Source of the DNA: Patescibacteria group bacterium
GTDB lineage: Bacteria > Patescibacteriota > Minisyncoccia > Phycocordibacterales > BOKC01
NCBI GenBank assembly: GCA_016860785.1
Contig: BOKC01000004.1
Location: forward strand, 1 to 64,000
Reading direction: 5' to 3'
DNA length: 64,000 nucleotides
The stretch's first letter is position 1; each line of letters starts with the position of its first letter. Below are positions 1 through 64,000 of this stretch, in pieces. The notes beneath the pieces were generated by a model, which was given only the letters and a program-made list of their open reading frames with translations, had not been told where the DNA came from and did not search any database. The translations under genes and the position numbers were made by a program.

Positions 1-98
1 TATAATTCCTCTCTTGGAAATTGTTTGGTCAGGTTATAGACAGACTTAACAAGTTCGAAATTTTTTTGCCAAACAATGAGGTCTTTATAAGATTGCAT
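1..98 (-). CDS. Four-helix-bundle (S23-like) protein, N-terminal fragment cut by window edge
   Basis: Reading the minus strand from an ATG at 96-98 gives about 32 codons that run off the left edge. The peptide begins MQSYKDLIVWQKNFELVK and continues into a TKQFP element. This is the start of the four-helix-bundle family related to the protein encoded by the 23S rRNA intervening sequence (KDLIVWQK, then T..FP.E). It is a paralogue of the complete gene at 1373-1726, and pilC lies between the two. The function of stand-alone members is not established; they are small helical bundles thought to oligomerise. The stretch between this gene and pilC (99-135) holds a CCCTA-type low-complexity repeat. 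The family call is confident; completeness cannot be judged. Confidence 0.8.
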   Translation of the reverse strand, partial: MQSYKDLIVWQKNFELVKSVYNLTKQFPREEL

Positions 99-135
99 TT
101 TCCCTATTGGCTATACCCTAGACCCTATACCCTAC

Positions 136-1338
136 TTAAAATGCGCCGGCGATGTTGTAGATTGGCATAAGCACAGCGGCCAGAAGAAAACCGACACCAA
201 GACCCAAGACGACAATGATTGCCGGCTGGATCATATCAGTCAAAGTGTCAACCGCGGTGATAACTTCACGTTGGTAAAATTTCGCCAAAGTATCCAAAAT
301 ATGCGCAAGCTCGCCGGTCTCTTCGCCGACTTTTATCATCTGGGTCATAATGCTCGGCACTTCACGATATTCGGCCAAAGCCGAAGAAAGCGACTTGCCG
401 GCTTTCACTTTCAGAGCGGCGTCCCGCAGAATCTCTTTGAAAATCTCATTATCAACAACTTCGGCAGTTGATTCAATGGCTTGAATCATCGAAACACCGC
501 TTGAAGTCATAGTATTCATATTGTCGGCAATTCTGGTCAAATAAAGTTTCTGGTACAAATTGCTGACATAGGGCACGCTAAGTTTTAAATTATCCAAGGT
601 CAAACGCCCGCTTTGTGTCCGGAAATATTTAAAAAAGACAAAAGTCATGATAATAAGTGCCACCAAAAGATAAATTCCGTAGTTCAAAAGAAAAGAGCTC
701 ATCCACAAAACAGCTTTAGTGTAAACCGGCAAATCAACTCCTGTCTCAAGCAAAATCGGGGTAATTCTCGGAATAACCACAGTAAACAAAAGAACCATCA
801 CGCCTATAAAAGCGATAATAACAAAAGTTGGATAAATTAGGGCGTGCTTGGCTTTGGTTGTTACGGCATAAGTCCGGTCCAAATAATCAGCGAGGTAAAC
901 AAAAACCTGACTCAATCTTCCGGACTCTTCACCGACTTTGACCATGCTGACATAGAAGTCTGAAAAAATATGCGGATGCTTTTCCAAGGCGGCGGAAATT
1001 GAACTTCCTTCCTGCAAATCATCAGCAACTTGACCCAAAGACCTCTTCAAGACCGGGTGATCAGTTTCCGAAGACAGTAGACGAAAAACTCTTAAAGCTG
1101 AAACTTGCGCCTCAAACAAGGTCGCCATCTGACGGGTCACGATAACAATATCTTTTGAAGCGACCCTATTTAGAAACGGAATTTTTCTTAAGATTGAAGG
1201 TTTCTCAAGAAGCTCAACAGACGAAACTACAAGGCCTCTGTTTTGCAAAGAGCTGATGGCGACATCCTTGTTCAAAGCATCAATTATCCCCTCTTTTTCA
1301 GCTCCACTATTATCTATGGCGTGGTATTTGAATAACAT
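136..1338 (-). CDS. pilC: Type IV pilus inner-membrane platform protein PilC (GspF family)
   Basis: PilC anchors the assembly (PilB) and retraction (PilT) ATPases at the inner membrane and passes their motion to pilin subunits. The 400-aa product has the family's usual length and duplicated architecture: two GspF domains at about residues 65-190 and 265-390. Each carries the conserved pattern of a Q-rich start, an EGSS or GKSLSSAL turn and a VGEE(S/T)G motif. Three membrane segments lie near 165-190, 215-240 and 370-395. The N-terminal 60 residues form the small domain that contacts the ATPase. It is the last clear pilus gene of the run that starts with pilM at 7888, but one four-helix-bundle gene separates it from pilT. 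Confidence 0.95.
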   Translation of the reverse strand: MLFKYHAIDNSGAEKEGIIDALNKDVAISSLQNRGLVVSSVELLEKPSILRKIPFLNRVASKDIVIVTRQMATLFEAQVSALRVFRLLSSETDHPVLKRSLGQVADDLQEGSSISAALEKHPHIFSDFYVSMVKVGEESGRLSQVFVYLADYLDRTYAVTTKAKHALIYPTFVIIAFIGVMVLLFTVVIPRITPILLETGVDLPVYTKAVLWMSSFLLNYGIYLLVALIIMTFVFFKYFRTQSGRLTLDNLKLSVPYVSNLYQKLYLTRIADNMNTMTSSGVSMIQAIESTAEVVDNEIFKEILRDAALKVKAGKSLSSALAEYREVPSIMTQMIKVGEETGELAHILDTLAKFYQREVITAVDTLTDMIQPAIIVVLGLGVGFLLAAVLMPIYNIAGAF

Positions 1339-1372
1339 ATCAGTTTATAGTTTTTAGTTTATGGTTGATAGA

Positions 1373-1726
1373 CTATAGTTTATAACTTCTTAACTTATTT
1401 AACATCTTCATAATCTCAGTCAGCTCATTTTCAATAGCGGTAATTTTATCTTTTAATGTTGGAAATAATTCTTTTGAAATATCCAACTGGGTTTCAACCT
1501 CGGCTCCCGAACCGTAGGCAATAGAGTAAAATTGATTTTGGTCTTTTTTACTGTTTCTTTTGGAGCCCTCTGCTATATTTGACGGGATAGATACACACAA
1601 CCTTCTTAATTGACTTACTAATCCAAAAGTTTCTGATTTAGGAAACTCCTCGGTCACTCTGTATATTTTTACACAAAAATTTTTTGCCTTCTGCCAAACA
1701 ATTAAATCTTTATATCCTCTGCCCAT
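1373..1726 (-). CDS. Four-helix-bundle protein (S23/rRNA-IVS-like)
   Basis: The 117-aa protein matches the stand-alone four-helix-bundle family throughout: YKDLIVWQKA at the start, then FP.SE, SQLRR..VSIPSNIAEG in the middle, and a GSGAEVETQLDIS segment. In some bacteria this protein is encoded inside 23S rRNA intervening sequences; in Patescibacteria it often appears as a free gene whose role is unknown. Here it sits between pilT and pilC, so it may be co-transcribed with pilus genes, but that does not prove a pilus role. The flanking spacers (1341-1372 and 1727-1769) are made of repeated TAGTTTATAG-like units. The incomplete paralogue at 1-98 suggests local duplication or repeated capture. 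Confidence 0.9.
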   Translation of the reverse strand: MGRGYKDLIVWQKAKNFCVKIYRVTEEFPKSETFGLVSQLRRLCVSIPSNIAEGSKRNSKKDQNQFYSIAYGSGAEVETQLDISKELFPTLKDKITAIENELTEIMKMLNKLRSYKL

Positions 1727-1769
1727 CTGTCTATTAATATCAAACTATAAACTAACAACTACAAAACTA

Positions 1770-2831
1770 TTATAGAAGTTTTTCCAGACTCTTCACGTCG
1801 TTTGAATACCTAAAAGCATTTTCAGCGGTAATCTGTCCAGACCGGACCAATTCAACAAGCGAGCGGTTTAGACTTATCATACCTTCGCCTAAGCCGGTTT
1901 CAATAATGGTCGAAATTTCATAAACTCTGTTTTCTCTGATGACGTTTGAGACGGCGGTATTATTTATCAAAAGCTCATAAGCTGGCACCAAACCACCGGC
2001 AATTGTCGGCACCAATCTTTGTGAAAATATTCCGGTTAAACTGCCAGCGAGCTGAAGACGAATTTGGTTTTGTTGGGCAGCCGGAAAAGCATCAATTACT
2101 CTCTCAACAGTTTGCGCCGCGTCATTTGTGTGCAAGGTTGAAAGAATGTAATGTCCAGTTTCGGCGGCGGTAACGGCTGTTGCAATCGTCTCGGTCTCGC
2201 GCATTTCGCCGACCATCACCACATTAACATCCTGCCTGAAAACATTTTTCAAAGCACTGTAAAAATCTGGACTATCAGTCCTGATTTCCCGCTGGTCGAT
2301 TATTGATTTGTTTTCCTTGAAAACATACTCAATCGGGTCTTCAATAGTGATTATGTGCTCGGCACGCCTTTGGTTTATCAATTCAATCATGGCCGCCAAT
2401 GTCGTGCTCTTACCTTGACCAACCGGTCCGACAACCAAGAAAAAACCTTGCTTCTTTTCAGTAAAATTCTCCAAAATCGGAGGCAAATTTAGCTCCTCAA
2501 AAGTTCTGATTTTTTCCGGAATATATCTTAGAGAAATGGCTATAAGACCTTGTTGAAAATATGAGTTACCTCTAAATCTCTCTTTGTTGACATGACTATA
2601 AGCGAAATCAACATTTTTCAAAGCCAAAAACCTTTTTTTGTTTTCAGTGGTCAAAAGCTCGTCAATCATGCCGTATATATACTCACGATTGATGGATTCT
2701 TTGTTAGAAATTGGGATAAGCGAGCCGTTGACTCTAATTGTCGGCTTCCTACCCTCGCCCAAATGCAAATCGGACCCGCCTTCGGCCAAAACAATTTTTA
2801 CGAGCTCGTCCAATTCTTGTTTATAATTCAT
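1770..2831 (-). CDS. pilT: Type IV pilus retraction ATPase PilT
   Basis: PilT is the hexameric ATPase that depolymerises the pilus, powering twitching and DNA or surface pulling. The 353-aa length is normal. The PAS-like N-terminal domain covers about residues 1-110. The RecA-like domain carries Walker A around 135-143, reading GPVGQGKST instead of the common GPTGSGKST. It also has the Asp box (TIEDPIEYVF), Walker B (VVMVGEMR) and the His box (LSTLHTND). The FPAAQQNQIRLQLA segment after the His box is typical of PilT and separates it from PilB. It follows the response-regulator gene in the pilus run. An AT-rich spacer at 2832-2960 shows no further gene. Confidence 0.95.
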   Translation of the reverse strand: MNYKQELDELVKIVLAEGGSDLHLGEGRKPTIRVNGSLIPISNKESINREYIYGMIDELLTTENKKRFLALKNVDFAYSHVNKERFRGNSYFQQGLIAISLRYIPEKIRTFEELNLPPILENFTEKKQGFFLVVGPVGQGKSTTLAAMIELINQRRAEHIITIEDPIEYVFKENKSIIDQREIRTDSPDFYSALKNVFRQDVNVVMVGEMRETETIATAVTAAETGHYILSTLHTNDAAQTVERVIDAFPAAQQNQIRLQLAGSLTGIFSQRLVPTIAGGLVPAYELLINNTAVSNVIRENRVYEISTIIETGLGEGMISLNRSLVELVRSGQITAENAFRYSNDVKSLEKLL

Positions 2832-2960
2832 TTTATCTAGGAAATTTGAATCCGGACAAAATTTAAAAATAATTTTGTCTAGTTTCCTAAATCTATTTTA
2901 ACCCGTGATTTAAATATACGCCAGATAAAGACTGGGGAAATGAAGAAATAGAAAAAAAAA

Positions 2961-3356
2961 TTATCTTTTTTTGCTTTCGGCGATTTTTAAAACTTCAATG
3001 GCAACTTCGGAGGGGATAAGAGCGGCTTTGATAATGTAGCCATCTATACCATACTGCTTTGCCTTTTCGATGTCTTGAGATGCACCTTGATTGGTAAGCA
3101 TTACCACGGTGGCAGAGTCAGCAAGTTTTTCTTCCCTAATAATCTTTAAGACTTCGACTCCGTCCGGATGAGGCATAACAACATCAAGTATTAAAATGTC
3201 GGGGTTATATCCTTCGCGAAGTTTTGAAAGAGCTTCGGCACTGCTTAGTGTTGCTAAGACTTCATGACCATAAGCGCTAAACTTCTTCTCGTACATATTC
3301 AGAAGTAGTCGGTCATCGTCTAACAATAAAATTTTATAATTTTTTTTATCAGGCAT
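2961..3356 (-). CDS. Single-domain response regulator (CheY-like)
   Basis: The 131-aa protein is a lone receiver domain. It has the acidic pocket DDD at residues 13-15, the phospho-acceptor Asp at about 58 in ILDVVMPHPDG, the Thr/Ser switch in MLTNQG and the conserved Lys in GYIIKA near 109. There is no output domain, so it presumably acts by binding a partner protein when phosphorylated. Its place between pilB (52 nt upstream) and pilT suggests control of pilus extension and retraction, similar to PilG/PilH in other bacteria. That link is inference from context. No histidine kinase is visible in the window. Confidence 0.92.
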   Translation of the reverse strand: MPDKKNYKILLLDDDRLLLNMYEKKFSAYGHEVLATLSSAEALSKLREGYNPDILILDVVMPHPDGVEVLKIIREEKLADSATVVMLTNQGASQDIEKAKQYGIDGYIIKAALIPSEVAIEVLKIAESKKR

Positions 3357-3407
3357 AGTAGTAATATACAGTTTCAGAATATAAATTTCAAATCTACAGC
3401 TTCTAGA

Positions 3408-5006
3408 CTACAAACCCGATATCTCTTCAAAAGGTATGAGTCGCTTAAATGACTTCAAAATCGCATCTTCTTTCATTTTAAGCATGCCTTTATTTCTCAA
3501 AATTTTGTCTATTTCGAGTTCAGACGAGCCCTTCAGAATCGCGCTCTCAACATCTTTATCCATCTCAAACATTTCGGAGACGACCATCCTGCCCCTAGTA
3601 CCAGATGGACATTCGGGCCCGGGCGACAAACGATAAACCTCATTCCCAATCGGCAGTTTCTTGCGAAATTCTTCGGGTAAATCACTAAACTGCTTGTCTA
3701 TCATCATTTTGATTGAACCTTCAATCGGAGTCGGCGTGCCGGCCCCCGGACACAGCAAGTTGACAAGTCTTTGCGCCATTGCCAAAATCAAAGTCGGAGC
3801 AATAAGATACGGGTCAACCTTCATATCTATAAGACGCGGAATAACACCTGCAGCATTATTGGTGTGGATTGTTGCCAGAACTAAATGTCCAGTCAAAGCG
3901 GCCTGAATCGCAAGACCGGCAGTTTCCGCATCTCTGATTTCACCGACCATTATAATGTCTGGATCTTGTCGCAAAGTAGTTCTCAAACCGTTCGCGAAAG
4001 TATAGCCAATATCTGAACGGACTTGCGACTGGTTAACACCCTCAATGTTGTATTCAATCGGATCCTCCAAAGAAAGCACGTTGTTTTTTTCCCTATCAAA
4101 TTCATTGAGGATTGAATATAGAGTAGTTGTCTTTCCGCTACCGGTCGGACCAGAAATCAAAATCAAGCCGTAGGGTTTTTTTATGGCTTTTCTAACCATC
4201 ACCAAGCTATCTTCCGAAAATCCAAGCTCTTCGAGCTTCTTCATGCCTTTTCCGGAATCCAAAATTCTCATCACCACCTTCTCGCCATGATAAGTTGGAA
4301 AGGTTGAAACACGAAAATCAATCTTCCGACCATCGATTTTAGCGCTAAACCTTCCGTCTTGTGGCTTACGCTTTTCATCCAACTTCATGTTTGATAAAAG
4401 TTTTATTCTTGCGACAATCGCCGAGTGAACCTTAGCAGGTAAAACCAGACTTGTATTTAAAACACCGTCCACCCGAAAACGAACCCTTATATTCTCCGTC
4501 ATTTTTTCAATGTGAACATCAGAAGCATTGCCTTCAGCGGCATAACGCAAAATTGTGGCAACGATTTTTGTGATTGGTGCCGTTTCAACTATTTTTGTCT
4601 CTTGCTCATCACTTTTGTCTTTAAGTTTTTTTTCTTTTATAGAATCTTCTTCCTCCTGACTGAAAGACACGCCGGTGGCACCTTCGGGTTTACCCTCAAG
4701 TTGGGAAAGGGCTTTTGTCACCTCTTCTGACAATCCGCGATACATAGACAAAACCTTTTCAAAATCTTCTTCTGAAATCAAAAAAAGTTTGTAAGGCAAC
4801 CTAGTCTTGGCCGAAATGAAATTTAGAGCATCTCTTGCCTCAATATTATCTGGATCAACTATGCCTAATTCCAAAACACTGTCCCTTATACCAAGTGGGG
4901 CAAATTTATAGTGCTTGGCTGATTCTTCCGGAACAATGCTTAGAATTTCGCTCGGAATTTTTTGGTTGCCAATTTTTATCTTTTGAATATTGAAACCGTT
5001 TGCCAT
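3408..5006 (-). CDS. pilB: Type IV pilus assembly ATPase PilB (GspE family)
   Basis: PilB drives pilus polymerisation at the inner membrane. The 532-aa product has a GspE N-terminal domain (about residues 10-100), an acidic, lysine-rich linker (110-142), and a RecA-like ATPase domain. That domain carries Walker A GPTGSGKTT near 286-294, an Asp box (SLEDPIEYN), Walker B (DIIMVGEIRD) and a His box (LATIHTNNAAG). Family members usually carry a CxxC...CxxC zinc-binding module after the His box. Here only single cysteines remain (LLCPGAG and PECPSG), so zinc binding is probably reduced or lost. It follows the PilP-like gene by 63 nt. Confidence 0.95.
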   Translation of the reverse strand: MANGFNIQKIKIGNQKIPSEILSIVPEESAKHYKFAPLGIRDSVLELGIVDPDNIEARDALNFISAKTRLPYKLFLISEEDFEKVLSMYRGLSEEVTKALSQLEGKPEGATGVSFSQEEEDSIKEKKLKDKSDEQETKIVETAPITKIVATILRYAAEGNASDVHIEKMTENIRVRFRVDGVLNTSLVLPAKVHSAIVARIKLLSNMKLDEKRKPQDGRFSAKIDGRKIDFRVSTFPTYHGEKVVMRILDSGKGMKKLEELGFSEDSLVMVRKAIKKPYGLILISGPTGSGKTTTLYSILNEFDREKNNVLSLEDPIEYNIEGVNQSQVRSDIGYTFANGLRTTLRQDPDIIMVGEIRDAETAGLAIQAALTGHLVLATIHTNNAAGVIPRLIDMKVDPYLIAPTLILAMAQRLVNLLCPGAGTPTPIEGSIKMMIDKQFSDLPEEFRKKLPIGNEVYRLSPGPECPSGTRGRMVVSEMFEMDKDVESAILKGSSELEIDKILRNKGMLKMKEDAILKSFKRLIPFEEISGL

Positions 5007-5069
5007 AGAATAATTGCCGACAAGAAAATTCTGGAATAGACAGATATTTTAAAATTCACACGTCGGCAA

Positions 5070-5384
5070 TTATTCTAAAGCTTGCGGCACAAAAGGATTT
5101 CTCCTGCCTATTGACTGAACCGCTGGACGCACTTCGGTGTCTTGCAACCTTCCAAAAACTGGGTCATTGAAAAGCGAAGTGTTTATCCGACTTAGGGTTC
5201 TCAACCTTTCAAGCTCAACTACAAGTTCTCGGCCGATGATTTCTTGATTTGGAGTTCGGACTATAACCGACAATAACGGTTCTTTGCCTCTACTTAGAGA
5301 CCAAAACCCCAAAAAAATCCCGCCGATAATAACCACCAGAATAATCGTATTTTTATTTTCTCTTAATTTTTTTGCTAAATCCAT
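5070..5384 (-). CDS. Small single-pass membrane protein in the pilus operon, PilP-like position
   Basis: The 104-aa protein has a cytoplasmic basic N-terminus, one membrane helix at about residues 14-31 and a short extracytoplasmic tail ending in GRRNPFVPQ. The tail ending resembles the R-x-PF region found in PilP or PilO-associated proteins, and the gene lies directly after pilO (6 nt) and before pilB, where pilP stands in classical clusters. It lacks the lipobox and full beta domain of true PilP. I therefore call it only a positional equivalent that may help join the PilMNO ring to the envelope. Patescibacterial envelopes lack a classical outer-membrane secretin, which could explain the short form. 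Confidence 0.6.
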   Translation of the reverse strand: MDLAKKLRENKNTIILVVIIGGIFLGFWSLSRGKEPLLSVIVRTPNQEIIGRELVVELERLRTLSRINTSLFNDPVFGRLQDTEVRPAVQSIGRRNPFVPQALE

Positions 5385-5390
5385 TTTATT

Positions 5391-5945
5391 TTATTTCAAC
5401 CAATAAGTTCTTATTGATAGTTCGTAATTTTGAATTTTCGGTCGCTCTTCATCGCCCTTGATTTTTATTGACAAGACATCCATTATTCGCAAGCTGTCTT
5501 CTATGTCTCTAAGAAAAAGAATCAAATTCTCATACGAAGCGCTGAACTGAAAATTTACAACCATTGTATTGTAAACACCCGAAGACTGCGTGGCTTTATT
5601 ACTACGAGAATTTCCTGTTTCGTCTTCGGAGAACGAGGTTTTTATGTTTTCCATCAAGATCCCACGGCGTCTGGCAAGATTATCAATATCCAAAATCAAT
5701 TGAACGTTATCACTGCCACTTGGAATCATTTTGGAAAGTTTTTCCAGCTCAGGTGTCGGTAAATCTCTCAAAACTTCCCTTAATCCTTCCCTAACCTGCC
5801 TCAATTCAGCAGACTTGGCTAATACATCATCATAATTTCTGCCGTCCGCCCAAAGCTCTTGGATATTGTTAAACTGTGGCCAGACGTACATATAAACCAA
5901 GCCGACAGTGGCAACTATTATTATTATTGGAAAAAAATTTCGCAT
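5391..5945 (-). CDS. pilO: Type IV pilus alignment protein PilO-like
   Basis: The 184-aa protein has one membrane helix at residues 4-22, a coiled-coil stretch at about 30-75, then a ferredoxin-like periplasmic domain ending in a conserved beta-rich region (NYELSIRTYWLK). This is the layout of PilO, which pairs with PilN through the coiled coil to form the inner-membrane alignment complex of type IV pili. Identification rests on layout and on gene order pilM-pilN-pilO rather than on strong sequence motifs. The gap to pilN is 14 nt and to the next gene 5 nt, consistent with one operon. Confidence 0.8.
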   Translation of the reverse strand: MRNFFPIIIIVATVGLVYMYVWPQFNNIQELWADGRNYDDVLAKSAELRQVREGLREVLRDLPTPELEKLSKMIPSGSDNVQLILDIDNLARRRGILMENIKTSFSEDETGNSRSNKATQSSGVYNTMVVNFQFSASYENLILFLRDIEDSLRIMDVLSIKIKGDEERPKIQNYELSIRTYWLK

Positions 5946-5959
5946 AATTTATAAAATTA

Positions 5960-6622
5960 TTATTCTGCTGACTCTGATTCTGTTTCTGGTATAAGTTCTT
6001 CAGATTCAACCTCTGATTGTGTTTCGGAAGAAGAATCTTCAAGCCGAGGAAATAAAGCGGAGTAAAGAACTAAGCGTGGATCAACTTCCATTTCTAGAGA
6101 AAAACCTACTGTGCCCTTTTCATTTAAATTAACATCACCAAATTTTACATTCCGAATAACGTCTGACCCCTTCAAAGAATTTGACTGAAAAGCCAAAACA
6201 GCATAGCTTGGCGCTTCACCTTTTGCTTGAATCGTTGGCCAACTGTCAGAAGAAGTGTTCAAAGAAAGTTCGCTAAAAAAGACATTCCGCACTGTCAGAC
6301 TCTCAAGAAGCAAGAAGAAGGATGATGCTGAAATGTGGCTTTGAAGAAGTTTTTGTCCAGAATCCACACGGTTTTTGACCGCGGTCAATTCTCTAGTCAG
6401 TTCCGGTTCAAAAGCTCGAATTTCGTTTTGGATCGCCTCTTTTTTAGCTTCGTGTTGGCTTAACAAAAATCTTTCATAAAAGAACATAATAACCGACGAA
6501 GATACTGAGGCGATAAACAAGAAAGACACCAGCCAAATAAACAAGCTGAAAGGCTTCCTGGCCCTCAAAGTTTTCGGACCGACGCTTTTAGGAATAAAAG
6601 ATGAAGATGATTTTTGTTCCAC
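5960..6622 (-). CDS. pilN: Type IV pilus alignment protein PilN-like
   Basis: The 220-aa protein begins with a cytoplasmic tail of about 25 residues, a membrane helix near 28-50, then a helical segment and a periplasmic domain. The C-terminus is a low-complexity Ser/Glu-rich tail (ETESESAE end). In known systems PilN binds PilM through its cytoplasmic N-terminus and PilO through its periplasmic part. The usual INLLP motif at the PilN start is not evident, so the call depends on its place between pilM and pilO. The 117-nt gap to pilM contains no other gene. The acidic Ser-rich tail is unusual. Confidence 0.72.
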   Translation of the reverse strand: MEQKSSSSFIPKSVGPKTLRARKPFSLFIWLVSFLFIASVSSSVIMFFYERFLLSQHEAKKEAIQNEIRAFEPELTRELTAVKNRVDSGQKLLQSHISASSFFLLLESLTVRNVFFSELSLNTSSDSWPTIQAKGEAPSYAVLAFQSNSLKGSDVIRNVKFGDVNLNEKGTVGFSLEMEVDPRLVLYSALFPRLEDSSSETQSEVESEELIPETESESAE

Positions 6623-6739
6623 TTTTGGGTTTGTGGTGCGACCAAAAACAAAAACTTCAGAAAAGGTTGTTGTGTTTTTGTCCTCGGATTTATTAATTAT
6701 AGAACATAAAGAACAACTGGCAAAGCGAGTATTCCACTA

Positions 6740-7888
6740 TTATTGTTCTGACAAATATCTCAAGGCAACACCAACTGCTGTGGCAAATTCCGGACCGGTA
6801 TTTTTCAATACATCGGAAACAAAAACCGGCGCTTCGACTTTAGAAAATGGGTCGCTCGACAAAACTTCAACCTGCAAATTGGCGCTCGCGGCCTCGGCAA
6901 AACCTTTCATACTGGAGCCACCGCCGACCAAAATAATCTTATTCAAGGCCTGATTGTTTTTAGCATTGTAATTCCTAATCACTTTAGCAGTCTCGGCAAA
7001 AATTTGGTCAAGAGTTAAAAAAATCGCCCCGCCAAGTTCTTTGTCCTCGCGAAAAGCGAGGCCCTTGGTCCGCTTCACAATTTCGGCTTCTTTTATAGGA
7101 ATACGTAAAGAGCGCGAAATAGTAGAAGTTATATCCTGCGAACCACGGTTGATGGTATGTGAATTTTCAATATTACCCCTCTCCACAACATAGAGCTTTG
7201 TTGAAGCGGCACCGACATCCATAATCATAATTGGCTCTGCGGTTGGCTCCAAAACCGCTCGTAGCGTGCTAAAAATTTCAACTTCAAAAATATCGGATTC
7301 TAAACCGGCGCCAGCAATAATCTGTTTGAATTTACCAAAAACATCATTGTGGATAGCAACTATTAAAACTTTAATTTTTTCACCAACCACCTTTTCTTCT
7401 GCCTTGTCGTTGCCGGCACCACCTTCTTTGTTTTCTTCTTTTGATTCATTTCTTGTCGTTTGACTTTTCGACTCAACCTGATCTTTCGGTAAAATTGACC
7501 AATCCAAAGACACTTCACTTATTGGCACGGGCACATACTTCTTGGCTTCAATCGGGATAATATTTTTTAGATGTCTTTCGCTTGCAGATGGCAATTCTAT
7601 AACCGTCATAAGAGTTGAGTTGAAGGGAATAGCGATCGCTGAGGCGTTTGTCGAAACTTTTGACTCTTTTAATATTTCCGTTAGAGCGGAAATTATTTTA
7701 TCGGCTGGCAAATTCGTGGCCTGTCCTATTTCAACACCCGCATAAGGTCCGAGCGCTAAAGCGCCATAAGTGTCCAAAACCGCCTTACCTCTTTTCTCCG
7801 AAAGCTGGACAACTTTTATGGCCGAGCTACCAATATCAATGCCGACAACCGTATTACTTCCTTTTTTCTTGAATAAACCAGTAAACAT
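6740..7888 (-). CDS. pilM: Type IV pilus assembly protein PilM (actin-like ATPase)
   Basis: PilM is the cytoplasmic actin/FtsA-like component that ties the pilus motor to PilN. The 382-aa sequence shows the ATPase-fold signature GIDIGSSAIKVVQLS at residues 17-31, the phosphate-2 region IMDVGAASTKLYVVE, and the adenosine motif ILVGGGSSMKGF. A roughly 30-residue charged Glu/Lys-rich insertion at about 145-172 is not part of the core family fold. It is the first gene of the leftward pilus run, with 59 nt to the divergent comFC gene, so its promoter must lie within or near that spacer. The short spacer contains TA-rich candidate -10 boxes but no clear -35. Confidence 0.93.
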   Translation of the reverse strand: MFTGLFKKKGSNTVVGIDIGSSAIKVVQLSEKRGKAVLDTYGALALGPYAGVEIGQATNLPADKIISALTEILKESKVSTNASAIAIPFNSTLMTVIELPSASERHLKNIIPIEAKKYVPVPISEVSLDWSILPKDQVESKSQTTRNESKEENKEGGAGNDKAEEKVVGEKIKVLIVAIHNDVFGKFKQIIAGAGLESDIFEVEIFSTLRAVLEPTAEPIMIMDVGAASTKLYVVERGNIENSHTINRGSQDITSTISRSLRIPIKEAEIVKRTKGLAFREDKELGGAIFLTLDQIFAETAKVIRNYNAKNNQALNKIILVGGGSSMKGFAEAASANLQVEVLSSDPFSKVEAPVFVSDVLKNTGPEFATAVGVALRYLSEQ

Positions 7889-7947
7889 TTTTTACAAAAA
7901 TGCGATAATTAATTCATTACATAATATCATACAAAAAAGCAAAGAAA

Positions 7948-8598
7948 GTGGATATTTTTATAAAAAATATAAAAGAGACTTTGTTGGGACTGGTTTTTCC
8001 AAACTCACAATTACCAGAATCAGTTACAGAAGACAGAATTAGAGAAATTAAAAAACCCCTCGATTGGCACGACGACAACACAATCGTTATTTTTGACTAT
8101 GGTGATATTTTGGCAAAAAAACTAATCTGGGAACTAAAATACAAAAATAATTTTAAAGCAGCAGAAGTCTTGGCAAAAGCCATGCGTGAAGAACTTATTA
8201 GTCAAATGAATGATTGGGCGATTTTTGAAAATTTTCAAAAACCGATACTGTTGCCCGTTCCCCTATCAAAGAAAAAGTTGGCAAAACGCGGATACAATCA
8301 AACAGAAATTCTAGTTAAAGAAATTTTGAAAACAGATAAAGGAGAAAATTTTGAAGCGGAACTTAAAGTTTTAACAAAATCCAGAGAAACAAAAGACCAG
8401 AGCTCCTTGAAAAGCAAGACCGAGAGAAGTAAAAATTTAAATGGTTGTTTCAAGGTTTCTAGTGTGGAGAAAATCAAAGGACGGAATCTGATTATTGTTG
8501 ATGATGTCATAACCACAGGCGCCACATTGAATGAGATTAAAAAAGTTTTGAGAAAAGCTGGAGCTAAAAAGATAAAAGCGGTGGTGGTAGCACACTAA
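7948..8598 (+). CDS. comFC: ComF family phosphoribosyltransferase-like competence protein
   Basis: The 216-aa protein has the two signatures of ComFC/GntX: an N-terminal segment with YGDILAKKLIWELKYK, and a C-terminal phosphoribosyltransferase loop IIVDDVITTGATLNE followed by a hydrophobic strand. The central PVPLSKKKLAKRGYNQ motif is also typical. The N-terminal zinc-finger cysteines found in many ComF proteins are absent, so this is the short form. ComFC is needed for natural transformation in several bacteria, probably in processing incoming single strands. Its position back to back with the pilus operon, and comEC elsewhere in the window, support a DNA-uptake role by inference. Confidence 0.9.
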   Translation: MDIFIKNIKETLLGLVFPNSQLPESVTEDRIREIKKPLDWHDDNTIVIFDYGDILAKKLIWELKYKNNFKAAEVLAKAMREELISQMNDWAIFENFQKPILLPVPLSKKKLAKRGYNQTEILVKEILKTDKGENFEAELKVLTKSRETKDQSSLKSKTERSKNLNGCFKVSSVEKIKGRNLIIVDDVITTGATLNEIKKVLRKAGAKKIKAVVVAH

Positions 8599-8644
8599 CA
8601 AAAAGTTGAAAGTTTTAGATTAAAAGCTTAAAGTAAGGTGATCT

Positions 8645-8733
8645 GGAGGAGTGCCGGAGTGGTCTAACGGAGCGGATTGCTAATCCGTAGGGGAGAAATC
8701 CCCTCGTGGGTTCAAATCCCACCTCCTCCGCCA
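8645..8733 (+). tRNA. tRNA-Ser(GCT)
   Basis: The acceptor arms GGAGGAG (8645-8651) and CTCCTCC (8723-8729) pair perfectly. The anticodon loop reads TTGCTAA, giving anticodon GCU for AGC/AGU serine codons. A long variable arm (GGGGAGAAATCCCC type) marks a class II tRNA, and the T-arm GTGGGTTCAAATCCCAC is intact. CCA is encoded at 8731-8733, unlike the tRNA-Ile in this window. It lies between comFC and the tRNA-binding protein gene on the same strand. Confidence 0.97.
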
Positions 8734-8738
8734 GTGGG

Positions 8739-8761
8739 TTTGCGAAGGCGACGTTCGCAAA
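8739..8761. repeat. Short palindromic hairpin after tRNA-Ser
   Basis: TTTGCGAA at 8739-8746 pairs with TTCGCAAA at 8754-8761 across a 7-nt GGCGACG loop. There is no T-run after it, so it is not a standard terminator. It could mark tRNA 3' processing, shield the 5' end of the next mRNA, or be a small mobile palindrome. It ends 10 nt before the start codon at 8772. Confidence 0.6.
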
Positions 8762-8771
8762 TCATAAAAAC

Positions 8772-9098
8772 ATGGCTACAATAGAAGATTTAAAAAAGAT
8801 TGAGATTCGAGTTGGCAAAATTTTAAGCGCCGAGAGAGTTGATGGTTCCCTAAAACTTGTAAAACTTATAGTCTCTTTTGGACATGAAGGTGAGAAACAG
8901 ATTATCGCCGGCATTGGTCTTTATTTTGAAGATGTTTCAGTTTTGATTGGCAATAAATACGCTTTCGTCTATAACTTAGAACCAAGAATTCTTATGGGGC
9001 TCCAAAGTCATGGCATGATTTTGGCCGCCGGCGAAGCCAACACCTTTTCTCTGCTTTCGGTTGACCAATCCGTTTCGGAAGGAAATTTGGTTAAGTAG
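8772..9098 (+). CDS. Stand-alone tRNA-binding domain protein (MetG C-terminal / Arc1p-like)
   Basis: The 108-aa product is a complete OB-fold tRNA-binding domain of the EMAP-II/Arc1p/MetG-C type: IEDLKKIEIRVGKI at the start, then VDGSLKLVKLIVSFG, KQIIAGIG and PRILMGLQSHGMILAA. The ATG at 8772 is chosen because it starts exactly at the domain; the frame upstream runs through the tRNA-Ser gene and cannot be coding. It may supply in trans the tRNA-binding module of a short methionyl-tRNA synthetase, or act as a CsaA-like chaperone. The sequence does not decide between these. Confidence 0.85.
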   Translation: MATIEDLKKIEIRVGKILSAERVDGSLKLVKLIVSFGHEGEKQIIAGIGLYFEDVSVLIGNKYAFVYNLEPRILMGLQSHGMILAAGEANTFSLLSVDQSVSEGNLVK

Positions 9099-9174
9099 AA
9101 ATCTTTACCTACCACGGCATTTTTTGTCTTCATAAAAACTATTCAAAAATACCAAGTGGGGTTAGAATTAAGTG

Positions 9175-9513
9175 ATGTCGGAAAATCCTAACCAAAAGAC
9201 AATTGAAAGCCAAGACGAACCAAGCGAGGTTGAAGTCTTCTGGGCATTTGTTGCTTATTTATTTTTTTTCTTGCCACTTTTATCTAAACACAGAAAAAGT
9301 AAATTTGTCTGGTATCATCTAAAACAAGCATTTGTTTTATTTATATTGTCAGTCGTGGCGTATTTTTTAGCCGGATTAACAGACGGGCTTTTCTTAAGAT
9401 TTTTAATTTTCTCTTCAATTTTTATACTTTGGTGCTTCGGTGCTGTGAATGTCTTACTCGGCAAAAAACGGGCACTGCCAATTGTTGGTAGATTGGCCCG
9501 GATACTGCCGTGA
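9175..9513 (+). CDS. Small multi-pass membrane protein, DUF4870/Tic20-like
   Basis: The 112-aa protein has a polar N-terminus of about 20 residues and three to four hydrophobic segments. Between them lies the motif KFVWYHLKQAF, which recalls the F..YH.kQg(l/f) element of the DUF4870/Tic20-like family common in small genomes. The function of that family is not settled. The start is the ATG at 9175; a GTG codon just before it is also in frame. The stop TGA at 9511-9513 lies 4 nt before the next start, so the two genes are probably co-translated. Confidence 0.7.
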   Translation: MSENPNQKTIESQDEPSEVEVFWAFVAYLFFFLPLLSKHRKSKFVWYHLKQAFVLFILSVVAYFLAGLTDGLFLRFLIFSSIFILWCFGAVNVLLGKKRALPIVGRLARILP

Positions 9514-9517
9514 GCAT

Positions 9518-9766
9518 ATGCTGAATAAAGAAAACATATCTTTTATCTTAATTATTGCTATTTTTATAACCGGCGGAATTTTTCATATTCTAAACAAAAG
9601 CAAAATCAATTTTGAGTCCGAGACCTGCCCGATAGAAACGTTAACCTGCCCTGATGGTTCAGTTGTGAAAAGAATTCCACCGGTCTGCGACTTGCCAGAA
9701 TGTCCGGAAGTTCAGAATTTAGGAAAAACCGAAGGACTGGAAGAAATTGATGATTTTCTTTTCTAA
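9518..9766 (+). CDS. Small membrane-anchored Cys-containing protein
   Basis: The 82-aa product has one N-terminal membrane helix (residues 7-25). An extracytoplasmic tail follows with four cysteines in the pattern CPIETLTCPDGSVVKR then CDLPECPE. This C-x(5)-CPDGS-x(n)-C-x(4)-CP arrangement recurs as a small module in secreted proteins of Parcubacteria-type genomes. I take it as a disulfide-stabilised microdomain of unknown function. The DsbA-like/VKOR pair elsewhere in the window could form its disulfides. The start is the ATG at 9518, 4 nt after the previous stop. Confidence 0.7.
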   Translation: MLNKENISFILIIAIFITGGIFHILNKSKINFESETCPIETLTCPDGSVVKRIPPVCDLPECPEVQNLGKTEGLEEIDDFLF

Positions 9767-9789
9767 GAAGAGAGCATAGAATATGAAGA

Positions 9790-11955
9790 ATGACAGACAT
9801 ACTCCAAAAACCGCTTGAAGAAAATTTTCGTCTAAACCCCAAACAAAAATCTGGCTTAAAAAAATTTGGTCTTAACACCTATGGTGACATTTTGAATTTT
9901 TTTCCGATCCGCTACGAAAAAACGCTTACTCAAAAGCCAATAAATGGTCTCCAAAAAGAAGACGAGGTGTCTGTCTACGGACGGCTTTCGAATCTGGAAA
10001 CCGGAAAAACATGGAGTGGCAAAAGGCCGTTTTCTCGAGGAACGCTGGTTGATCCGACCGGTAAAATTAAAATTCTCTGGCTTAATCAGCCCTATCTGGC
10101 AAAAATGTTTGCCGGTAATCCGTTGGTTAAAATTTCCGGAAAAGTATCTGAAAGAAAAAACACGCTTTGTTTTGTTAATCCGACAATTGATAAAATAACA
10201 GAAATTCCACTACCAATCTTAAATCAAGATTCCGAAAATCAAGACAAAAATCCTTTTGAGCCGATTTATAAAGAAACGACCGGATTAAGCTCGCGCTGGT
10301 TTTATTTCGCTGTCCAAAAAATCTTGCGTAGTGGAATTTTAGAGGAACAGAAAGATCCGATTCCGTCAGAAATTTTGAAGAAATACAATTTACCGACATT
10401 AAAATCTTCTTTCGTCTGGATTCACATACCAAAAAAAGAAGGTGATTATTTAGCCGCCAGAAAAAGATTCGCCTTTCAAGAAATATTTTTCATTCAGCTT
10501 GAAAAACAAAAAGAAAGAAAAGCGAGCCAAGAAAAAAAATCATTCAGAATTGAAAAAACAAAAAAAGATTTGGAGGGATTTTTGAAGAAACTGCCGTTCA
10601 GATTGACTGATGCGCAAGATAGAGCGGTTTCAGAAATCTTAAAAGATTTTAAAAGAGAGTTTCCGATGTCGCGTCTTTTAGAGGGAGATGTCGGAAGCGG
10701 AAAAACGGCAGTCGCCGCCATTACTTCTTACGCGACCATTTCCACTCCTCCACCGGATAATAAATTCGGCGGACTGCAGGTGGCTTATATGGCGCCGACA
10801 GAAATTCTCGCCAATCAGCATTTTAAAACTTTTGTTGAAACCTTTGCCGGCCTTAACATAAAAGTCGGATTAATCACCGGATCAGGTTGTAAAAAATTTC
10901 CGTCAAAAATTAACCCAAATGAGGCAACAACAATTTCTAAATCGCAGCTTCTAAAATGGGTCGTTCAAGGGGAAATTCCAATTCTCATCGGCACTCATTC
11001 TTTAATTGAAAAAAAAGTGAACTTTAAAAATCTGGCTTTTGTCATAATTGACGAACAGCACCGCTTCGGCACCGCCCAAAGAAGCCGGCTTAGAAAAAAA
11101 GACGATATTTTGCCGCATCTGCTTTCAATGACCGCCACGCCGATTCCCCGAACACTGGCTCTAACAATTTACGGCGATTTAGATTTAACTATTTTGGACC
11201 AAATGCCAAGTGGCCGAAAACCGGTCATCACGGAAATTGTCACGCCTCAAAAAAGAAAAGAAACTTATGAAAAAATCCGACACGAACTTGTGGCGGGTCG
11301 GCAACTTTATGTCGTTTGCCCTCGCATCAACGAGGCGGATCCGGAAAAAGAAATGGCTCTAAATGTTAAATCAGTCACAGAAGAAGCAAGGCGCCTCAAA
11401 AAAGAAATTTTTCCGGAATATGAAATTGGCATTCTTCATAGCAAACTCAAAAAAGACGAGAAAGAAAAAGTTATGGATAAATTTACCAAAAATGAAATCC
11501 AGATTCTTTGCGCGACTTCCGTCGTGGAAGTCGGTGTCAACGTGCCAAACGCCACCACAATTATTATAGAAGGTGCAGAAAGATTCGGCTTGGCGCAACT
11601 GCATCAGCTCCGTGGTCGAGTTTTACGAAGCCGACATCAAGCATATTGTTTTGTTTTCTCCGATTCAAAATCAGGGAAATCAATAGAGCGACTCAAAGCC
11701 ATGATTACAGCCAAGAACGGCTTTGAATTGGCAGAATTGGATCTTGCGCAAAGAGGTGCTGGCGAACTTTATGGCCAAAAACAATGGGGCATAACGGACC
11801 TCGGCATGGAAGCCATCAAAAATATTAAAATGGTTGAGGCGGCCAGAAACGAAGCCCGAGAAATTGTTGAGTCCGATCCGGAATTAAAAGAACTAAAACA
11901 CCAACACTTAAGAGAGATTCTGGAAAACCAGAAAGGAAAGTATCATTTTGAGTAA
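9790..11955 (+). CDS. recG: ATP-dependent DNA helicase RecG
   Basis: RecG remodels stalled forks and branch-migrates Holliday and D-loop intermediates. The 721-aa protein has the N-terminal wedge/OB domain (about residues 55-140, with VSVYGRL and the strand pattern of the wedge). The SF2 helicase core has Walker A EGDVGSGKTAVA near 298-309, the Q-box region LTDAQDRAVSEI before it, motif II DEQHRFG, motif III TATPIPRT, motif V CATSVVEVGVNVPNA and motif VI QLRGRVLRS. The C-terminal TRG region is present (LAQRGAGELYGQKQ). Length is normal. It is probably co-transcribed with the two small membrane protein genes upstream. Confidence 0.97.
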   Translation: MTDILQKPLEENFRLNPKQKSGLKKFGLNTYGDILNFFPIRYEKTLTQKPINGLQKEDEVSVYGRLSNLETGKTWSGKRPFSRGTLVDPTGKIKILWLNQPYLAKMFAGNPLVKISGKVSERKNTLCFVNPTIDKITEIPLPILNQDSENQDKNPFEPIYKETTGLSSRWFYFAVQKILRSGILEEQKDPIPSEILKKYNLPTLKSSFVWIHIPKKEGDYLAARKRFAFQEIFFIQLEKQKERKASQEKKSFRIEKTKKDLEGFLKKLPFRLTDAQDRAVSEILKDFKREFPMSRLLEGDVGSGKTAVAAITSYATISTPPPDNKFGGLQVAYMAPTEILANQHFKTFVETFAGLNIKVGLITGSGCKKFPSKINPNEATTISKSQLLKWVVQGEIPILIGTHSLIEKKVNFKNLAFVIIDEQHRFGTAQRSRLRKKDDILPHLLSMTATPIPRTLALTIYGDLDLTILDQMPSGRKPVITEIVTPQKRKETYEKIRHELVAGRQLYVVCPRINEADPEKEMALNVKSVTEEARRLKKEIFPEYEIGILHSKLKKDEKEKVMDKFTKNEIQILCATSVVEVGVNVPNATTIIIEGAERFGLAQLHQLRGRVLRSRHQAYCFVFSDSKSGKSIERLKAMITAKNGFELAELDLAQRGAGELYGQKQWGITDLGMEAIKNIKMVEAARNEAREIVESDPELKELKHQHLREILENQKGKYHFE

Positions 11956-12015
11956 ACGCGGATTAACGCAGATGTAAAATACCCGCTGATATACGCGGAT
12001 AATAAAAGCTGATAA
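11956..12015. repeat. Intergenic CGCGGAT/ACGCAGAT-type repeat
   Basis: The spacer between recG and tRNA-Ile contains repeated units related to CGCGGATTAACGCAGATG, with an inverted copy CGCTGATATACGCGGAT. Spacers of this wording are seen scattered in many unrelated genomes and are usually non-coding. I see no terminator with a T-run here. Confidence 0.5.
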
Positions 12016-12089
12016 TGCGCCCACTTGGACTCGAACCAAGAAACCTTCCGTGTATAAGACGGACGCTCTACCAATTGAGCTATAGGCGC
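12016..12089 (-). tRNA. tRNA-Ile with anticodon UAU
   Basis: On the minus strand the acceptor GCGCCTA pairs with TGGGCGC (one G-U pair), the D-arm is GCTC...GAGC and the T-arm is CTTGG/CCAAG around TTCGAGT. The anticodon stem TCCGT/ACGGA encloses the 7-nt loop CTTATAC, so positions 34-36 are UAU, decoding AUA isoleucine. A73, C4-G69, C29-G41 and A37 agree with isoleucine identity. The variable loop seems to be 6 nt, one longer than usual. No CCA is encoded. Most bacteria read AUA with a lysidine-modified CAU tRNA, so UAU is uncommon. Confidence 0.85.
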
Positions 12090-12116
12090 AAATCTGAAAG
12101 TATATTACAATAATTT

Positions 12117-12782
12117 CTAGTTTTTAGAAACTTCTTCTTGAAGATACTTCATTGCCATTATCACATACTCGTTCAGGTCTCTGTTGTGTATCATGACGTT
12201 GCAAGTTCCCTTACCAAAACCATTTTTATAATTCAAACCAGATAATTTGGATTTTTTTATATATATTTGAGTAAAACACTTTGTGGGTAATTTTAGTTCT
12301 TTACTCCAATATCTTACAATTTCATCTTTATCCATATCCTTATATAAATGAATTTTTACCTTTATTTTATCAAAGGGAGCGTGAATAGTTTTGAGCCATT
12401 TAATAAAGAATTTGAGTACGGCAGGATCTGTGTTGGCTACAGCTGTTGTTGTAACAGCCGTCTTATATCCTTCACCCCAATACAAAAACAGGCCACATAA
12501 AAATATCTCTCTTTTATTAAGTTTGCTAATATCTTTTTTTACTCTTTCATAAACTTTTGACAATCTTTCCTCTCTTTTCTTCCTCATCGTATTCCGAAAA
12601 TTCTCAATTCTTCTAGGATTGATATCTCTTAGCTCTTTAATCCTTTCAGGAGACAAAGGATAATCAGAAAGCCAACCGCTTAATGTACTTTTACTTAGTC
12701 CGAGCTGTTGCTTAATTTGGCTATAACTCATTCCTTTAAGTCGGAGTTGAATAGCTTTTTCTTTATCTTTTCTTCTAGCCAT
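12117..12782 (-). CDS. HTH protein with LAGLIDADG-like C-terminal domain
   Basis: The 221-aa protein starts with a basic helix-turn-helix (about residues 5-45: AIQLRLKGMSYSQIKQQLGL then KSTLSGWL), as in resolvase or transposase-type DNA-binding domains. The C-terminal half begins with REIFLCGLFLYWGEG. This resembles the first LAGLIDADG helix (xxGLFxxxG with an acidic residue), followed by a TDPAVLKFFIKWLK segment typical of the same fold. The catalytic aspartate of homing endonucleases is not obvious, so it may only bind DNA. It sits alone between tRNA-Ile and the TraC-like gene, and its promoter is overlaid by nested inverted repeats. It could be a regulator or a remnant of a mobile element. 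Confidence 0.65.
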   Translation of the reverse strand: MARRKDKEKAIQLRLKGMSYSQIKQQLGLSKSTLSGWLSDYPLSPERIKELRDINPRRIENFRNTMRKKREERLSKVYERVKKDISKLNKREIFLCGLFLYWGEGYKTAVTTTAVANTDPAVLKFFIKWLKTIHAPFDKIKVKIHLYKDMDKDEIVRYWSKELKLPTKCFTQIYIKKSKLSGLNYKNGFGKGTCNVMIHNRDLNEYVIMAMKYLQEEVSKN

Positions 12783-12784
12783 AC

Positions 12785-12830
12785 ACGAACCTTTAAGTTA
12801 TAAATAACTTCTATATTATATCAGGTTCGT
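12785..12830 (-). promoter_or_regulatory. Promoter of the HTH gene with nested inverted repeats
   Basis: A minus-strand -10 box TATAAT lies at 12815-12820. Around it, ACGAACCT (12785-12792) and AGGTTCGT (12823-12830) form an 8-bp inverted repeat. Inside it AAGTTAT (12795-12801) and ATAACTT (12804-12810) form a second, 7-bp repeat. The outer arm ends 2 nt before the start codon. The arrangement suits an autoregulatory operator for the HTH protein, or an mRNA hairpin that hides the start site. No clear -35 box is seen. Confidence 0.6.
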
Positions 12831-12870
12831 ATTTATATTGTATGTGAGAATCTGATAAAGGAAGGGACAG

Positions 12871-15621
12871 TTACTGATGTTTTCTCATTATCTCCTGCTC
12901 AATCTCCTCACGGTCTCGGCCGAATTTCAGGTAAGAGAGTTCTTTTAATTTGTCGGCAAATTCCGGCCGGCCGGGTTTGGGCGGCGGAATTTCAATATTA
13001 AACGGCGTAACCGGCCGGCCGTGAACCAAAAGTTTCAAGTAGCAATTATAATTGTCTATATTCATCAAATCTTTGGCGGAGAAAACCGGCGAGAATTGTT
13101 TTTCCAAGTATTCGGCATCATCCGAGCCGATTCTAAAAGACGAAAGAGAGCCAACATTGCCGAAAACCGAGTCACGAATTCCCTCTTCAAGTTGGGCGAT
13201 GAATTGATGGGCGATGGTCAGAGACAATTTGTATTTTCTGGCTTCGGATAAAATAGTTGAGATTGAATCGGTCGTAACATTTTGAAACTCGTCGATATAA
13301 AGATAAAAAGGGTGAATTTCTTTACCAAAAGAATCTACCCGCGACAGTGCGGCCATTAAAATTTTGCCAACAATTATGAGTCCCAAGAGATTGCTGTTGA
13401 TGTCACCCAAACGTCCTTTTGCCAAATTGACCAGAAGAATTTTGCGACTATCCATAATCTCTCGGAAATTCAAAGCTGATTTTTCTTGAGCGACAATCGG
13501 CCGCATAATGTCGTTGGCCAAAAAGACGTCAAATTTGCTGGTGATATAAGGCACAATATTGGCTAAAGCCGCTTCACCGCCGGCTTTCTCGGCAACCTCC
13601 CGCCAAAACTGAACAACAATCGGATTTTTACATTTGGAAAGTTTGAGGTCGCGGTAGGACTTATTGGCCATAACACGAGAAACATCCAGAAGCGTTGAGC
13701 CAGATGAAGGGTCTTCAATGACCAGCATTGTCGCGTTTCTGAAATATTGTTCAAACATCGGACCCATTGATTCCGGAACCCCGCCATAAAGCTTTTGGAA
13801 AATACTGAAAAGCTCGTTGACCACAAAAGTTTTCTGTTCCGGAAAATTCTGGTCAAACTCCAGCATATTTAGCCCCATCGGCCGGGCGGTGTAGCTCGGA
13901 TCAAAATAGATAACATCTTCATATCTTTCTTTCGGCACATTTGCCAAAATATCCAAAATATCAACGCCGTGCGGATCAATAAAGCAGACACCGTTACCTT
14001 TTTCAATATCCTGAATAATCAAATTTTTCAAAAGCGAGGATTTACCGGTGCCGGTCTGACCGATGATGTAAAAATGTCGGAGCCGGTCTTCGTCAGTAAT
14101 TTTAACCTCGGTTGCCAAATTGCGATGCCGGTTTACCCCGAGCAAAACTCCGTCTGCCGGCAAGCCGCTTGGCGTCGGCGCCGAGCCAGATTTGGCGCGT
14201 TTTAACTGCGGCGCGCTTTTCACCGCTTCGGTGTTCAAGTGCATAATACTTGTCAACTCTTTTAAATTTAGGGGCAGAGCATAGTCGTCACAAAACATCC
14301 GAAATGAAAAATCTTTTTGCATTTGAAATAATTTATTGCCTGAAAGTCGTAAGAATTTGAATTTATTGCCATCTGTATTTTCAAATTGGTTAAAAGCCGA
14401 CTCCAAATCAGACAAAATTGAGCTAGCTTCATCTTCGGTTCGAGAAGAAGCAACTAGTCGGATATTAGTCTTGATAATCGGCGAAGAAATTTTTTTCTGG
14501 ATGTTTTCCAATGCCTGCTGATTAACTTCTTCATTTCTCTGAACCGGAATACCGTCTTTGTCTGTTGTCTTTTTCTTGTTTGAACTAAACACCTCTCTTA
14601 AAGTTCCGACAACTTCGCCACCGAAACTCATCGGCACCTTGGCGGCTTCTTTAACCGATTTACCTTTTTTTATTTCTTCCAAAGCATGTTTGAATTTCCG
14701 CAAAATCTCTCCACCACCAGAAGGGCTAAAAATAATCTGAATCGATGCACCCTCACCAACCTTGTCTACCTTTGAAAAAGCGTTGAGTAGTGAGTTGATT
14801 GGGTCATAATCAAATTCTTCATAAGTTTTTATTGGAAAAATCGGTTTATTAGATAAACCAAGGATTGAGCCAACTGACGCGCCATCTTCATTAAAAATGT
14901 TGTAATCGTCTTTTTGTTCAATAACTTTAGCATTCGGAAAAACTGATAAGATCTGCTTTTCAAACAACTCACTTTTTTCTGTTGGCACCGAAACATAAAA
15001 ACTGAATTCCTCGCCAACTGCCGGCATCGCCAACTCTATGGAAAAGTGGCTTGGCCACTTTTTCGGATCATGAATTGAAAGCATGCCTGCATAAAATTGC
15101 TCCATTGAAGAAATCAATTCTTTCAGTGGCTTTTGCTGCTCATTTTTATCTCGGTATTCTTCCGGCAAAAGAATTTCAAAAAGCGTCATATTAAGCGCGC
15201 GGTAAAGCGGCTCTTTTTCTTTAAGCCCGAGCTTATAGCCGGCTTTGACATATTGGACCAAAAAGCGATGAAGGTCATCTTCCAAGTGCGAGTCGCCGAC
15301 TTTGTCCAAAATGGCAAAAGCGTTTTTAATTCCCTTCTCTTGAATGAGAGAGGTCAACTCACTCATTTGCTTGTCGTGTGGCTCGGGCTTAAGGCCTTCA
15401 ATAATGCCCTTTGTTTCAGATGGTTGAATTTCAACTTTCAGGCCAGCTGTCGGCTCTCGGCGATAGCTTTCTATTTCTTCGGAAATTATTTTTTCCGTTT
15501 CCGGCCGCTCTTTGGCGCCCTCAAAAGCCGCCTCCTTTTCCCGAACTTTCTCCCGTAAATATTCCAATTCTGCTTCAACTGAATCAAATTTGCCAAAATT
15601 TTTTCCGAAACTTTCAGGCAT
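12871..15621 (-). CDS. Large TraC/VirB4-like (HerA-FtsK superfamily) ATPase with type IV secretion DNA-binding fold
   Basis: The 916-aa protein has a charged coiled N-terminus (1-55), a long mixed region, then a P-loop domain. Walker A GQTGTGKSS lies near residues 520-528, followed by FIDPHGVD. Walker B YIDEFQNV lies near 775, and an arginine/sensor region follows (ARKYKLSLTIAHQF). This resembles conjugative coupling and VirB4/TraC ATPases. No other type IV secretion genes surround it, so it is an orphan here. Such lone ATPases are widespread in Patescibacteria and may move DNA or protein across the envelope; the substrate is unknown. Its start codon is 28 nt upstream of the strong terminator of the lipoprotein gene. 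Confidence 0.8.
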   Translation of the reverse strand: MPESFGKNFGKFDSVEAELEYLREKVREKEAAFEGAKERPETEKIISEEIESYRREPTAGLKVEIQPSETKGIIEGLKPEPHDKQMSELTSLIQEKGIKNAFAILDKVGDSHLEDDLHRFLVQYVKAGYKLGLKEKEPLYRALNMTLFEILLPEEYRDKNEQQKPLKELISSMEQFYAGMLSIHDPKKWPSHFSIELAMPAVGEEFSFYVSVPTEKSELFEKQILSVFPNAKVIEQKDDYNIFNEDGASVGSILGLSNKPIFPIKTYEEFDYDPINSLLNAFSKVDKVGEGASIQIIFSPSGGGEILRKFKHALEEIKKGKSVKEAAKVPMSFGGEVVGTLREVFSSNKKKTTDKDGIPVQRNEEVNQQALENIQKKISSPIIKTNIRLVASSRTEDEASSILSDLESAFNQFENTDGNKFKFLRLSGNKLFQMQKDFSFRMFCDDYALPLNLKELTSIMHLNTEAVKSAPQLKRAKSGSAPTPSGLPADGVLLGVNRHRNLATEVKITDEDRLRHFYIIGQTGTGKSSLLKNLIIQDIEKGNGVCFIDPHGVDILDILANVPKERYEDVIYFDPSYTARPMGLNMLEFDQNFPEQKTFVVNELFSIFQKLYGGVPESMGPMFEQYFRNATMLVIEDPSSGSTLLDVSRVMANKSYRDLKLSKCKNPIVVQFWREVAEKAGGEAALANIVPYITSKFDVFLANDIMRPIVAQEKSALNFREIMDSRKILLVNLAKGRLGDINSNLLGLIIVGKILMAALSRVDSFGKEIHPFYLYIDEFQNVTTDSISTILSEARKYKLSLTIAHQFIAQLEEGIRDSVFGNVGSLSSFRIGSDDAEYLEKQFSPVFSAKDLMNIDNYNCYLKLLVHGRPVTPFNIEIPPPKPGRPEFADKLKELSYLKFGRDREEIEQEIMRKHQ

Positions 15622-15648
15622 GGTGTTTTATTTTGATAATTGTATCAT

Positions 15649-15688
15649 AAAAAACCCGCCCAAGTCGCTTTCGCAACTTGGGCGGGTT
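15649..15688 (-). terminator. Intrinsic terminator of the lipoprotein gene
   Basis: AACCCGCCCAAGT (15653-15665) pairs perfectly with ACTTGGGCGGGTT (15676-15688) over a 10-nt loop. On the minus strand the hairpin is followed by a T-run, so it ends the transcript of the lipoprotein gene at 15716-16501 and insulates it from the TraC-like gene downstream. Confidence 0.9.
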
Positions 15689-15715
15689 GTGTTGGTTCTT
15701 TCCGGCAGGCCGGTG

Positions 15716-16501
15716 TCAGTCTTTCGACTCTTTCTCTTCCCGCTCAACATTCAGGAAAGACATGTGCCTAGGTCGACCCTCTCTTAGGCCGCTGATGTCG
15801 GTAGGCCACATCTGATCTGTTCCGGAAGTGTGGTCCCAGTTTACCGAGTCTACTCTGTAGGGGCCAAATCCGTCTTTCAGTTGAAAAAGGAAGTGTTCCT
15901 CTGCACCGTCCGGTCCAGTGTATGCGAACCTATCACCCGGCTTGATCCGAGCGATGGTCGTGCCGGCACTGTTGAAAATTTCCGTCTCAACATTGCTGTT
16001 GTTGACGAAAAGAATCAACTTGGCCGGCGCGACGTTAGATTTCGGAGTCGATTTCTTCGCCACCGCAGTCGACTCGGGCTCTTTCAAGCCAAAGCTGGAA
16101 CGGTGGACATTCCAAAACCAGTTGAGATCACTGGCTCGCAACACTCTCTGAATCGGCTCGCCGACTTGGGCGAGAGTGTCCGGTCCGCTCTTCTCCGTCC
16201 GCTCGAAAGCAGTGACAGTGAAAACCGCCACTGCTCTCTGACCATGCGAGCCAAAAACGATCGGCTCGGTCGAGGGACGTTCGTAGGTGTAGGTCTCGCG
16301 GTCAGCGAGACGGAGTTCTGCTTTTCCGTTTGCATCCTCCACCTCCAACTTGAGAACGAGGCCTCCCGTCTGGTTGGAGATCAGGAAGTTGTTGGGTTGG
16401 TAGGTTTCAGCCCGGCTGGGCGAAGAACCTGAAGTAGTGGCGCAGGCAGGCAGGCAGAGTGCCAACAGGTACAGAACCAACATTGTGAAGAACTTTCGCA
16501 T
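15716..16501 (-). CDS. Predicted lipoprotein of unknown function
   Basis: The 261-aa protein has a lipoprotein signal peptide: basic MRKFF, a hydrophobic core, and lipobox LPAC with Cys20, followed by a Ser/Thr-rich linker. The mature part appears to hold two weakly similar beta-rich units (about 36-95 and 155-210). Each runs F-x-x-N, then E-(V/I)-x-(D/N)-x-x-G, then an aromatic Y-x-Y or F-x-Y. I do not recognise a family. The gene has its own promoter, a purine-rich ribosome-binding site before the ATG and its own terminator. Its GC content (about 54% by eye) is clearly above the neighbours, which may mean recent transfer. Confidence 0.75.
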   Translation of the reverse strand: MRKFFTMLVLYLLALCLPACATTSGSSPSRAETYQPNNFLISNQTGGLVLKLEVEDANGKAELRLADRETYTYERPSTEPIVFGSHGQRAVAVFTVTAFERTEKSGPDTLAQVGEPIQRVLRASDLNWFWNVHRSSFGLKEPESTAVAKKSTPKSNVAPAKLILFVNNSNVETEIFNSAGTTIARIKPGDRFAYTGPDGAEEHFLFQLKDGFGPYRVDSVNWDHTSGTDQMWPTDISGLREGRPRHMSFLNVEREEKESKD

Positions 16502-16537
16502 CTTTTTCCCCTTTCGTGTGTGTCATTGGGTGCTCAC

Positions 16538-16556
16538 AGAGAACACGTTGTTCTCT
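16538..16556 (-). promoter_or_regulatory. Perfect inverted repeat in the 5' leader of the lipoprotein gene
   Basis: AGAGAACA (16538-16545) and TGTTCTCT (16549-16556) flank a 3-nt centre. The repeat begins about 11 nt downstream of the predicted minus-strand transcription start and 37 nt before the ATG. It could be a dimeric repressor operator. As RNA its 3-nt loop would make only a modest hairpin. Confidence 0.6.
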
Positions 16557-16573
16557 ATTCTTAATCTTTTTTT

Positions 16574-16602
16574 ATGTTATCATAGTTTAGTAATTATGTC
16601 AA
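16574..16602 (-). promoter_or_regulatory. Sigma70-type promoter for the lipoprotein gene
   Basis: On the minus strand TTGACA (16597-16602), a 17-nt spacer and TAACAT (16574-16579) make a near-consensus promoter. The predicted start near 16567 leaves a 65-nt leader carrying the inverted repeat at 16538-16556. Its -35 lies 3 nt from the -35 of the divergent promoter. Confidence 0.75.
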
Positions 16603-16605
16603 TAT

Positions 16606-16634
16606 TTGACTATTTTTTGTTTTTTTGGTATGAA
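16606..16634 (+). promoter_or_regulatory. Sigma70-type promoter for the 73-aa gene
   Basis: TTGACT (16606-16611), a 17-nt spacer and TATGAA (16629-16634) face the small gene at 16685. It is back to back with the lipoprotein promoter, so one bound factor could affect both. Confidence 0.7.
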
Positions 16635-16684
16635 AGATAGAGAATCTGGACAAAACACAGGCAAAACACAGAAGGAGAAAAGCG

Positions 16685-16906
16685 ATGCAGGAAGAATTTG
16701 ACTGGGGAGAAGAGCTTCGCCCTCTGTTGGAAAAATTGGTTATTGCCACAAAAAGGCAATACCCTTTTTTGAATGACGAAAATCGGCGACGTGCAGTGTC
16801 AATTTTGGTAATCGACTTCCTCCAAGCCATGAACAACGGAGCGGTAATCACAATTACCGCAGAAGGCACCGAGACGAGACACCTCTCTCTTGCCACGGCC
16901 GCCTGA
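16685..16906 (+). CDS. Small protein of unknown function (73 aa)
   Basis: This is a complete small transcription unit: promoter at 16606-16634, an AAGGAG ribosome-binding site 8 nt before the ATG, and an intrinsic terminator right after the stop. The 73-aa product starts with an acidic helix (MQEEFDWGEELRPLLEKL), contains a basic NDENRRRAV element and a hydrophobic ILVIDFLQAM helix, and ends in a Thr-rich tail. I do not recognise a family. The overlapping 100-aa frame on the other strand has no such signals and is rejected. Like the adjacent lipoprotein gene it is GC-richer than its surroundings. Confidence 0.75.
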   Translation: MQEEFDWGEELRPLLEKLVIATKRQYPFLNDENRRRAVSILVIDFLQAMNNGAVITITAEGTETRHLSLATAA

Positions 16907-16918
16907 ACAGCACCTAAG

Positions 16919-16950
16919 ACCCCGACACCGCGTCGGGGTTCTTTTTTTTA
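16919..16950 (+). terminator. Intrinsic terminator of the 73-aa gene
   Basis: ACCCCGAC (16919-16926) pairs with GTCGGGGT (16932-16939) over a 5-nt loop, followed by a run of eight T. It ends the plus-strand transcript and slightly overlaps the 3' end of the convergent 82-aa gene. Confidence 0.92.
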
Positions 16951-17196
16951 TTCTTTAATTAAAGATTTGATCGCCAAAGAATCAATCTCTTCTGCATGTC
17001 TCTCTTCAAAAGCAATTATCTCTGCCTCTAATTTCTCAAAATCTAATTTTTGCTTCTCAAAATCTTTTTCAATTTCAACAAACTGTTTTTCAGTCTTTTT
17101 TTCAAAGTCTCGAACAAAAACCCCAAACTCGGCGAGTTCTTTTTCAAAATCTCTCAAAAGCTCTTTCTCTTCTTTTGTCATTTTTACATTTATCAT
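16948..17196 (-). CDS. Small coiled-coil protein (82 aa)
   Basis: The product is almost entirely charged alpha helix, rich in Glu, Lys and Phe, with repeated FEK and DFEK units that give a heptad-like pattern. No catalytic motif, signal or membrane segment is visible. It follows the 551-aa coiled-coil gene by 1 nt and ends at the terminator shared with the 73-aa gene, so it is the last gene of a three-gene unit. The function is unknown; a partner or chaperone role for the larger coiled-coil protein is only a guess. Confidence 0.7.
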   Translation of the reverse strand: MINVKMTKEEKELLRDFEKELAEFGVFVRDFEKKTEKQFVEIEKDFEKQKLDFEKLEAEIIAFEERHAEEIDSLAIKSLIKE

Positions 17197-17197
17197 T

Positions 17198-18853
17198 TTA
17201 GACTGGTGATTTCAAAAATCCTTGAAACTTTGACATCATCTCGTCATAGGGATTAAGTCTTTCTACCAAGAACGAAATCTGTCGGTCAAAATCTCTTATT
17301 TTGGTCTGCCTATATTCAATCAATTTTTCGGCTTTTTTCATAATCGCTGAAATTTCTTTGCTTCGGGGTTTTAAGACCGATTTTAGATTTGGATTTGCCG
17401 ACATCCTTGCCTTCAAATCTTCTAGCCGAGCTTGTCTCTCTTCAACCGCCCGCTTCAATTCTTGAGTTTCGGCTTCCAATTTTTGCTTGGCGGATTTTAT
17501 CTTCTCCATCCTGGACTCGAGCGGTTTAAGGCGCGACTCAACCCGCTTTATCAAGTTTTCAGAAATAACTTGACGGCGATTTTCATAACGACTAATTCTG
17601 GCACCGACTTCTTCTGACCGATGACTCAAGGCATTTCTTTTGTTTCTGACTTGCTCCAATTTCCTGTTTATACGTTCTCTGACATGCTCAATCTTTAACC
17701 TTTCTGAAGACGAAAGTGTCCCTTGTGCCGACAATTCTCTTTCCTGTCTATCAAGCTCGGCGATCTGGCTTTCATATTCTTTGGCAATCTCGTCAGTTTT
17801 ATCAAATTTTTGCTGGATCCCCTCCAAGGTTGTGCCGTACCTAATCCATCCGGTTTTTTCTCTATCAATCAAAACACTGTTGAAAAGAGTGCCGACTCTG
17901 GAACCGATAAATCCGTAGCGGAGATGAACTTCACCAGCATCTCTCAGAGCTTTATGCGAAATTCGGCTGGCAATAAGTTTGGTGGCAAAAATCGGCGGAG
18001 TTAAAATTTTATCTCTCAAAAAATTCCAGGTCTTCTCGGGTAATTTTTGAATCAGATTCCGATTGTCCGGACTCAATTGCTTCAACACAGATTTTGGAAT
18101 CTCCGCGTTTTTTGTCTCTACTACAGGCGGTGTCTCTGATTCAATCTTAACCTCTCCATTTTGAGATTCTTGTTCAGTTGGATTTTTAACTTCTACTGTT
18201 TCTAGAGGTGTTGAATCATTCACAGGTTGCGTCTCTGGCTCTGCTATCTTTTCTTCAAACAAAGAAAGATCGTTTAGGGGAACACTATTAGCCACACCCT
18301 CAATAAAGGCCTGACCGTTTTCTATTTTCCAAACTTTTCCGGGTTCAGACCAACCGTGGCGTGTCACTAATGAACCGGGTGTGATTTCTTCTTTAGAATT
18401 TTCAATATTTTCTGATTTAGTCTTTTCCGAAACACTATTGAATGCACTAGCTAAAGTAAAATAGACTTTGGCAGTTTCTGGATCCAATGCAAATTCTCGC
18501 TCTAAGTCTTTAGCGGAAGGTTCGTTAATCGTCGCTAAAAGTGAAGCCACTTCGTTTACCCTTGCTCGCAAGACATCAGGCGCGGCGTCAACAAATTCTT
18601 TTAAAAAGTCATTCTTGGCGGTTTCCATTCCGGCTGATAATTTTTGGTCAGCATCTCGCAAAAGATTCGGATCGCCGCCCAAACCTTCAACCCTCTTGTG
18701 AGCGCTGTTCATAACTGCCACAACCTCACCATTAACACTTTCAATAGTCGCGATGACATCGCTTGGCTTTTCCGGAGTTTTCAATCCCTCTTCCGAAACT
18801 GGCTGTCCCAATTTCTCCTCTCCGGCACTAGGTTTTATTGATTCAGAAGACAT
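17198..18853 (-). CDS. Large coiled-coil protein of unknown function
   Basis: The 551-aa product has an acidic, Glu/Pro/Thr-rich N-terminal half. A small beta-like segment near residues 150-190 (SLVTRHGWSEPGKVWKIENG) could be an SH3-like or KOW-type fold. A basic helical region around 255-310 is followed by a long coiled coil from about 325 to 530 rich in Glu, Lys, Arg and Gln. There is no signal peptide or obvious membrane segment, so it is probably cytoplasmic. The start codon overlaps the stop of the 53-aa gene upstream (TAATG), indicating translational coupling. I do not recognise a family. Confidence 0.75.
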   Translation of the reverse strand: MSSESIKPSAGEEKLGQPVSEEGLKTPEKPSDVIATIESVNGEVVAVMNSAHKRVEGLGGDPNLLRDADQKLSAGMETAKNDFLKEFVDAAPDVLRARVNEVASLLATINEPSAKDLEREFALDPETAKVYFTLASAFNSVSEKTKSENIENSKEEITPGSLVTRHGWSEPGKVWKIENGQAFIEGVANSVPLNDLSLFEEKIAEPETQPVNDSTPLETVEVKNPTEQESQNGEVKIESETPPVVETKNAEIPKSVLKQLSPDNRNLIQKLPEKTWNFLRDKILTPPIFATKLIASRISHKALRDAGEVHLRYGFIGSRVGTLFNSVLIDREKTGWIRYGTTLEGIQQKFDKTDEIAKEYESQIAELDRQERELSAQGTLSSSERLKIEHVRERINRKLEQVRNKRNALSHRSEEVGARISRYENRRQVISENLIKRVESRLKPLESRMEKIKSAKQKLEAETQELKRAVEERQARLEDLKARMSANPNLKSVLKPRSKEISAIMKKAEKLIEYRQTKIRDFDRQISFLVERLNPYDEMMSKFQGFLKSPV

Positions 18854-19014
18854 TAAGAATTTTTTAATTCTTCACTTAAACGAGACAGGCGCTCTTTTTC
18901 CAAAACAGCCGCGACAGATTGGACCTCGCGTCGATAGTCGGCTGTCAAACGCCCAACCTTTTCCAGAAATTTTCTCTTAGCCGAGCTTACTTCATTAACA
19001 TTGTCCGTAATCAT
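18853..19014 (-). CDS. Small helical protein (53 aa), coupled to the coiled-coil gene
   Basis: An ATG at 19012-19014 opens a 53-codon frame whose TAA overlaps the next start codon by one base (TAATG). The peptide begins MITDNVNEVSSAKRKFLEKV and is a charged amphipathic helix with a basic middle (TADYRREVQ). The tight overlap and the heptad-like pattern support a real gene even though it is short. Its function is unknown; it may bind the downstream coiled-coil protein. Confidence 0.65.
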   Translation of the reverse strand: MITDNVNEVSSAKRKFLEKVGRLTADYRREVQSVAAVLEKERLSRLSEELKNS

Positions 19015-19072
19015 ATCTAAAGATTATACTACAAAAGACCGATAGTTTATCCACAAGAAAGCTGAGACAGAT

Positions 19073-21016
19073 TTAGGAATTTTCTTGTTCTTTTTTCTTT
19101 AGCTGAATGCCGCTGGCAACTAGAATTTGGTCAAATTCTTCACGTTCAATCGTCTCAACCTCAATCAAACGCAAAGCAATAGCGTCTAAAACATTTTTCT
19201 TTTCAGTCAAAATCTGTTGGGCTTTTACTAAACCCTCTTTCATAATCTTGCTGACTTCCTCGTCAATCAAAGCGCTAACTTCTTCCGAATACTCTTTTTC
19301 GTCCAGCCCATGGCCAAACATTGTTCTGCCTGCTTGACCCTCAAAAGCCATGGCGCCGAGCTTTTCTGACATGCCGTATTTAGTCACCATATCACGCGCC
19401 AGAGCAGTTGAAACCTGTAAATCATTTGAGGAACCAGTGGTTAGATCATCAAACATCATCGTCTCGGCCGCATAGCCACCAAGCGAAACAGCAATATCGT
19501 CTAAAAATTCTTTACGCGATTGGAGCCGTTTGTCTTCAAACGGCAATTTCAGAGTATAGCCAGCCGCTCGCCCGCGAGAAATAATTGAAATTTTATGGAC
19601 CGGATCAGCATAAGGCAAGACGCTAGCCACAAGAGCGTGGCCGGCTTCGTGATAAGCGGTTATTTCCTTTTCTTTTTTGGAAAGAATATGACTTCGACGT
19701 TCAGGGCCAAGCATAACTTTTTCAATTGAACGGACAAGATCGTATTGGGAAATTTTCTGACGCTCTTCTCGAGCCGCCAAAATCGCCGCCTCATTCATTA
19801 ATGAATATAAATCAGCGCCGGAAAAACCCGGAGTTCGTTCGGCAATAACCCGCAAATTTACATCTTCAGCGAGTTTTTTGCCACCGGCATGAATTTTAAG
19901 AATTTCTTCCCTGTCGTCTCTGTCCGGCATGTCTATCACAACACGTCTATCAAAACGTCCGGGTCGGACAAGAGCTGGGTCCAAAACATCCGGGCGATTT
20001 GTTGCCGCCAAAATTATTATTTTTTCATTTGGCTCAAAGCCGTCCATTTCTACCAAGATTTGATTCAGTGTCTGCTCACGCTCGTCGTTACCTCCACCCA
20101 CACCAGTCCCGCGGACTCGGCCAACGGCGTCAATCTCATCAATAAAAATTATAGCTGGCGCCGCCTGCTTAGCCATCTTGAAAAGGTCTCTGACTCTTGA
20201 AGCACCCACACCTACAAACATTTCAACAAATTCTGAACCAGAAATTGAAAAGAAGGCGACTCCGGCTTCACCAGCGACTGCTCTGGCAAGAAGAGTTTTG
20301 CCGGTACCGCTAGGGCCGATCAAGAGTGCCCCTTTTGGAATCCGCGCGCCAATTTCTATAAACTTTTTAGGATTACGGAGAAAATCAACAACTTCTTTCA
20401 ATTCTTCCTTGGCTTCTTTGACACCGGCAACATCCTTGAAGGTTACTCTCTGTTTACTATCATGAGGCAAAATCATTCGGGCTTTCGATTGGCCAAAAGA
20501 AAAAGCTTGCATTCCAGCACCACGAACCTGCCTTGATAAAAACCAGATAATAAAAATGATAAAAATGAGGGGAATTAAAAACGGCGCCAGATTCAAAAGC
20601 CAAAAGCCAAAACCAGACTGGTTTTTAACTTCAATTGAAACAGAAGCTAAATCTTCCGGTGACGCGCCGTGATAGACCAAAACTTCGGTCAACGAAACCC
20701 CTACTTCTTTTTTTGATTCCTTCACAGCTTCGTCTTGATACAAAATTTCCAACTTGTCGCCACGAATTACAATCTCTGAAACAGTTCCGGATCTAACATC
20801 TTGAGCTAACTGCGAAATAGCGATAATCTCTACTTTCTGCCTCTGTTCTACAATAAAAGAATAGAAAGTGATAAGGATGAAGAAAAACAAAAAAGCCGTC
20901 AACAGATTCATCCAGAACTGCTTTTTATCCGGCGTTTTTCCCTTTTTTACTGGTTTTCTAACTAAAAAGACCTTTTTCTTTTGTTCTCCTTTCTTTTGAT
21001 TTTTTTGTTGGGGCAT
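19073..21016 (-). CDS. ftsH: ATP-dependent membrane zinc metalloprotease FtsH
   Basis: FtsH extracts and degrades membrane and tagged soluble proteins. The 647-aa sequence has a basic N-terminus, a first membrane helix (about 35-55), a periplasmic domain, and a second helix (about 135-160). The AAA+ module follows, with Walker A GPSGTGKT near 235, [10 protein letters not shown] as Walker B, and the second region of homology ([18 protein letters not shown]). The zinc-binding HEAGH lies near 457, with a downstream Asp ligand region. Length is normal. It is divergent from smpB, and both belong to protein quality control, since FtsH can degrade tmRNA-tagged products. Confidence 0.97.
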
Positions 21017-21117
21017 TTTGAATTTTTATATAACGGTTAAATTAACCTTGTGGATTAAATCGTCTGTCCAGTATAATCTATTTGAGATTGATAAACAATT
21101 TTGTACATTTCAGAAAG

Positions 21118-21561
21118 ATGATTTTATTAAAAAACAAAAAAGCCGGTCTCAATTACGAATTCATAGAAAAATTTGAAGCCGGAATTAAACTTTTCGGGTT
21201 TGAGGTTAAATCTCTAAAAAGTAAGAGGGGTTCGCTTGAAGGCGGATATGCTACTACAAAAGATGGAGAAGTTTTTGTTTTAAATTTGGAAATCCCTCCA
21301 TACCAAGCTGGTAATACGCCAAAAGAGTATGAATCGAGACGAGAGAGAAAGCTACTCTTAACCAAAAAAGAGATTGCTAGGTTTGCCGGCCTTGAAAAGC
21401 AAAAAGGGTTGACAATAGTGCCAATTTCAGTATATACTAAAGGCAACAAAATCAAGCTTGAGTTGGCTGTCGCGAAAGGAAAGAAGAAATACGACAAGCG
21501 CGAGGATATAAAAAAACGCGATACTCTGCGCGACACCCAACGCGAATTGAAAGATCTTTGA
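21118..21561 (+). CDS. smpB: SsrA-binding protein SmpB
   Basis: SmpB carries tmRNA into stalled ribosomes. The 147-aa product shows the family core: LLKNKKAGLNYEFIEKFEAGI at the start, LFGFEVKSLKSKRGSLEGGYA, and the C-terminal basic tail region GKKKYDKREDIKKRD. The ATG at 21118 is chosen because it starts at the conserved N-terminus and has an AGAAAG purine stretch just upstream; an earlier in-frame ATG at 21082 would add 12 unconserved residues. The gene for tmRNA begins 105 nt downstream on the same strand, separated by a large inverted repeat. Confidence 0.97.
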   Translation: MILLKNKKAGLNYEFIEKFEAGIKLFGFEVKSLKSKRGSLEGGYATTKDGEVFVLNLEIPPYQAGNTPKEYESRRERKLLLTKKEIARFAGLEKQKGLTIVPISVYTKGNKIKLELAVAKGKKKYDKREDIKKRDTLRDTQRELKDL

Positions 21562-21592
21562 CAGATAGGTATTAGGTCCGCCAGCTGGCGGA

Positions 21593-21645
21593 TTAGACCC
21601 TAGGCCTTAGGAGAAAACAGAATTTTCCTAAAGCCTAGGGTCTAA
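21593..21645. repeat. Large inverted repeat between smpB and tmRNA
   Basis: A 20-nt arm at 21593-21612 and its complement at 21626-21645 match at 19 of 20 positions over a 13-nt loop. The arms contain the CCCTAGG unit found in other spacers of this window. No T-run follows, so termination is uncertain. A smaller CCGCCAGCTGGCGG palindrome lies just upstream. Confidence 0.75.
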
Positions 21646-21665
21646 TTCCCTAGAGCTTCATATTT

Positions 21666-22076
21666 GGGGATGATCGGCCTAGACAAAAGACTGATTGTCT
21701 GCACGCAAGGCAGAGCTCCAAGAACTCTCAAAAAGCTTGGAAACTTCTAAGTGCAAACAACTTAGTTGCAAAAGCAAAATCAGTTGTATCTCCGTATTTC
21801 GGGGCCAACCAATTTGCTTTCGCTCACGCTTAATAAAGCTCGAGCGACATCTCTTCTTTCGACTTCCGATAAAGAGTTAGAGGTGTAATATTTTCGGGAT
21901 AGAGATTGAATTGTCTCATTCAATTTTCGAAACTTATGGGGCTCGGTGAATAAGTGTTTTGTTTGTTTTAAAGCTTATTCATTTAAATCCGCTGTAAGCG
22001 GAAAAAACAAACTATGCCTTGTAGAGAAGTACATTTAATCACCTTTTGCACGCGAGTTCGATTCTCGCCATCTCCA
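21666..22076 (+). ncRNA. ssrA: tmRNA (transfer-messenger RNA)
   Basis: The tRNA-like ends pair: GGGGATG (21666-21672) with CATCTCC (22069-22075), discriminator A at 22076. The T-arm GCGAG/CTCGC around TTCGATT is intact. The tag reading frame starts with GCA at 21753 and runs 26 codons to tandem stops at 21831-21836. The tag begins ANNLVAKA and ends ANQFAFAHA. CCA is not encoded. SmpB is encoded just upstream and FtsH nearby, forming a ribosome-rescue group. The tag's last residues (His-Ala) differ from the usual Leu-Ala-Ala type. The 411-nt length is at the long end of the usual range. Confidence 0.95.
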
Positions 22077-22083
22077 TTTGTAC

Positions 22084-22117
22084 AAAAATCAGCCCTGTTT
22101 TAACAGGGCTGATTTTT
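22084..22117. terminator. Bidirectional terminator after tmRNA
   Basis: AAAAATCAGCCCTG (22084-22097) pairs perfectly with CAGGGCTGATTTTT (22104-22117) over a 6-nt loop. A-rich and T-rich flanks let it work for the tmRNA on the plus strand and for the VKOR gene on the minus strand. Confidence 0.93.
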
Positions 22118-22131
22118 GTTAATTGGTATAA

Positions 22132-22575
22132 CTAATATTGCACCACCTTGCTCTGGCGCGTTTTAATTAAAATATAAATTCCTAAAACAAAAAGAAGGGT
22201 TGAAGTGCCGGCCGAAATCATGCAATACTGACAAATCTCTCCAATAACAAAAAACTGAAGATAGACAAAATATACCGAAACAATAAACCCTAAAAAAGTA
22301 AGCCAAGAAGCAAATCTAATAACCCCCTCTTTCTTACCATCAAGAAAACTGACAGACAAGATCAAAATGGCCAAGTAATACAAAGCGCCTAGAAGAGCAA
22401 CCGGAACGCCAAAAATTTTGCTTTGTTCACTCGTCAAAACAACTTCACAGCCCTGAATCGTGCACGGCGGAATATTGCCACGATAATGCTCAACCGTAAG
22501 ATAAGTCGCGTCAAGAAAACCAATAACACCTACCACTAAAAATATAACAACAGCAATCTTTATACTTTTTGTCAT
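22132..22575 (-). CDS. Vitamin K epoxide reductase (VKOR) family disulfide reoxidase
   Basis: The 147-aa protein has four to five membrane helices and the VKOR cysteine set: loop cysteines C38 and C43 and the CxxC active site C115-C118 (CQYC) near the periplasmic end of a helix. Bacterial VKOR proteins replace DsbB: they pass electrons from DsbA-like thioredoxins to quinones. The gene overlaps the DsbA-like gene by 4 nt (ATGA), a strong sign that the two work together. It is the last gene of the leftward copper/redox cluster and ends at the terminator shared with tmRNA. Confidence 0.93.
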   Translation of the reverse strand: MTKSIKIAVVIFLVVGVIGFLDATYLTVEHYRGNIPPCTIQGCEVVLTSEQSKIFGVPVALLGALYYLAILILSVSFLDGKKEGVIRFASWLTFLGFIVSVYFVYLQFFVIGEICQYCMISAGTSTLLFVLGIYILIKTRQSKVVQY

Positions 22576-23222
22576 TGATTTAATTTTTCAGAAACAACTC
22601 TTTCAAATTCTTCATAACCGCGCGGGTTAGAAATTTTTTCTCCGTTCAAGAAAAAAGTTGGAGTGCCGGTAATACCAATTGAAACCCCCTCTCTATAACT
22701 AGCAGAAACTTTATCTTGCAAGTCTTTCGCATCAAGGTCATTTATGAATTGTTCTTCATCAAGTTGTAATTGCTGTGCATAACCGATGAAAATTTCTTTA
22801 GCCCCGAAATTGGCAGACCAATTTTTCTGATTTTCAAACAATAAATCATGCATTTCCCAAAACTTCCCCTGACGACCAGCCGCTTCTGATGCTAACGAGG
22901 CGAGCTCCGCATTTCTGTGAATTTGTGTAAGAGGAAAATGTCTATAAACAACTGCGATTTGCGAACCGAACTTCTCTTTCAAATCTTTTAGGATTGGGAA
23001 ATAAGAAGCACAAGCAGGGCACTCAAAATCAGAATATTCTATAATCACAACCTCGGCCGACATCTCACCATTTATCCAATCAGATGCGCTAATCGGTTGT
23101 GGCTCACGAGAAACCAAGCCGGAGGATTTGTCCGTCTTAGCACCCAAAAAAATAATTCCAAACACTGAAGCAATAATAAAAACTCCAAAACCAACCCACA
23201 AAAACGCGTTATTTTTTTTCAT
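22572..23222 (-). CDS. DsbA-like thiol:disulfide oxidoreductase
   Basis: The 216-aa protein has an N-terminal membrane anchor (about residues 8-27) and a DsbA/thioredoxin domain with active site CPAC at 68-71 in IIEYSDFECPAC. The cis-proline loop reads GITGTPTFFLNG. It would oxidise cysteines of exported proteins such as minor pilins or the Cys-containing membrane protein at 9518, and be re-oxidised by the VKOR protein encoded by the overlapping next gene. Alternatively it could be an isomerase or reductase, but the VKOR pairing favours oxidation. The 55-nt gap upstream to the 176-aa gene is AT-rich and shows nothing more. Confidence 0.93.
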   Translation of the reverse strand: MKKNNAFLWVGFGVFIIASVFGIIFLGAKTDKSSGLVSREPQPISASDWINGEMSAEVVIIEYSDFECPACASYFPILKDLKEKFGSQIAVVYRHFPLTQIHRNAELASLASEAAGRQGKFWEMHDLLFENQKNWSANFGAKEIFIGYAQQLQLDEEQFINDLDAKDLQDKVSASYREGVSIGITGTPTFFLNGEKISNPRGYEEFERVVSEKLNQ

Positions 23223-23277
23223 ATTTTTAATTTTAACATAACAAAAAGAAAGCGAATAATCTCGACTTTTTAGCTGA

Positions 23278-23808
23278 TTAACTGAAATATTTTAACCTGT
23301 CTCGCCAAATACCGAAGGTGGTAAATAATAAATTAACAGCCATTGTACCAAAATATTCAATCTGACCAATGCGACCGCCGGCAAAAAAATAAGTTCCAAA
23401 CATTGAATCAACCGACAAGAAGATAGCCAGAAGAAACAAAAACCATGTGGAATTTTTCTGAAGCAAGGCAAACAACAAAAGATAGCTTGAAACAAAAAAC
23501 AAATTTAGAGGCAAATAAACAAGAGGTAGGTTTAAAGCCAGACGCGCAAAAAGAAAAGCGACGATTGTAATAGTTAAAAATTTTATTAGCAACGTAGGAC
23601 GAGAGAAACGGGAAAGCAAAGCTTTAACATTTCTGAGCCAACTTCGTCTGGCCAAAGGCCGACTCCATCGTGCCGACGGCCGAGGAGCTAATATAGGTTC
23701 AATACTGCGTGGCTCTGTCGCGCGAATGGACGAGTAAAGCGAGTTCTGACAATACCCTATGGCTTTGCCCCAGGGAGCCTTTATAATTTTTTTATTTTTT
23801 GAATCCAT
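23278..23808 (-). CDS. Hypothetical membrane protein with atypical N-terminus
   Basis: The C-terminal two-thirds (from about residue 70) form three to four membrane helices, with no family that I recognise. The first 65 residues are different: Arg-, Pro- and Ser-rich (ARPSARWSRP type), unlike the neighbours in composition, and encoded by DNA with several short palindromes. No internal ATG exists before the helices, so the start may be non-ATG further inside, or the N-terminus may come from an inserted repeat. It lies in the minus-strand cluster between the LigA-like protein and dsbA. The function is unknown. Confidence 0.55.
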   Translation of the reverse strand: MDSKNKKIIKAPWGKAIGYCQNSLYSSIRATEPRSIEPILAPRPSARWSRPLARRSWLRNVKALLSRFSRPTLLIKFLTITIVAFLFARLALNLPLVYLPLNLFFVSSYLLLFALLQKNSTWFLFLLAIFLSVDSMFGTYFFAGGRIGQIEYFGTMAVNLLFTTFGIWRDRLKYFS

Positions 23809-23818
23809 TTAAAGAAAA

Positions 23819-24295
23819 TTAAAAACCCCTCCTAGAAAGCAGACAAAAAATAATTCCAATCCAAATTGAAATCAGTCCGAGTAGTAAAATTAGTCCGGAA
23901 AAAACATAGGTTAAAATTCCCAAATGAAGAGCAGTGATGAGAGCTATGGCGGTAATCCAAATGTTTCGAGCTTCGTTAGGGACCATAACCGGCTCACCTT
24001 CTTCGTTTAAAACCGGACGGCCTTTAGTATCAAGTCTTGGCACAAGTCTTGGCATCTCCGCATAAGTTTTTCCGTCTGTCATCCGCAAAGTATGCTCACG
24101 TATAATATCGGCTTGAGCTTTTAAAGTCAGCGGTCCTCGCACTACTACTTCCGGAATCCTAGCGTCAGACGGCGTAATAATATTTTCTGCCGAAATATTT
24201 TTATAAGTAAAACAAATTCCCCAAATACCGGCGACAACCATTGCTATGCCGGCTACAATTGCTAATCCTGATGAAAATTTAAGTAATTTTTTCAT
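23819..24295 (-). CDS. Two-helix membrane protein of the so-called LigA-like family
   Basis: The 158-aa protein has a membrane helix at about 10-32, an extracytoplasmic loop and a helical pair at about 110-155. The loop holds AENIITPSDAR, then VRGPLTLKAQADIIREHTL and DGKTYAEMPR. These motifs (AENI, GP.t..AQADII..H.L...gGktYAE) match a group of small membrane proteins, frequent in Actinobacteria, that databases often mislabel as aromatic ring-opening dioxygenase LigA. No dioxygenase fold is visible; the real role is unknown. A TATAAT-like box upstream (about 24345) may start a separate transcript for this gene and those downstream. Confidence 0.7.
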   Translation of the reverse strand: MKKLLKFSSGLAIVAGIAMVVAGIWGICFTYKNISAENIITPSDARIPEVVVRGPLTLKAQADIIREHTLRMTDGKTYAEMPRLVPRLDTKGRPVLNEEGEPVMVPNEARNIWITAIALITALHLGILTYVFSGLILLLGLISIWIGIIFCLLSRRGF

Positions 24296-24394
24296 AATTA
24301 ATATAGATTAAAAATTAGAACCAATAAAACATAACAATATTATTATATCAGCATTATTGCTATCAAACCGCCTTCAGCCAAACAAAACCATAAA

Positions 24395-24826
24395 TCACCA
24401 ACTTCTACAACAATCTATTATTTTTTTAAACCAGCCGTCGGCTGTTTTATTTCTAAGAAGAAAAACCAATCCGAAAATTACCCAAATAACAAAGACAAAA
24501 ACCAACACCGGCAAATCAATCTCAAATTTAAGGAAAAAATAAAAAACAATGAAAACGGTTAAAAGATACGGTAGACGAAAAACTAGAAATTTTTCCGGCA
24601 ATTTGTTATTTAAATAATAAAGAAACCCAACAGCGCTTCCGCCCATAAGAAGAGCCAAAACCAGCGGGTCAATTTCAATAAAAATTTGCCCCGAAAAATA
24701 TAAAAGAAGTCCAAAAAGCCAGGTGGCAAGGACTGAAAAGCAAATAGCACATAAGCTCGGAAACAACTTTTTTAATCCAAGCGATAGAAAAAATAAAACG
24801 ACTATTGAAATTAAAGCCCAGAGCAT
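24395..24826 (-). CDS. Hypothetical multi-pass membrane protein (143 aa)
   Basis: The product has four to five membrane helices. Cysteines occur in a CAIC motif in the first third and a DCC near the C-terminus, which could bind metal or form disulfides. I do not recognise a family. It is 1 nt from the 174-aa gene upstream, so it is probably translated as part of the copper cluster. Given the context a role in copper handling or in heme or thiol transfer across the membrane is possible, but nothing in the sequence proves it. The 99-nt spacer downstream carries a possible new promoter. Confidence 0.6.
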   Translation of the reverse strand: MLWALISIVVLFFLSLGLKKLFPSLCAICFSVLATWLFGLLLYFSGQIFIEIDPLVLALLMGGSAVGFLYYLNNKLPEKFLVFRLPYLLTVFIVFYFFLKFEIDLPVLVFVFVIWVIFGLVFLLRNKTADGWFKKIIDCCRSW

Positions 24827-24827
24827 A

Positions 24828-25352
24828 TTAAATTGTTAGTTGTAAAATTATCCCCACCACAATAAGAAGAATAAAAGTAATTCCCAAGCCCTGATAAGGT
24901 AGGATTTGACCATTTCTTAAACGGGCAATAAATCTGCTTAAATAAGGTACCCAAAATAACAGAATACCTCCTAAAACTGATCCGAAAACATAGAGGTTTA
25001 TAAGATAAGTGTTATGGAATAAAGTTCCGTATTCGCCGAAAAAAGAAATGTAAAGAGGACGGTATTCTATGATAAAAGGCATTATGGGAACGATTGTTAA
25101 TAAATAAACACCGACCGCAATGAGGGTGTCCTGATATTTCATGTACTTCTTTTTTATAAGCCGCGCCATCCAGAGACCTAAAGCTAATGCAAAAGCGCCG
25201 ATAAAAACTCCGACTACCGGCGTTTTAACACCAATTGAGGCGGCAAAAACCGCGAGTACTCCGGCGCCAGCGGTGCAAAGCGGACAATGAGCCGAAACAA
25301 ATTTAGGTGCAAGAGCAAACAAACCTAGCAAAATTAATAATTCTTTTTTCAT
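24828..25352 (-). CDS. Hypothetical membrane protein with N-terminal CPLC motif (174 aa)
   Basis: A cleavable or anchoring N-terminal helix is followed at about residues 21-26 by AHCPLCTAG, a CxxC pair placed just outside the membrane. Four more helices follow. The His-Cys-x-x-Cys placement after a signal-like helix suggests metal or redox chemistry at the outer face. It overlaps the DUF411 gene by 4 nt (ATGA), so it is translationally coupled to a copper-related protein. I do not know a named family; a copper-transfer or disulfide partner is inferred from context. Confidence 0.65.
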   Translation of the reverse strand: MKKELLILLGLFALAPKFVSAHCPLCTAGAGVLAVFAASIGVKTPVVGVFIGAFALALGLWMARLIKKKYMKYQDTLIAVGVYLLTIVPIMPFIIEYRPLYISFFGEYGTLFHNTYLINLYVFGSVLGGILLFWVPYLSRFIARLRNGQILPYQGLGITFILLIVVGIILQLTI

Positions 25353-25822
25353 ATTCTTATAAATTCATAAATTTCTCCATCATTTGAAGTAGCATAAATA
25401 ACCCAGTCTTCGGTCTTTGGCCCCGGCATTCCGGGTGTTCCAGAAGGCATCCCTGGTAACGCAATACCTTTTATATCCGGCTTCTCTGTCAGTAGTTTCT
25501 TAATCACTTCAAGCGGAATATGACCTTCAATCGCATAGCCGGCCACAAATGAAGTGTGGCAACTTGATAAGCTTTGCGGAATTCCGTATTCCTCTTTTAT
25601 TTTTCCCAACTCAAGATTGGAAATATCTTTTGCCTCTACTTCTACCCCGCTTCGGGAAAGATAGCTGATATAGACTCCACAACAGCCACACTCAGGCGTT
25701 TTAAAAACTTCTACTTTTTCTCCAGCCAAACTTGTTTGAACAATATCTGAGGGGCCCTGCCAAAGAAATAATATTCCGGCAAAAACAACGAGGGCAATAA
25801 AAACAAAAAATATTTTTTTCAT
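25349..25822 (-). CDS. DUF411 metal-binding protein
   Basis: The 157-aa product has an N-terminal membrane helix (5-22). A DUF411 domain follows, recognisable by FKTPECGCC near the start, KEEYGIPQSLSSCHT in the middle and VAGYAIEGHIP. DUF411 proteins are frequently encoded with copper-resistance genes, and the CGCC plus SCH elements look like soft-metal ligands. The C-terminal tail has a Gly/Pro/Met-rich patch (GMPSGTPGMPGP), which could add methionine ligands. It is between copB and the CPLC membrane protein, overlapping the latter, which fits extracytoplasmic copper capture. Confidence 0.85.
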   Translation of the reverse strand: MKKIFFVFIALVVFAGILFLWQGPSDIVQTSLAGEKVEVFKTPECGCCGVYISYLSRSGVEVEAKDISNLELGKIKEEYGIPQSLSSCHTSFVAGYAIEGHIPLEVIKKLLTEKPDIKGIALPGMPSGTPGMPGPKTEDWVIYATSNDGEIYEFIRI

Positions 25823-25842
25823 AAATTAGTTTATTTTAATTT

Positions 25843-28008
25843 TTAATTCAACGATTTGTTTCTTAAAAACATTGCATTTACTGCCACGGTAACAGTTGAG
25901 GCCGACATAAAAATTGCGGCCACTGCCGGCTCCACCGGCGGCACCCCGTAAAACATCAACACTCCGGCTGCCAAAGGCAAAGCGATAATGTTGTAACCTG
26001 TTGCCCAAAAAAGATTCTGAATCATTTTATTGTAAGTAAGTCGTGAAAGCTGGATGATTTTTGGAATATCGCGTGGATCGTTTTTAGCTAAAATTATGCC
26101 AGCTGACTCAATAGCTACATTGGTGCCGGCGCCGACTGCGATTCCCAAATCGGCTTGGGTTAAAGCCGGGGCATCATTGACTCCGTCTCCCACCATCGCC
26201 ACTTTCAGACCACGATTTTGCAGTTCTTTGACTTTCCCTACTTTTTGCTCTGGCAAGACCCGAGCAAAATATTCATCAATCCCTAATTCTTTAGCAACAT
26301 AAGCTGCTACATCTTCCGAATCTCCCGTAACCATTGCCACTTTAATGTTCTGACTGTGGAGCATCTCAACCGCTTTTTTGGACTCCGAACGAATAACATC
26401 AGATAAGGCAATACCGCCCAAAAGTTTGTCTCCAGACAGAACAAAAATTACCGTTTTACCTTGCTCTTCTAACTCTTTAACTTTTGAATAAATATCTTCG
26501 CTAATTTGAATATTTTTTTCCTTTACCAAAACTCCGCTTCCCACTAAAATTTCTTTTCCGAGGATAAATCCTTTTGCGCCTTTACCAGCTAGGCGCTCAA
26601 AATTTTTTATGTCTTCAAGACCAATATTTCTTTTTTTTGCTTCTTCAACTATTGCTTTGGCAATTGAGTGTTCGGAATATTTATTTACAGAAGCGGCCAT
26701 TTGCAAAACTTTATTCTCTTCAACTCCATCAGCAGACAAAATTACATTCACACCAAACCTTCCTTCCGTTAAAGTCCCGGTTTTGTCAAAAAGCACAACT
26801 TGGGTTCGGCGAGCTTCTTCAAGAGCTAGACGCCTCTTTACGATAAAACCGTTTGAAGCCGCCAAGTTGGTGGAAATTGATGCAACTAATGGCACGGCTA
26901 GGCCCAAAGCGTGAGGGCAGGCAATAACCAAAACCGCCACTAGCCGAGCTACCGCAAAGGCGATTTCCCGGCCAGCCAAAAGCCAAGCAGTTAAAGTAAT
27001 AGCTCCAGCTGAAACAGCAATAATTGTTAAAACAAGCGCCGCTTTGTCGGAGAGAATTTGAAGGCGTGACTTAGAGCTTTCGGCTTCAGCAACCAAACGC
27101 ATTATTCCGGCTAAAAAAGTTTCTTCACCGATTTTTGTTACCTCAACTTCTAAACTTCCGTCGTTGTTTATGGTACCGGCAATTACTTCATCTCCGGCTT
27201 TTTTGGAAACCAACTTTGATTCACCGGTTACAATTGACTCGTCCAGCTCAGATTGACCCCGAATAACTTTTCCGTCAGCCGGCACTCTCGCCCCCGGTTT
27301 TACCAAAACCACATCTCCGACTCTAAGCTCTAGAATCAAAATAATTTTTGTTTTAAACCCTCCTTTATTCAAATTAAGGACTTGCGATGTCGATATATTG
27401 ACATCTGATGTCCTTAATATTAATTCGGCAGTGTCGGGAATTAATTTTGCTAATTCTTTTAGAGCACCGCGGGCTTTTTTAACCGCCTTCATTTCAAGCC
27501 AGTGGCCTAAAAGCATAATTGTCACTAAAGTTCCAAGCTCCCAGAAAAGAGGGTGTTCGCCGGCAAAAATGGCGTAAATACTCCAAAGATAAGCTGCTGA
27601 AATCGCCAAAGCAATCAAAGTCATCATTCCCGGCAACCGAGCTCGAAGTTCTCTAAATGCCCCTGTCAGAAAAACCCAACCGCCGTAGAAAAAGACGATT
27701 GAACCTAAAACCAGAATCAAATATTCAAGTCCGGGGAAATACGGTAAGCTTTTGCCGAAAAACAATTCTGGAAGTTCTGAATAAGCTACAAGCGGTATTG
27801 TTAAAATTAAAGCCACCCAAAATTTCCGCAAAAAACTTTCCGTTTTGTGTCCTTGATGTTTATCGTGACTTGCAGCATCTTTACTTTCTACTTTTGACTT
27901 TCTACTTTTTACTAAATTCATTCCACATTCCGGACACATTCCCGGACCATCTTTTTGAATTTCCGGGTGCATAGGACAAGTATAAAAATTTTTTATAGTT
28001 TCACTCAT
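25843..28008 (-). CDS. copB: CopB-type (P1B-3) copper-translocating P-type ATPase
   Basis: The 721-aa protein starts with a heavy-metal-binding YHS-like module (YTCPMHPEIQ...GMCPECGM, residues 9-30) instead of the CxxC ferredoxin-like domain of CopA. Eight membrane helices frame an actuator with TGES, a phosphorylation site DKTGTLTEG and a hinge MVGDGVNDAPAL. The intramembrane metal motif is CPH (VIACPHALG, near 364-370), which places it in the P1B-3 or CopB group, not the CPC group. Such pumps export copper or silver. It lies in the csoR-led operon after DUF305. Confidence 0.93.
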   Translation of the reverse strand: MSETIKNFYTCPMHPEIQKDGPGMCPECGMNLVKSRKSKVESKDAASHDKHQGHKTESFLRKFWVALILTIPLVAYSELPELFFGKSLPYFPGLEYLILVLGSIVFFYGGWVFLTGAFRELRARLPGMMTLIALAISAAYLWSIYAIFAGEHPLFWELGTLVTIMLLGHWLEMKAVKKARGALKELAKLIPDTAELILRTSDVNISTSQVLNLNKGGFKTKIILILELRVGDVVLVKPGARVPADGKVIRGQSELDESIVTGESKLVSKKAGDEVIAGTINNDGSLEVEVTKIGEETFLAGIMRLVAEAESSKSRLQILSDKAALVLTIIAVSAGAITLTAWLLAGREIAFAVARLVAVLVIACPHALGLAVPLVASISTNLAASNGFIVKRRLALEEARRTQVVLFDKTGTLTEGRFGVNVILSADGVEENKVLQMAASVNKYSEHSIAKAIVEEAKKRNIGLEDIKNFERLAGKGAKGFILGKEILVGSGVLVKEKNIQISEDIYSKVKELEEQGKTVIFVLSGDKLLGGIALSDVIRSESKKAVEMLHSQNIKVAMVTGDSEDVAAYVAKELGIDEYFARVLPEQKVGKVKELQNRGLKVAMVGDGVNDAPALTQADLGIAVGAGTNVAIESAGIILAKNDPRDIPKIIQLSRLTYNKMIQNLFWATGYNIIALPLAAGVLMFYGVPPVEPAVAAIFMSASTVTVAVNAMFLRNKSLN

Positions 28009-28030
28009 ATCTAATTTTTAATCTTTCTAA

Positions 28031-28642
28031 TTATTTTTTAGACCATTCTTTTTGCCAGTTTCTCATAATTTCAATCTCTTCAGATTGAGAAGTTATAATC
28101 TGGTCAGCCAAAATTTGCATTTCTGACCGGACACTTCCAGTAGATAGCATTCTGGCCATCATAATGGCCATTTCGTGGTGTAAAATCATTTGCCTTAAAA
28201 ACTCTAGGTCGAAATTTTCTGCTCTTAGTAGAGCTTCAACGTCTCCCTCCATTCCCTCCATATGCATCGGCATTTGGCCATGCATCATACCGGACATTCC
28301 CGAAAAACTTTCCGGAACTTCTCCATTAAACCAAGCTTGATACCACTCTTTCATCTGATTATTTTCCAAAGTCTGGGCTTTAATAATATCTTCAGATAAG
28401 GATCTAATCTCTTCCCGCCCTGAACGTTCAAGAGCGAGCTCTGCCATAGCAATAGCACCATTATGATGAGGAATCATCTCCTCAATAAAGTGTCTATCTA
28501 TATTTCCTAGAGAAGTAGTGGGTGCTAATTTTTTGCCGGGAGTAAATCCCATCATCAGGTTACCGGAGAAAATTGGTGCAATTGAAATGCCGATAAATAT
28601 TCCGACAACTCCTATTAAAATAAACGAAATTTTTGAATTCAT
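28031..28642 (-). CDS. DUF305 family protein (four-helix, His/Met-rich)
   Basis: The 203-aa protein has an N-terminal membrane anchor (5-25). Two repeated helical pairs follow, marked EEMIPHHNGAIAMAELAL and LEFLRQMILHHEMAIMMA, the hallmark of DUF305. A Met/His-rich loop between them (about residues 117-132) could bind copper. DUF305 proteins are commonly encoded with copper-resistance genes, and this one stands between csoR and copB. It probably acts on the outer face of the membrane as a copper buffer. The gap to copB is 22 nt and to csoR 33 nt, as in an operon. Confidence 0.9.
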   Translation of the reverse strand: MNSKISFILIGVVGIFIGISIAPIFSGNLMMGFTPGKKLAPTTSLGNIDRHFIEEMIPHHNGAIAMAELALERSGREEIRSLSEDIIKAQTLENNQMKEWYQAWFNGEVPESFSGMSGMMHGQMPMHMEGMEGDVEALLRAENFDLEFLRQMILHHEMAIMMARMLSTGSVRSEMQILADQIITSQSEEIEIMRNWQKEWSKK

Positions 28643-28675
28643 AGATTTTTCTAAAATTAAAAATAATAAAACAAA

Positions 28676-28945
28676 TTATTTCTTTCTTGATAATTTATAT
28701 AACGACAAAATCTCTTTAGTTGCTTTACTCTCTTTTCCAGATTTCATCTGCTCTATAACATGAGTAGACAAATGATTCTCCAAAATCAAATCCTCAATCC
28801 CAGAAAGCGCCTCCTTTACTGCCTCTGCTTGAACAATAATATCAACGCAGTATTTACCATTCTCGACCATCTTCTGGAGACCTCTGATCTGCCCTTCAAT
28901 TATTTTAAGCCGTCTTTTGGCTTTGTTTTTATATTCAGCTTTCAT
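28676..28945 (-). CDS. csoR: CsoR/RcnR family metal-sensing repressor
   Basis: The 89-aa all-helical protein matches the DUF156 repressor family (RRLKIIEGQIRGLQKMVENG.YC.DI). Cu(I) sensors of the CsoR type use Cys-His-Cys; here the positions read Cys33, His58 and His62, a Cys-His-His set closer to RcnR without its N-terminal His. The surrounding genes are for copper, so a copper sensor is still the best guess, but the ligand change is real in the sequence. The gene is first in the operon and its promoter contains a TACCCCCTAGGGGTA palindrome, so it is probably autoregulated. Confidence 0.9.
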   Translation of the reverse strand: MKAEYKNKAKRRLKIIEGQIRGLQKMVENGKYCVDIIVQAEAVKEALSGIEDLILENHLSTHVIEQMKSGKESKATKEILSLYKLSRKK

Positions 28946-28976
28946 ATCGTTATTGATTATTAGTTATTGTTTTCCC

Positions 28977-29005
28977 ATTATACCCCCTAGGGGTATTTTA
29001 TGCAA
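28977..29005 (-). promoter_or_regulatory. Copper-operon promoter with CsoR-type operator
   Basis: On the minus strand TTGCAT (29000-29005), a 17-nt spacer and TATAAT (28977-28982) form the promoter. The spacer is almost filled by the perfect palindrome TACCCCCTAGGGGTA (28981-28995), a C-tract/G-tract operator of the kind bound by CsoR/CstR repressors. A repressor here would block both promoter boxes. It controls csoR and the copper genes to its left. Confidence 0.9.
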
Positions 29006-29115
29006 ATTTTGAAATAAGTACAATGAGAGAAGTAGACTTCTTCCACATTCCATAATCAATCTATAGGAAACAAGCAAGTAACAAAAAAATAATTAGGGGT
29101 CAGAATTCTAATCAT

Positions 29116-29158
29116 AAAAAAACATTCTAATATTCTATAGAATGTTAGAATGTTTTTT
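29116..29158. terminator. Terminator downstream of the ZIP transporter gene
   Basis: An A-rich arm ending CATTCTAA (to 29130) pairs with TTAGAATG plus a T-run (29145-29158); the inner bases ATTC/GAAT extend the stem. A/T flanks on both sides make it bidirectional. It ends the minus-strand ZIP transcript. The remaining spacer 29006-29115 shows no gene. Confidence 0.85.
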
Positions 29159-29176
29159 GTAAAGATTTTTTAAAAA

Positions 29177-30022
29177 TCAGAGAGTTTGGGTTTCCACTAT
29201 TTCACCAAAATTGTTATGTTCCTCCTCATCGTGATGTCCTTCCTCCAAAGCAACAAGGGAAAGCATTATTAGAATTCCAACAATTATAGAAGCGAATTGA
29301 ATGGCGGATTTTTTTAGGTTGCGAGTTTTGTGAATTTCCGGCACCAAGTCTGAACCAGCGATATAGATAAAGGCGCCGGCGGCGAAAGCGCCGATGTGAA
29401 AAATGTAAGGCTCCAAAAAAACACCAAAAAGAATAGTCAAACTGGCTCCTAAAACAGCGAACAAGGCGGTAGCAAAATTCCAAGTCAAAGCCTTGAGTCG
29501 CGACATTCCGGAGTGGACTAAAAGCCCGAAATCGGCAATCTCTTGGGGGATTTCGTGCAAAGCCACGGCGATGGCGGTAGTAATTCCAATTTCAATGCTT
29601 ATAAAGAAACTTGCGGCAATTATAACGCCGTCAACCAAATTGTGAACGGAGTCGGAAGTCAAAACTAAAACCCCAAGCGGCTTGATTTTGCCTTTGTAAT
29701 TTTCCATCTGCTCTAACGTATGGCACTCTTCTACACTTTCAACACCATGATGGTGGTGCCAATGGAGAAATTTTTCTAAAACAAAAAAAGTTAAAATCCC
29801 GGCCAAAACCATAAGAGAGATGACTACCCAATTTTCAACGTGTTCAAACGCTTCCGGAATAAGATGGAAAAAAGCATCGCCGAAAAGGGCGCCGGCGGCC
29901 AAGCCGACCAGAACGAAAAGAATTTTTTGCAAAAATTCTTTTTGAAAAGACAGAGTCAAAGCTCCGATCAAAGAGATCAAGCTGACAGCAAAAACACTTA
30001 ATAAAATATAAAAAGTTAACAT
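29177..30022 (-). CDS. ZIP family divalent metal transporter
   Basis: The 281-aa protein has eight predicted membrane helices and the ZIP signatures: HLIPEAFEH in an early helix, a cytoplasmic His cluster (HWHHHHGVE), HNLVDGVIIA in helix 4 and ALHEIPQEIADF in helix 5. ZIP proteins import zinc, sometimes iron or manganese. It is divergent from a Fur-family gene with a palindrome in the 56-nt space between them, so zinc-dependent repression by a Zur-type regulator is likely. The His-rich C-terminus (EEGHHDEEEH) adds another metal-binding patch. Confidence 0.92.
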   Translation of the reverse strand: MLTFYILLSVFAVSLISLIGALTLSFQKEFLQKILFVLVGLAAGALFGDAFFHLIPEAFEHVENWVVISLMVLAGILTFFVLEKFLHWHHHHGVESVEECHTLEQMENYKGKIKPLGVLVLTSDSVHNLVDGVIIAASFFISIEIGITTAIAVALHEIPQEIADFGLLVHSGMSRLKALTWNFATALFAVLGASLTILFGVFLEPYIFHIGAFAAGAFIYIAGSDLVPEIHKTRNLKKSAIQFASIIVGILIMLSLVALEEGHHDEEEHNNFGEIVETQTL

Positions 30023-30026
30023 TTTA

Positions 30027-30051
30027 ATTGCAAATTATTCGCATTTGTAAT
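30027..30051. promoter_or_regulatory. Candidate Fur/Zur operator between the ZIP and fur-family genes
   Basis: ATTGCAAAT (30027-30035) and ATTTGTAAT (30043-30051) form an inverted repeat with 8 of 9 positions paired and a 7-nt centre, the size of a Fur/Zur box. A minus-strand TATAAT lies at 30055-30060, so the predicted ZIP transcript would start inside the box. No other palindrome is present in this spacer. Confidence 0.65.
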
Positions 30052-30078
30052 AGTATTATATTATCAGACCCTAAAAAC

Positions 30079-30510
30079 ATGTCAAACAACAAAACAAAAC
30101 AAGACATCCTGAAACAAAATGGTTTGAAAGTTACATCGACCCGAGTTTGGATGTTAAAGTTATTCAAAGACTCTCACACCCCTTTAAATGCCGAAAAGCT
30201 CCATAAAAAAATGGCTGGCAGAGGTGCAGATTTGGCCACCATTTACAGAAATCTTGAAACTTTTCTGGAGAAAAACCTTATCCGCAAAGTAGATCTGGGC
30301 GGAAATTTTACGTCGTACGAATTAAGCGAAAACCACCATCACCACATCGTCTGTAAAAAATGTGGCTTGGTCGAAGATTTTAACCTCTACCCGAATAAAT
30401 GTGTCATTGACCGCATTGGCAAAAAAATCCTGCGTTCGTCATCTTATTTTGATAGAATAATGGAACACTCTTTTGAACTATTCGGGGTGTGCAGAAAATG
30501 CCAAGATTAA
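30079..30510 (+). CDS. Fur family metal-responsive regulator, Zur-like
   Basis: The 143-aa protein has the Fur winged helix (NGLKVTSTRVWMLKLF, then GADLATIYRNLETFLEKNLI) and dimerisation domain. That domain contains a His cluster (ENHHHHIVCKKCG) and a C-terminal CRKC. The two CxxC pairs form the structural zinc site. ATG 30079 is chosen; an earlier in-frame start at 30028 would place coding sequence over the divergent promoter region and the palindrome. Whether it senses zinc or iron cannot be read directly, but the partner ZIP gene favours zinc. The yibE/F start overlaps its 3' end by 13 nt. Confidence 0.9.
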   Translation: MSNNKTKQDILKQNGLKVTSTRVWMLKLFKDSHTPLNAEKLHKKMAGRGADLATIYRNLETFLEKNLIRKVDLGGNFTSYELSENHHHHIVCKKCGLVEDFNLYPNKCVIDRIGKKILRSSSYFDRIMEHSFELFGVCRKCQD

Positions 30511-31625
30511 AAACATTTTTTTTAATATTGCTCTTTTTTCTCCTACCGACCGCAAACCAAATCGCTCTTGGTCAAGAAATTCATCAAGATTTTCAGGGGG
30601 CATGGAAAGCAAAGGTTGAGAAAGTGGTTTCTGAGGAAAAGGTCCTAATTCCCGGCACCGATACAGAAACGGTGGTTCAGGTTTTGGAAGCCAGAATTAT
30701 GGAAGGAGAAAGAAGTAGTGAAATAATATCTTTGCAAAACGATTACATCCCCCTAAAAATCGGAGACACCTTTTTTCTCAATTTTCTAATAACAATAGAC
30801 GGAAGAGAAATATTCTCTGTCAGGGACGTAGACCGACGACCCACATTGATAATATTTTCTTTGCTTTTTGCGTTTACGATTCTAATTTTCGGAGGATGGC
30901 AAGGGCTTAGGGCGCTGTTGGGATTATTTGGAACTTTTTTAGTCATTATTTACATACTTCTGCCGTTACTTTTAAATGGGTATCCGCCGGTTCTAACAAG
31001 CACTTTGATTGCAACAGTTGTTCTCTTTTTGGCAATCTATTTCACCCACGGATTCAATCGCGAATCAACCGTGGCATTCACTGGAACAATTCTGGCAGTT
31101 TCTATCACAAGCGTCTTAGCTTTTCTTTCAGTTAAAATCGGCCGACTGTCCGGTTTCGCAAGCGACGAAGCCATATATCTAAACTTCAGCACCTTCGGCC
31201 AACTTGATCTTTCCGGATTACTTTTGGCGGGAATAATAATCGGCGTTCTTGGAGTACTCGACGATATTGCCATAACCCAATCGGCCGTGGTTAGCGAACT
31301 TTATGGCACAAATCCAAACCTTTCCAAAAAAGAAGTCTATAACAAAGCCCTGCGAGTCGGGCGCGAGCATGCCGGCGCTTTGGTCAACACACTGGCCTTA
31401 GCTTATACCGGTGCCGCCCTGCCACTTCTCATGCTCTTTTCTATTTCCGAATCCAGTATTGGAATGATTGTGAATCAAGAAGTTTTTGCCTTAGAAATCT
31501 TACGAACAATAGTCGGAAGCATCGGCCTTGTGCTGACAATACCAATAACAACATTGATTGCCGTCTTTGTGCTGGAAAAATATAAGGGTCAAAAACCAAA
31601 AATAGAACACCACCATCACCACTAG
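30498..31625 (+). CDS. YibE/F family membrane protein
   Basis: The 375-aa protein has a signal-like N-terminus, an extracytoplasmic domain (about 25-120) and seven to eight helices. It carries the family's DDIAITQSAVVSEL and REHAGALVNTLALAYTGAALPLL motifs. YibE/F proteins are conserved in Firmicutes and others; the exact activity is not known. It overlaps the Fur-like gene and so belongs to the same transcript. The protein ends naturally in five histidines after a Glu (KIEHHHHH), which may bind the metal handled by this locus. The start ATG 30498 is preferred over a GTG 9 nt upstream. Confidence 0.88.
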   Translation: MPRLKTFFLILLFFLLPTANQIALGQEIHQDFQGAWKAKVEKVVSEEKVLIPGTDTETVVQVLEARIMEGERSSEIISLQNDYIPLKIGDTFFLNFLITIDGREIFSVRDVDRRPTLIIFSLLFAFTILIFGGWQGLRALLGLFGTFLVIIYILLPLLLNGYPPVLTSTLIATVVLFLAIYFTHGFNRESTVAFTGTILAVSITSVLAFLSVKIGRLSGFASDEAIYLNFSTFGQLDLSGLLLAGIIIGVLGVLDDIAITQSAVVSELYGTNPNLSKKEVYNKALRVGREHAGALVNTLALAYTGAALPLLMLFSISESSIGMIVNQEVFALEILRTIVGSIGLVLTIPITTLIAVFVLEKYKGQKPKIEHHHHH

Positions 31626-31641
31626 AGCGCTAGGAAAAAAT

Positions 31642-31670
31642 TTGCAGTAAAAAACAAGTCGTGCTATACT
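31642..31670 (+). promoter_or_regulatory. Promoter of the infC-rpmI-rplT operon
   Basis: TTGCAG (31642-31647), a 17-nt spacer and TATACT (31665-31670) give a good sigma70-type promoter. A start near 31677 leaves a leader of about 25 nt, too short for the long L20-binding leader known in some other bacteria. Confidence 0.75.
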
Positions 31671-31701
31671 TTAGAAGTTAATAACTTGTCGCCTAAAATA
31701 A

Positions 31702-32214
31702 TTGAATAACTGGAAAGCAAGGATAAACCACCAAATTAGGGCCTCTGAATTAAGGGTTATTGGATCCCAAGGCGAAAATCTCGGAATTTTGACCTTAAGT
31801 GAAGCTCTCAAAAAAAGCGAGGAGCTGGGTCTTGATTTAATAGAAATTTCACCAAACGCCAATCCGCCCATAGCCAGAATCTCTGATTTTGGAAAATATC
31901 AGTACGAAGAAAACAAGAAGCAAAAACAAGCGAAGTCAAAATCCCGGTCAGTAGAAGTAAAAAATATACAAATAAAAATCGGTACCGGAGAGCATGACCT
32001 TGGCTTAAAAGCTAAAAAAGCCGGCGAGTGGTTAAGCGAAAAACACAGAGTAAAAATTGATTTGTTCCTACCAGGCCGAACAAAATATCTTGAACAAAAC
32101 TTCTTGAAGGACAGAATGGATAGAATCTTGAAATTATTGCCGGTTGAGTATAAAATCGCTGAACCGCCCAAAAAAAGTCCGAAGGGAATGACAATAATAA
32201 TAGAGAAAAAATAA
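31702..32214 (+). CDS. infC: Translation initiation factor IF-3
   Basis: IF-3 binds the 30S subunit and checks the start codon. The product of about 170 aa has both domains: N-terminal INHQIRASELRVIGSQGENLGI and C-terminal KNIQIKIGTGEHDLGLKAKKA through GMTIIIEKK. The start appears to be TTG at 31702; no ATG or GTG exists between the promoter and the conserved NHQIRA core, and rare start codons are typical for infC because IF-3 discriminates against them. No clear Shine-Dalgarno sequence precedes it. rpmI and rplT follow on the same strand. Confidence 0.95.
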   Translation: MNNWKARINHQIRASELRVIGSQGENLGILTLSEALKKSEELGLDLIEISPNANPPIARISDFGKYQYEENKKQKQAKSKSRSVEVKNIQIKIGTGEHDLGLKAKKAGEWLSEKHRVKIDLFLPGRTKYLEQNFLKDRMDRILKLLPVEYKIAEPPKKSPKGMTIIIEKK

Positions 32215-32285
32215 GTTCTATAAATTAGTTTCGGGATACAATAAAAAACTATAGTCAAAAACTAAGCGTTTAATAACTTAAGATT

Positions 32286-32468
32286 ATGAAAACAAACAAA
32301 TCGTATACAAAAAGGTTGAAAGTAACCAGAAAAGGAAAAGTTATTGCAAGAAAAACTGGTCAAAATCATTTCAATTCCAAAGACAGCGGTCGGAAAGGGA
32401 TTGCAAAAAGGAGATCCTCATCTCTGAAATTTAACAAGAGAATCAGTAGAAGATTTTTATCAAAATAA
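32286..32468 (+). CDS. rpmI: 50S ribosomal protein L35
   Basis: The 60-aa basic protein has the L35 pattern: MKTNKSYTKRLKVT, then KVIARKTGQNHF and a C-terminal RRSSSLKFNKRISRRFLSK. It occupies the usual middle position of the infC-rpmI-rplT operon, 71 nt after infC and 24 nt before rplT. It is slightly shorter than the common 64-65 residues. Confidence 0.93.
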   Translation: MKTNKSYTKRLKVTRKGKVIARKTGQNHFNSKDSGRKGIAKRRSSSLKFNKRISRRFLSK

Positions 32469-32492
32469 AATATTATCTAAGCCGAAAGAACT

Positions 32493-32837
32493 ATGACAAG
32501 AGTAAAGAAGGGGGTTCACGCCCTTAAAACAAGAAAGAATGTTTTAAAGAGAGCCAAGGGTTACAGACATGGCAGGTCAAAAAAAGAAAGACAAGCATAT
32601 GAAGCGCTAGTTCATGCTGGCGCTCACGCTTTTGCGCACCGAAGAGATAAGAAAAATGACTTCCGAAAACTTTGGAACGTGCGGATAGGAGCCGCTTCAA
32701 AAGAGCAGGGAGTTTCTTACAGTAAACTGATTGGTGCTCTGAAAAAAGCCAATATCGCTTTAGACAGAAAAATCCTCTCCGGCTTGGCACAAAATCATCC
32801 CGAAACTTTCAAGAGAGTAATTAAAAAAATCTCCTAA
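32493..32837 (+). CDS. rplT: 50S ribosomal protein L20
   Basis: The 114-aa basic protein shows L20 signatures: MTRVKKGVHALKTRKNVLKRAKGYRHGRS, DFRKLWNVRIGAASKEQGVSYSKLIGALKKANI and LDRKILSGLA. L20 is needed early in 50S assembly and often autoregulates this operon, but the leader here is very short. No strong terminator is seen immediately after the gene; the next unit has its own promoter. Confidence 0.96.
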   Translation: MTRVKKGVHALKTRKNVLKRAKGYRHGRSKKERQAYEALVHAGAHAFAHRRDKKNDFRKLWNVRIGAASKEQGVSYSKLIGALKKANIALDRKILSGLAQNHPETFKRVIKKIS

Positions 32838-32928
32838 CTCCAACAGTCAAAATCCACACCTTGCATTGCGCGAGATGGATATTTTGCTATCATATATTTT
32901 GGACTCGCACACCAAGAAGGAGAAATCC

Positions 32929-33096
32929 ATGGAAAAAGAGCGTGTGGAAAAACCTCAATCAACAACGCATCCGGCAGAGGAACAGGAAGTGTGCCGGAAA
33001 GAAGGAGAAAAAGAAGAAGGGGGGAAAACCAAACCCCAGCCGAGTCAACTCTGCCGGGAACTCTACCTGAGTAAGGCGGAAAGAGTCAGCAGCTGA
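32929..33096 (+). CDS. Small charged protein of unknown function (55 aa)
   Basis: The unit has a possible promoter (TTGCGC, 16 nt, TATCAT) near 32866-32893, a strong AAGGAG ribosome-binding site 6 nt before the ATG, and an intrinsic terminator just after the stop. The 55-aa product is very hydrophilic (Glu, Lys, Gln, Pro), with two cysteines (EVCRKEGE and QLCREL). I recognise no family, and low complexity makes similarity unsafe. As with the 73-aa gene at 16685, the DNA is GC-richer than the neighbours and the gene stands alone. A non-coding RNA function is also possible. Confidence 0.55.
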   Translation: MEKERVEKPQSTTHPAEEQEVCRKEGEKEEGGKTKPQPSQLCRELYLSKAERVSS

Positions 33097-33111
33097 TGAA
33101 GACGGTTTCGT

Positions 33112-33144
33112 GGGCGCTATCTGTATGGGGCGCCTTTTTCTTTT
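33112..33144 (+). terminator. Terminator of the 55-aa gene
   Basis: GGCGC (33113-33117) pairs with GCGCC (33130-33134) over a 12-nt loop, followed by TTTTTCTTTT. The stem is short but G-C only. It just touches the 3' end of the convergent gene at 33143-33550. Confidence 0.75.
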
Positions 33145-33550
33145 AGAAGTTTTTAAAAACTTTCCGGAAGAAAAATAGAGAAGCCAAAAGTCCGCCGGCA
33201 AAAGCCGAAAAGATATCAGAAACTGTGTCTTGAATATAATCAAAGTCGTTAAGAGAAGTCAGACCAAATTTTAGTTCAAAAATTTCCCAAAAAACAGCAA
33301 CGATCACAATAAAAGACGTTGCCAAGAAAGACAGAATCGCCGGATTTTTACGTTCAACATCAAGCAAAAACGCTCCAGAAAAAACCAAAAGCCAGAGAAA
33401 AAACAAGACTGTCCAAAAACCGCCAACAAAGTGCATCAAAATATCAAACCACCAGAGTTCGTAATACAAATAGAAATAGATGGCTACCGTGTGTAAAATA
33501 GCAATAGCGACAATGAGTCCTAGGATAATTTTTAGAATTTTATTTTCCAT
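33143..33550 (-). CDS. DUF2238/VanZ-like small membrane protein
   Basis: The 135-aa protein has four membrane helices. Polar motifs recall the DUF2238 (E. coli YjdF) family: WWFDILMHFVGGFW in helix 2, VFWEIFELKFG in helix 3, and YIQDTVSDIFSAFAGGL in helix 4. The conserved D..HF.GG, E..E and QD...D residues line one side, as in an active or binding site, but the function is unknown. The gene has a structured leader with a possible terminator/antiterminator at 33592-33752, so its expression may respond to a ligand. Confidence 0.7.
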   Translation of the reverse strand: MENKILKIILGLIVAIAILHTVAIYFYLYYELWWFDILMHFVGGFWTVLFFLWLLVFSGAFLLDVERKNPAILSFLATSFIVIVAVFWEIFELKFGLTSLNDFDYIQDTVSDIFSAFAGGLLASLFFFRKVFKNF

Positions 33551-33591
33551 TTTTTAACTAGTTTTGCACGCCTTAATGATATCACAGTGCC

Positions 33592-33752
33592 AAAACTAAA
33601 ATTCCCCCGCTTCGGACGGAAGAATTTTAGTGGGGGTCATTTGAAAACATTTGCCCTATAAAATCATAGGTGGGTGCTCTCAACTCTACTCCGAGGAGTA
33701 GAGCAATTTGAACTCCCTGACAAATGTCATAGAGAATGTTTCAAACAACCCC
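33592..33752 (-). ncRNA. Candidate riboswitch-like attenuator RNA
   Basis: A minus-strand TATAAT (33759-33764) precedes a folded region. An outer stem joins 33735-33745 to 33640-33651 and encloses three hairpins: TGACA/TGTCA at 33718-33729, CTCTACTC/GAGTAGAG at 33684-33703 with a 4-nt loop, and CCTAT/ATAGG at 33655-33670. A terminator-like stem CTAAAATTC/GAATTTTAG (33596-33630) with TTTT follows. On the RNA, CCCCC (33632-33636) can instead pair with GGGGG inside the terminator (33605-33609), which excludes it. The gene at 33550 begins 42 nt further. No known riboswitch class is recognised; a stand-alone small RNA is the alternative. Confidence 0.55.
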
Positions 33753-33779
33753 TTATAGATTATACCAAAAACAAGAGAA

Positions 33780-34382
33780 TTACTCCAAAATCCCGTCTAG
33801 ATTTACATCGTATGTGATTTGTTCCTGAACTAATCGATAATTTACGATTTCATTTCCGTCAAACCAAAGAGAAATTTCTTTTTGAGCTTCATCGGTTGAG
33901 CCAGAAGCGTGAATAAGATTTCTGATAGCTCGGCCGTCAGTGTCAGCCATTTGATATGAATCCAAAACAAAGTCACCTCTGATAGTTCCAACATCGCTTG
34001 AACGGGGTTCCGTGCCTCCAGTAATTTTTCGAACAACCTCAACCGCATGAGCGCCTTGCCAAACCATTGCCACAACTGGGCCGGATGTTAAATATTTTTT
34101 CAAATTTTCCAAAACTTTGTTGCCAACTTCCATCGGATCTGTTGAGGGAGGAGTTTGCCCTTTCTTCTCATAAGCCAAAATCGCCTTTTCACCAGTTTTT
34201 TGAATCCATTCCGGATCAACTGTGTAGTGAGCGTGAACTTGATCTTCTTTCGGCACCACAATTTTGAGCCCAACGAGCTTTAAGCCGATTCTTTCATATC
34301 GTCCAATAATCTCGCCGATCAAAGTCCTCTGAATTCCATCGGGCTTAATTATAACTAGTGTTTTTTCTTTGCTTGGGTGCAT
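33780..34382 (-). CDS. ndk: Nucleoside diphosphate kinase
   Basis: Ndk equilibrates nucleoside di- and triphosphates. The 200-aa protein has the N-terminal KTLVIIKPDGIQRTLIGEII, the GPVVAMVWQGAHAVEVVRKITG strand-helix pair, TIRGDF and the active-site NLIHASGS, whose His is phosphorylated. It is about 55 residues longer than the usual 140-150 because of an insertion between the kpn-like helix and the GPVVAM strand (about residues 55-100). The fold should be kept. It lies after map, outside the ribosomal genes proper, where infA and rpmJ are found in many bacteria. Confidence 0.95.
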   Translation of the reverse strand: MHPSKEKTLVIIKPDGIQRTLIGEIIGRYERIGLKLVGLKIVVPKEDQVHAHYTVDPEWIQKTGEKAILAYEKKGQTPPSTDPMEVGNKVLENLKKYLTSGPVVAMVWQGAHAVEVVRKITGGTEPRSSDVGTIRGDFVLDSYQMADTDGRAIRNLIHASGSTDEAQKEISLWFDGNEIVNYRLVQEQITYDVNLDGILE

Positions 34383-34467
34383 AGTAAATTAATTTGTAGC
34401 TAACAGTCTGTAGTTGATAATGCAAAAAGTATAGAAGAATTTACTAAAAATAGCAAAATCGCGAACT

Positions 34468-35232
34468 TCAACAAGTCAACACCTCCGGGCCTTTTTCGGT
34501 AATCGCAATTGTATGTTCAAAATGAGCGCAAAGGGATTTGTCTTTGGTGCTAATAGTAAATCCATCTTTTTCCAGAGAAATCTCACCACTGCCAAGACAA
34601 AGCATTGGCTCAATCGCTAAAACCATACCAATTTTTAGCTTCATGCCATTCCCCCTCCTTCCAGTATTCGGAATAAGCGGATCCTCATGGACCTTGTGAC
34701 CAACACCGTGTCCGGCCAGTCCTTTTGCCAAATCAAAACCGTATTTTTTGGCTGTTTTCTCTATAGCAAAACCGATATCACCAACAAAGTTTCCTGATTT
34801 AGCTTCCTTAATTCCAGTTTCAAGACATTCCCTTGTCGCCTTAAGTAAGAGCTGAGTTTCTTTTTGAATCTTGCCTATCGGAAAAGTTATTGCTGAATCT
34901 GTTATAAGACCCAGATGATTAAGACCCATATCAACAGAAATAATATCCCCGTCTTTTAAAATTTTTTCGGGAGAAGGCAGGCCGTGGACCAATTCCTCAT
35001 TTACTGAAACGCAAAGGGTTGCCGGATATGGCCGGCCATTTTCTTCCGGGCAATAATTTAAAAACGCCGGTTTGTCGCCACCTTCATCTGCCAACCGAAA
35101 AGCTAAATCATCAAGATCTTTGGTGCTAATTCCGGGTTTTGAGGCACTTTTTATCTTGGCAAGAATCCGAGCCAAACGTCGTCCGCCCTCCCGCAAAATT
35201 TCTATTTCCTCTTTGTTTTTTAAAATAGACAA
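34468..35232 (-). CDS. map: Methionine aminopeptidase, type I
   Basis: The 254-aa enzyme removes N-terminal methionine from new proteins. Metal ligands are visible: Asp in SVDMG, Asp in LITDSAITF, His in AGHGVGHKVHEDP, Glu in AIEPM and Glu near FEHTIAIT. Length and the absence of an N-terminal zinc extension place it in type Ia. It follows adk (9 nt) and secY in the standard spc-operon order secY-adk-map. Confidence 0.97.
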   Translation of the reverse strand: MSILKNKEEIEILREGGRRLARILAKIKSASKPGISTKDLDDLAFRLADEGGDKPAFLNYCPEENGRPYPATLCVSVNEELVHGLPSPEKILKDGDIISVDMGLNHLGLITDSAITFPIGKIQKETQLLLKATRECLETGIKEAKSGNFVGDIGFAIEKTAKKYGFDLAKGLAGHGVGHKVHEDPLIPNTGRRGNGMKLKIGMVLAIEPMLCLGSGEISLEKDGFTISTKDKSLCAHFEHTIAITEKGPEVLTC

Positions 35233-35241
35233 TTGGAAAAA

Positions 35242-35835
35242 TTAGATTCCGGATTTTTGAATTATTTCTTCGTAAACTTTCTCTATAGGTTGTTCGCCGT
35301 TAATCTCCAAAAGATTATAATCAGGATTATTCCTAAAGAAATCAACCGAGGGCGCCACCTCTTTTTCATACCAATCAAGACGGCTGTTTATGTATTCTTC
35401 GGTGTCATCTTTCCGGCCCCTTGATTTAAGTCTTTCCATAGACCAGTCGCGAGAAACATTTAAAGAAACCACAAACGGCTTGTCTAATTTGTAGAATTTC
35501 AAAGCCGAATCCAAAACCGGCGCTTCATATGGTCTACGACACAAACCGTCAAGCACCAAATCTTCTTCACCAGTAAAATTTTCATTCAAATGACTCGTCC
35601 AAAGCCAGACCGGCAAGAAAGCCGGTAGAAGTCCACCTTTGTCTATGATTTCTTTGGTCAGACGACTGGTATAACCGCCACTAATTATAAATTCCCTTAT
35701 TTTTTGGCCGGTTTCTATGTAAATAACTTTCCGTCCTTGTTTATTTTCCAAAAAATCTATCAAGAGCTTGGCTTGTGTGCCTTTGCCAGAGCCAGACGGG
35801 CCAAAAAACATGAAAGTTCGTGTTCGCATTTGCAT
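35242..35835 (-). CDS. adk: Adenylate kinase
   Basis: The 197-aa protein has the P-loop GPSGSGKGTQAKLL (about residues 13-26), the AMP-binding segment, and the DGLCRRPYEAPVLD region corresponding to the usual DGFPR motif. The motif is changed to DGLCRRP, and the LID appears short and without zinc cysteines. It interconverts ATP, ADP and AMP. The gene begins 3 nt after secY ends. Divergence from typical Adk (around 215 aa) is moderate, so a related nucleoside monophosphate kinase is possible, but gene order favours Adk. Confidence 0.9.
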   Translation of the reverse strand: MQMRTRTFMFFGPSGSGKGTQAKLLIDFLENKQGRKVIYIETGQKIREFIISGGYTSRLTKEIIDKGGLLPAFLPVWLWTSHLNENFTGEEDLVLDGLCRRPYEAPVLDSALKFYKLDKPFVVSLNVSRDWSMERLKSRGRKDDTEEYINSRLDWYEKEVAPSVDFFRNNPDYNLLEINGEQPIEKVYEEIIQKSGI

Positions 35836-35838
35836 CTT

Positions 35839-37110
35839 TTAATATTCTCTTGCTGTTATCTGGGCTTCGATTTTCTTTATCAAATCAATCACAACCGAAA
35901 CAACAATCAGAAGGCCTGTGCCACCGATAGCAAAAGCGGTGATGTCGGTTAAAGCCACCATAACAAGGGGTAAAACAGCGATAATACCCAAAAACGAAGC
36001 GCCAACCAAAGTCAGGCGAGTTAAAATCTTTCCAACATAAGAAGAAGTGTTTTCTCCGGGACGAACTCCGGGGATAAAAGCTCCGCTCTTCTGCAAATGG
36101 GTCGCGGTCGTATTCGGGTCAAAAGTTACAGCAGTATAAAAATAGGTGAATAAGAAAACCAGACCAAAATAGACTGTCGCGTAAATCCACGGCTGTTCAA
36201 CAATTCTCAAAAGAATTTGAGAAACATTTTGAACTGTCAAATTATCAATACTACCTAAAAAATTTAAGACCATTTGCGGGAAAAGAAGAATAGAGAGCGC
36301 AAAGATAATCGGAATTACTCCAGCTTGATTCAAACGTAGCGGTAAATAAGTTGAAACTCCACCAAAGACTCGAGAGCCCCTGATTCTCTTGCTATAAGTA
36401 ATTGGGATTGGTCGCTCGGCTTCAGTAATAAAGACTACACCGTAAGTTATCGCTAGAGCGGCAACAAAAGCGGCAAGATAAATTGGTAATTGCGATATTT
36501 CGAAAGTAAACAAAAGCTGGGTAATAGTTGAAGGTAAGACGGCGACAATACCGGCAAAAATTAATATTGAAACTCCATTGCCAATACCAAATTCCGAAAT
36601 TAATTCGCCAATCCACATAAGCAAAATTGAACCGGCGGCAATAATCAAAACGTTCACTGACTGATCAGTTAAAGTCATTTCTGCAAGCACGCCCTGTGAG
36701 CGAAGAAAAGCCAAAAAACCAAAACCCTGAATGAAAGCAAGAGGCACGGTCAAAAATCTTGAATACTGATTAAATTTTTTCCTGCCCGCGTCCCCCTCCT
36801 CCTGATACATGGCTTTAAGTTTGGGCGACATAATGGTCAGAAGCTGCATAATAATAGAAGCGGTAATATAAGGCGAAACACCAAGCATCACAATCGAAAG
36901 ATTGGCCAAACCACCACCGGAAAAAATGTTCAAAAGACCCAGAAATTGATTGTCAGAAAAAAACCTCTCTAACTGAAAAGCGTCAACTCCGGGAATGGGG
37001 ATGGATGCCAGCATCCTGAAGACTACTAAAGCCCCAAGGACAAAAAATATTCTTTTTCTCAAAATCCTATCTTGGAAGATGAGTTTTAACTTTGTGCTAA
37101 ATCCACTCAT
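35839..37110 (-). CDS. secY: Protein translocase subunit SecY
   Basis: SecY forms the protein-conducting channel of the inner membrane. The 423-aa protein has ten membrane helices and the typical landmarks: an N-terminal IFFVLGALVVFRMLASIPIPGVD, the plug region after helix 1, NGVSILIF in helix 4, and a cytoplasmic loop with RGVP-like RIRGSRVFGG. It starts 4 nt after rplO ends, in standard order. Confidence 0.97.
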   Translation of the reverse strand: MSGFSTKLKLIFQDRILRKRIFFVLGALVVFRMLASIPIPGVDAFQLERFFSDNQFLGLLNIFSGGGLANLSIVMLGVSPYITASIIMQLLTIMSPKLKAMYQEEGDAGRKKFNQYSRFLTVPLAFIQGFGFLAFLRSQGVLAEMTLTDQSVNVLIIAAGSILLMWIGELISEFGIGNGVSILIFAGIVAVLPSTITQLLFTFEISQLPIYLAAFVAALAITYGVVFITEAERPIPITYSKRIRGSRVFGGVSTYLPLRLNQAGVIPIIFALSILLFPQMVLNFLGSIDNLTVQNVSQILLRIVEQPWIYATVYFGLVFLFTYFYTAVTFDPNTTATHLQKSGAFIPGVRPGENTSSYVGKILTRLTLVGASFLGIIAVLPLVMVALTDITAFAIGGTGLLIVVSVVIDLIKKIEAQITAREY

Positions 37111-37114
37111 ATTT

Positions 37115-37543
37115 TTATTTTACCTCGCCTCCGGCTTTCTCAATTGCAGACTTTGCAGAACTGGAAAACAAACATCCGGACAGAACAATCTTTTTAGTTA
37201 GTTTACCATCAGACAAGACTTTTACTCCAATCGCCAAATCTTTTCTGGTAATCAAATTTTTCTTAGATAAAGAATCAGGACTAACCTCTTCGCCAGATGA
37301 AAAATTATCTTCTATATCTTGTAGAGAAATAATTACAGGCTTAATCTGAAAACTCTTGAATCTATAACCTCTTTTTTTAGGCAAACGCTTTATCAAATCT
37401 CTAACTTCCGGTCTTAATTTGCGACCGGCTCGAGCTTTTTGCCCCTTCATACCACGACCGGAAGTTTTTCCTCTCTTACCTCCACGTCCAACCTGACGGG
37501 ATTTTTTGTTTTTGGTTTTTGGTTTTAAGTTGTGTAACTGCAT
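37115..37543 (-). CDS. rplO: 50S ribosomal protein L15
   Basis: The 142-aa protein has the Gly/Arg/Lys-rich L15 start (RQVGRGGKRGKTSGRGMKGQ) and the C-terminal strand region ending KSAIEKAGGEVK. In most bacteria rpmD (L30) stands between rpsE and rplO; here only 21 nt separate them and no L30 frame exists, as expected for the Candidate Phyla Radiation. Confidence 0.96.
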   Translation of the reverse strand: MQLHNLKPKTKNKKSRQVGRGGKRGKTSGRGMKGQKARAGRKLRPEVRDLIKRLPKKRGYRFKSFQIKPVIISLQDIEDNFSSGEEVSPDSLSKKNLITRKDLAIGVKVLSDGKLTKKIVLSGCLFSSSAKSAIEKAGGEVK

Positions 37544-37564
37544 AGTGTTTAATTTATTTCAAAT

Positions 37565-38128
37565 CTAACCTTGAAACTGAACTAATGCTTCTATTGCCGC
37601 TTTGGCATTATTTAGCTTATTTTTGCTACCGGAGACAACCTTAGAATTTATATTCTTTATTCCTGCCAATTCCACCACGTCTCGAACGGAGCTTCCGGCT
37701 AATATTCCTCTACCGGGAGCCGGCATCATTATCACTTTTGAGCTAGAAAATTTACCTTTTACCAAATGTGGAATAGAGGAGTCTTTGGTTAAAGATATAT
37801 TTATCAAATTTTTCTTTGCATCTCTGTAAGCTTTTTCAATCGCAACCGGAGTATCATTTGACTTGCCAAGCCCGACACCGACTGATCCTTTTCTATTACC
37901 GGCAACTAAGGCCACACTAAAACTAAAGCGTCTTCCACCAGAAACAACTCTGGCAACCCTGCGGATCTCTATGATCTTCTGTTCAAATTCCGGCTTAGGT
38001 CGGCCGGCTTTTTCGAATTTGTCCGAACGGCGCCTTCTATTTTTTGCAAAGACCGGCTTGTCGGAACGCTGTTTGTTGTCTGCAACTTCAGCCCCTGCTT
38101 TTTCCTCTTTTTTTTCTTCTGTTTTCAT
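37565..38128 (-). CDS. rpsE: 30S ribosomal protein S5
   Basis: The 187-aa protein has a Lys/Glu-rich N-terminal extension of about 40 residues. The S5 double-stranded RNA-binding domain follows (EIRRVARVVSGGRRFSFSVALVAGN), then the C-terminal domain with VIMMPAPGRGILAG and a helix ending NAAKAAIEAL-like. S5 guards decoding accuracy and 30S assembly. It stands 17 nt after rplR. Confidence 0.96.
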   Translation of the reverse strand: MKTEEKKEEKAGAEVADNKQRSDKPVFAKNRRRRSDKFEKAGRPKPEFEQKIIEIRRVARVVSGGRRFSFSVALVAGNRKGSVGVGLGKSNDTPVAIEKAYRDAKKNLINISLTKDSSIPHLVKGKFSSSKVIMMPAPGRGILAGSSVRDVVELAGIKNINSKVVSGSKNKLNNAKAAIEALVQFQG

Positions 38129-38145
38129 AATCTTTAAAAAACAAA

Positions 38146-38484
38146 TTAAAATTCTAGACCACCCTCTCTCAACCCTTCTGCTAAAGCCTTGATTTTACCA
38201 CCAAACAAATAACCTCCTCTATCAAAAACTATCTTTGTAATTTTCTTTTCTTTAGCTTTCTCGGCCAACAATTTGCCGGCTTGTTTGGCTCTTTCGGTAG
38301 GATTCTTACCTTCAACATTCTTAGTGTGAATAGCTACCAATGTCTCTCCGGTTTTATCATCAATGACTTGAGCGTAGATAGAAGTGTTGGATCGAAACAC
38401 ACTGACCCGTGGTCGCTCTACCGTGCCAAAAATTTTTGACCTTATTCTCTTTCTCCTTCTTTCTATCTTTGTTAAGACTTTCAT
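38146..38484 (-). CDS. rplR: 50S ribosomal protein L18
   Basis: The 112-aa protein binds 5S rRNA. Typical motifs are [39 protein letters not shown] and a C-terminal [24 protein letters not shown]. It lies between rplF and rpsE as usual. Confidence 0.96.
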
Positions 38485-38502
38485 AGCTTTGTTTAAAAAT
38501 TT

Positions 38503-39036
38503 TTACGCAGACTTCTTGCCTTGTTTTCTTCTAATCTGTTCTCCTTCGTAATGAATACCTTTTCCTTTGTAAGGTTCTGGTTTCTTAACATCTCTCACTT
38601 TAGCGGCAAACTGCCCGACCATTTCTTTATCAATCCCGGAAATTTTTATTGAATCTTTTTCGGTCACAACATTTATCCCTCCAGGGATTTTTAACTCTAC
38701 GGGATGAGAGAAACCAACGTTTAAGACAATGCTATCGCCCTTAACCTCCGCTTTAAATCCAATACCCTCTATTACGAGTTTTTTCTCAAAACCGGCGTTT
38801 ACCCCACTTACCATATTGGCAACATGAGAAGCGTAGGTTCCCCAGAGAACTTGGCTGAAATTATCTTTCTTTGCAGGTGTTAACTTTACCGAATTATCCT
38901 CAACAGAAATTTTGATATTGTCGTTAAACTTTCTGGAAATCTCACCTTTTGGGCCCTTTACCAGCAAAAGACCGTCGTTTAAACTGACAGTGGTATTCTC
39001 CGGTATAGAAATTGGTTTTTTTCCTATTCTGCTCAT
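38503..39036 (-). CDS. rplF: 50S ribosomal protein L6
   Basis: The 177-aa protein begins MSRIGKKPISIPENT and has two L6 folds plus the signature PEPYKGKGIHYEGE near the end. The ATG at 39036 is chosen because it gives the conserved MSRIGK start; an upstream in-frame codon at 39051 would overlap rpsH by 7 nt and add MVIKN. L6 lies near the factor-binding region. Confidence 0.96.
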   Translation of the reverse strand: MSRIGKKPISIPENTTVSLNDGLLLVKGPKGEISRKFNDNIKISVEDNSVKLTPAKKDNFSQVLWGTYASHVANMVSGVNAGFEKKLVIEGIGFKAEVKGDSIVLNVGFSHPVELKIPGGINVVTEKDSIKISGIDKEMVGQFAAKVRDVKKPEPYKGKGIHYEGEQIRRKQGKKSA

Positions 39037-39044
39037 ATTTTTTA

Positions 39045-39437
39045 TTACCAAATTCGAAACAAGGCCTCGCCGCCGATATTTTCTTTAATAGCTTCTCTGT
39101 CTGCCATAACTCCCTTGGGGGTCGTTAAAATCACGCGTCCAAAACCTTTTCTGACTGCCGCAATGTCCTTATTTTTCAAATACACCCTTCTTGAAAACTT
39201 GGAAACCCTTTCCGTACCTTTGACTTTCGGTTTTGAACCATCGTAAGAAATTTCAAATTCAATAGATCGGTCTCCGGGTTTTTTACCTTTCTGCGAAATC
39301 TTTTCTACAAAACCTTCTTTTTCAAGAACTTCCAACAAATTAAGCATTATTTTGGAATAAGAAACAGAAGCGTGCTTTTTCCCAGTTTGCGCCGCATTTT
39401 TAATTCTTATTAATAAATCGGATATTGGATCAGTCAT
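39045..39437 (-). CDS. rpsH: 30S ribosomal protein S8
   Basis: The 130-aa protein shows MTDPISDLLIRIKNA at the start, a central rRNA-binding stretch and the C-terminal GVMADREAIKENIGGEALFRIW, where the G.GGE..C region has Ala in place of Cys. S8 binds 16S rRNA and regulates spc genes in some bacteria. It follows rpsN by 33 nt. Confidence 0.96.
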   Translation of the reverse strand: MTDPISDLLIRIKNAAQTGKKHASVSYSKIMLNLLEVLEKEGFVEKISQKGKKPGDRSIEFEISYDGSKPKVKGTERVSKFSRRVYLKNKDIAAVRKGFGRVILTTPKGVMADREAIKENIGGEALFRIW

Positions 39438-39470
39438 TTTTTCAAATCTAGTGAAGAATAAATTAAAAAA

Positions 39471-39656
39471 TTACCAGCTTGATTTCTTAATCCCCGGTAA
39501 AACCCCTTCGTTCGCAAACTCCCTAAAACAAATTCGGCAGAGGTCAAAATCTCTCATATAACCCCTGCAACGACCGCACTTAAAACAACGCCGAACAGTT
39601 CGGGTTTGAAACTTTGGTTTTTTCTTTGATTTTGCAATTTGGGCTTTAGTGGCCAT
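39471..39656 (-). CDS. rpsN: 30S ribosomal protein S14, zinc-binding type
   Basis: The 61-aa product is the short zinc-ribbon S14 (sometimes rpsZ), with CFKCGRC and CRICFREFA forming two CxxC pairs. The N-terminus MATKAQIAKSKKKPKFQTR is basic. It is the first gene after an internal promoter at 39747-39774, so it may open a separate transcript that continues through rpsH and rplF to map. Confidence 0.96.
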   Translation of the reverse strand: MATKAQIAKSKKKPKFQTRTVRRCFKCGRCRGYMRDFDLCRICFREFANEGVLPGIKKSSW

Positions 39657-39657
39657 G

Positions 39658-39718
39658 AGAACTAGGGTTTAGCGACTAGGGTTTAGGGTTTAGGAAAATT
39701 CAAAACACCTAACCCTAA
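39658..39718. repeat. Telomere-like TAGGGTTTAGG spacer repeat
   Basis: Between the predicted start of the rpsN transcript and rpsN itself lie three or more copies of (AC)TAGGGTTTAG(GG/CG), followed by an inverted CCTAACCCTAA copy. The same wording occurs at 58440-58470 and related units occur at other spacers. It would lie in the 5' untranslated region and could fold back on itself. Confidence 0.7.
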
Positions 39719-39725
39719 TTAAAAT

Positions 39726-39774
39726 AGCTCTTGGTGAGCTTGTAAAAGAATAGCAAAAAACGATTTAAAGTCAA
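39726..39774 (-). promoter_or_regulatory. Internal promoter with 5'-terminal hairpin before rpsN
   Basis: On the minus strand TTGACT (39769-39774), a 16-nt spacer and TATTCT (39747-39752) are followed after 6 nt by a hairpin with arms AGCTC (39736-39740 and 39726-39730). The same module, with the same spacing, is found before rpsS (43522-43570). The hairpin would sit at the extreme 5' end of the mRNA. Confidence 0.8.
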
Positions 39775-39811
39775 ATCCAAGGGAGGGACTTGCCAAAAAG
39801 TTAAGTCCGCC

Positions 39812-40345
39812 CTACTTCTTAAAGGGTAGGCCAAGGTGTCTGAAAAAAGCTTCGGCTTCTGACTTATTTTTGGCTGTAGTTACAATCGTCACTGCCAAAC
39901 CAAAAACATCCTTTATATCTTCATCAGAAGTTTCAGGAAAAATGGTGTGTTCTTTAATACCGATAGTCAAATTGCCTATATCGTCAAGAAAATCAGAGGA
40001 AATACCTTTGAAATCTTTGGAGCGGGGCAGGGCTATTCTGATAAATCTCTCCAAAAAATCTATCATTCTCTTACCCCTTAAAGTAATCTGGTAACCAACA
40101 ATTTCACCTTGTCTTGATTTAAAATTAGCTATAGAAATCTTTGCTGGTCTAGGAGATGGTTTTTGACCAGTTATTTTTGCTAATCGATCTTCAATAACCT
40201 CAAGCTTCTTCTTGTCTTTTACAGATCCAACGCCGACACTCAAAACCACCTTCTCTAATCGAGGTGCTTGCATCTGACCTTGATAGCCCATAGCCGGCTT
40301 CAAAGCTTCAAAGGTCTTTTCCAATTTTTGCGCAATTTGAGTCAT
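39812..40345 (-). CDS. rplE: 50S ribosomal protein L5
   Basis: The 177-aa protein contacts 5S rRNA and P-site tRNA. Family motifs are APRLEKVVLSVGVG, LEVIEDRLAKITGQKP, FKSRQGEIVGYQITLRGKRM and IFPE near the C-terminus. It is last in this part of the operon before the internal promoter for rpsN. Confidence 0.96.
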   Translation of the reverse strand: MTQIAQKLEKTFEALKPAMGYQGQMQAPRLEKVVLSVGVGSVKDKKKLEVIEDRLAKITGQKPSPRPAKISIANFKSRQGEIVGYQITLRGKRMIDFLERFIRIALPRSKDFKGISSDFLDDIGNLTIGIKEHTIFPETSDEDIKDVFGLAVTIVTTAKNKSEAEAFFRHLGLPFKK

Positions 40346-40355
40346 AATCTTTTAA

Positions 40356-40664
40356 CTAATCAATTAATTGCCCGCTTTTTTTGGCATATCTTTTCATTCG
40401 GCCATTTTCTGAACGTTTTCCGATTCTTGTAGGTTTCTGGCTTTTAGGATCCACAAACATAACATTGGAAATATGAATTGGCATACTTTTATCAACCATC
40501 TGCCCTTTTTGACCTTGTTTTTTTGGTCTTTGGTGCGACTTAAACAAGTTAAGGCCCGGGATAATTACTTTATTGTTGTCGGTTAAAACCCTTTCAACTT
40601 TTCCCGATTTTCCTTTATCTTTTCCGGTAATTATTTTTACTGTGTCTCCTTTTTTTATTTTCAT
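40356..40664 (-). CDS. rplX: 50S ribosomal protein L24
   Basis: The 102-aa protein starts MKIKKGDTVKIITGKDKGKSGKV, the KOW motif of L24, and continues with INLFKSHQRP-like and IHISNVM elements. It starts 50S assembly. It lies between rplN and rplE as expected. Confidence 0.96.
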   Translation of the reverse strand: MKIKKGDTVKIITGKDKGKSGKVERVLTDNNKVIIPGLNLFKSHQRPKKQGQKGQMVDKSMPIHISNVMFVDPKSQKPTRIGKRSENGRMKRYAKKSGQLID

Positions 40665-40690
40665 ATTACAAATATTCTTGGCAACTTGTG

Positions 40691-41062
40691 TTATACGATT
40701 TCCGGTGCCAAAGAAACAATCTTTTGAAATCCTCTTTCACCTATCTCTCTTGGAATCGGACCGAATACGCGTCCGGCAATTGGCTCATTCTTCTCTTTCT
40801 CTAAAATAACTACTGCATTATCATCAAAACACACATATGACCCGTCCGAGCGACGGTAGGGTTTCTTCTGCCTAACAACCACTGCTCTCAAAACATCCTT
40901 TTTCTTGACCGCCTTTCTTGGTTCGGCTTTCTGAACTGATAAAACCAAAACGTCTCCAATCTGCGCATATCTTCTTTTAGAACCACCTAAAATCTTAAAA
41001 ACTCGGCCGATTTTGGCGCCGGAATTGTCGGTGATATTTACAATTGAACGAGGTTGAAGCAT
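40691..41062 (-). CDS. rplN: 50S ribosomal protein L14
   Basis: The 123-aa protein reads MLQPRSIVNITDNSGAKIGRV and contains RAVVVRQKKPYRRSDGSYVCFDDNAVVI and the C-terminal RVFGPIPREI signature. L14 is the docking site for silencing factor RsfS and contacts 16S rRNA. The 59-nt gap to rpsQ upstream shows no extra gene. Confidence 0.97.
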   Translation of the reverse strand: MLQPRSIVNITDNSGAKIGRVFKILGGSKRRYAQIGDVLVLSVQKAEPRKAVKKKDVLRAVVVRQKKPYRRSDGSYVCFDDNAVVILEKEKNEPIAGRVFGPIPREIGERGFQKIVSLAPEIV

Positions 41063-41121
41063 GTTTTAATTTTAAATTTCGGATTCTATGATTTGAAACC
41101 GGTGGTTTTAAACGACAGAAC

Positions 41122-41364
41122 TTAAATTACTTTGAAATGCTTGTCTTTACTAATTGGACGGCATTCTTCAATTGAAACCTTGTCTCCAATTTTTTTACTA
41201 TTACCAGCATCGTGGGCTTTAAACTTCTTGTTTATCTTAACGTATTTACCAAATTTAGGATGTTTAACAAAACGCTGAACTTTAACAACGATTGTGTCTT
41301 TCATTTTGTCTGAAACCACAACCCCAGACAAGACTTTCCTTTTTGTTGTTTTCTCTTGATCCAT
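41122..41364 (-). CDS. rpsQ: 30S ribosomal protein S17
   Basis: The 80-aa protein has the S17 pattern LSGVVVSDKMKDTIVVKVQRFVKHPKFGKYVK and a C-terminal GDKVSIEECRPISKDK. ATG 41364 is preferred; a GTG at 41370 overlapping the rpmC stop is also in frame and would add two residues. Confidence 0.96.
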   Translation of the reverse strand: MDQEKTTKRKVLSGVVVSDKMKDTIVVKVQRFVKHPKFGKYVKINKKFKAHDAGNSKKIGDKVSIEECRPISKDKHFKVI

Positions 41365-41369
41365 AAGCA

Positions 41370-41558
41370 CTATTTCTTAACATTAATCTCTCTTTGGTGC
41401 AACTCCGTAAGAATTCTGGCAATCTCTTTCCTCAAGTCCCGACCTTCTTTGGTATTTCTGATTTTTCCTCCGGCAATGTTAAAGCGAAAATTTCTCAAAG
41501 CTTCTTTTTTCTCCGCCAACATTTTTATTAATTCTTTTGTGTCTTGTTTAAACGCCAT
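41370..41558 (-). CDS. rpmC: 50S ribosomal protein L29
   Basis: The 62-aa helical hairpin protein reads MAFKQDTKELIKMLAEKKEALRNF..., with RNTKEGRDLRKEIARILTELHQRE near the end, the L29 signature. The internal ATG at 41558 is chosen over the open frame that extends into rplP, since it begins 4 nt after the rplP stop and at the family's usual N-terminus. L29 borders the exit tunnel. Confidence 0.94.
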   Translation of the reverse strand: MAFKQDTKELIKMLAEKKEALRNFRFNIAGGKIRNTKEGRDLRKEIARILTELHQREINVKK

Positions 41559-41562
41559 AAAA

Positions 41563-41982
41563 TTACAAACGGCTGACCACCTTAGTTTTGACTGGTAATT
41601 TCGTACCACCCTTACGCAAAGCTTCAGCCGCAACTTCAGCAGAAACTCCATCAACCTCGAAAAGAATTCGTCCGGGCCTTATTTGGACCTGATATCCTTG
41701 AATGTCTCCCTTACCCTTACCCATCTTAACTTCAGCCGGTTTAGAGGTGAAGGGCATGTCAGGAAAAATACGAATCCACATTTTTCCGGTCTTGCCGATA
41801 GCTCGAGAGATTGTTTTTCTGGCTGATTCTATTTGATTAGACCTGATGCGAGATGTGGTTGTCGCTTTCAGACCGAAAGAGCCGAAAGAGACTTCCGTTC
41901 CGCGAGTGGCAATTTTTACTTTTTTAGGATTTTCTCGAAAAGTGTGCCACTTTCTGTATTTTACTTTCTTTGGGAACAGCAT
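41563..41982 (-). CDS. rplP: 50S ribosomal protein L16
   Basis: The 139-aa protein opens MLFPKKVKYRKWH and contains the L16 signature KMWIRIFPDMPFTSKPAEVKMGKGKG and RPGRILFEVDGV. L16 lines the A-site and peptidyl-transferase region. The 84 nt between rpsC and rplP hold no gene. Confidence 0.97.
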   Translation of the reverse strand: MLFPKKVKYRKWHTFRENPKKVKIATRGTEVSFGSFGLKATTTSRIRSNQIESARKTISRAIGKTGKMWIRIFPDMPFTSKPAEVKMGKGKGDIQGYQVQIRPGRILFEVDGVSAEVAAEALRKGGTKLPVKTKVVSRL

Positions 41983-42066
41983 GATTTTTAAATTATTTTT
42001 ATTACTCTATTGGAAACAGTTGCTCTAAATAAATTCTGTGTAATGGTATCTCAAAACTACATTGGG

Positions 42067-42744
42067 CTAATTACTTTTTGCACCTTTCTCCTCAAAGATA
42101 TCTCCTCTGTAAATCCAGACTTTTATTCCCAAGTTACCGTAAGGCAACACGGCTTCTTGTCTCGCAAAATCAACATCAGCGCGAAAAGTCTGAAGAGGAA
42201 TTCTACCGGCTTTTTTGCTCTCCTTTCTGGACATTGTTGCGCCACCTAAACGGCCTGAAAGCTGAATCTTTGCACCAATTACATCTCGATTAGCCATTAC
42301 TTTGTCCAGGGTCTGCTTTATTACTCGACGAAAAGGCATTCTTTTCTCCAAACCTTCAGCGATCATTTGACTGACAATAGCGGCATTTGATTCTGGAGAT
42401 TTCACTTCTTTTATATCGATCTTTAACTCCTGAGCTTCCGAAGAAAAACCAGCCTTTCTAATCTTCTTGACCAATTCTTCTTTCAGTTTAGCGGCACCTT
42501 CTCCACTCCGGCCTATAATTAAGCCCGGTCTTGAAGTCTCGATAACGACTTTCAAAATTTTTTGATTTCTTTCAATTATAACGTTCGCAATATAAAATCC
42601 TTTCAACCTTTTCTTTAGAAAGTCTCTAATCAGAAGGTCGCTTCTTAAAGAATCGGTGTATTTCTGCTTCAAGCCAAACCATTGAGACTTCCAACCTCTT
42701 AAAATTCCGATTCTATGAGCATAAGGATGAACATTGTGCGGCAT
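42067..42744 (-). CDS. rpsC: 30S ribosomal protein S3
   Basis: The 225-aa protein has the KH domain (PGLIIGRSGEGAAKLKEELVKK) and the C-terminal S3 domain with RRVIKQTLDKVMANRDVIGAKIQLSGRLGGA. It forms part of the mRNA entry channel. The start MPHNVHPYAHRIGILRGWKS is typical except for the first few residues. Confidence 0.97.
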   Translation of the reverse strand: MPHNVHPYAHRIGILRGWKSQWFGLKQKYTDSLRSDLLIRDFLKKRLKGFYIANVIIERNQKILKVVIETSRPGLIIGRSGEGAAKLKEELVKKIRKAGFSSEAQELKIDIKEVKSPESNAAIVSQMIAEGLEKRMPFRRVIKQTLDKVMANRDVIGAKIQLSGRLGGATMSRKESKKAGRIPLQTFRADVDFARQEAVLPYGNLGIKVWIYRGDIFEEKGAKSN

Positions 42745-42748
42745 AAAT

Positions 42749-43141
42749 TTATTTTTTGTTTGGCTTGGATTTTTTACTACTTATAATTTCCGCGCCATCT
42801 TTTTTCATCGGTTTTTCTTCCAAAACTAAAGAAATATGGCTGGTTCTTTTGCGAACCGGCATAACTCGTCCTCGGGCGCGAAACCGGCGTCGGTATAATA
42901 TCGTTCCTGCATCCACTGAAATTTTTTTGACTTTTAGCTGATCTGGGTCAAGTCCAAGTCCTTTGGCATTCGCCGCGGCTGATTGAACAAGTTTTTTAAT
43001 CGGTGAAGCGGCGCTTTTATTTAAAAAACTTAAAGCCACCAAGGCATCACTAACCGCCTTGCCGCGAATTGCATCCGCCGCCAATCGGACTTTTCTCGGC
43101 GACTGCCTCAACATATTCAGTTTTGCTGAAACGGTTTTCAT
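42749..43141 (-). CDS. rplV: 50S ribosomal protein L22
   Basis: The 130-aa protein reads KLNMLRQSPRKVRLAADAIRGK near the start and DAGTILYRRRFRARGRVMPVRKRTSHISLVLEE in the beta-hairpin loop that reaches into the exit tunnel. A short Lys-rich tail extends the C-terminus. It begins 14 nt after rpsS. Confidence 0.97.
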   Translation of the reverse strand: MKTVSAKLNMLRQSPRKVRLAADAIRGKAVSDALVALSFLNKSAASPIKKLVQSAAANAKGLGLDPDQLKVKKISVDAGTILYRRRFRARGRVMPVRKRTSHISLVLEEKPMKKDGAEIISSKKSKPNKK

Positions 43142-43155
43142 GTTCCTTATTTAAA

Positions 43156-43509
43156 TTATTTTCCCGGAGCTTTAGCTGAATCCCCACTTGTCTTTGCCGC
43201 TCTTGCCGCCTCTATTTCAGATTCTTTCTTTTTCTGCTCCAAATCTTTCTGCATTTTTCCGCCGTGTTTAACAAATTTTCTAGTTAAAGAGAATTCGCCA
43301 AGACGATGTCCGACCATATCTTCATTTACTCTTACCTCAATATGTTCCCTGCCATTATGAACACCAAAAGCAAAACCCACCATTTCCGGTGAAATTTGAC
43401 TGTCCCGCGACCAAGTCTTGATAACTCCAACATCATCAGGTTTTTTACCGGAAATCTTCTTCAGTAATCTTGGGTCAACGTAAGGTCCTTTTTTTGATGA
43501 TCTAACCAT
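43156..43509 (-). CDS. rpsS: 30S ribosomal protein S19
   Basis: The 117-aa protein contains [43 protein letters not shown] and the [17 protein letters not shown] end of S19. The last 25 residues are an additional charged Glu/Lys/Ala tail not found in most S19 proteins. An internal promoter directly upstream (43543-43570) suggests that rpsS opens its own transcript. Confidence 0.96.
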
Positions 43510-43521
43510 ATTAAAAATAAA

Positions 43522-43570
43522 AGCTCATGGCGAGCTATAAAAAGAATAGCAGAAAGCGTTTTATTGTCAA
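43522..43570 (-). promoter_or_regulatory. Internal promoter with 5'-terminal hairpin before rpsS
   Basis: On the minus strand TTGACA (43565-43570), a 16-nt spacer and TATTCT (43543-43548) are followed after 6 nt by a hairpin with arms AGCTC (43532-43536 and 43522-43526) and a 5-nt loop. The box order, spacer and hairpin distance equal those of the module before rpsN at 39726-39774. It lies in the 71-nt gap between rplB and rpsS. Confidence 0.82.
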
Positions 43571-43580
43571 ACAAAAAGTC

Positions 43581-44426
43581 CTATTGGCGCTTCTTGCCGA
43601 CCTTCCTTCTGGAAACTATGAACTTATTTGAGTACTTCTTGGTTTTTCTGGTCTTTTGGCCCTTACCTGTAGGCTTTCCCCATTTGCTTTTAGCCCTTCT
43701 TAATCCGCGACCGGAACGCCCTTCACCTCCACCATAAGGATGGTCAACTGGATTCATAGCCGAACCCCTGACGGTCGGACGGATACCAAGCCACCTGCTC
43801 CTTCCGGCTTTACCAATATTTACCAAACGATTTTCCGGATTAGAAACCGAACCAACTGATGCCCAACAATTTTCTGGCACCCTACGCACTTCGCTCGAAG
43901 GCATTTTAAGTCCAATATATCCAGCGTCTTTTGCGACTATTTCAGCAAAGCTTCCCGCGCTTCTCACAAGGCGTGCTCCGCCGGAAGGTTTTAATTCAAC
44001 ATTGTAGACAAAGGTTCCAACCTCCAGATTCTTAAGAGGTAAACGATTACCAGCCTTGATAGGAGCTTCTTCCGCAATCAAAAGCTCTTCACCAGCCACC
44101 ACCCCTTGAGGCAAGAGTATGTATGCCTTTTCTCCATCGGCAAAAACTGCAAGACCAATAAAACCAGTCCGGAAAGGATCATATTCAACAGAAACTATTT
44201 TGAAAGGTATTCCTTTTTTATTCAAAGCAAAATCAACCATTCTGTATCTTTTCTTGTGTCCACCACCTTTATGTCTGGTGGTAATCCGACCTTGGTTATT
44301 TCTCCCAACAGCCAATTTTCCGCCTTTAGTCAAAGACTTCTGGGGTTTTTTAGATGTCAAAACTCCCTTAAAGCCGGGGATAGACATTTGTCTTCTGCTT
44401 GCAGTTGTCGGTTTGAATGTTTTCAT
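43581..44426 (-). CDS. rplB: 50S ribosomal protein L2
   Basis: The 281-aa protein has the full L2 pattern: TTRHKGGGHKKRYRMVDF, the beta-barrel domain, and RGSAMNPVDHPYGGGEGRSGRG with the conserved His near the peptidyl-transferase centre. The C-terminal tail is basic. It follows rplW by 38 nt. Confidence 0.97.
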   Translation of the reverse strand: MKTFKPTTASRRQMSIPGFKGVLTSKKPQKSLTKGGKLAVGRNNQGRITTRHKGGGHKKRYRMVDFALNKKGIPFKIVSVEYDPFRTGFIGLAVFADGEKAYILLPQGVVAGEELLIAEEAPIKAGNRLPLKNLEVGTFVYNVELKPSGGARLVRSAGSFAEIVAKDAGYIGLKMPSSEVRRVPENCWASVGSVSNPENRLVNIGKAGRSRWLGIRPTVRGSAMNPVDHPYGGGEGRSGRGLRRAKSKWGKPTGKGQKTRKTKKYSNKFIVSRRKVGKKRQ

Positions 44427-44464
44427 ATTTTTTAAAAAACAAATAAAAGTCTGTTCCGAAAAAG

Positions 44465-44890
44465 TTAGACAATGTCTATCTTATCGCCATCTTTCAGATA
44501 AACATACGCTTTTTTAACTGCCGGCTTAACCCCTTTTCTTCCCCTTACGATCAAGTTTTTTGCTGGATTTTTTACTATGTTTATCTTGCGCGGATTAACT
44601 TTATAAATTTTTTCTATGGTTTTTCTAACAGAAATTTTTGTCGCATCTTTTCTGACCTCAAAAATATAGACGCCTTTTTGTTGTTCGTCTGTAGCTTTTT
44701 CGGTAATCCTTGGCCTCAAAATGACATCGGCTGGATAATTCAGCGTCGAATTAGCCAAAAAATCACCCTTCGTCAAAGTCGGGTTCGCACCAGATTCAGA
44801 AGAAATCTTTTCGGCTTTTTTTTCTTCAACAGCTTTGGCAGCTTTTGCGGCCGCTGGTTTTTTTTCTTTTTTTGTTTTAAAGAGCGCCAT
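44465..44890 (-). CDS. rplW: 50S ribosomal protein L23
   Basis: The 141-aa protein carries an N-terminal Lys/Ala/Glu-rich extension of about 50 residues. The L23 domain follows: ADVILRPRITEKATDEQQKGVYIFEVRKDATK, then IEKIYKVNPRKINIVK and a basic loop with GRKGVKPAVKKAYV. L23 sits at the exit tunnel and docks trigger factor and SRP. The extension is the odd part. Confidence 0.95.
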   Translation of the reverse strand: MALFKTKKEKKPAAAKAAKAVEEKKAEKISSESGANPTLTKGDFLANSTLNYPADVILRPRITEKATDEQQKGVYIFEVRKDATKISVRKTIEKIYKVNPRKINIVKNPAKNLIVRGRKGVKPAVKKAYVYLKDGDKIDIV

Positions 44891-44892
44891 AA

Positions 44893-45552
44893 TTAAATTT
44901 TACCTGGAATTTTTTTCAATGATTCTTCGGGGTTGGCTATAATCAAATATTTATGCTCGAGTAATAAAAGCGGATTGATATTTTTAATCTCTTCCACTTC
45001 CATATTCCCAAAATTCCTAAAACTCTTCTCCAAATTTTTATTTTTATCAGCCAAAGCAATGACTGCTGAATTCTTTTTCTTAGAAACCAAATTTTCAAAA
45101 CCAGAAACAGCGGAAAGAGAGGACAGCGCTTTTTTAGCTTCACTGGTTTTTGGCCCAGAGAAATCAAAAGATTCAATAAATAATATCTCACCATCAGCTA
45201 ACTTTCGGCTCAAAACCACCCTTAAGGCCTTATTTTTTTCTTTTTTATTTATCTTTTTTTCAAAACTCTTATCACTTCGAGGACCGTGAGCGACTCCGCC
45301 ACCAACCCAAATCGGGCTTCGAATTGAACCGTGTCTGGCACGACCAGTCCCTTTTTGCCTCCAAGGTTTTTTACCACCACCACTTACTTCACCTCTATTT
45401 TTAGTGTGAGCCGTACCGGCCCTTTTGTTTGAAGCCATAGAAACCGCAACTTTGTGAATCAAATCGTCATTCCACGCAACACCAAAAACCTCTTCGGGTA
45501 ATTGAATCTTTCCCGCCTCTTTTCCTTCTTTGTTGTAAATTTTGGCTTCCAT
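44893..45552 (-). CDS. rplD: 50S ribosomal protein L4
   Basis: The 219-aa protein has the L4 loop AGTAHTKNRGEVSGGGKKPWRQKGTGRARHGSIRSPIWVGGGVAHGP, which reaches into the exit tunnel, and a C-terminal globular domain with the NIDILLLEHKYLII-type end. In E. coli L4 also represses the S10 operon; no leader target is evident here. Confidence 0.96.
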   Translation of the reverse strand: MEAKIYNKEGKEAGKIQLPEEVFGVAWNDDLIHKVAVSMASNKRAGTAHTKNRGEVSGGGKKPWRQKGTGRARHGSIRSPIWVGGGVAHGPRSDKSFEKKINKKEKNKALRVVLSRKLADGEILFIESFDFSGPKTSEAKKALSSLSAVSGFENLVSKKKNSAVIALADKNKNLEKSFRNFGNMEVEEIKNINPLLLLEHKYLIIANPEESLKKIPGKI

Positions 45553-45574
45553 AAATATTAAGTGAAAATCAATA

Positions 45575-46201
45575 CTACTCTATAGACAAGATTTCAACAA
45601 AAGTTCCTTTTCTGCCGGGCACCGCACCGGAAACCATTAAATATCCTTCATCATTGTCAACTTTAACGATTTTCAAATTTTTGACAGTTACCCTGTCTCC
45701 ACCCATTCTACCGGCCATTTTCATGCCTTTTACCACTCGGCCACCCGCTCGTCCGCCACCACCAATTGATCCTGGCTCCCTTTCAGAATGTTTCTGACCG
45801 TGAGTCCTAGGACCACCGGCAAAACCATGTCTTTTAACAACGCCCTGAAAACCCTTGGCTTTGGAAACCGCCGAGACACGAACATCGTCGTTTTCAGAGA
45901 AAATCGAGGAAACAATCTTGTCACCAACCTTAAAAGAAGACAAGTCTTCTCCGGACAAGCGAAACTCTTTAAAGTATCTATAGTTTCCCAAATCTTTCAA
46001 ATGACCCTTTTGTGGCTTTTTTATCTTTTTTTCTTTTACCTCCTGAAAACCAACCTGCAAGGCAAAATAGCCATCAGTTTCAAGATTTTTTATCTGCGTG
46101 ACAACCTGCGGACAAGTTTTAACAACCGTTGCCGGCACAGCCCGTCCGTCGGTATCAAATATTTGGGTCATTCCGATTTTCTCTCCGATGATAAATTTCA
46201 T
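45575..46201 (-). CDS. rplC: 50S ribosomal protein L3
   Basis: The 208-aa protein begins MKFIIGEKIGMTQIFDTDG and contains the conserved KGKGFQG-type VVKRHGFAGGPRTHGQKHSEREPGSIGGGG region, which approaches the peptidyl-transferase centre. The 74-nt spacer upstream to rpsJ contains CTAGACTT/AAGTCTAG inverted copies of a dispersed spacer repeat. Confidence 0.96.
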   Translation of the reverse strand: MKFIIGEKIGMTQIFDTDGRAVPATVVKTCPQVVTQIKNLETDGYFALQVGFQEVKEKKIKKPQKGHLKDLGNYRYFKEFRLSGEDLSSFKVGDKIVSSIFSENDDVRVSAVSKAKGFQGVVKRHGFAGGPRTHGQKHSEREPGSIGGGGRAGGRVVKGMKMAGRMGGDRVTVKNLKIVKVDNDEGYLMVSGAVPGRKGTFVEILSIE

Positions 46202-46275
46202 AATAATTTAGAAAACTAGACTTCAGGCCCAAAAACAAATTTTGATCTCTAGCACCCAAAGTCTAGCGCCTATTC

Positions 46276-46635
46276 TTACATTATTTTCACGTCTATTTCA
46301 ACTCCTGAAGGTAGGTTAAGGTTGGTTAAAGATTCAACTATTTTAGGGTCCGGATTAATGATATCAATCAGTCTTTTATGAACCCTCATCTCAAATTGCT
46401 CTCTTGAGTTTTTATAAACAAAAGATGCTCGGTTAACGGTGTATTTTTTTATCTCTGTTGGAAGAGGAATTGGCCCAACGACTTCTGCATCAAACCTCAA
46501 GGCGGTATCAATAATCTGTTTTACCGATAGATCCAGAACTTTATGTTCATAAGCTCTGACACGAATCCTCAGTTTTGAAATACCAGCATCTCCGCCCTTT
46601 TTGGCCTTTTTTTCTTTTTTTTCTTTAGTTGGCAT
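46276..46635 (-). CDS. rpsJ: 30S ribosomal protein S10
   Basis: The 119-aa protein has the S10 core ([57 protein letters not shown]). A Lys-rich N-terminal extension of about 17 residues precedes it. S10 also acts as NusE in antitermination. It follows tuf by 63 nt. Confidence 0.96.
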
Positions 46636-46698
46636 ATTTTGGTTTTACGATTTACCAAACACCGTTAACTTAAGATGACAATGAGCTTGATTGATTAT

Positions 46699-47889
46699 CT
46701 ATGCTATAACCTTGGTAACAACTCCGGCACCAACTGTTTTACCTCCTTCTCTAATGGCAAACCTTTGTTGTTCTTCAAGGGCGACCGGTGCCACAAGTTT
46801 GACTTTGAGTTTTACTGTATCTCCGGGCATAACCATTTCAACGCCTTCCGGCAAAGTAGATTCTCCAGTAACGTCAGTTGTTCTCATGTAGAATTGCGGT
46901 TTGTATCCAGTAAAAAATGGAGTGTGGCGTCCGCCTTCCTCTTTCTTCAAGATATAGACTTCCGTTTCAAATTCTGTGTGCGGAGTAATTGAACCTGGCT
47001 TGGCTAGAACTTGACCGCGGTGAATATCCTCTTTCTTCAAACCGCGAAGTAGTATTCCGGCATTATCACCAGCCATACCTTCGGAGAGTGATTTATTGAA
47101 CATTTCAATTCCAGTAACAACTGTTTTCTGGGTATCTTTAAGTCCAACAACCTCAATTTCTTCACCAACTTTCAACTTTCCTCTCTCTATTCTGCCTGTT
47201 ACCACAGTTCCTCTACCTTCAATTGAGAAAATATCTTCAACTGGCATAAGAAATGGTTTTTCAACATCTCTTTCCGGCATTGGAATATATTCGTCAAGAG
47301 CATTAGCCAATTCCATAACCTTTTGCGACCATTCATCATTATTGTCTTGAGATTCTAATGCCTTGAGAGCAGAACCGCGAATAACCGGAGCATTAGCACC
47401 GTCAAATTCATATTTATTCAAAAGCTCTCTGACTTCTTCTTCAACTAGGTCAATAAGCTCTTTGTCTGGCACAGCGTCACACTTATTTAGAAAAACGATT
47501 ATTTTAGGCACGCCGATTTGCTTGGCCAAAAGAATGTGCTCTCTGGTCTGTGGCATAACACCGTCAGTTGCGGCAACAACCAAAATCGCGCCGTCCATTT
47601 GAGCGGCACCAGTAATCATGTTTTTAATGTAGTCAGCGTGGCCCGGGGCATCAATGTGAGCATAATGTCTTTTGTCTGTCTCGTATTCGTTGTGAGACAA
47701 AGCAATAGTAATACCTCTGGCTTTTTCTTCCGGAGCCGAGTCAATTTGGTCTACGCCCTTCAACTTAACGTTTTTGCCGGCACGATTCAAAACATTCAAA
47801 ATCGCAGCGGTCAAAGTAGTTTTGCCGTGGTCAACGTGACCAATGGTTCCGACGTTGACATGTGGCTTGGATCTATCAAAATCTGCCAT
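46699..47889 (-). CDS. tuf: Elongation factor Tu
   Basis: EF-Tu brings aminoacyl-tRNA to the ribosome. The 396-aa protein has G1 [12 protein letters not shown]2 with [14 protein letters not shown]3 DAPGHADY, G4 NKCD and G5 SALKAL, followed by the two beta-barrel domains ([13 protein letters not shown] and the C-terminal RTTDVTG). A promoter and several palindromes lie upstream, so tuf can be expressed apart from fusA. Confidence 0.98.
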
Positions 47890-47982
47890 ATTATTTTTTA
47901 TTGTTAATTGTTAATTATTAACTGATTGTCGCTGTCTTTCAAAACAAGCAACAAAAATCACTTCACTTTTAAGTGTAGAACC

Positions 47983-48010
47983 ATACTAACAGAAAAACAG
48001 TTAGAGTCAA
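47983..48010 (-). promoter_or_regulatory. Promoter of tuf
   Basis: On the minus strand TTGACT (48005-48010), a 16-nt spacer and TAGTAT (47983-47988) lie between fusA and tuf. A CACTT/AAGTG palindrome is just downstream (47963-47974) and the spacer itself contains CTAAC/GTTAG arms. The 205-nt gap 47890-48094 has no other gene; the part next to tuf is TTAATTGTTAATTATTAA simple sequence. Confidence 0.75.
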
Positions 48011-48094
48011 GGATTTCCTGTTAATTATTAAGATTTGAGTATTCAAAACGTTTCTACCACTAAAAGCAAGATAGTTGAATACCCTCTTAACTAC

Positions 48095-50233
48095 CTATTT
48101 TCTTGACTCAATTATTTCTTGAGCAACGTTTGGAGGTACGATTTCGTAATGATCAAATTCCATCATGGCAGTGCCTCGTCCTTCAGTCATAGAACGCAAG
48201 GCAGTAACATATCCGAACATTTCGGAAAGCGGAACTTTGGCAACAATTGATTTTAATTCACCCTTGTCTTCCATAGAATCAATCTGACCTCTTTTAGAAT
48301 TCAAATTGCCTGTTATATCACCCATAAATTTTTCCGGAACAACGACTTCAACTTTCATTATTGGCTCTAAAAGTACTGGCTTGGCTTTCTTGGCCGCTTC
48401 TTGAAAAGCTTGCGAGGCGGCAATCTTATACGCAATTTCTGAAGAATCAACATCGTGATATGAGCCGAAGGTTAATTCGCAGGAAACATCTGTCATTTTG
48501 TAGCCGGCAACAACACCTCTCTCCATAGCTTCCCTCACTCCTTTTTCAACAGCAGGAATGAATTCTTGCGGTATGACTCCGCCCTTGATTGAATCAATAA
48601 ATTCAAAGCCCTCTTCCCGTTTGATATTTTTCGGTAATTTTTCTGGAGCGGGTCCAAGTGGTTTTAAAACTATCTTTACATGACCATATTGTCCACGACC
48701 ACCAGTTTGTTTGATATATTTATTTTCAACTTCAGCCGTGCCGGTAATTGTTTCTTTATATGCTACTTGCGGTTTGCCGACACTTGTCTCAACACTAAAT
48801 TCTCTTTTCATTCGATCAACTAAAATTTCCAAATGGAGTTCGCCCATTCCCATAATAACCGTCTCACCGGTTTCCGGATCACTTTTAACCCTGAAGGTTG
48901 GGTCTTCATCCGATAGACGCTTTAGGGCGATACCCATTTTTTCCTGGTCGGCCTTAGTCTTTGGCTCAACTCTCAACGAAATAACCGGTTCCGGAAATTC
49001 TATTTTTTCCAAAATGATTTGCTTGTTTTCATCACAAAGAGTGTCCCCTGTTTTGGCATTTCTAAGACCCACAGCGGCGGCGATTTCTCCAGCAAAAACT
49101 GTCTTGACCTCTTCTCTTTCGTTGGCGTGCATTCTAAGAATACGACCAAGTCTCTCTTTTTCTCCTGTTGTGGAATTATAAACATAAGAGCCAGAAGAAA
49201 TTATGCCGGAGTAAACCCGGAAGTAGGTTAGTTGACCGACATAAGGATCGGTTTGAAGCTTGAAAGCTAGAGCGGCAAAGGGCTCGCTGTCAGAAGATTT
49301 TCTGTCTATTTCCTCTCCGGTCTTCGGGTCTATTCCTTTTATCGGAGGCACGTCAATCGGCGAGGGTAAATAATCTATCACTGCATCCAAAACCAACTGC
49401 ACTCCCTTATTTTTCAAAGCCGAACCGGTGAAAACCGGCACTATCTTATTTTCAATGACGGCTTTTCTTAAAGTTGTTTTCAAATCACTAATAGGAATTT
49501 CCTGCCCATCAAGATATTTACTCATCAAAAGCTCGTCATTTTCTACAATTTTTTCAACAAGTTCCGCGTGGTACTTTAGAGCGTCGGCCTTATGGTTCTC
49601 CGGAATTTCTGCTTCTCGCAAAGTATTTCCCATCTCACCTTCAAAATAATAAGTCTTCATTCTAAGGAGGTCTATAATCGCCTCAAAAGAGCTTTCTTCA
49701 CCGATTGGAATCTGCATTCTGACTGCGTTTTTCGTTAACCTTTTCAAAATTGACTGGAACGACTTCTCGAAACTTCCGCCCATTCTGTCTAGCTTGTTGA
49801 TAAAACAAATTCTTGGAACTTTATATTTGTCAGCTTGTCGCCAAACTGTTTCTGATTGTGGCTCAACGCCGGCCACACCATCAAAAACTACGACTCCGCC
49901 GTCTAAAACCTTAAGTGAGCGCTCCACTTCAACTGTAAAATCAACGTGGCCCGGAGTATCAATTATATTAAACCTATGCTTCTTACTTTGGTCAGATTTT
50001 TCTTCATAGGTCGGCACCCAAAAACAAGTGGTGGCAGCAGAAGTTATCGTAATGCCACGCTCCTTCTCCTGCTCCATCCAATCCATAATCGCTTGCCCTT
50101 CATGCACCTCGCCTATTTTGTGAGAAACACCAGTATAAAAAAGAACGCGTTCGGAAGTGGTGGTTTTCCCAGCATCAATATGAGCGATAATGCCAAAATT
50201 TCGTACTTTTTCTAATGGATAGTCGCGATTCAT
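48095..50233 (-). CDS. fusA: Elongation factor G
   Basis: EF-G catalyses translocation. The 712-aa protein has GTPase motifs [20 protein letters not shown] and NKLD. Domain II follows, then domain IV with [10 protein letters not shown] and the tip region, and domain V. Length is normal. It lies between rpsG and tuf in the usual str-operon order; the 62-nt gap to rpsG carries no gene. Confidence 0.98.
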
Positions 50234-50295
50234 AAATATTGAGAATTTTTTAAAAAGTTTGCAGTGTAAGAAAATTTATCAAAAAAAATAAGACA

Positions 50296-50766
50296 CTACC
50301 ACGCGAAATGGGCAAAGGCCTTATTGGCTTCCGCCATTTTGTGCGTATTTTCTCGCTTCTTCACCGCCTCGCCTTCATTTTTGCTGGCTGATAAAATCTC
50401 GTCTGAAAGCCGCTCTCTCATCGGCTTGCCTTTTTTGTTTCTCGCCGCTTCAATAATCCACTTCATTGAAAGGGCTTGCCTTCTTTCGGCTCTGACTTCT
50501 CTCGGAATCTGGTAATTGGCACCCCCAATTCGGCGCGAACGGACTTCCATGTTTGGAGTAGTATTTTTCAGGGCAGTTTCAAAAATTTCCAACGGGTCTT
50601 CCGCTTTGGCTTTTTTAGTTAACAAATCAAAAGAATCGTATACAACCTTACGAGCAACCTCTTTTTTGCCGTCTTCCATAACGTAATTTATAAACTTCTC
50701 TATCTTTTGAGAATCGTATTTATTGTCTGGTCTCAATATTCTTTTGTCTTTAATTTTTCTACGCAT
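50296..50766 (-). CDS. rpsG: 30S ribosomal protein S7
   Basis: The 156-aa protein shows the S7 pattern: [46 protein letters not shown] and a helix with [20 protein letters not shown]7 is the main assembly protein of the 30S head. A spacer of GTTAGG/TTAGG repeats and TAGTGCCTAG separates it from rpsL. Confidence 0.97.
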
Positions 50767-50816
50767 AAAATTAGGTTATTAGGATGTTAGGTTTTAGGAA
50801 TTTTCCTAGTGCCTAG

Positions 50817-51224
50817 TTACTTTGGTTTTTTAGATCCATATAAACTTCTACCCTGTCGGCGGCTCTCAACACCGGTCGTATCCAAAACGCCACGGACAAT
50901 CGTGTAGCGTAAACCAACATCCTTTACTCTTCCTCCTCTTAAAAGCACAACGGAGTGTTCCTGTAGAGCATGTCCAATACCAGGAATATAGGCGGTTACT
51001 TCCATGCCATTTGTCAAACGTACTCTGGCGATTTTTCTGATAGCAGAATTCGGTTTTTTTGGAGTTTTGGTAGTAACTTTAACGCAAACACCTCTTTTAA
51101 AAGGCGCTGGGTAATATACCGGCTTATTTTTAAGCACATTAAAACCTTTGGCCAAAGCCACCGCTTTTGACTTCTTTGAAATCTTTTTTCTGCTTTTTTT
51201 TACTAATTGATTGATCGTCGGCAT
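50817..51224 (-). CDS. rpsL: 30S ribosomal protein S12
   Basis: The 135-aa protein reads [14 protein letters not shown] at the start, has an extra basic stretch before [15 protein letters not shown], and then [19 protein letters not shown] and [17 protein letters not shown]. The lysines of the KKPNS and RVKDV loops are those that confer streptomycin sensitivity. ATG 51224 gives the conserved MPTINQ; an earlier ATG at 51236 is possible. It is the first gene of the str-S10-spc run. Confidence 0.96.
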
Positions 51225-51277
51225 AATTAAAATCAAATTTGAAAACCCGAAACGCTAAAAAACAAATACAGGGCTGT

Positions 51278-51305
51278 ATATTATCACAGACCAAAGAGAA
51301 AGCAA
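51278..51305 (-). promoter_or_regulatory. Promoter at the head of the str operon
   Basis: On the minus strand TTGCTT (51300-51305), a 16-nt spacer and TAATAT (51278-51283) lie between the protease gene and rpsL, with a predicted start near 51271 and a leader of about 45 nt. Confidence 0.65.
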
Positions 51306-51330
51306 GACTTGGAATCTGGGAAAACTAAAG

Positions 51331-51981
51331 TCAGCCCAAAAATCTCATTAGTCCGTCTATACCAGCTGGACCAGTTATTAGATAAAAGAACCACAAGACA
51401 ACCGGAAAGATAAATCGCCAAAGAACAAAGATGAAAAAAAATACCAAAATTAAGCCAAATTGCTCCAAGACAAGACGAAATCTCTGCATGTGGTATGGCA
51501 AAACGGAAAAAAGTATTTTTGAACCATCAAGAGGTGGGATTGGGACAAGATTGAAAATCGCGAGAATGATATTCATAAAGACAACAATACTCGCTAAATC
51601 AGTGAAAGCCGGCGGAAAAACTCCAAAAACGACATTCAGTCGGACGATTAAGCCGAATATTACGGCTATCAATATATTGGTTAAAGGCCCAGCGGCGGCT
51701 ACAATCGCTTCTCCCCATTTTTGGTTGCGGAGATTGTAGGGATTGTAAGGAACCGGCTTCGCCCAACCAAAAATTAGATTGCCGGGTAAAATATAGAGTA
51801 AAAGCGGAACCAAAACCGAGCCGACCGGGTCAAGGTGTTTAATCGGGTTTAGAGTCAGCCGACCGGCGTATTTAGCGGTAGAATCGCCAAGCCAAAGAGC
51901 CGAATAGCCGTGAGCCAGTTCGTGTAGCACTACCGACATTATGAGTATGACTATAATAAAAATAAAATCAGGACCGGCCAT
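51331..51981 (-). CDS. Site-2 protease family protein (M50 membrane metalloprotease)
   Basis: The 216-aa protein has five to six membrane helices and the M50B signatures: HELAHGYSA (HExxH) in an early helix and a NLVPIPPLDGSKILF segment supplying the third zinc ligand Asp. No PDZ domain is present, so it is the short, YwhC-like form. Site-2 proteases cleave membrane-bound anti-sigma factors or leftover signal peptides; the substrate is unknown here. It is transcribed leftward towards rpsL but ends before the rpsL promoter. Confidence 0.93.
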   Translation of the reverse strand: MAGPDFIFIIVILIMSVVLHELAHGYSALWLGDSTAKYAGRLTLNPIKHLDPVGSVLVPLLLYILPGNLIFGWAKPVPYNPYNLRNQKWGEAIVAAAGPLTNILIAVIFGLIVRLNVVFGVFPPAFTDLASIVVFMNIILAIFNLVPIPPLDGSKILFSVLPYHMQRFRLVLEQFGLILVFFFIFVLWRFIFPVVLWFFYLITGPAGIDGLMRFLG

Positions 51982-52128
51982 AAAAAGTTGAAAGTTTAAA
52001 GTGGAAAGTTAAAAGTTTGGATTTTTAATGAGGTTATGATAGCATAATATTTCATATAATATAAAACATGAAGTGTAGAACAGAACTGGCTGAAATTCCA
52101 ATGTTCAATATTACATGTTACCTGTTTC

Positions 52129-52371
52129 ATGAGTAAGATTTGTCCAATCACACAAAAGAAAACAATCGTTGGTGGGGGATATTCCAACCGCACACGTGCC
52201 ACCAAATTTAATCCGACTGGCAAAAAACCAAAGCGGCCGAATATCCAACGCAAAAGAATTTACATTCCGGAACTTAAAAAAACGGTATCTTTAAACATCT
52301 CAACCAAAGGCCTAAAAACCATTCGCAAGAACGGCGCTTATCAGACACTCAAAAAAGCCGGTGTGATTTAA
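52129..52371 (+). CDS. rpmB: 50S ribosomal protein L28
   Basis: The 80-aa protein begins MSKICPITQKKTIVGGGYSNRTRATK and continues with FNPTGKKPKRPNIQRKRIYIPE, the L28 pattern; one of the usual zinc cysteine pairs is missing. There is no clear Shine-Dalgarno sequence. A TATAAT-like box occurs about 70 nt upstream. A strong shared terminator follows. Confidence 0.95.
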   Translation: MSKICPITQKKTIVGGGYSNRTRATKFNPTGKKPKRPNIQRKRIYIPELKKTVSLNISTKGLKTIRKNGAYQTLKKAGVI

Positions 52372-52391
52372 ATAGGCGCTAGGCTCTAGTA

Positions 52392-52424
52392 AAAACCCCC
52401 AGCGGTCTGACCGTTGGGGGTTTT
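52392..52424. terminator. Bidirectional terminator between rpmB and the MBL gene
   Basis: CCCCCAGCGG (52396-52405) pairs with CCGTTGGGGG (52411-52420, one G-T pair) over a short TCTGA loop, with AAAAA before and TTTT after. It serves both convergent genes. A CTAGGCTCTAG unit of the dispersed spacer repeat lies just before it. Confidence 0.9.
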
Positions 52425-52437
52425 AAATTTACTTAAA

Positions 52438-53298
52438 TTAATCTCTAATTTCCAACCGTCGGCCGTCGGATTTGAAAAGGATTGTACCGCGGTCATAAGT
52501 GCCGAGGATTTTTGTTCCGGTGTTTTTCAAAATTTCCAAAACTTCGCTGTGAGGGTGGCCGTATCGATTGTCTTTACCAGCCGAAATAATTGCGTATTTT
52601 GGATTAACAGCTGTAACAAAATCATTGGAAGTTGACGTTCGAGAACCGTGATGCCCAACTTTCAAGACGTCGCTTTCTAAAAATTCATTATCCAAAAAAT
52701 TCAAATATTCCTCTATTTTTATCGGCGCGTCACCCGCAAGCAAAAAACTTGTATCACCAAAAAATAATTTACCGACGATTGAAGAGTCATTCGGGTTAAG
52801 CCCTGAAACATCTCGGTCGGGAAACAAGACAACAAAAACAACTCCACCGCCCAAATCAATTTTCATACCTCTTCTTGCTATCAGTTTTTGGGAATCAGAC
52901 AAGGCAACTGCATTTTGAAAATCCCTAAAAATTCTGGTTTCAGCTAAGACGTCTGGATCGATAACAAAATCCACCTCAAAACGCCTGAAAATTTCCGACA
53001 AGCCGCCAATGTGATCGGCATCCGGGTGTGTTGCCAATACAACATCAATCTTTTTACTATAGAAAGGTATAGCTTTAGATAAGGCCAACATCAAAGCCGA
53101 AGCGCTCTGCCCGCCATCAATTAACATTTTATTGCCAGAGGGTGATTTTATTAAAATTGCATCTCCTTGACCGACATCTAAAAAATAAATTTGAAATTGA
53201 GAATTACCGGAAGACCAAACAACACTCCAAATAAAAACATTTGTTAGAAGAAGCAGAACAACAAGCGCAAACTTGAGATTATTTTTCAAGAATGTCAT
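52438..53298 (-). CDS. ComEC-type metallo-beta-lactamase domain protein
   Basis: The 286-aa protein has one N-terminal membrane helix (10-29) and an MBL fold with YFLDVGQGDAILIKSPSGNKMLIDGG, the metal motif THPDADHIGGL and LKVGHHGSRTSTS. This is the C-terminal nuclease-like domain that is fused to the ComEC channel in classical ComEC/Rec2. Here it is a separate protein divergent from superoxide dismutase and about 670 nt from the ComEC channel gene. It may degrade the non-transferred DNA strand during uptake, acting on the outer face of the membrane. Confidence 0.9.
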   Translation of the reverse strand: MTFLKNNLKFALVVLLLLTNVFIWSVVWSSGNSQFQIYFLDVGQGDAILIKSPSGNKMLIDGGQSASALMLALSKAIPFYSKKIDVVLATHPDADHIGGLSEIFRRFEVDFVIDPDVLAETRIFRDFQNAVALSDSQKLIARRGMKIDLGGGVVFVVLFPDRDVSGLNPNDSSIVGKLFFGDTSFLLAGDAPIKIEEYLNFLDNEFLESDVLKVGHHGSRTSTSNDFVTAVNPKYAIISAGKDNRYGHPHSEVLEILKNTGTKILGTYDRGTILFKSDGRRLEIRD

Positions 53299-53370
53299 TT
53301 TGAATATATTTTAGCATTTGAATTAAAAGAGATGTTATAATATAAAAATTACTTACTCTCATTAAAAAAT

Positions 53371-53958
53371 ATGCAGTATCAAGAACAAAAATTTAATATT
53401 CCGGAACTTAAGGGAATATCAGCGAAAAATATTGAGGAGCATTTGAAGCTTTATTCGGGCTATGTTAAGCATACTAATTTAATTTTGGAGAAAATTACCG
53501 AACTTTCAAAAGACAGAGAGAAAAATACTTACCAGATTGGCGAACTCCGCCGACGGCTTGGCTTTGAATTTGATGGCATGAGAAACCACGAATTTTATTT
53601 CAAATCATTTGAAGGCGGAGCAAAAGAGCTTAAAGACGACTCAAAACTAAAAACAAAAATCACAGAAGAATTCGGGAATTTTGAAGATTGGCTTGAGGAA
53701 TTCAAGCATATGGCACTAACCCGCGGAATCGGATGGGCAATCCTTTATCACGACAAAAAAGCCGACCGACTCTTAAACGCCTGGATTGACGAACAACATT
53801 TAGGACACTTAACAGGACTTTCTCCGATTTTGGCGCTTGATATGTGGGAGCACGCTTTCGTTTACGATTATCAACCGAGCGGTAAAAAACAATACGTGGA
53901 AGACTTTTTTGAAAATTTAAATTGGGAGACCATTAAAAACAATTACTCGCAAAATTAA
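53371..53958 (+). CDS. Superoxide dismutase, Fe/Mn type
   Basis: The 195-aa protein has all four metal-ligand regions: a His in the EEHLKLYSGYVKH helix, His in RNHEFYFKSF, Asp in LALDMWEHAF and His in the same motif. It converts superoxide to peroxide and oxygen. Metal preference cannot be read safely. It starts 73 nt from the divergent MBL gene, and comEC begins 10 nt after its stop, so SOD and comEC are probably on one transcript. Confidence 0.95.
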   Translation: MQYQEQKFNIPELKGISAKNIEEHLKLYSGYVKHTNLILEKITELSKDREKNTYQIGELRRRLGFEFDGMRNHEFYFKSFEGGAKELKDDSKLKTKITEEFGNFEDWLEEFKHMALTRGIGWAILYHDKKADRLLNAWIDEQHLGHLTGLSPILALDMWEHAFVYDYQPSGKKQYVEDFFENLNWETIKNNYSQN

Positions 53959-53968
53959 AAAATAAAAA

Positions 53969-55465
53969 ATGAAGTTGGCTGATTGGCTGTTTTATTCTCT
54001 CGCCGCTTTTGTTGTCGGAGTTTTTTTGAGGTCATTTTTTGATTTTCCCTGGCTTTTTTTCATTAACCTCTCTTTCATTTCACTCGCTGTATTTACGCTA
54101 ATCTTCATATTAGATCGCCAAGCGCTTAAATTTTTTCTTGGTATCGCTTTCATTTCTGTTTTTGCCGGTTTGGGAATTTTAAGAACCGAAGCAAAACTCT
54201 TTGCTAAAGATGAACTGCGGATTTTTAGAGACACTGAAGAGGTCGTCAAAATCTCTGGCGTCATAAGGGGTCAAAGAGATTTAAGAGAAAATCACATCAA
54301 GTATATCTTGCTAACCCAACCTCTAAACGAAAAGATTTTAGTCAGCACCGAGCTTTCCCAAAAATTTAACCCAGGAGACAAAATTTTAATTCAAGGCACA
54401 TTACAAACTCCTAAAGAATTTCCTGATTTCAATTATCGCGAATTCTTATCAAAAGACGGCATCCGAACCGTTGCCTATTATCCGGAAATAGAAATTCTCC
54501 AAAAGAGTGGTTTCAATTTCTATGTCGCGATTTTACAAATAAAAGAAAAACTAAGGCAGGCCAACAGACGCGCCCTACCTTTTCCTGAAAGCGAACTTTT
54601 AGGCGCGATGGTTTTGGGCGATAAACAACTTCTGCCGGATTATCTGAAGGAATCTTTTAACACAACCGGTATCCGCCACATCACCGCCATTTCTGGAATG
54701 CACATCACCATCATCGCTTCACTTCTTATGGCTTTTTTTGCTTATGGAACCAAGTTGGGAAAGGATCGGGGGTTTTATCTGGTTTTATTTTTTCTTATTT
54801 TTTATATTGCCCTTGTCGGCTTTCCACCATCAGCGGTCAGAGCCGGCATTATGGCAAGTATAGTGCTTCTGGCGGAAAAGGTGCGGAGAAATTACTTCGC
54901 ACCAAGAGCTTTAGTCTTGGCGGCATTCGCAATGCTTCTTTTTAATCCCGCACTTTTGCGTTTTGATGCCGGTTTTCAACTATCATTTCTAGCGGTTTTG
55001 GGAATTATCTATATCGCCCCGCTTTTTAATTTAATACTTGAAAAAATTTCTGTATTGAAAAACAAAAAATTAGTTTGGTTGAAAAAAGTCTTATCAATGA
55101 CTTTAGGCGCCCAGATTTCAACTTTGCCGATTTTGGTTTACAACTTCGGACTCTTTTCTCTTTCCGCGCCAGTAGTCAACGTTCTTGTCGTGCCTCTCTT
55201 GCCTTTTGTCATCGGTTTCGGTTTTATCGGAATCTTAGCCGGCCTCGTTTCTCAAGCTGTTGGAGTAGTTTTTTCTTTTCCGGCATTTCTTTTATTGAGC
55301 TATATAATTTCTTTAAGCCAGTTTTTTGATAACTTTAAATGGAGCGGTATAAAAGTAGAAAATTTCCATTGGTCACTCGTGATTGTTTTTTATGTTTTTC
55401 TAATTACCACTGTAGTGTTCTTAAGAAATAAATATTTAAAACAAATAAACTCGGAAACACTCTAG
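53969..55465 (+). CDS. comEC: ComEC/Rec2 DNA-uptake channel protein (competence domain only)
   Basis: ComEC carries single-stranded DNA across the inner membrane during transformation. The 498-aa protein has the N-terminal OB-like domain (about 60-170) after two membrane helices. The competence domain follows, with the signature TGIRHITAISGMHITII and further helices containing PPSAVRAGIMASI. The C-terminal MBL domain of full-length ComEC is missing; a separate MBL gene lies on the other strand at 52438. It is co-directional with and 10 nt from the SOD gene. The last helices end the protein, so it is not a frameshifted copy. Confidence 0.93.
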   Translation: MKLADWLFYSLAAFVVGVFLRSFFDFPWLFFINLSFISLAVFTLIFILDRQALKFFLGIAFISVFAGLGILRTEAKLFAKDELRIFRDTEEVVKISGVIRGQRDLRENHIKYILLTQPLNEKILVSTELSQKFNPGDKILIQGTLQTPKEFPDFNYREFLSKDGIRTVAYYPEIEILQKSGFNFYVAILQIKEKLRQANRRALPFPESELLGAMVLGDKQLLPDYLKESFNTTGIRHITAISGMHITIIASLLMAFFAYGTKLGKDRGFYLVLFFLIFYIALVGFPPSAVRAGIMASIVLLAEKVRRNYFAPRALVLAAFAMLLFNPALLRFDAGFQLSFLAVLGIIYIAPLFNLILEKISVLKNKKLVWLKKVLSMTLGAQISTLPILVYNFGLFSLSAPVVNVLVVPLLPFVIGFGFIGILAGLVSQAVGVVFSFPAFLLLSYIISLSQFFDNFKWSGIKVENFHWSLVIVFYVFLITTVVFLRNKYLKQINSETL

Positions 55466-55564
55466 GGTTATGAATAAGAGCAATCATGCTTAAAAATCGA
55501 CTTCTTTTCAGCTTCATTTTTCTACACTATTCTACACCGCCCTGCACCACCCAGAAAATTAATT

Positions 55565-56323
55565 TCAGAGAGACCAGTTTTTTATAATTTCTTTTTCTTC
55601 TTCCGCGCTTAATGCTTTTTTGAATCTGGCGCCACTTTTGCCTTTTACCCTCCTCTCACACTCTTCCCAAGTTTTATGCTTCTCGACCACACCTTCTACC
55701 ATACTTAAATACGAATAAGCTTTACTGCGAGAGCGATTTTTAGAACTTTTTTTCTTTTCTTCCCCGTTCAAATTTAAAATATCAATTTTATATTTTGAAA
55801 TATCACCTGAAAAAAGATTTGTGGCTTTTCCGTCGGCAAATTCAGTGGCAATTTGGTCTACTCTCTCATTGCCGGCAATTCCGGAATGTCCACCAACATA
55901 TTTCCATTCTATCTCTCTAAACTTTGTCAGCTCTAAAAGTTTTTCCCATAAATCTTTGTTCAAAACCGGCTCTTTATTTTTGGTAACCCAATTTCTTTTC
56001 TCCCAAGAAAAAATCCATTTAGTTATTCCGTCTATTAAGTATTTTGAATCGGTGTAAATTAGTGTATAACCACCAGAGTTTAGGGTATGAAAAAATTCTA
56101 AAGCCTTTATGGCGGCAGTTAATTCCATGCGGTTGTTGGTGGTATGTTCTTCTCGCCCGCCGAGTTCAATTACCTCTGCATTTTTAGGATTTAGAGTTTC
56201 GGATTTAGAGTTTCCGCTATTGTTATTTTTAGGAAAAATAACAATAGCGGCATAACCCCCCGGGCCCGGATTACCCCGTGACGCGCCGTCTGTAAAAATT
56301 ATAATTTGTGATTTCTGATTCAT
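55565..56323 (-). CDS. rnhA: Ribonuclease HI with C-terminal hybrid-binding-like domain
   Basis: RNase HI cuts RNA in RNA-DNA hybrids. The catalytic domain (about residues 1-165) shows IIFTDGASRGNPGPGGYAAI with the first Asp, a Glu in NNRMELTAAI, Asp in LIYTDSKYLIDG and a final Asp in GNERVDQIA. After a Ser/Lys linker, residues about 190-245 contain VVEKHKTWEECERRVKGKSGARFKKA. This resembles the viroplasmin-like hybrid-binding domain usually at the N-terminus of RNase H1, here C-terminal. It follows recJ directly with overlapping stop and start. Confidence 0.9.
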   Translation of the reverse strand: MNQKSQIIIFTDGASRGNPGPGGYAAIVIFPKNNNSGNSKSETLNPKNAEVIELGGREEHTTNNRMELTAAIKALEFFHTLNSGGYTLIYTDSKYLIDGITKWIFSWEKRNWVTKNKEPVLNKDLWEKLLELTKFREIEWKYVGGHSGIAGNERVDQIATEFADGKATNLFSGDISKYKIDILNLNGEEKKKSSKNRSRSKAYSYLSMVEGVVEKHKTWEECERRVKGKSGARFKKALSAEEEKEIIKNWSL

Positions 56324-58038
56324 TATTTTTTTTTAAAAACTTCAACAATCCGCAGACGAAGCTCCGGACGATTCATAAAAAAAGACTTCTCCAAGTTGAC
56401 CGCTAAATCCACTCTGCTTCCCTCCACCAAATCTTCAAATTTCTCCGGTTTGGCAAAAAAACAAATGCCCGGTATGTCAGTTTCCAGAAAAGTAATTCGA
56501 ACATGCTTGCCTCCTTGACCAAATTTTTTGATTGATTTTATTTCTAAATTCTCCAAAAGAAAAACGGGCTTAGGATTACCGACACCAAAAGGTGATAGTT
56601 TTTCAATTAATTCAAAAGTTTTCGGAGTTAAGTCTTGGCTACTCAATTTTCCGTCAATTGCCAAAATCCCACTTTCTATTTTATTTTCAAGAGCCAAATC
56701 GTCGCAAACCGAAAAAATTCTCTCCGGCAAAGTGTGGATTTTTTCAAAAAAGACCGAGAAACCGCCGGCCATTTTGTGACCGCCAAACTCTAAAAAACAA
56801 TCTTTAGTCCGCTCCATCACAGCCAGAATATCTGCCCTGCCATCGGAACGACACGAACCTTTTATCATATTCTCCCCATCTCGACCCCAAAGAAAAACCG
56901 GTCGTTTAAAATCCTCAACCAAACTATTGGCCACTAAACCAAGCAGAGATGGCCGCCAGTTTGGATTACCAATTACAACCGCCCTGTCGTGGATTCCTGG
57001 ATCATTGTCTCTAATTCTTCCTCTAATTTCTTTTACGATTGTGGCCACAAGACCCTTTCTTTCATCGTTGATTTTATTTAGCCGTAACACCGCCACTTCG
57101 GCTTCCGAAAAATTCTTGGCGGTTAAAAAAGAAAAGGCGTCATCAGCGCTGCCCATTCTGGAAGCGGCGTTAATCCGAGGGGTAATCATAAAAGTTATAT
57201 CGTCTTCGGAAAGAAATCTTTGGTTTATTCTTAATTTCTGAAAAATTTGACGCAGACCCGGCCGCCGCGACTTTCGCAAAACTTTCAGGCCGTAATAAGC
57301 AAAAATTCTGTTCTCTCCCAAAAGCGGCACCATATCAGAGAGAGTCGCCAGGCCGGCCATATCTAAAAACCATTTCTCTTTGCCAGACGGCCAAGAAAAA
57401 TCGCCTTTTTGGATCAGAGCTTGAATGAGCTTATAAACCACCGCCGCCCCGCATAGATGCGGAAAAGGATAAGTTGAGTCCGGTCGCTTGGGATTTATGA
57501 CCGCCAAAGCCGGAGGTAAGCCACCACCGTTTATTTCGTGGTGGTCCGTAATAATGACATCAACTCCAAGGTCGTTAGCTTTTTTGACTTGCGCAACGTC
57601 CGCCGTGCCACAATCAATTGTAATGATAAGTCGAGTATTTTTTTCAGCAAAACTTTCAACCGCCTCCAAATGTAAGCCGAAGCCGTCGTTGTGTCGATGC
57701 GGAATATAGTTTTCAAAATTTTTAAAGTTGATTTGCTCAAAGAAATCCCGAAGCATTACTGCGCCCGGAATACCATCGGCGTCGTAATCGCTGTAAATGA
57801 TAATTTTTTGATTCTCTTTTATAGCAGAAATAATCCGTTCAGCGGCAATTTCAATATCGTTCAATAGAAAAGGGTCGTGAAGATGTTCGTCGTAATCTGG
57901 ATTTAAAAATTTTTCTATCTCCGCTTCAGTTTTTAATCCCCTTAAATAAAGAAGTTTTTTAAGAAGAATGTCGGCGTCATTCCCCGAGTCACCTGCCAAA
58001 ACCGGGACTTCCGCCAAAGAATATTCTTTCATTTTCAA
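56323..58038 (-). CDS. recJ: Single-stranded-DNA exonuclease RecJ
   Basis: RecJ degrades single-stranded DNA 5' to 3' in repair and recombination. The 571-aa protein has the DHH motifs: IIYSDYDADGIPGAV, TIDCGTADV, TDHHEI, a glycine-rich GGHKMAGGFS DHHA1 motif and the C-terminal OB domain (LENLEIKSIKKFGQGGKHVRI). The start may be ATG 58038 or ATG 58032. A minus-strand TATAAT at 58040-58045 would put the transcript start right at the second ATG, so translation may be leaderless. It is divergent from the HIT gene with 26 nt between. Confidence 0.95.
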   Translation of the reverse strand: MKMKEYSLAEVPVLAGDSGNDADILLKKLLYLRGLKTEAEIEKFLNPDYDEHLHDPFLLNDIEIAAERIISAIKENQKIIIYSDYDADGIPGAVMLRDFFEQINFKNFENYIPHRHNDGFGLHLEAVESFAEKNTRLIITIDCGTADVAQVKKANDLGVDVIITDHHEINGGGLPPALAVINPKRPDSTYPFPHLCGAAVVYKLIQALIQKGDFSWPSGKEKWFLDMAGLATLSDMVPLLGENRIFAYYGLKVLRKSRRPGLRQIFQKLRINQRFLSEDDITFMITPRINAASRMGSADDAFSFLTAKNFSEAEVAVLRLNKINDERKGLVATIVKEIRGRIRDNDPGIHDRAVVIGNPNWRPSLLGLVANSLVEDFKRPVFLWGRDGENMIKGSCRSDGRADILAVMERTKDCFLEFGGHKMAGGFSVFFEKIHTLPERIFSVCDDLALENKIESGILAIDGKLSSQDLTPKTFELIEKLSPFGVGNPKPVFLLENLEIKSIKKFGQGGKHVRITFLETDIPGICFFAKPEKFEDLVEGSRVDLAVNLEKSFFMNRPELRLRIVEVFKKK

Positions 58039-58064
58039 GATTATATCATGCTATAATCCCCAAC

Positions 58065-58430
58065 ATGGAAAAAGATTGTATTTTTTGCAAAATTGCCAGA
58101 AAGGAAATGTCGGCTCACATAGTTTACGAAGACGAAAACTTTATGGCTTTTTTAGACATCAATCCACAGACACCGGGACACGTTCAAGTTGTTCCCAAAG
58201 AGCATTACCGTTGGGTTTGGGATGTGCCAAATATCGGTGAATATTTTGAAATTACCCGGAAAATCGCCCTAGCCCAGAGAAAGGCCTTTAAAACAGAGTG
58301 GATTTTATGCCGAATTATCGGCGACGAACAGCCCCACGCCCACATTTGGGTCTTCCCAGCCGGAGATGCCGAAGGACACAAAAGCGACCTACCAGAGAAC
58401 GCTGAAAAGATAAAAGAAAACCTTGAATAG
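58065..58430 (+). CDS. HIT family protein
   Basis: The 121-aa protein begins MEKDCIFCKIARKEM, with two of the usual zinc cysteines. It contains DENFMAFLDINPQTPGHVQVVPKEH, typical of histidine-triad hydrolases that act on AMP-linked compounds. The triad motif reads HAHIWVF: the first two His are present, the third is Trp. The middle, nucleophilic His is kept, so activity is plausible but altered. A TATAAT at 58052-58057 lies only 7 nt before the ATG, again suggesting a leaderless mRNA. Confidence 0.9.
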   Translation: MEKDCIFCKIARKEMSAHIVYEDENFMAFLDINPQTPGHVQVVPKEHYRWVWDVPNIGEYFEITRKIALAQRKAFKTEWILCRIIGDEQPHAHIWVFPAGDAEGHKSDLPENAEKIKENLE

Positions 58431-58435
58431 GGTCT

Positions 58436-58475
58436 AGAGACTAGGGTTTAGGGTTTAGGGAAATACTAGAAAATT
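58436..58475. repeat. Telomere-like TAGGGTTTAGGG spacer repeat
   Basis: Directly after the HIT stop the sequence repeats CTAGAGACTAGGGTTTAGGG with at least two TAGGGTT units, closely matching the spacer at 39658-39718. It does not fold into a terminator with a T-run. The stretch from here to 58578 shows no gene. Confidence 0.7.
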
Positions 58476-58578
58476 CTTAGTCAGACAATCAATCCCTCCA
58501 ATCCAAGGGTAGTCCTTGTAAAAGCTTTATTTTAAGACGTGTTTTAACTACTTAGAGAAGAAAGATAGCTGAAAATAC

Positions 58579-58606
58579 TTGACAAAAAATAAAAAAGGTA
58601 TAGAAT
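58579..58606 (+). promoter_or_regulatory. Promoter of ncRNA candidate 1
   Basis: TTGACA (58579-58584), a 16-nt A-rich spacer and TAGAAT (58601-58606) form a near-consensus promoter. The predicted start, near 58611-58613, coincides with the first base of the closing stem of the RNA. Confidence 0.78.
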
Positions 58607-58610
58607 CTTC

Positions 58611-58777
58611 GACAGAGCGTTCGGGTAGCGATTTGGGGCTGTGCCCTGCGCCGTGACCCCGAACGAAGAGGTAGAGGATGTGCGGAAGAAGTCATTCACC
58701 TTCCGTACAGGAGAATCCTCTGTCTTTAATCATTTTCTCCACAGCCCGTCGCGAGTTATGCCCTCGCGACGGGTTTT
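58611..58777 (+). ncRNA. Undescribed structured ncRNA candidate 1 (about 167 nt)
   Basis: Hairpin A: GTTCGGG (58619-58625) with CCCGAAC (58658-58664), and inside it GGGC/GCCC with a 3-nt loop. Hairpin B: AGAGGAT plus GTGCGGAAG (58673-58688) pairs with CTTCCGTAC (58700-58708) and ATCCTCT (58715-58721), a 16-bp stem interrupted only by a 6-nt bulge AGGAGA. GACAGAG (58611-58617) can alternatively pair with CTCTGTC (58718-58724), competing with the base of hairpin B. An 11-bp perfect terminator (58745-58773) plus T-run ends it. It is not tmRNA, RNase P, SRP RNA or a recognised 6S. A 124-aa open frame crosses it but lacks coding signals. Confidence 0.7.
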
Positions 58778-58784
58778 CTATTTT
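58745..58784 (+). terminator. Intrinsic terminator of ncRNA candidate 1
   Basis: CCCGTCGCGAG (58745-58755) pairs perfectly with CTCGCGACGGG (58763-58773) over a 7-nt loop, followed by TTTTCTATTTT. Confidence 0.93.
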
Positions 58785-58830
58785 AAAAGTAAAATCTAAC
58801 GCGAGTATTCAATCCCCGGCAAGGTCTAGA

Positions 58831-58859
58831 TTGACAAGAAAAAGGCACGGTGGTAATCT
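58831..58859 (+). promoter_or_regulatory. Promoter of ncRNA candidate 2
   Basis: TTGACA (58831-58836), a 17-nt spacer and TAATCT (58854-58859) lie 50 nt after the first terminator. The predicted start is near 58866. Confidence 0.78.
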
Positions 58860-58865
58860 CCTAAA

Positions 58866-59103
58866 TAGAAACAAGCTAAGTTGGTCGCAACGAGCACGCA
58901 TTGAAATTGGCCTGCCTGCAATACGGCCACTAGTTCAGCGAAGCTCTTCACTTCGGGTTAACGGGCATGACCTGGAGGTTGCGACTCAACACGCCCACCC
59001 CACTTTGCAGGAAAGTGAGGTTGGGCGATGGGGTTGCGTCAGCGCGCACTAGCGTTACGCGAGACCCCAAGGGCCCGGCGACGCAAGGACGCCGGGCTTT
59101 TTT
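58866..59103 (+). ncRNA. Undescribed structured ncRNA candidate 2 (about 238 nt)
   Basis: Long-range stem: GTCGCAAC (58884-58891) with GTTGCGAC (58978-58985). It encloses CGAAG/CTTCG at 58939-58955 among other pairings. Next, GCCCA (58993-58997) with TGGGC (59022-59026) encloses CACTTT/AAAGTG (59001-59017). Then GGGGT-GCGT (59030-59039) pairs with ACGC-ACCCC (59057-59068). An 8-bp terminator stem (59073-59097) with a T-run ends it. The RNA is GC-rich in an AT-rich genome. It lacks RNase P and SRP core motifs. It may be a partner or homologue of candidate 1, but no obvious sequence similarity is visible. Confidence 0.7.
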
Positions 59104-59106
59104 CTT
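59073..59106 (+). terminator. Intrinsic terminator of ncRNA candidate 2
   Basis: GCCCGGCG (59073-59080) pairs with CGCCGGGC (59090-59097) over a 9-nt loop, followed by six or more T. It points away from pgk, which ends 25 nt further on the other strand; between them is a CTAGCGCCTAGCGCCTA spacer repeat. Confidence 0.93.
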
Positions 59107-59129
59107 ACTAAATTCCTAGCGCCTAGCGC

Positions 59130-60257
59130 CTAATTTCCTAGCTCAAGAGCTTCTATCCCCGGCAAGGTCTCGTTTGCTAAAAAATCTAGCATCGCGCCGC
59201 CGGCGGTTGAGACAAAACTGAATTTTTCCAAAACGGAGTCATCTAAAGCTGAAATTGTATCTCCACCGCCCATAATTGATTTAGCCGGACTTTGAGAAAT
59301 CAACTTGGCTAATTTCTGCGTACCTTCCAAAAAACCTTCTTCTAAATTCCCCATTGGGCCGTTCCAAAGAATAAATTTTGATTTTTGAATGACTCGATCA
59401 AGAACTTCTAAGTCACTGACCACCACGTCTTTTATCGCATCTTCTTCCAAAACATTGCCAATAGATTTTTTAATCGAGACATCTTTGTTTCCGACAATGA
59501 CGTTTTGAGAAAGAATAACTTTTGAGTTTTGTGAAAGTCGAATGATTTCTTCTTCTATGCCTTTTGAAATAAGGGATTTTCCAACCTCAAATCCTCGGGC
59601 TTTTAAAAAATCGTTGGCTAAAACACCGCCGATAAAAATATAATCGGCAGTTTTAATAAATTTTGCAAAGAGTGGAAGTTTGGTTTCGGTTTTTGCGCCG
59701 CCGAGAATAAAAAGAAAGGGGTGTTCGGGCGAAAAAACTTCCGATAAATTTTTCAATTCTTCCTCAAATAAAAATCCAGTGAAACTCGGAAGTTTTTTCG
59801 GCAAACCGACAATTGAGGCGTGCTTTCGGTGAGAGACCGAAAAAGCATCGTTTATATAAATATCACCGAATGAAGCCAGTTCATTAATAAAATTCTCATC
59901 GCAACTTTTTTCACCCGGCCAATTCCTTAAATTTTCTAAAAGAATTAAATCTCCGGCTCCGGCATTCTGAATAGCTATCTTAAGCTCGCTAAAATCCGAG
60001 GCAAAAAGAATGTCCGGAAAATATTTTCTCAAATACTCAAAAACTGGGCGCAAACTCAAAATATTTTTATTCTTGTCTTCCAAATGAGAAAGAAAGATTG
60101 TCTTAGCCCCACTCTCTCTTAAAAAATTGATAGTTGGCAGGACTTTTTTTATCCGGAAATTTTCCAGAGTTTTACCTTCTTTGATCGGAACATTTAGATC
60201 AATACGCAATAAAACCTTCTTGCCGGACAAATAACCAATTCCTTTTAAACTTCTCAC
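59130..60257 (-). CDS. pgk: Phosphoglycerate kinase
   Basis: Pgk makes ATP from 1,3-bisphosphoglycerate in glycolysis. The 375-aa protein has KVLLRIDLNVPIKEGK, the basic-patch SHLED region, the hinge and substrate motif INDAFSVSHRKHASIVG, LGGAKTETK and the C-terminal nucleotide site GGGDTISAL and FVSTAGGAML. It is about 15-20 residues shorter than typical. It overlaps tpiA by 4 nt, so both are translated together. Confidence 0.97.
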   Translation of the reverse strand: MRSLKGIGYLSGKKVLLRIDLNVPIKEGKTLENFRIKKVLPTINFLRESGAKTIFLSHLEDKNKNILSLRPVFEYLRKYFPDILFASDFSELKIAIQNAGAGDLILLENLRNWPGEKSCDENFINELASFGDIYINDAFSVSHRKHASIVGLPKKLPSFTGFLFEEELKNLSEVFSPEHPFLFILGGAKTETKLPLFAKFIKTADYIFIGGVLANDFLKARGFEVGKSLISKGIEEEIIRLSQNSKVILSQNVIVGNKDVSIKKSIGNVLEEDAIKDVVVSDLEVLDRVIQKSKFILWNGPMGNLEEGFLEGTQKLAKLISQSPAKSIMGGGDTISALDDSVLEKFSFVSTAGGAMLDFLANETLPGIEALELGN

Positions 60258-61033
60258 TTTAATTTTTCAAGAATTATTAGGATCTCTTTCATCTCTTTCG
60301 GATCCAAACTGGCTCGGCCTGGTAAAATTCCGGAAACCCGACCGTTTGAAATTATATCCGCAACGTTAGCCGAAGACACCGACCCTCCGTAAATAATTCG
60401 GGTATTAAAAGCCGCCGGCTTACCAACAATTTCTGATAAAATTTTTCTAATAAAAATTACCGCTTCATGCAAATCGGCACCTTTGAGATTATCTCTTTCA
60501 CTCTTGCCAATCGCCCAAACTGGCTCATAAGCCAAAATTATTCTTGAAAAATCATTTTTCTTTAGTCCGGCAAAGGTATTCTTAATTTGATTTTTTAAAA
60601 TCTCAAAAAATTTTCCATCACTATCGCGCTCGTTTTCTCCAACGCAAACCACGGGCGTAAGGCCGGCTTTAAGAGCGGTTTTTATTTTTTTATTAATTAC
60701 CTCATCCGTCTCGCCACGTGCCCGCCTTTCAGAATGACCTAAAATTACATATTCAACAGCTAAACCTTTCAGCATTGTGGCGCTCGTTTCGCCGGTAAAA
60801 GCCCGACTGCCGGTTTTTGGATCTTCTTCAAAAACATTTTGAGCGCCGAGCTTTAAGTTTGAGAGTTGGAGGTTGGAAGTCGAAAGTGAAACAAGAAAAA
60901 CAAACGGCGGGCAGATAACAATTTCGGTTTTTTTAAAATCTCTTGCCAGCTTTTTTATACCAGAAAAAATCCGCTTGGCCTCTTCAGCCGTTTCAGGATT
61001 CATCTTCCAATTACCAATTATTATCTTTTTCAT
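60254..61033 (-). CDS. tpiA: Triosephosphate isomerase
   Basis: The 259-aa TIM barrel interconverts dihydroxyacetone phosphate and glyceraldehyde 3-phosphate. It has IIGNWKMNP with the catalytic Lys, GHSERRARGETD with the catalytic His, the AYEPVWAIGK motif with the catalytic Glu, and the phosphate loop YGGSVSSANV. It stands first in the tpiA-pgk pair; 37 nt separate it from the pilin-like gene upstream on the same strand. Confidence 0.97.
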   Translation of the reverse strand: MKKIIIGNWKMNPETAEEAKRIFSGIKKLARDFKKTEIVICPPFVFLVSLSTSNLQLSNLKLGAQNVFEEDPKTGSRAFTGETSATMLKGLAVEYVILGHSERRARGETDEVINKKIKTALKAGLTPVVCVGENERDSDGKFFEILKNQIKNTFAGLKKNDFSRIILAYEPVWAIGKSERDNLKGADLHEAVIFIRKILSEIVGKPAAFNTRIIYGGSVSSANVADIISNGRVSGILPGRASLDPKEMKEILIILEKLK

Positions 61034-61070
61034 ATTTTCCAGTTATTATAAGTTACTTGTTTTTAGTTTT

Positions 61071-63014
61071 TCATTCTACCTCTCTCCAATTTAACACATT
61101 CCAGCCACCTGACGGACCGGAAGAGAATGTTATATCAGCTAGTCCAGACTCATAATTCACCTCTCCGCTTCCAGAAATTTCAATTCGGTGAGCAACCATC
61201 GCTTTTACCCCAGAACCACCGGCAAGCCGCAAGGTTCCGTAAGGAGCAACAACAACCGCAGCGCCAGCGCTACCGGCTACACTTATAGCTGGGTTTCCGC
61301 CACACAATGCATCAAACGGGCATAAGCTTGTTGAAACCAAAATTGGATAACTTGTTGGTTGTCCCGAACCCTCAAAAACAAAACTGCCACCAATATTTGC
61401 CCTACCACCAACTAAAATTATTCCACTGTCACCAAGATATGACGAATGGAGTTTAAATTTTTTTGTTCCAAAATCAACATTGCCATCAACCCAGACGGTC
61501 TTAGCCGGCATTAAAATGTTTGTGTTTCCGCCAGACATAGATAAATTGCCGTTTACTTTCAAAAACCCATTTATTATTGTTGTGCAACTTGAACCTATGC
61601 TCATGTTACCAGTAACCAAAAGGTCGCTAAAAACTGCTTGATAGCCGTCATTGCAACTAATGGTTAAATTACCGTTTACCTTGAGAGGGGTGTTTTTTTT
61701 AATCCCGTTCCACGGCACGGTCATTGTCTCGCTCTGTTCCCATAAATCACTGTTAGATATAGAGTCCAAAACCTCGTCCTTCCATGACTGAATATTTGAA
61801 TCAGAAATCGGAAAACCTTGAGGCGCTGGATCAGCACGAGACGTGTCACAAGGGGTTCCGTTAGGTCCTGGATAATTATTAATTGAATTTTGACAATACA
61901 TTGTGCCATAGGTCCTAGTCTGAATAATTGTGTTTGCCCAACTGTCACCGTTTATATTAAAAGGTTGATTCCACTGACTACCACCTTCCCCCTCAATCTT
62001 TGAAACAAAGCCATCAATAAATATTTCAAAATAGCCATCTAACCCAGAAGGAAAGGTGTCGTTCCAGGTCGAACCAAATCTCCCAACCTTGCCAACACCG
62101 CTCGCATAATCAGTATTTGCTCCGATTGTATAACTACCAGAATTATTGGCTTTGTCTAAGACCAACCAATAAGTAGTATCGGCTTGTATATATGGTTGAG
62201 AACCAAAAACCACCTCAACCCAACCATAAGATATGCCGACCGAACCGGCCGGCAATGTTACCTGCGCACCACTCACCATTGCGCCAGGGAGACCATTATT
62301 GTCAAAAGCAATTTTGACGGTAATATTGCTCGGACTTCCGCTTTTTCTCATATACATCCTGGCTTTGTAAACAGCGCCAGATTTGCTTAGCCGAAAACTT
62401 TGAGCAAAATCTTGATTACCGTTTGAAGAACCAAAAACCAAATTGTTGGGAGGAGTTGAGGGAGTACTATTAGATTGATCTGGGAAAGCTGTCGGACTGC
62501 TTGCCGCCACAACAGAACCGGTTACTGTTACGCCACTTAAACCGATAACATCACCATTAGAATAAATATTGCCATTCACGGTCGCCCCACCCTCTATACG
62601 AAAACCTCCGTTTCCTGACTGGACGGCATAATTAAACGAGCTACCTTCACCTAAAAATAATTCGCTTTTTATTTTACGAAAATAAGACCCCCTGTCTGCT
62701 TCAGCGACAATCACCTTATTTTGACCGGCATCAGTAATAGCAATATTTACATTATAATCACCAAAGTTAAATTGTTCGGATGATAAAACTTCATGCCCAT
62801 TAGCCAATCTATAAAAAACATCTTCCAGCCCGCCTTCGGCCAGAAAAAAGCTTTCTTTTGATTTAAAAAGGTCGGAGGCCACGGCAATTTGCTTTGAAAT
62901 CGGAATAGCAATTCCAAAAATTACAACAGAAGAAATAAGTAAAAAGAAAATAGCAGCAATCAAAACAGCTTGACCTCGGCAAAGTGATAAATCGTTATTT
63001 CTATTTTTTTTCAT
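61071..63014 (-). CDS. Large PilX-like secreted or pilus-associated protein (647 aa)
   Basis: The N-terminus is pilin-like: a short basic lead with RGQAVLIAAIFFLLISSVVIFGIAI, a long hydrophobic helix, then an FLAEGGLEDVFYRL stretch typical of PilX-type N-termini. The rest (about 100-640) is a beta-rich passenger rich in Gly, Ser, Asn and Thr. A carbohydrate- or choice-of-anchor-like beta sandwich lies at about 190-320. From about 440 on come repeated hydrophobic-Gly-N strands (VNGNLTISC, VTGNMSIGS, VNGNLSMSG, VDGNVDFG), which suggests a solenoid or polymer-forming fold. It probably sits at the pilus tip or cell surface. It is downstream of two prepilin genes. Confidence 0.75.
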   Translation of the reverse strand: MKKNRNNDLSLCRGQAVLIAAIFFLLISSVVIFGIAIPISKQIAVASDLFKSKESFFLAEGGLEDVFYRLANGHEVLSSEQFNFGDYNVNIAITDAGQNKVIVAEADRGSYFRKIKSELFLGEGSSFNYAVQSGNGGFRIEGGATVNGNIYSNGDVIGLSGVTVTGSVVAASSPTAFPDQSNSTPSTPPNNLVFGSSNGNQDFAQSFRLSKSGAVYKARMYMRKSGSPSNITVKIAFDNNGLPGAMVSGAQVTLPAGSVGISYGWVEVVFGSQPYIQADTTYWLVLDKANNSGSYTIGANTDYASGVGKVGRFGSTWNDTFPSGLDGYFEIFIDGFVSKIEGEGGSQWNQPFNINGDSWANTIIQTRTYGTMYCQNSINNYPGPNGTPCDTSRADPAPQGFPISDSNIQSWKDEVLDSISNSDLWEQSETMTVPWNGIKKNTPLKVNGNLTISCNDGYQAVFSDLLVTGNMSIGSSCTTIINGFLKVNGNLSMSGGNTNILMPAKTVWVDGNVDFGTKKFKLHSSYLGDSGIILVGGRANIGGSFVFEGSGQPTSYPILVSTSLCPFDALCGGNPAISVAGSAGAAVVVAPYGTLRLAGGSGVKAMVAHRIEISGSGEVNYESGLADITFSSGPSGGWNVLNWREVE

Positions 63015-63027
63015 AAAACAAACTTTT

Positions 63028-63540
63028 TTAATTACGCATCAAAGCGCTAGCGTAAAATATTTCGGTCTTAGCAAACTCACCAGAGCCGGCTTCTATTGTC
63101 ATAGCAATCCGGACGGCCTGCGCACCATCTTCCGACAAGCTGTAAAGCAAAAAACTTCCAACCGTGGCTCGCAAATCAATTAACGGCGCGATTAAGTCAC
63201 CATCTTTGAATTTTAAAATACTATCCTCAACAAAAAACTCAATCTCTCTTGATTGACCAATCAAATTTTCAACTTCAAGTACAAGCCGGCCGGGATTAGA
63301 ACCAAACACGCTTTGATCAAAATTAATTCTCTTGGAACTCTTTATCTCTCGAGTCAAACGCTCTAAAGCCACCGAAGCTGAATGTTCTATAACTCTGTGA
63401 TTTTTTATCTTTTTTTGAGACAAGATCATCACTGAAAGAGTGTTGACAATAACAATGAGAATCAAAGCCATAATAGCAATATATATCACCATCTCAATTA
63501 GAGAAAAACCAGATTTTGTTTTTTTGAGACCCGTTTTCAT
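63028..63540 (-). CDS. Prepilin-like protein (type IV pilin N-terminal methylation motif)
   Basis: The 170-aa protein has the class III signal KKTKSGFSLIEMVIYIAIMALILIVIV: cleavage would follow Gly, with Phe as mature residue 1 and Glu at mature +5. The remainder is a short globular region with beta strands (LVLEVENLIG and REIEFFVEDS), like minor pilins or pseudopilins of the PilW/GspJ kind. The start overlaps the end of the upstream prepilin gene by 4 nt. Confidence 0.88.
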   Translation of the reverse strand: MKTGLKKTKSGFSLIEMVIYIAIMALILIVIVNTLSVMILSQKKIKNHRVIEHSASVALERLTREIKSSKRINFDQSVFGSNPGRLVLEVENLIGQSREIEFFVEDSILKFKDGDLIAPLIDLRATVGSFLLYSLSEDGAQAVRIAMTIEAGSGEFAKTEIFYASALMRN

Positions 63541-64000
63541 ATATCTGATAGATACGTTGTAATAGAACGCGTGGTAGTAGCACTACTTTTCTGCCAAGAA
63601 ACATAAGCGGTCAATTTTTTGGTACCGGCATCAAGCGTACCGCTTGGTGATTCAACGATTCGACCGTCAGAATCGCGATTAACATCTTCCAAGACAAACT
63701 TTCTCTCAAAAATCCCATCAATAAAAATATTTTCTGAAACGACCTCCCAACCGCTACCTGTAAAACTCAAAAAATAATCCTGATCTGAATCAAGGACGGC
63801 GATATTATTTTGCCAGCTGACTCTTTTCAAAAATTTTACCGCCTCTACCGTATCTTCAAGAAGAAAAGCGCCTTTAATGCTCAATGTGTTATTAAAAGCT
63901 AAACGTAAAATAGTCGAGTACGAATAAGCAATTGAGGTTATAAAAACCATTATAATCGCAACTGCTACCAAAAGCTCCACAATAGTCAACCCTCTATCGT
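63537..64000 (-). CDS. Prepilin-like protein, N-terminus cut by window edge
   Basis: The frame stays open to the last base; reading from the edge gives RGLTIVELLVAVAIIMVFI, a prepilin cleavage site (G, then mature LTIVE with Glu5) and hydrophobic helix. The start codon lies outside the window, a few codons further at most. The mature part contains a beta-rich domain ending in TTRSITTYLSDI, similar in layout to PilV/GspI-type minor pilins. With the following prepilin and the PilX-like protein it forms a PilV-PilW-PilX type minor pilin operon. Confidence 0.85.
   Translation of the reverse strand, partial: DRGLTIVELLVAVAIIMVFITSIAYSYSTILRLAFNNTLSIKGAFLLEDTVEAVKFLKRVSWQNNIAVLDSDQDYFLSFTGSGWEVVSENIFIDGIFERKFVLEDVNRDSDGRIVESPSGTLDAGTKKLTAYVSWQKSSATTTRSITTYLSDI

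Follow-up and report, generated by a model that had tools for sequence, protein, structure and literature searches.

The gap between the HIT-domain protein gene and pgk appears to carry a small RNA gene, RNA2, that is specific to the lineage and transcribed on its own. We assign a probability of about 0.6 to this reading. RNA2 is probably a real but orphan sRNA gene that was recently gained, and its function can be addressed by inference only. The HIT–pgk gap is 699 nt long, and the window (the whole 64,000-nt stretch of DNA analysed) contains the following features around it:

58065–58430, + strand: gene of the HIT-domain protein
58579–58781, + strand: RNA1 unit, with a near-consensus TTGACA-16-TAGAAT promoter, two hairpins and a 13-bp terminator
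58831–58859, + strand: putative RNA2 promoter, TTGACA, 17-nt spacer and extended −10 TGG-TAATCT
58866–59103, + strand: RNA2, predicted ncRNA of approximately 238 nt, with ends deduced from the promoter and the terminator
59070–59105, + strand: intrinsic terminator of RNA2, GGGCCCGGCG/CGCCGGGC followed by TTTTTT, with 8 or more GC pairs
59130–60257, − strand: pgk (phosphoglycerate kinase), convergent with RNA2

Reading of the sequence placed the −35 box TTGACA at 58831–58836 and TAATCT at 58854–58859, with TGG, a TGN extension, directly 5′ of the latter. The −10 hexamer is weak, matching the consensus at 3 of 6 positions, and the promoter was therefore not listed by the consensus scan. Counting the pattern TTGACA-N16-18-TANNNT on both strands of the 64 kb yielded six sites, against 1.9 expected; two of the six start RNA1 and RNA2, on the same strand. 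The terminator had been missed by the built-in scan because its loop of 9 exceeds the allowed length. The preliminary description had claimed a TTGACA-17-TAATCT promoter, an RNA of about 238 nt and a GC-rich terminator. All three were recovered, the promoter with the additional TGG extension and the transcript with predicted ends. RNA2 combines a 5′ promoter (with a weak −10), a strong intrinsic terminator and a non-coding sequence, as is expected of an sRNA gene. A 27-codon frame starting at 59028 behind AGGAAAGTGAGG was rejected, since its stop codon lies beyond the RNA2 terminator.

The architecture of RNA1 (promoter, hairpins, terminator) is the same as that of RNA2. The claim of two consecutive ncRNA units in a gap of about 700 nt is borne out at the level of their signals. 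The repeat search reported no repeat common to the two units, and RNA1 had no match in Rfam.

The fold prediction for RNA2 comprises the following elements:

58880–58990, + strand: three-way-junction domain, with P1 (58880–58891/58978–58990), P2 (58892–58946) and P3 (58951–58977)
58913–58918, + strand: P2 loop TGCCTG (UGCCUG in the RNA), complementary to the P3 loop CGGGCA at 58962–58967
58992–59027, + strand: predicted composite hairpin P4
59029–59069, + strand: predicted composite hairpin P5

The minimum free energy of RNA2 was −114.1 kcal/mol (z about −6.6), and none of 200 shuffled sequences folded as well. This stability did not depend on the terminator: the 5′ domain (58878–58991) and the two hairpins (58991–59069) gave z values of −4.8 and −6.0, respectively, when folded alone. 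The complement of RNA2 reached only −101.8; a better fold of the + strand is expected if G–U pairs have been accepted in a transcript of this strand. The GC content of RNA2 is 58%; that of the window is 40%, and that of the tmRNA 41%. P1, GUUG-GUCGCAAC paired with GUUGCGAC-U-CAAC, closes the junction with P2 and P3, for which pair probabilities of 0.88–1.0 were calculated. P1 includes the long-range 8-bp stem noted earlier (58884–58891 with 58978–58985), whose mean pair probability was 1.0, and the two further composite hairpins noted with it correspond to P4 and P5. The earlier view of an independent structured ncRNA unit is well supported by the promoter and terminator, by the folding statistics and by the difference between the strands.

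The P2 and P3 loops could form six base pairs, including one G–U pair, a number reached by 0.9% of shuffled loops (p about 0.009). A kissing interaction between them is a possible feature of the modelled fold. The segment TTGCGTC of P5 (59034–59040) is complementary over 6–7 nt to GACGCAA in the terminator loop (59080–59086); this UUGCGUC/GACGCAA complementarity could be a pseudoknot or a chance match. The 14-nt 5′ leader is unpaired. In its architecture only, RNA2 resembles purine riboswitch-type junctions, having three helices and two hairpin loops able to pair. It differs from these in having no Rfam match and no downstream gene on its strand, and its loop pairing is only predicted.

A very unlikely explanation is that RNA2 is an unselected GC-rich, palindrome-rich stretch that folds by chance and is not a functional RNA. 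The lack of any conservation would fit this, as would the segment at 62161–62400 (+ strand), which lies opposite the long coding gene 61071–63014 and gave a similar z (−6.7, the strongest of the scan). Chance would, however, have to bring promoter, fold, strand bias and terminator together, twice in one 699-nt gap.

The Rfam comparison that had been suggested for this locus was carried out. RNA2 gave nothing at the gathering thresholds, and all matches obtained up to E = 10 fell far short of the family cut-offs. The anti-hemB RNA model (RF02837) overlapped RNA2 with 17 bits, mainly on the terminator, as compared with a gathering score of 49.5; this match is at chance level. The only RNase P RNA match (RF00010) in the genome was on another contig (C8), which counts against RNA2 as an aberrant RNase P, and the tmRNA was located at 21666 in the window. 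The 6S RNA model (RF00013) did not match the genome at E values up to 1. The SRP RNA models (RF00169 and RF01854) had no match in the genome either, and no domain IV motif was present anywhere in the window.

The lack of recognisable SRP RNA and 6S RNA in the host genome is what would speak for RNA2 as an aberrant housekeeping RNA (RNase P, 6S or SRP RNA). This reading is largely refuted, and we consider it extremely improbable: RNase P is encoded elsewhere, no meaningful weak Rfam match falls on RNA2, the window has no SRP domain IV motif, and RNA2 is absent from the genome of the sister species (G001), which also has no recognisable SRP RNA, so the lack is order-wide. RF00169 matched none of 9 genomes of the order, the host genome included, versus 11 of 14 control genomes. 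For RF01854, the counts were 0 of 21 (the host genome and 20 relatives) and 9 of 14. The SRP RNA of the order may be absent or strongly divergent. Since it was not recognised in any member searched, its lack in the host is uninformative about the RNA2 locus.

Homologues of RNA2 were sought by blastn and with a covariance model built from the single sequence. None was found in 397 genomes of the order or in 380 genomes drawn across the phylum, and hence no homologues with covarying stems that would make RNA2 a conserved structured RNA family; a single-sequence model has a limited reach, and very distant relatives could still exist. RNA1 had no homologue in 297 order genomes. The blastn matches of the two RNAs in the 397 order genomes were promoter-like or coding chance matches, and the 12 most suggestive ones all lay inside open frames. 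RNA2 is unique in its own genome, and no copy was found in the phage, plasmid and viral collections. A 16-mer of its core matched 11 viral contigs and a 20-mer matched two proteobacterial contigs, in neither case with useful extension past the word. The word match in the one contig examined (L100) was inside an oxidoreductase-like gene. As a positive control, the tmRNA was sought with the same blastn and recovered from 35 of 60 relatives, with 81% identity in G001. The absence of homologues while this control was recovered indicates that RNA2 is not a conserved housekeeping RNA. Its absence from hundreds of related genomes suggests that it is lineage-specific and not ancient and essential.

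The recJ–HIT–pgk gene order is conserved and widespread in the order. About half of the relatives have a HIT–pgk gap of 0–100 bp, and in others unrelated small genes occupy 300–1,100 bp there. Examples are a gene of a PaaX_M-domain protein, whose orientation differs between two genomes, and a methyltransferase gene in another genome. In G001, the only other genome of the genus compared, the gap is 97 bp long and has no RNA. Both flanking genes are on one contig, so this absence is not due to an assembly break. The idea of a conserved RNA pair tied to pgk or the HIT gene consequently did not hold: the synteny is kept, yet the sister gap is empty, and neither RNA was found in the other order genomes. 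As a separate observation, the PaaX_M (Cas2-like) domain genes in the HIT–pgk gaps of L011 and L022 are flanked by GCTATAGC-centred palindromes.

The convergent arrangement of the genes also allows RNA2 to be viewed as a structured insulator or antisense unit, whose hairpins and terminators would stop transcription from the HIT gene and interfere or pair with the pgk 3′ UTR transcribed from the opposite strand, with no function in trans. No U-tract-backed pgk terminator is apparent on the − strand between the pgk stop codon and RNA2. Transcripts that run on past pgk would therefore be antisense to RNA2. A terminator alone would be enough for insulation, though, leaving the three-way junction and the second promoter superfluous, and gaps of 0–100 bp suffice in about half of the relatives. 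We regard this role as rather unlikely.

The origin of RNA2 may be linked to a pair of repeats that involve the end of pgk:

58808–58841, + strand: imperfect direct copy of the pgk 3′ end (34 nt, 82%), containing the RNA2 −35 box
59151–59184, + strand: partner repeat inside the pgk 3′ end, where the pgk codons are on the − strand

The repeats are spaced by 343 bp, and the window has exactly two copies of their 16-nt core. The −35 box TTGACA of RNA2 sits where pgk reads TTGCTA. The upstream copy is likely a duplication or insertion scar. In the simplest account, the pgk 3′ end would have undergone an insertion or a duplication that made space, and point changes would have completed the RNA2 promoter. 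RNA2 may have arrived as part of an element or have arisen at this site; either is possible. Its presence here and absence from the sister species could also reflect a loss there and no gain here.

The same repeats, flanking RNA2 at a 343-bp spacing, could have been left by a small mobile element inserted at the pgk 3′ end, in which case RNA2 would be its structured remnant and the fold would represent element ends or a relic RNA. The empty site in G001 and the unrelated small genes at this junction in other families are in line with such an event. We find this reading unlikely in view of the uniqueness of RNA2 in the genome, the lack of phage, plasmid or viral matches, and a long frame that carries no transposase or integrase signature. 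The 124-aa frame crossing the RNA1 terminator had no Pfam match, and its tblastn matches against plasmids had E values of 0.08 or worse. The resemblance of a + strand frame (RARIEIGL) to IS30-type transposase N-termini obtained no support.

Taking RNA2 as a lineage-specific sRNA gene, we propose a joint gain of RNA1 and RNA2 at the convergent HIT/pgk junction, a place that tolerates insertions, later than the split from the sister species, with the −35 box of RNA2 arising in the stretch copied from the pgk 3′ end. The three-way junction of RNA2 would possibly be closed by the kissing-loop contact. RNA2 may then be a stable regulatory RNA that acts in trans, through pairing of the 5′ leader or a loop, or through protein binding; this is the weakest step of the proposal. 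Cis control is not proposed because there is no gene downstream of RNA2 on its strand. The analysis shows the signals and the predicted fold, and from these we infer transcription and trans activity. The sigma-70-type promoter, the short structured transcript, the intrinsic terminator and the fast gain or loss between related species liken RNA2 to bacterial intergenic trans-acting sRNA genes. RNA2 has no Rfam family, and its junction fold is more elaborate than that of a typical base-pairing sRNA. It is improbable that RNA2 represents a new class of compact structured RNAs, with a three-way junction locked by kissing loops and a specific biochemical role, such as binding a ligand, catalysing a reaction or scaffolding proteins, and that it travels as cargo from one reduced genome to another via the HIT/pgk junction.

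By its genome size and gene content, the host looks like one of the Candidate Phyla Radiation (Patescibacteria). Regulatory RNAs of genomes as reduced as this one seem to be little studied, and the top results of an open-access literature search included no paper on the ncRNAs of this group. A strongly folded RNA gene that one species has and its sister clearly lacks would suggest that new ncRNA genes are gained even in genomes of 0.6 Mb, and it would point to the HIT/pgk junction as a site where small cargo lands. As RNA2 is an orphan without conservation, its importance is moderate.

Short TAGG/CCTA heptamer-like repeats were observed at 103–134, 21627–21652, 39663–39694, 50772–50798, 58428–58459 and 59115–59140. 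The gap with the two RNAs is flanked by two of these clusters, which are oppositely oriented, and another cluster directly precedes the tmRNA.
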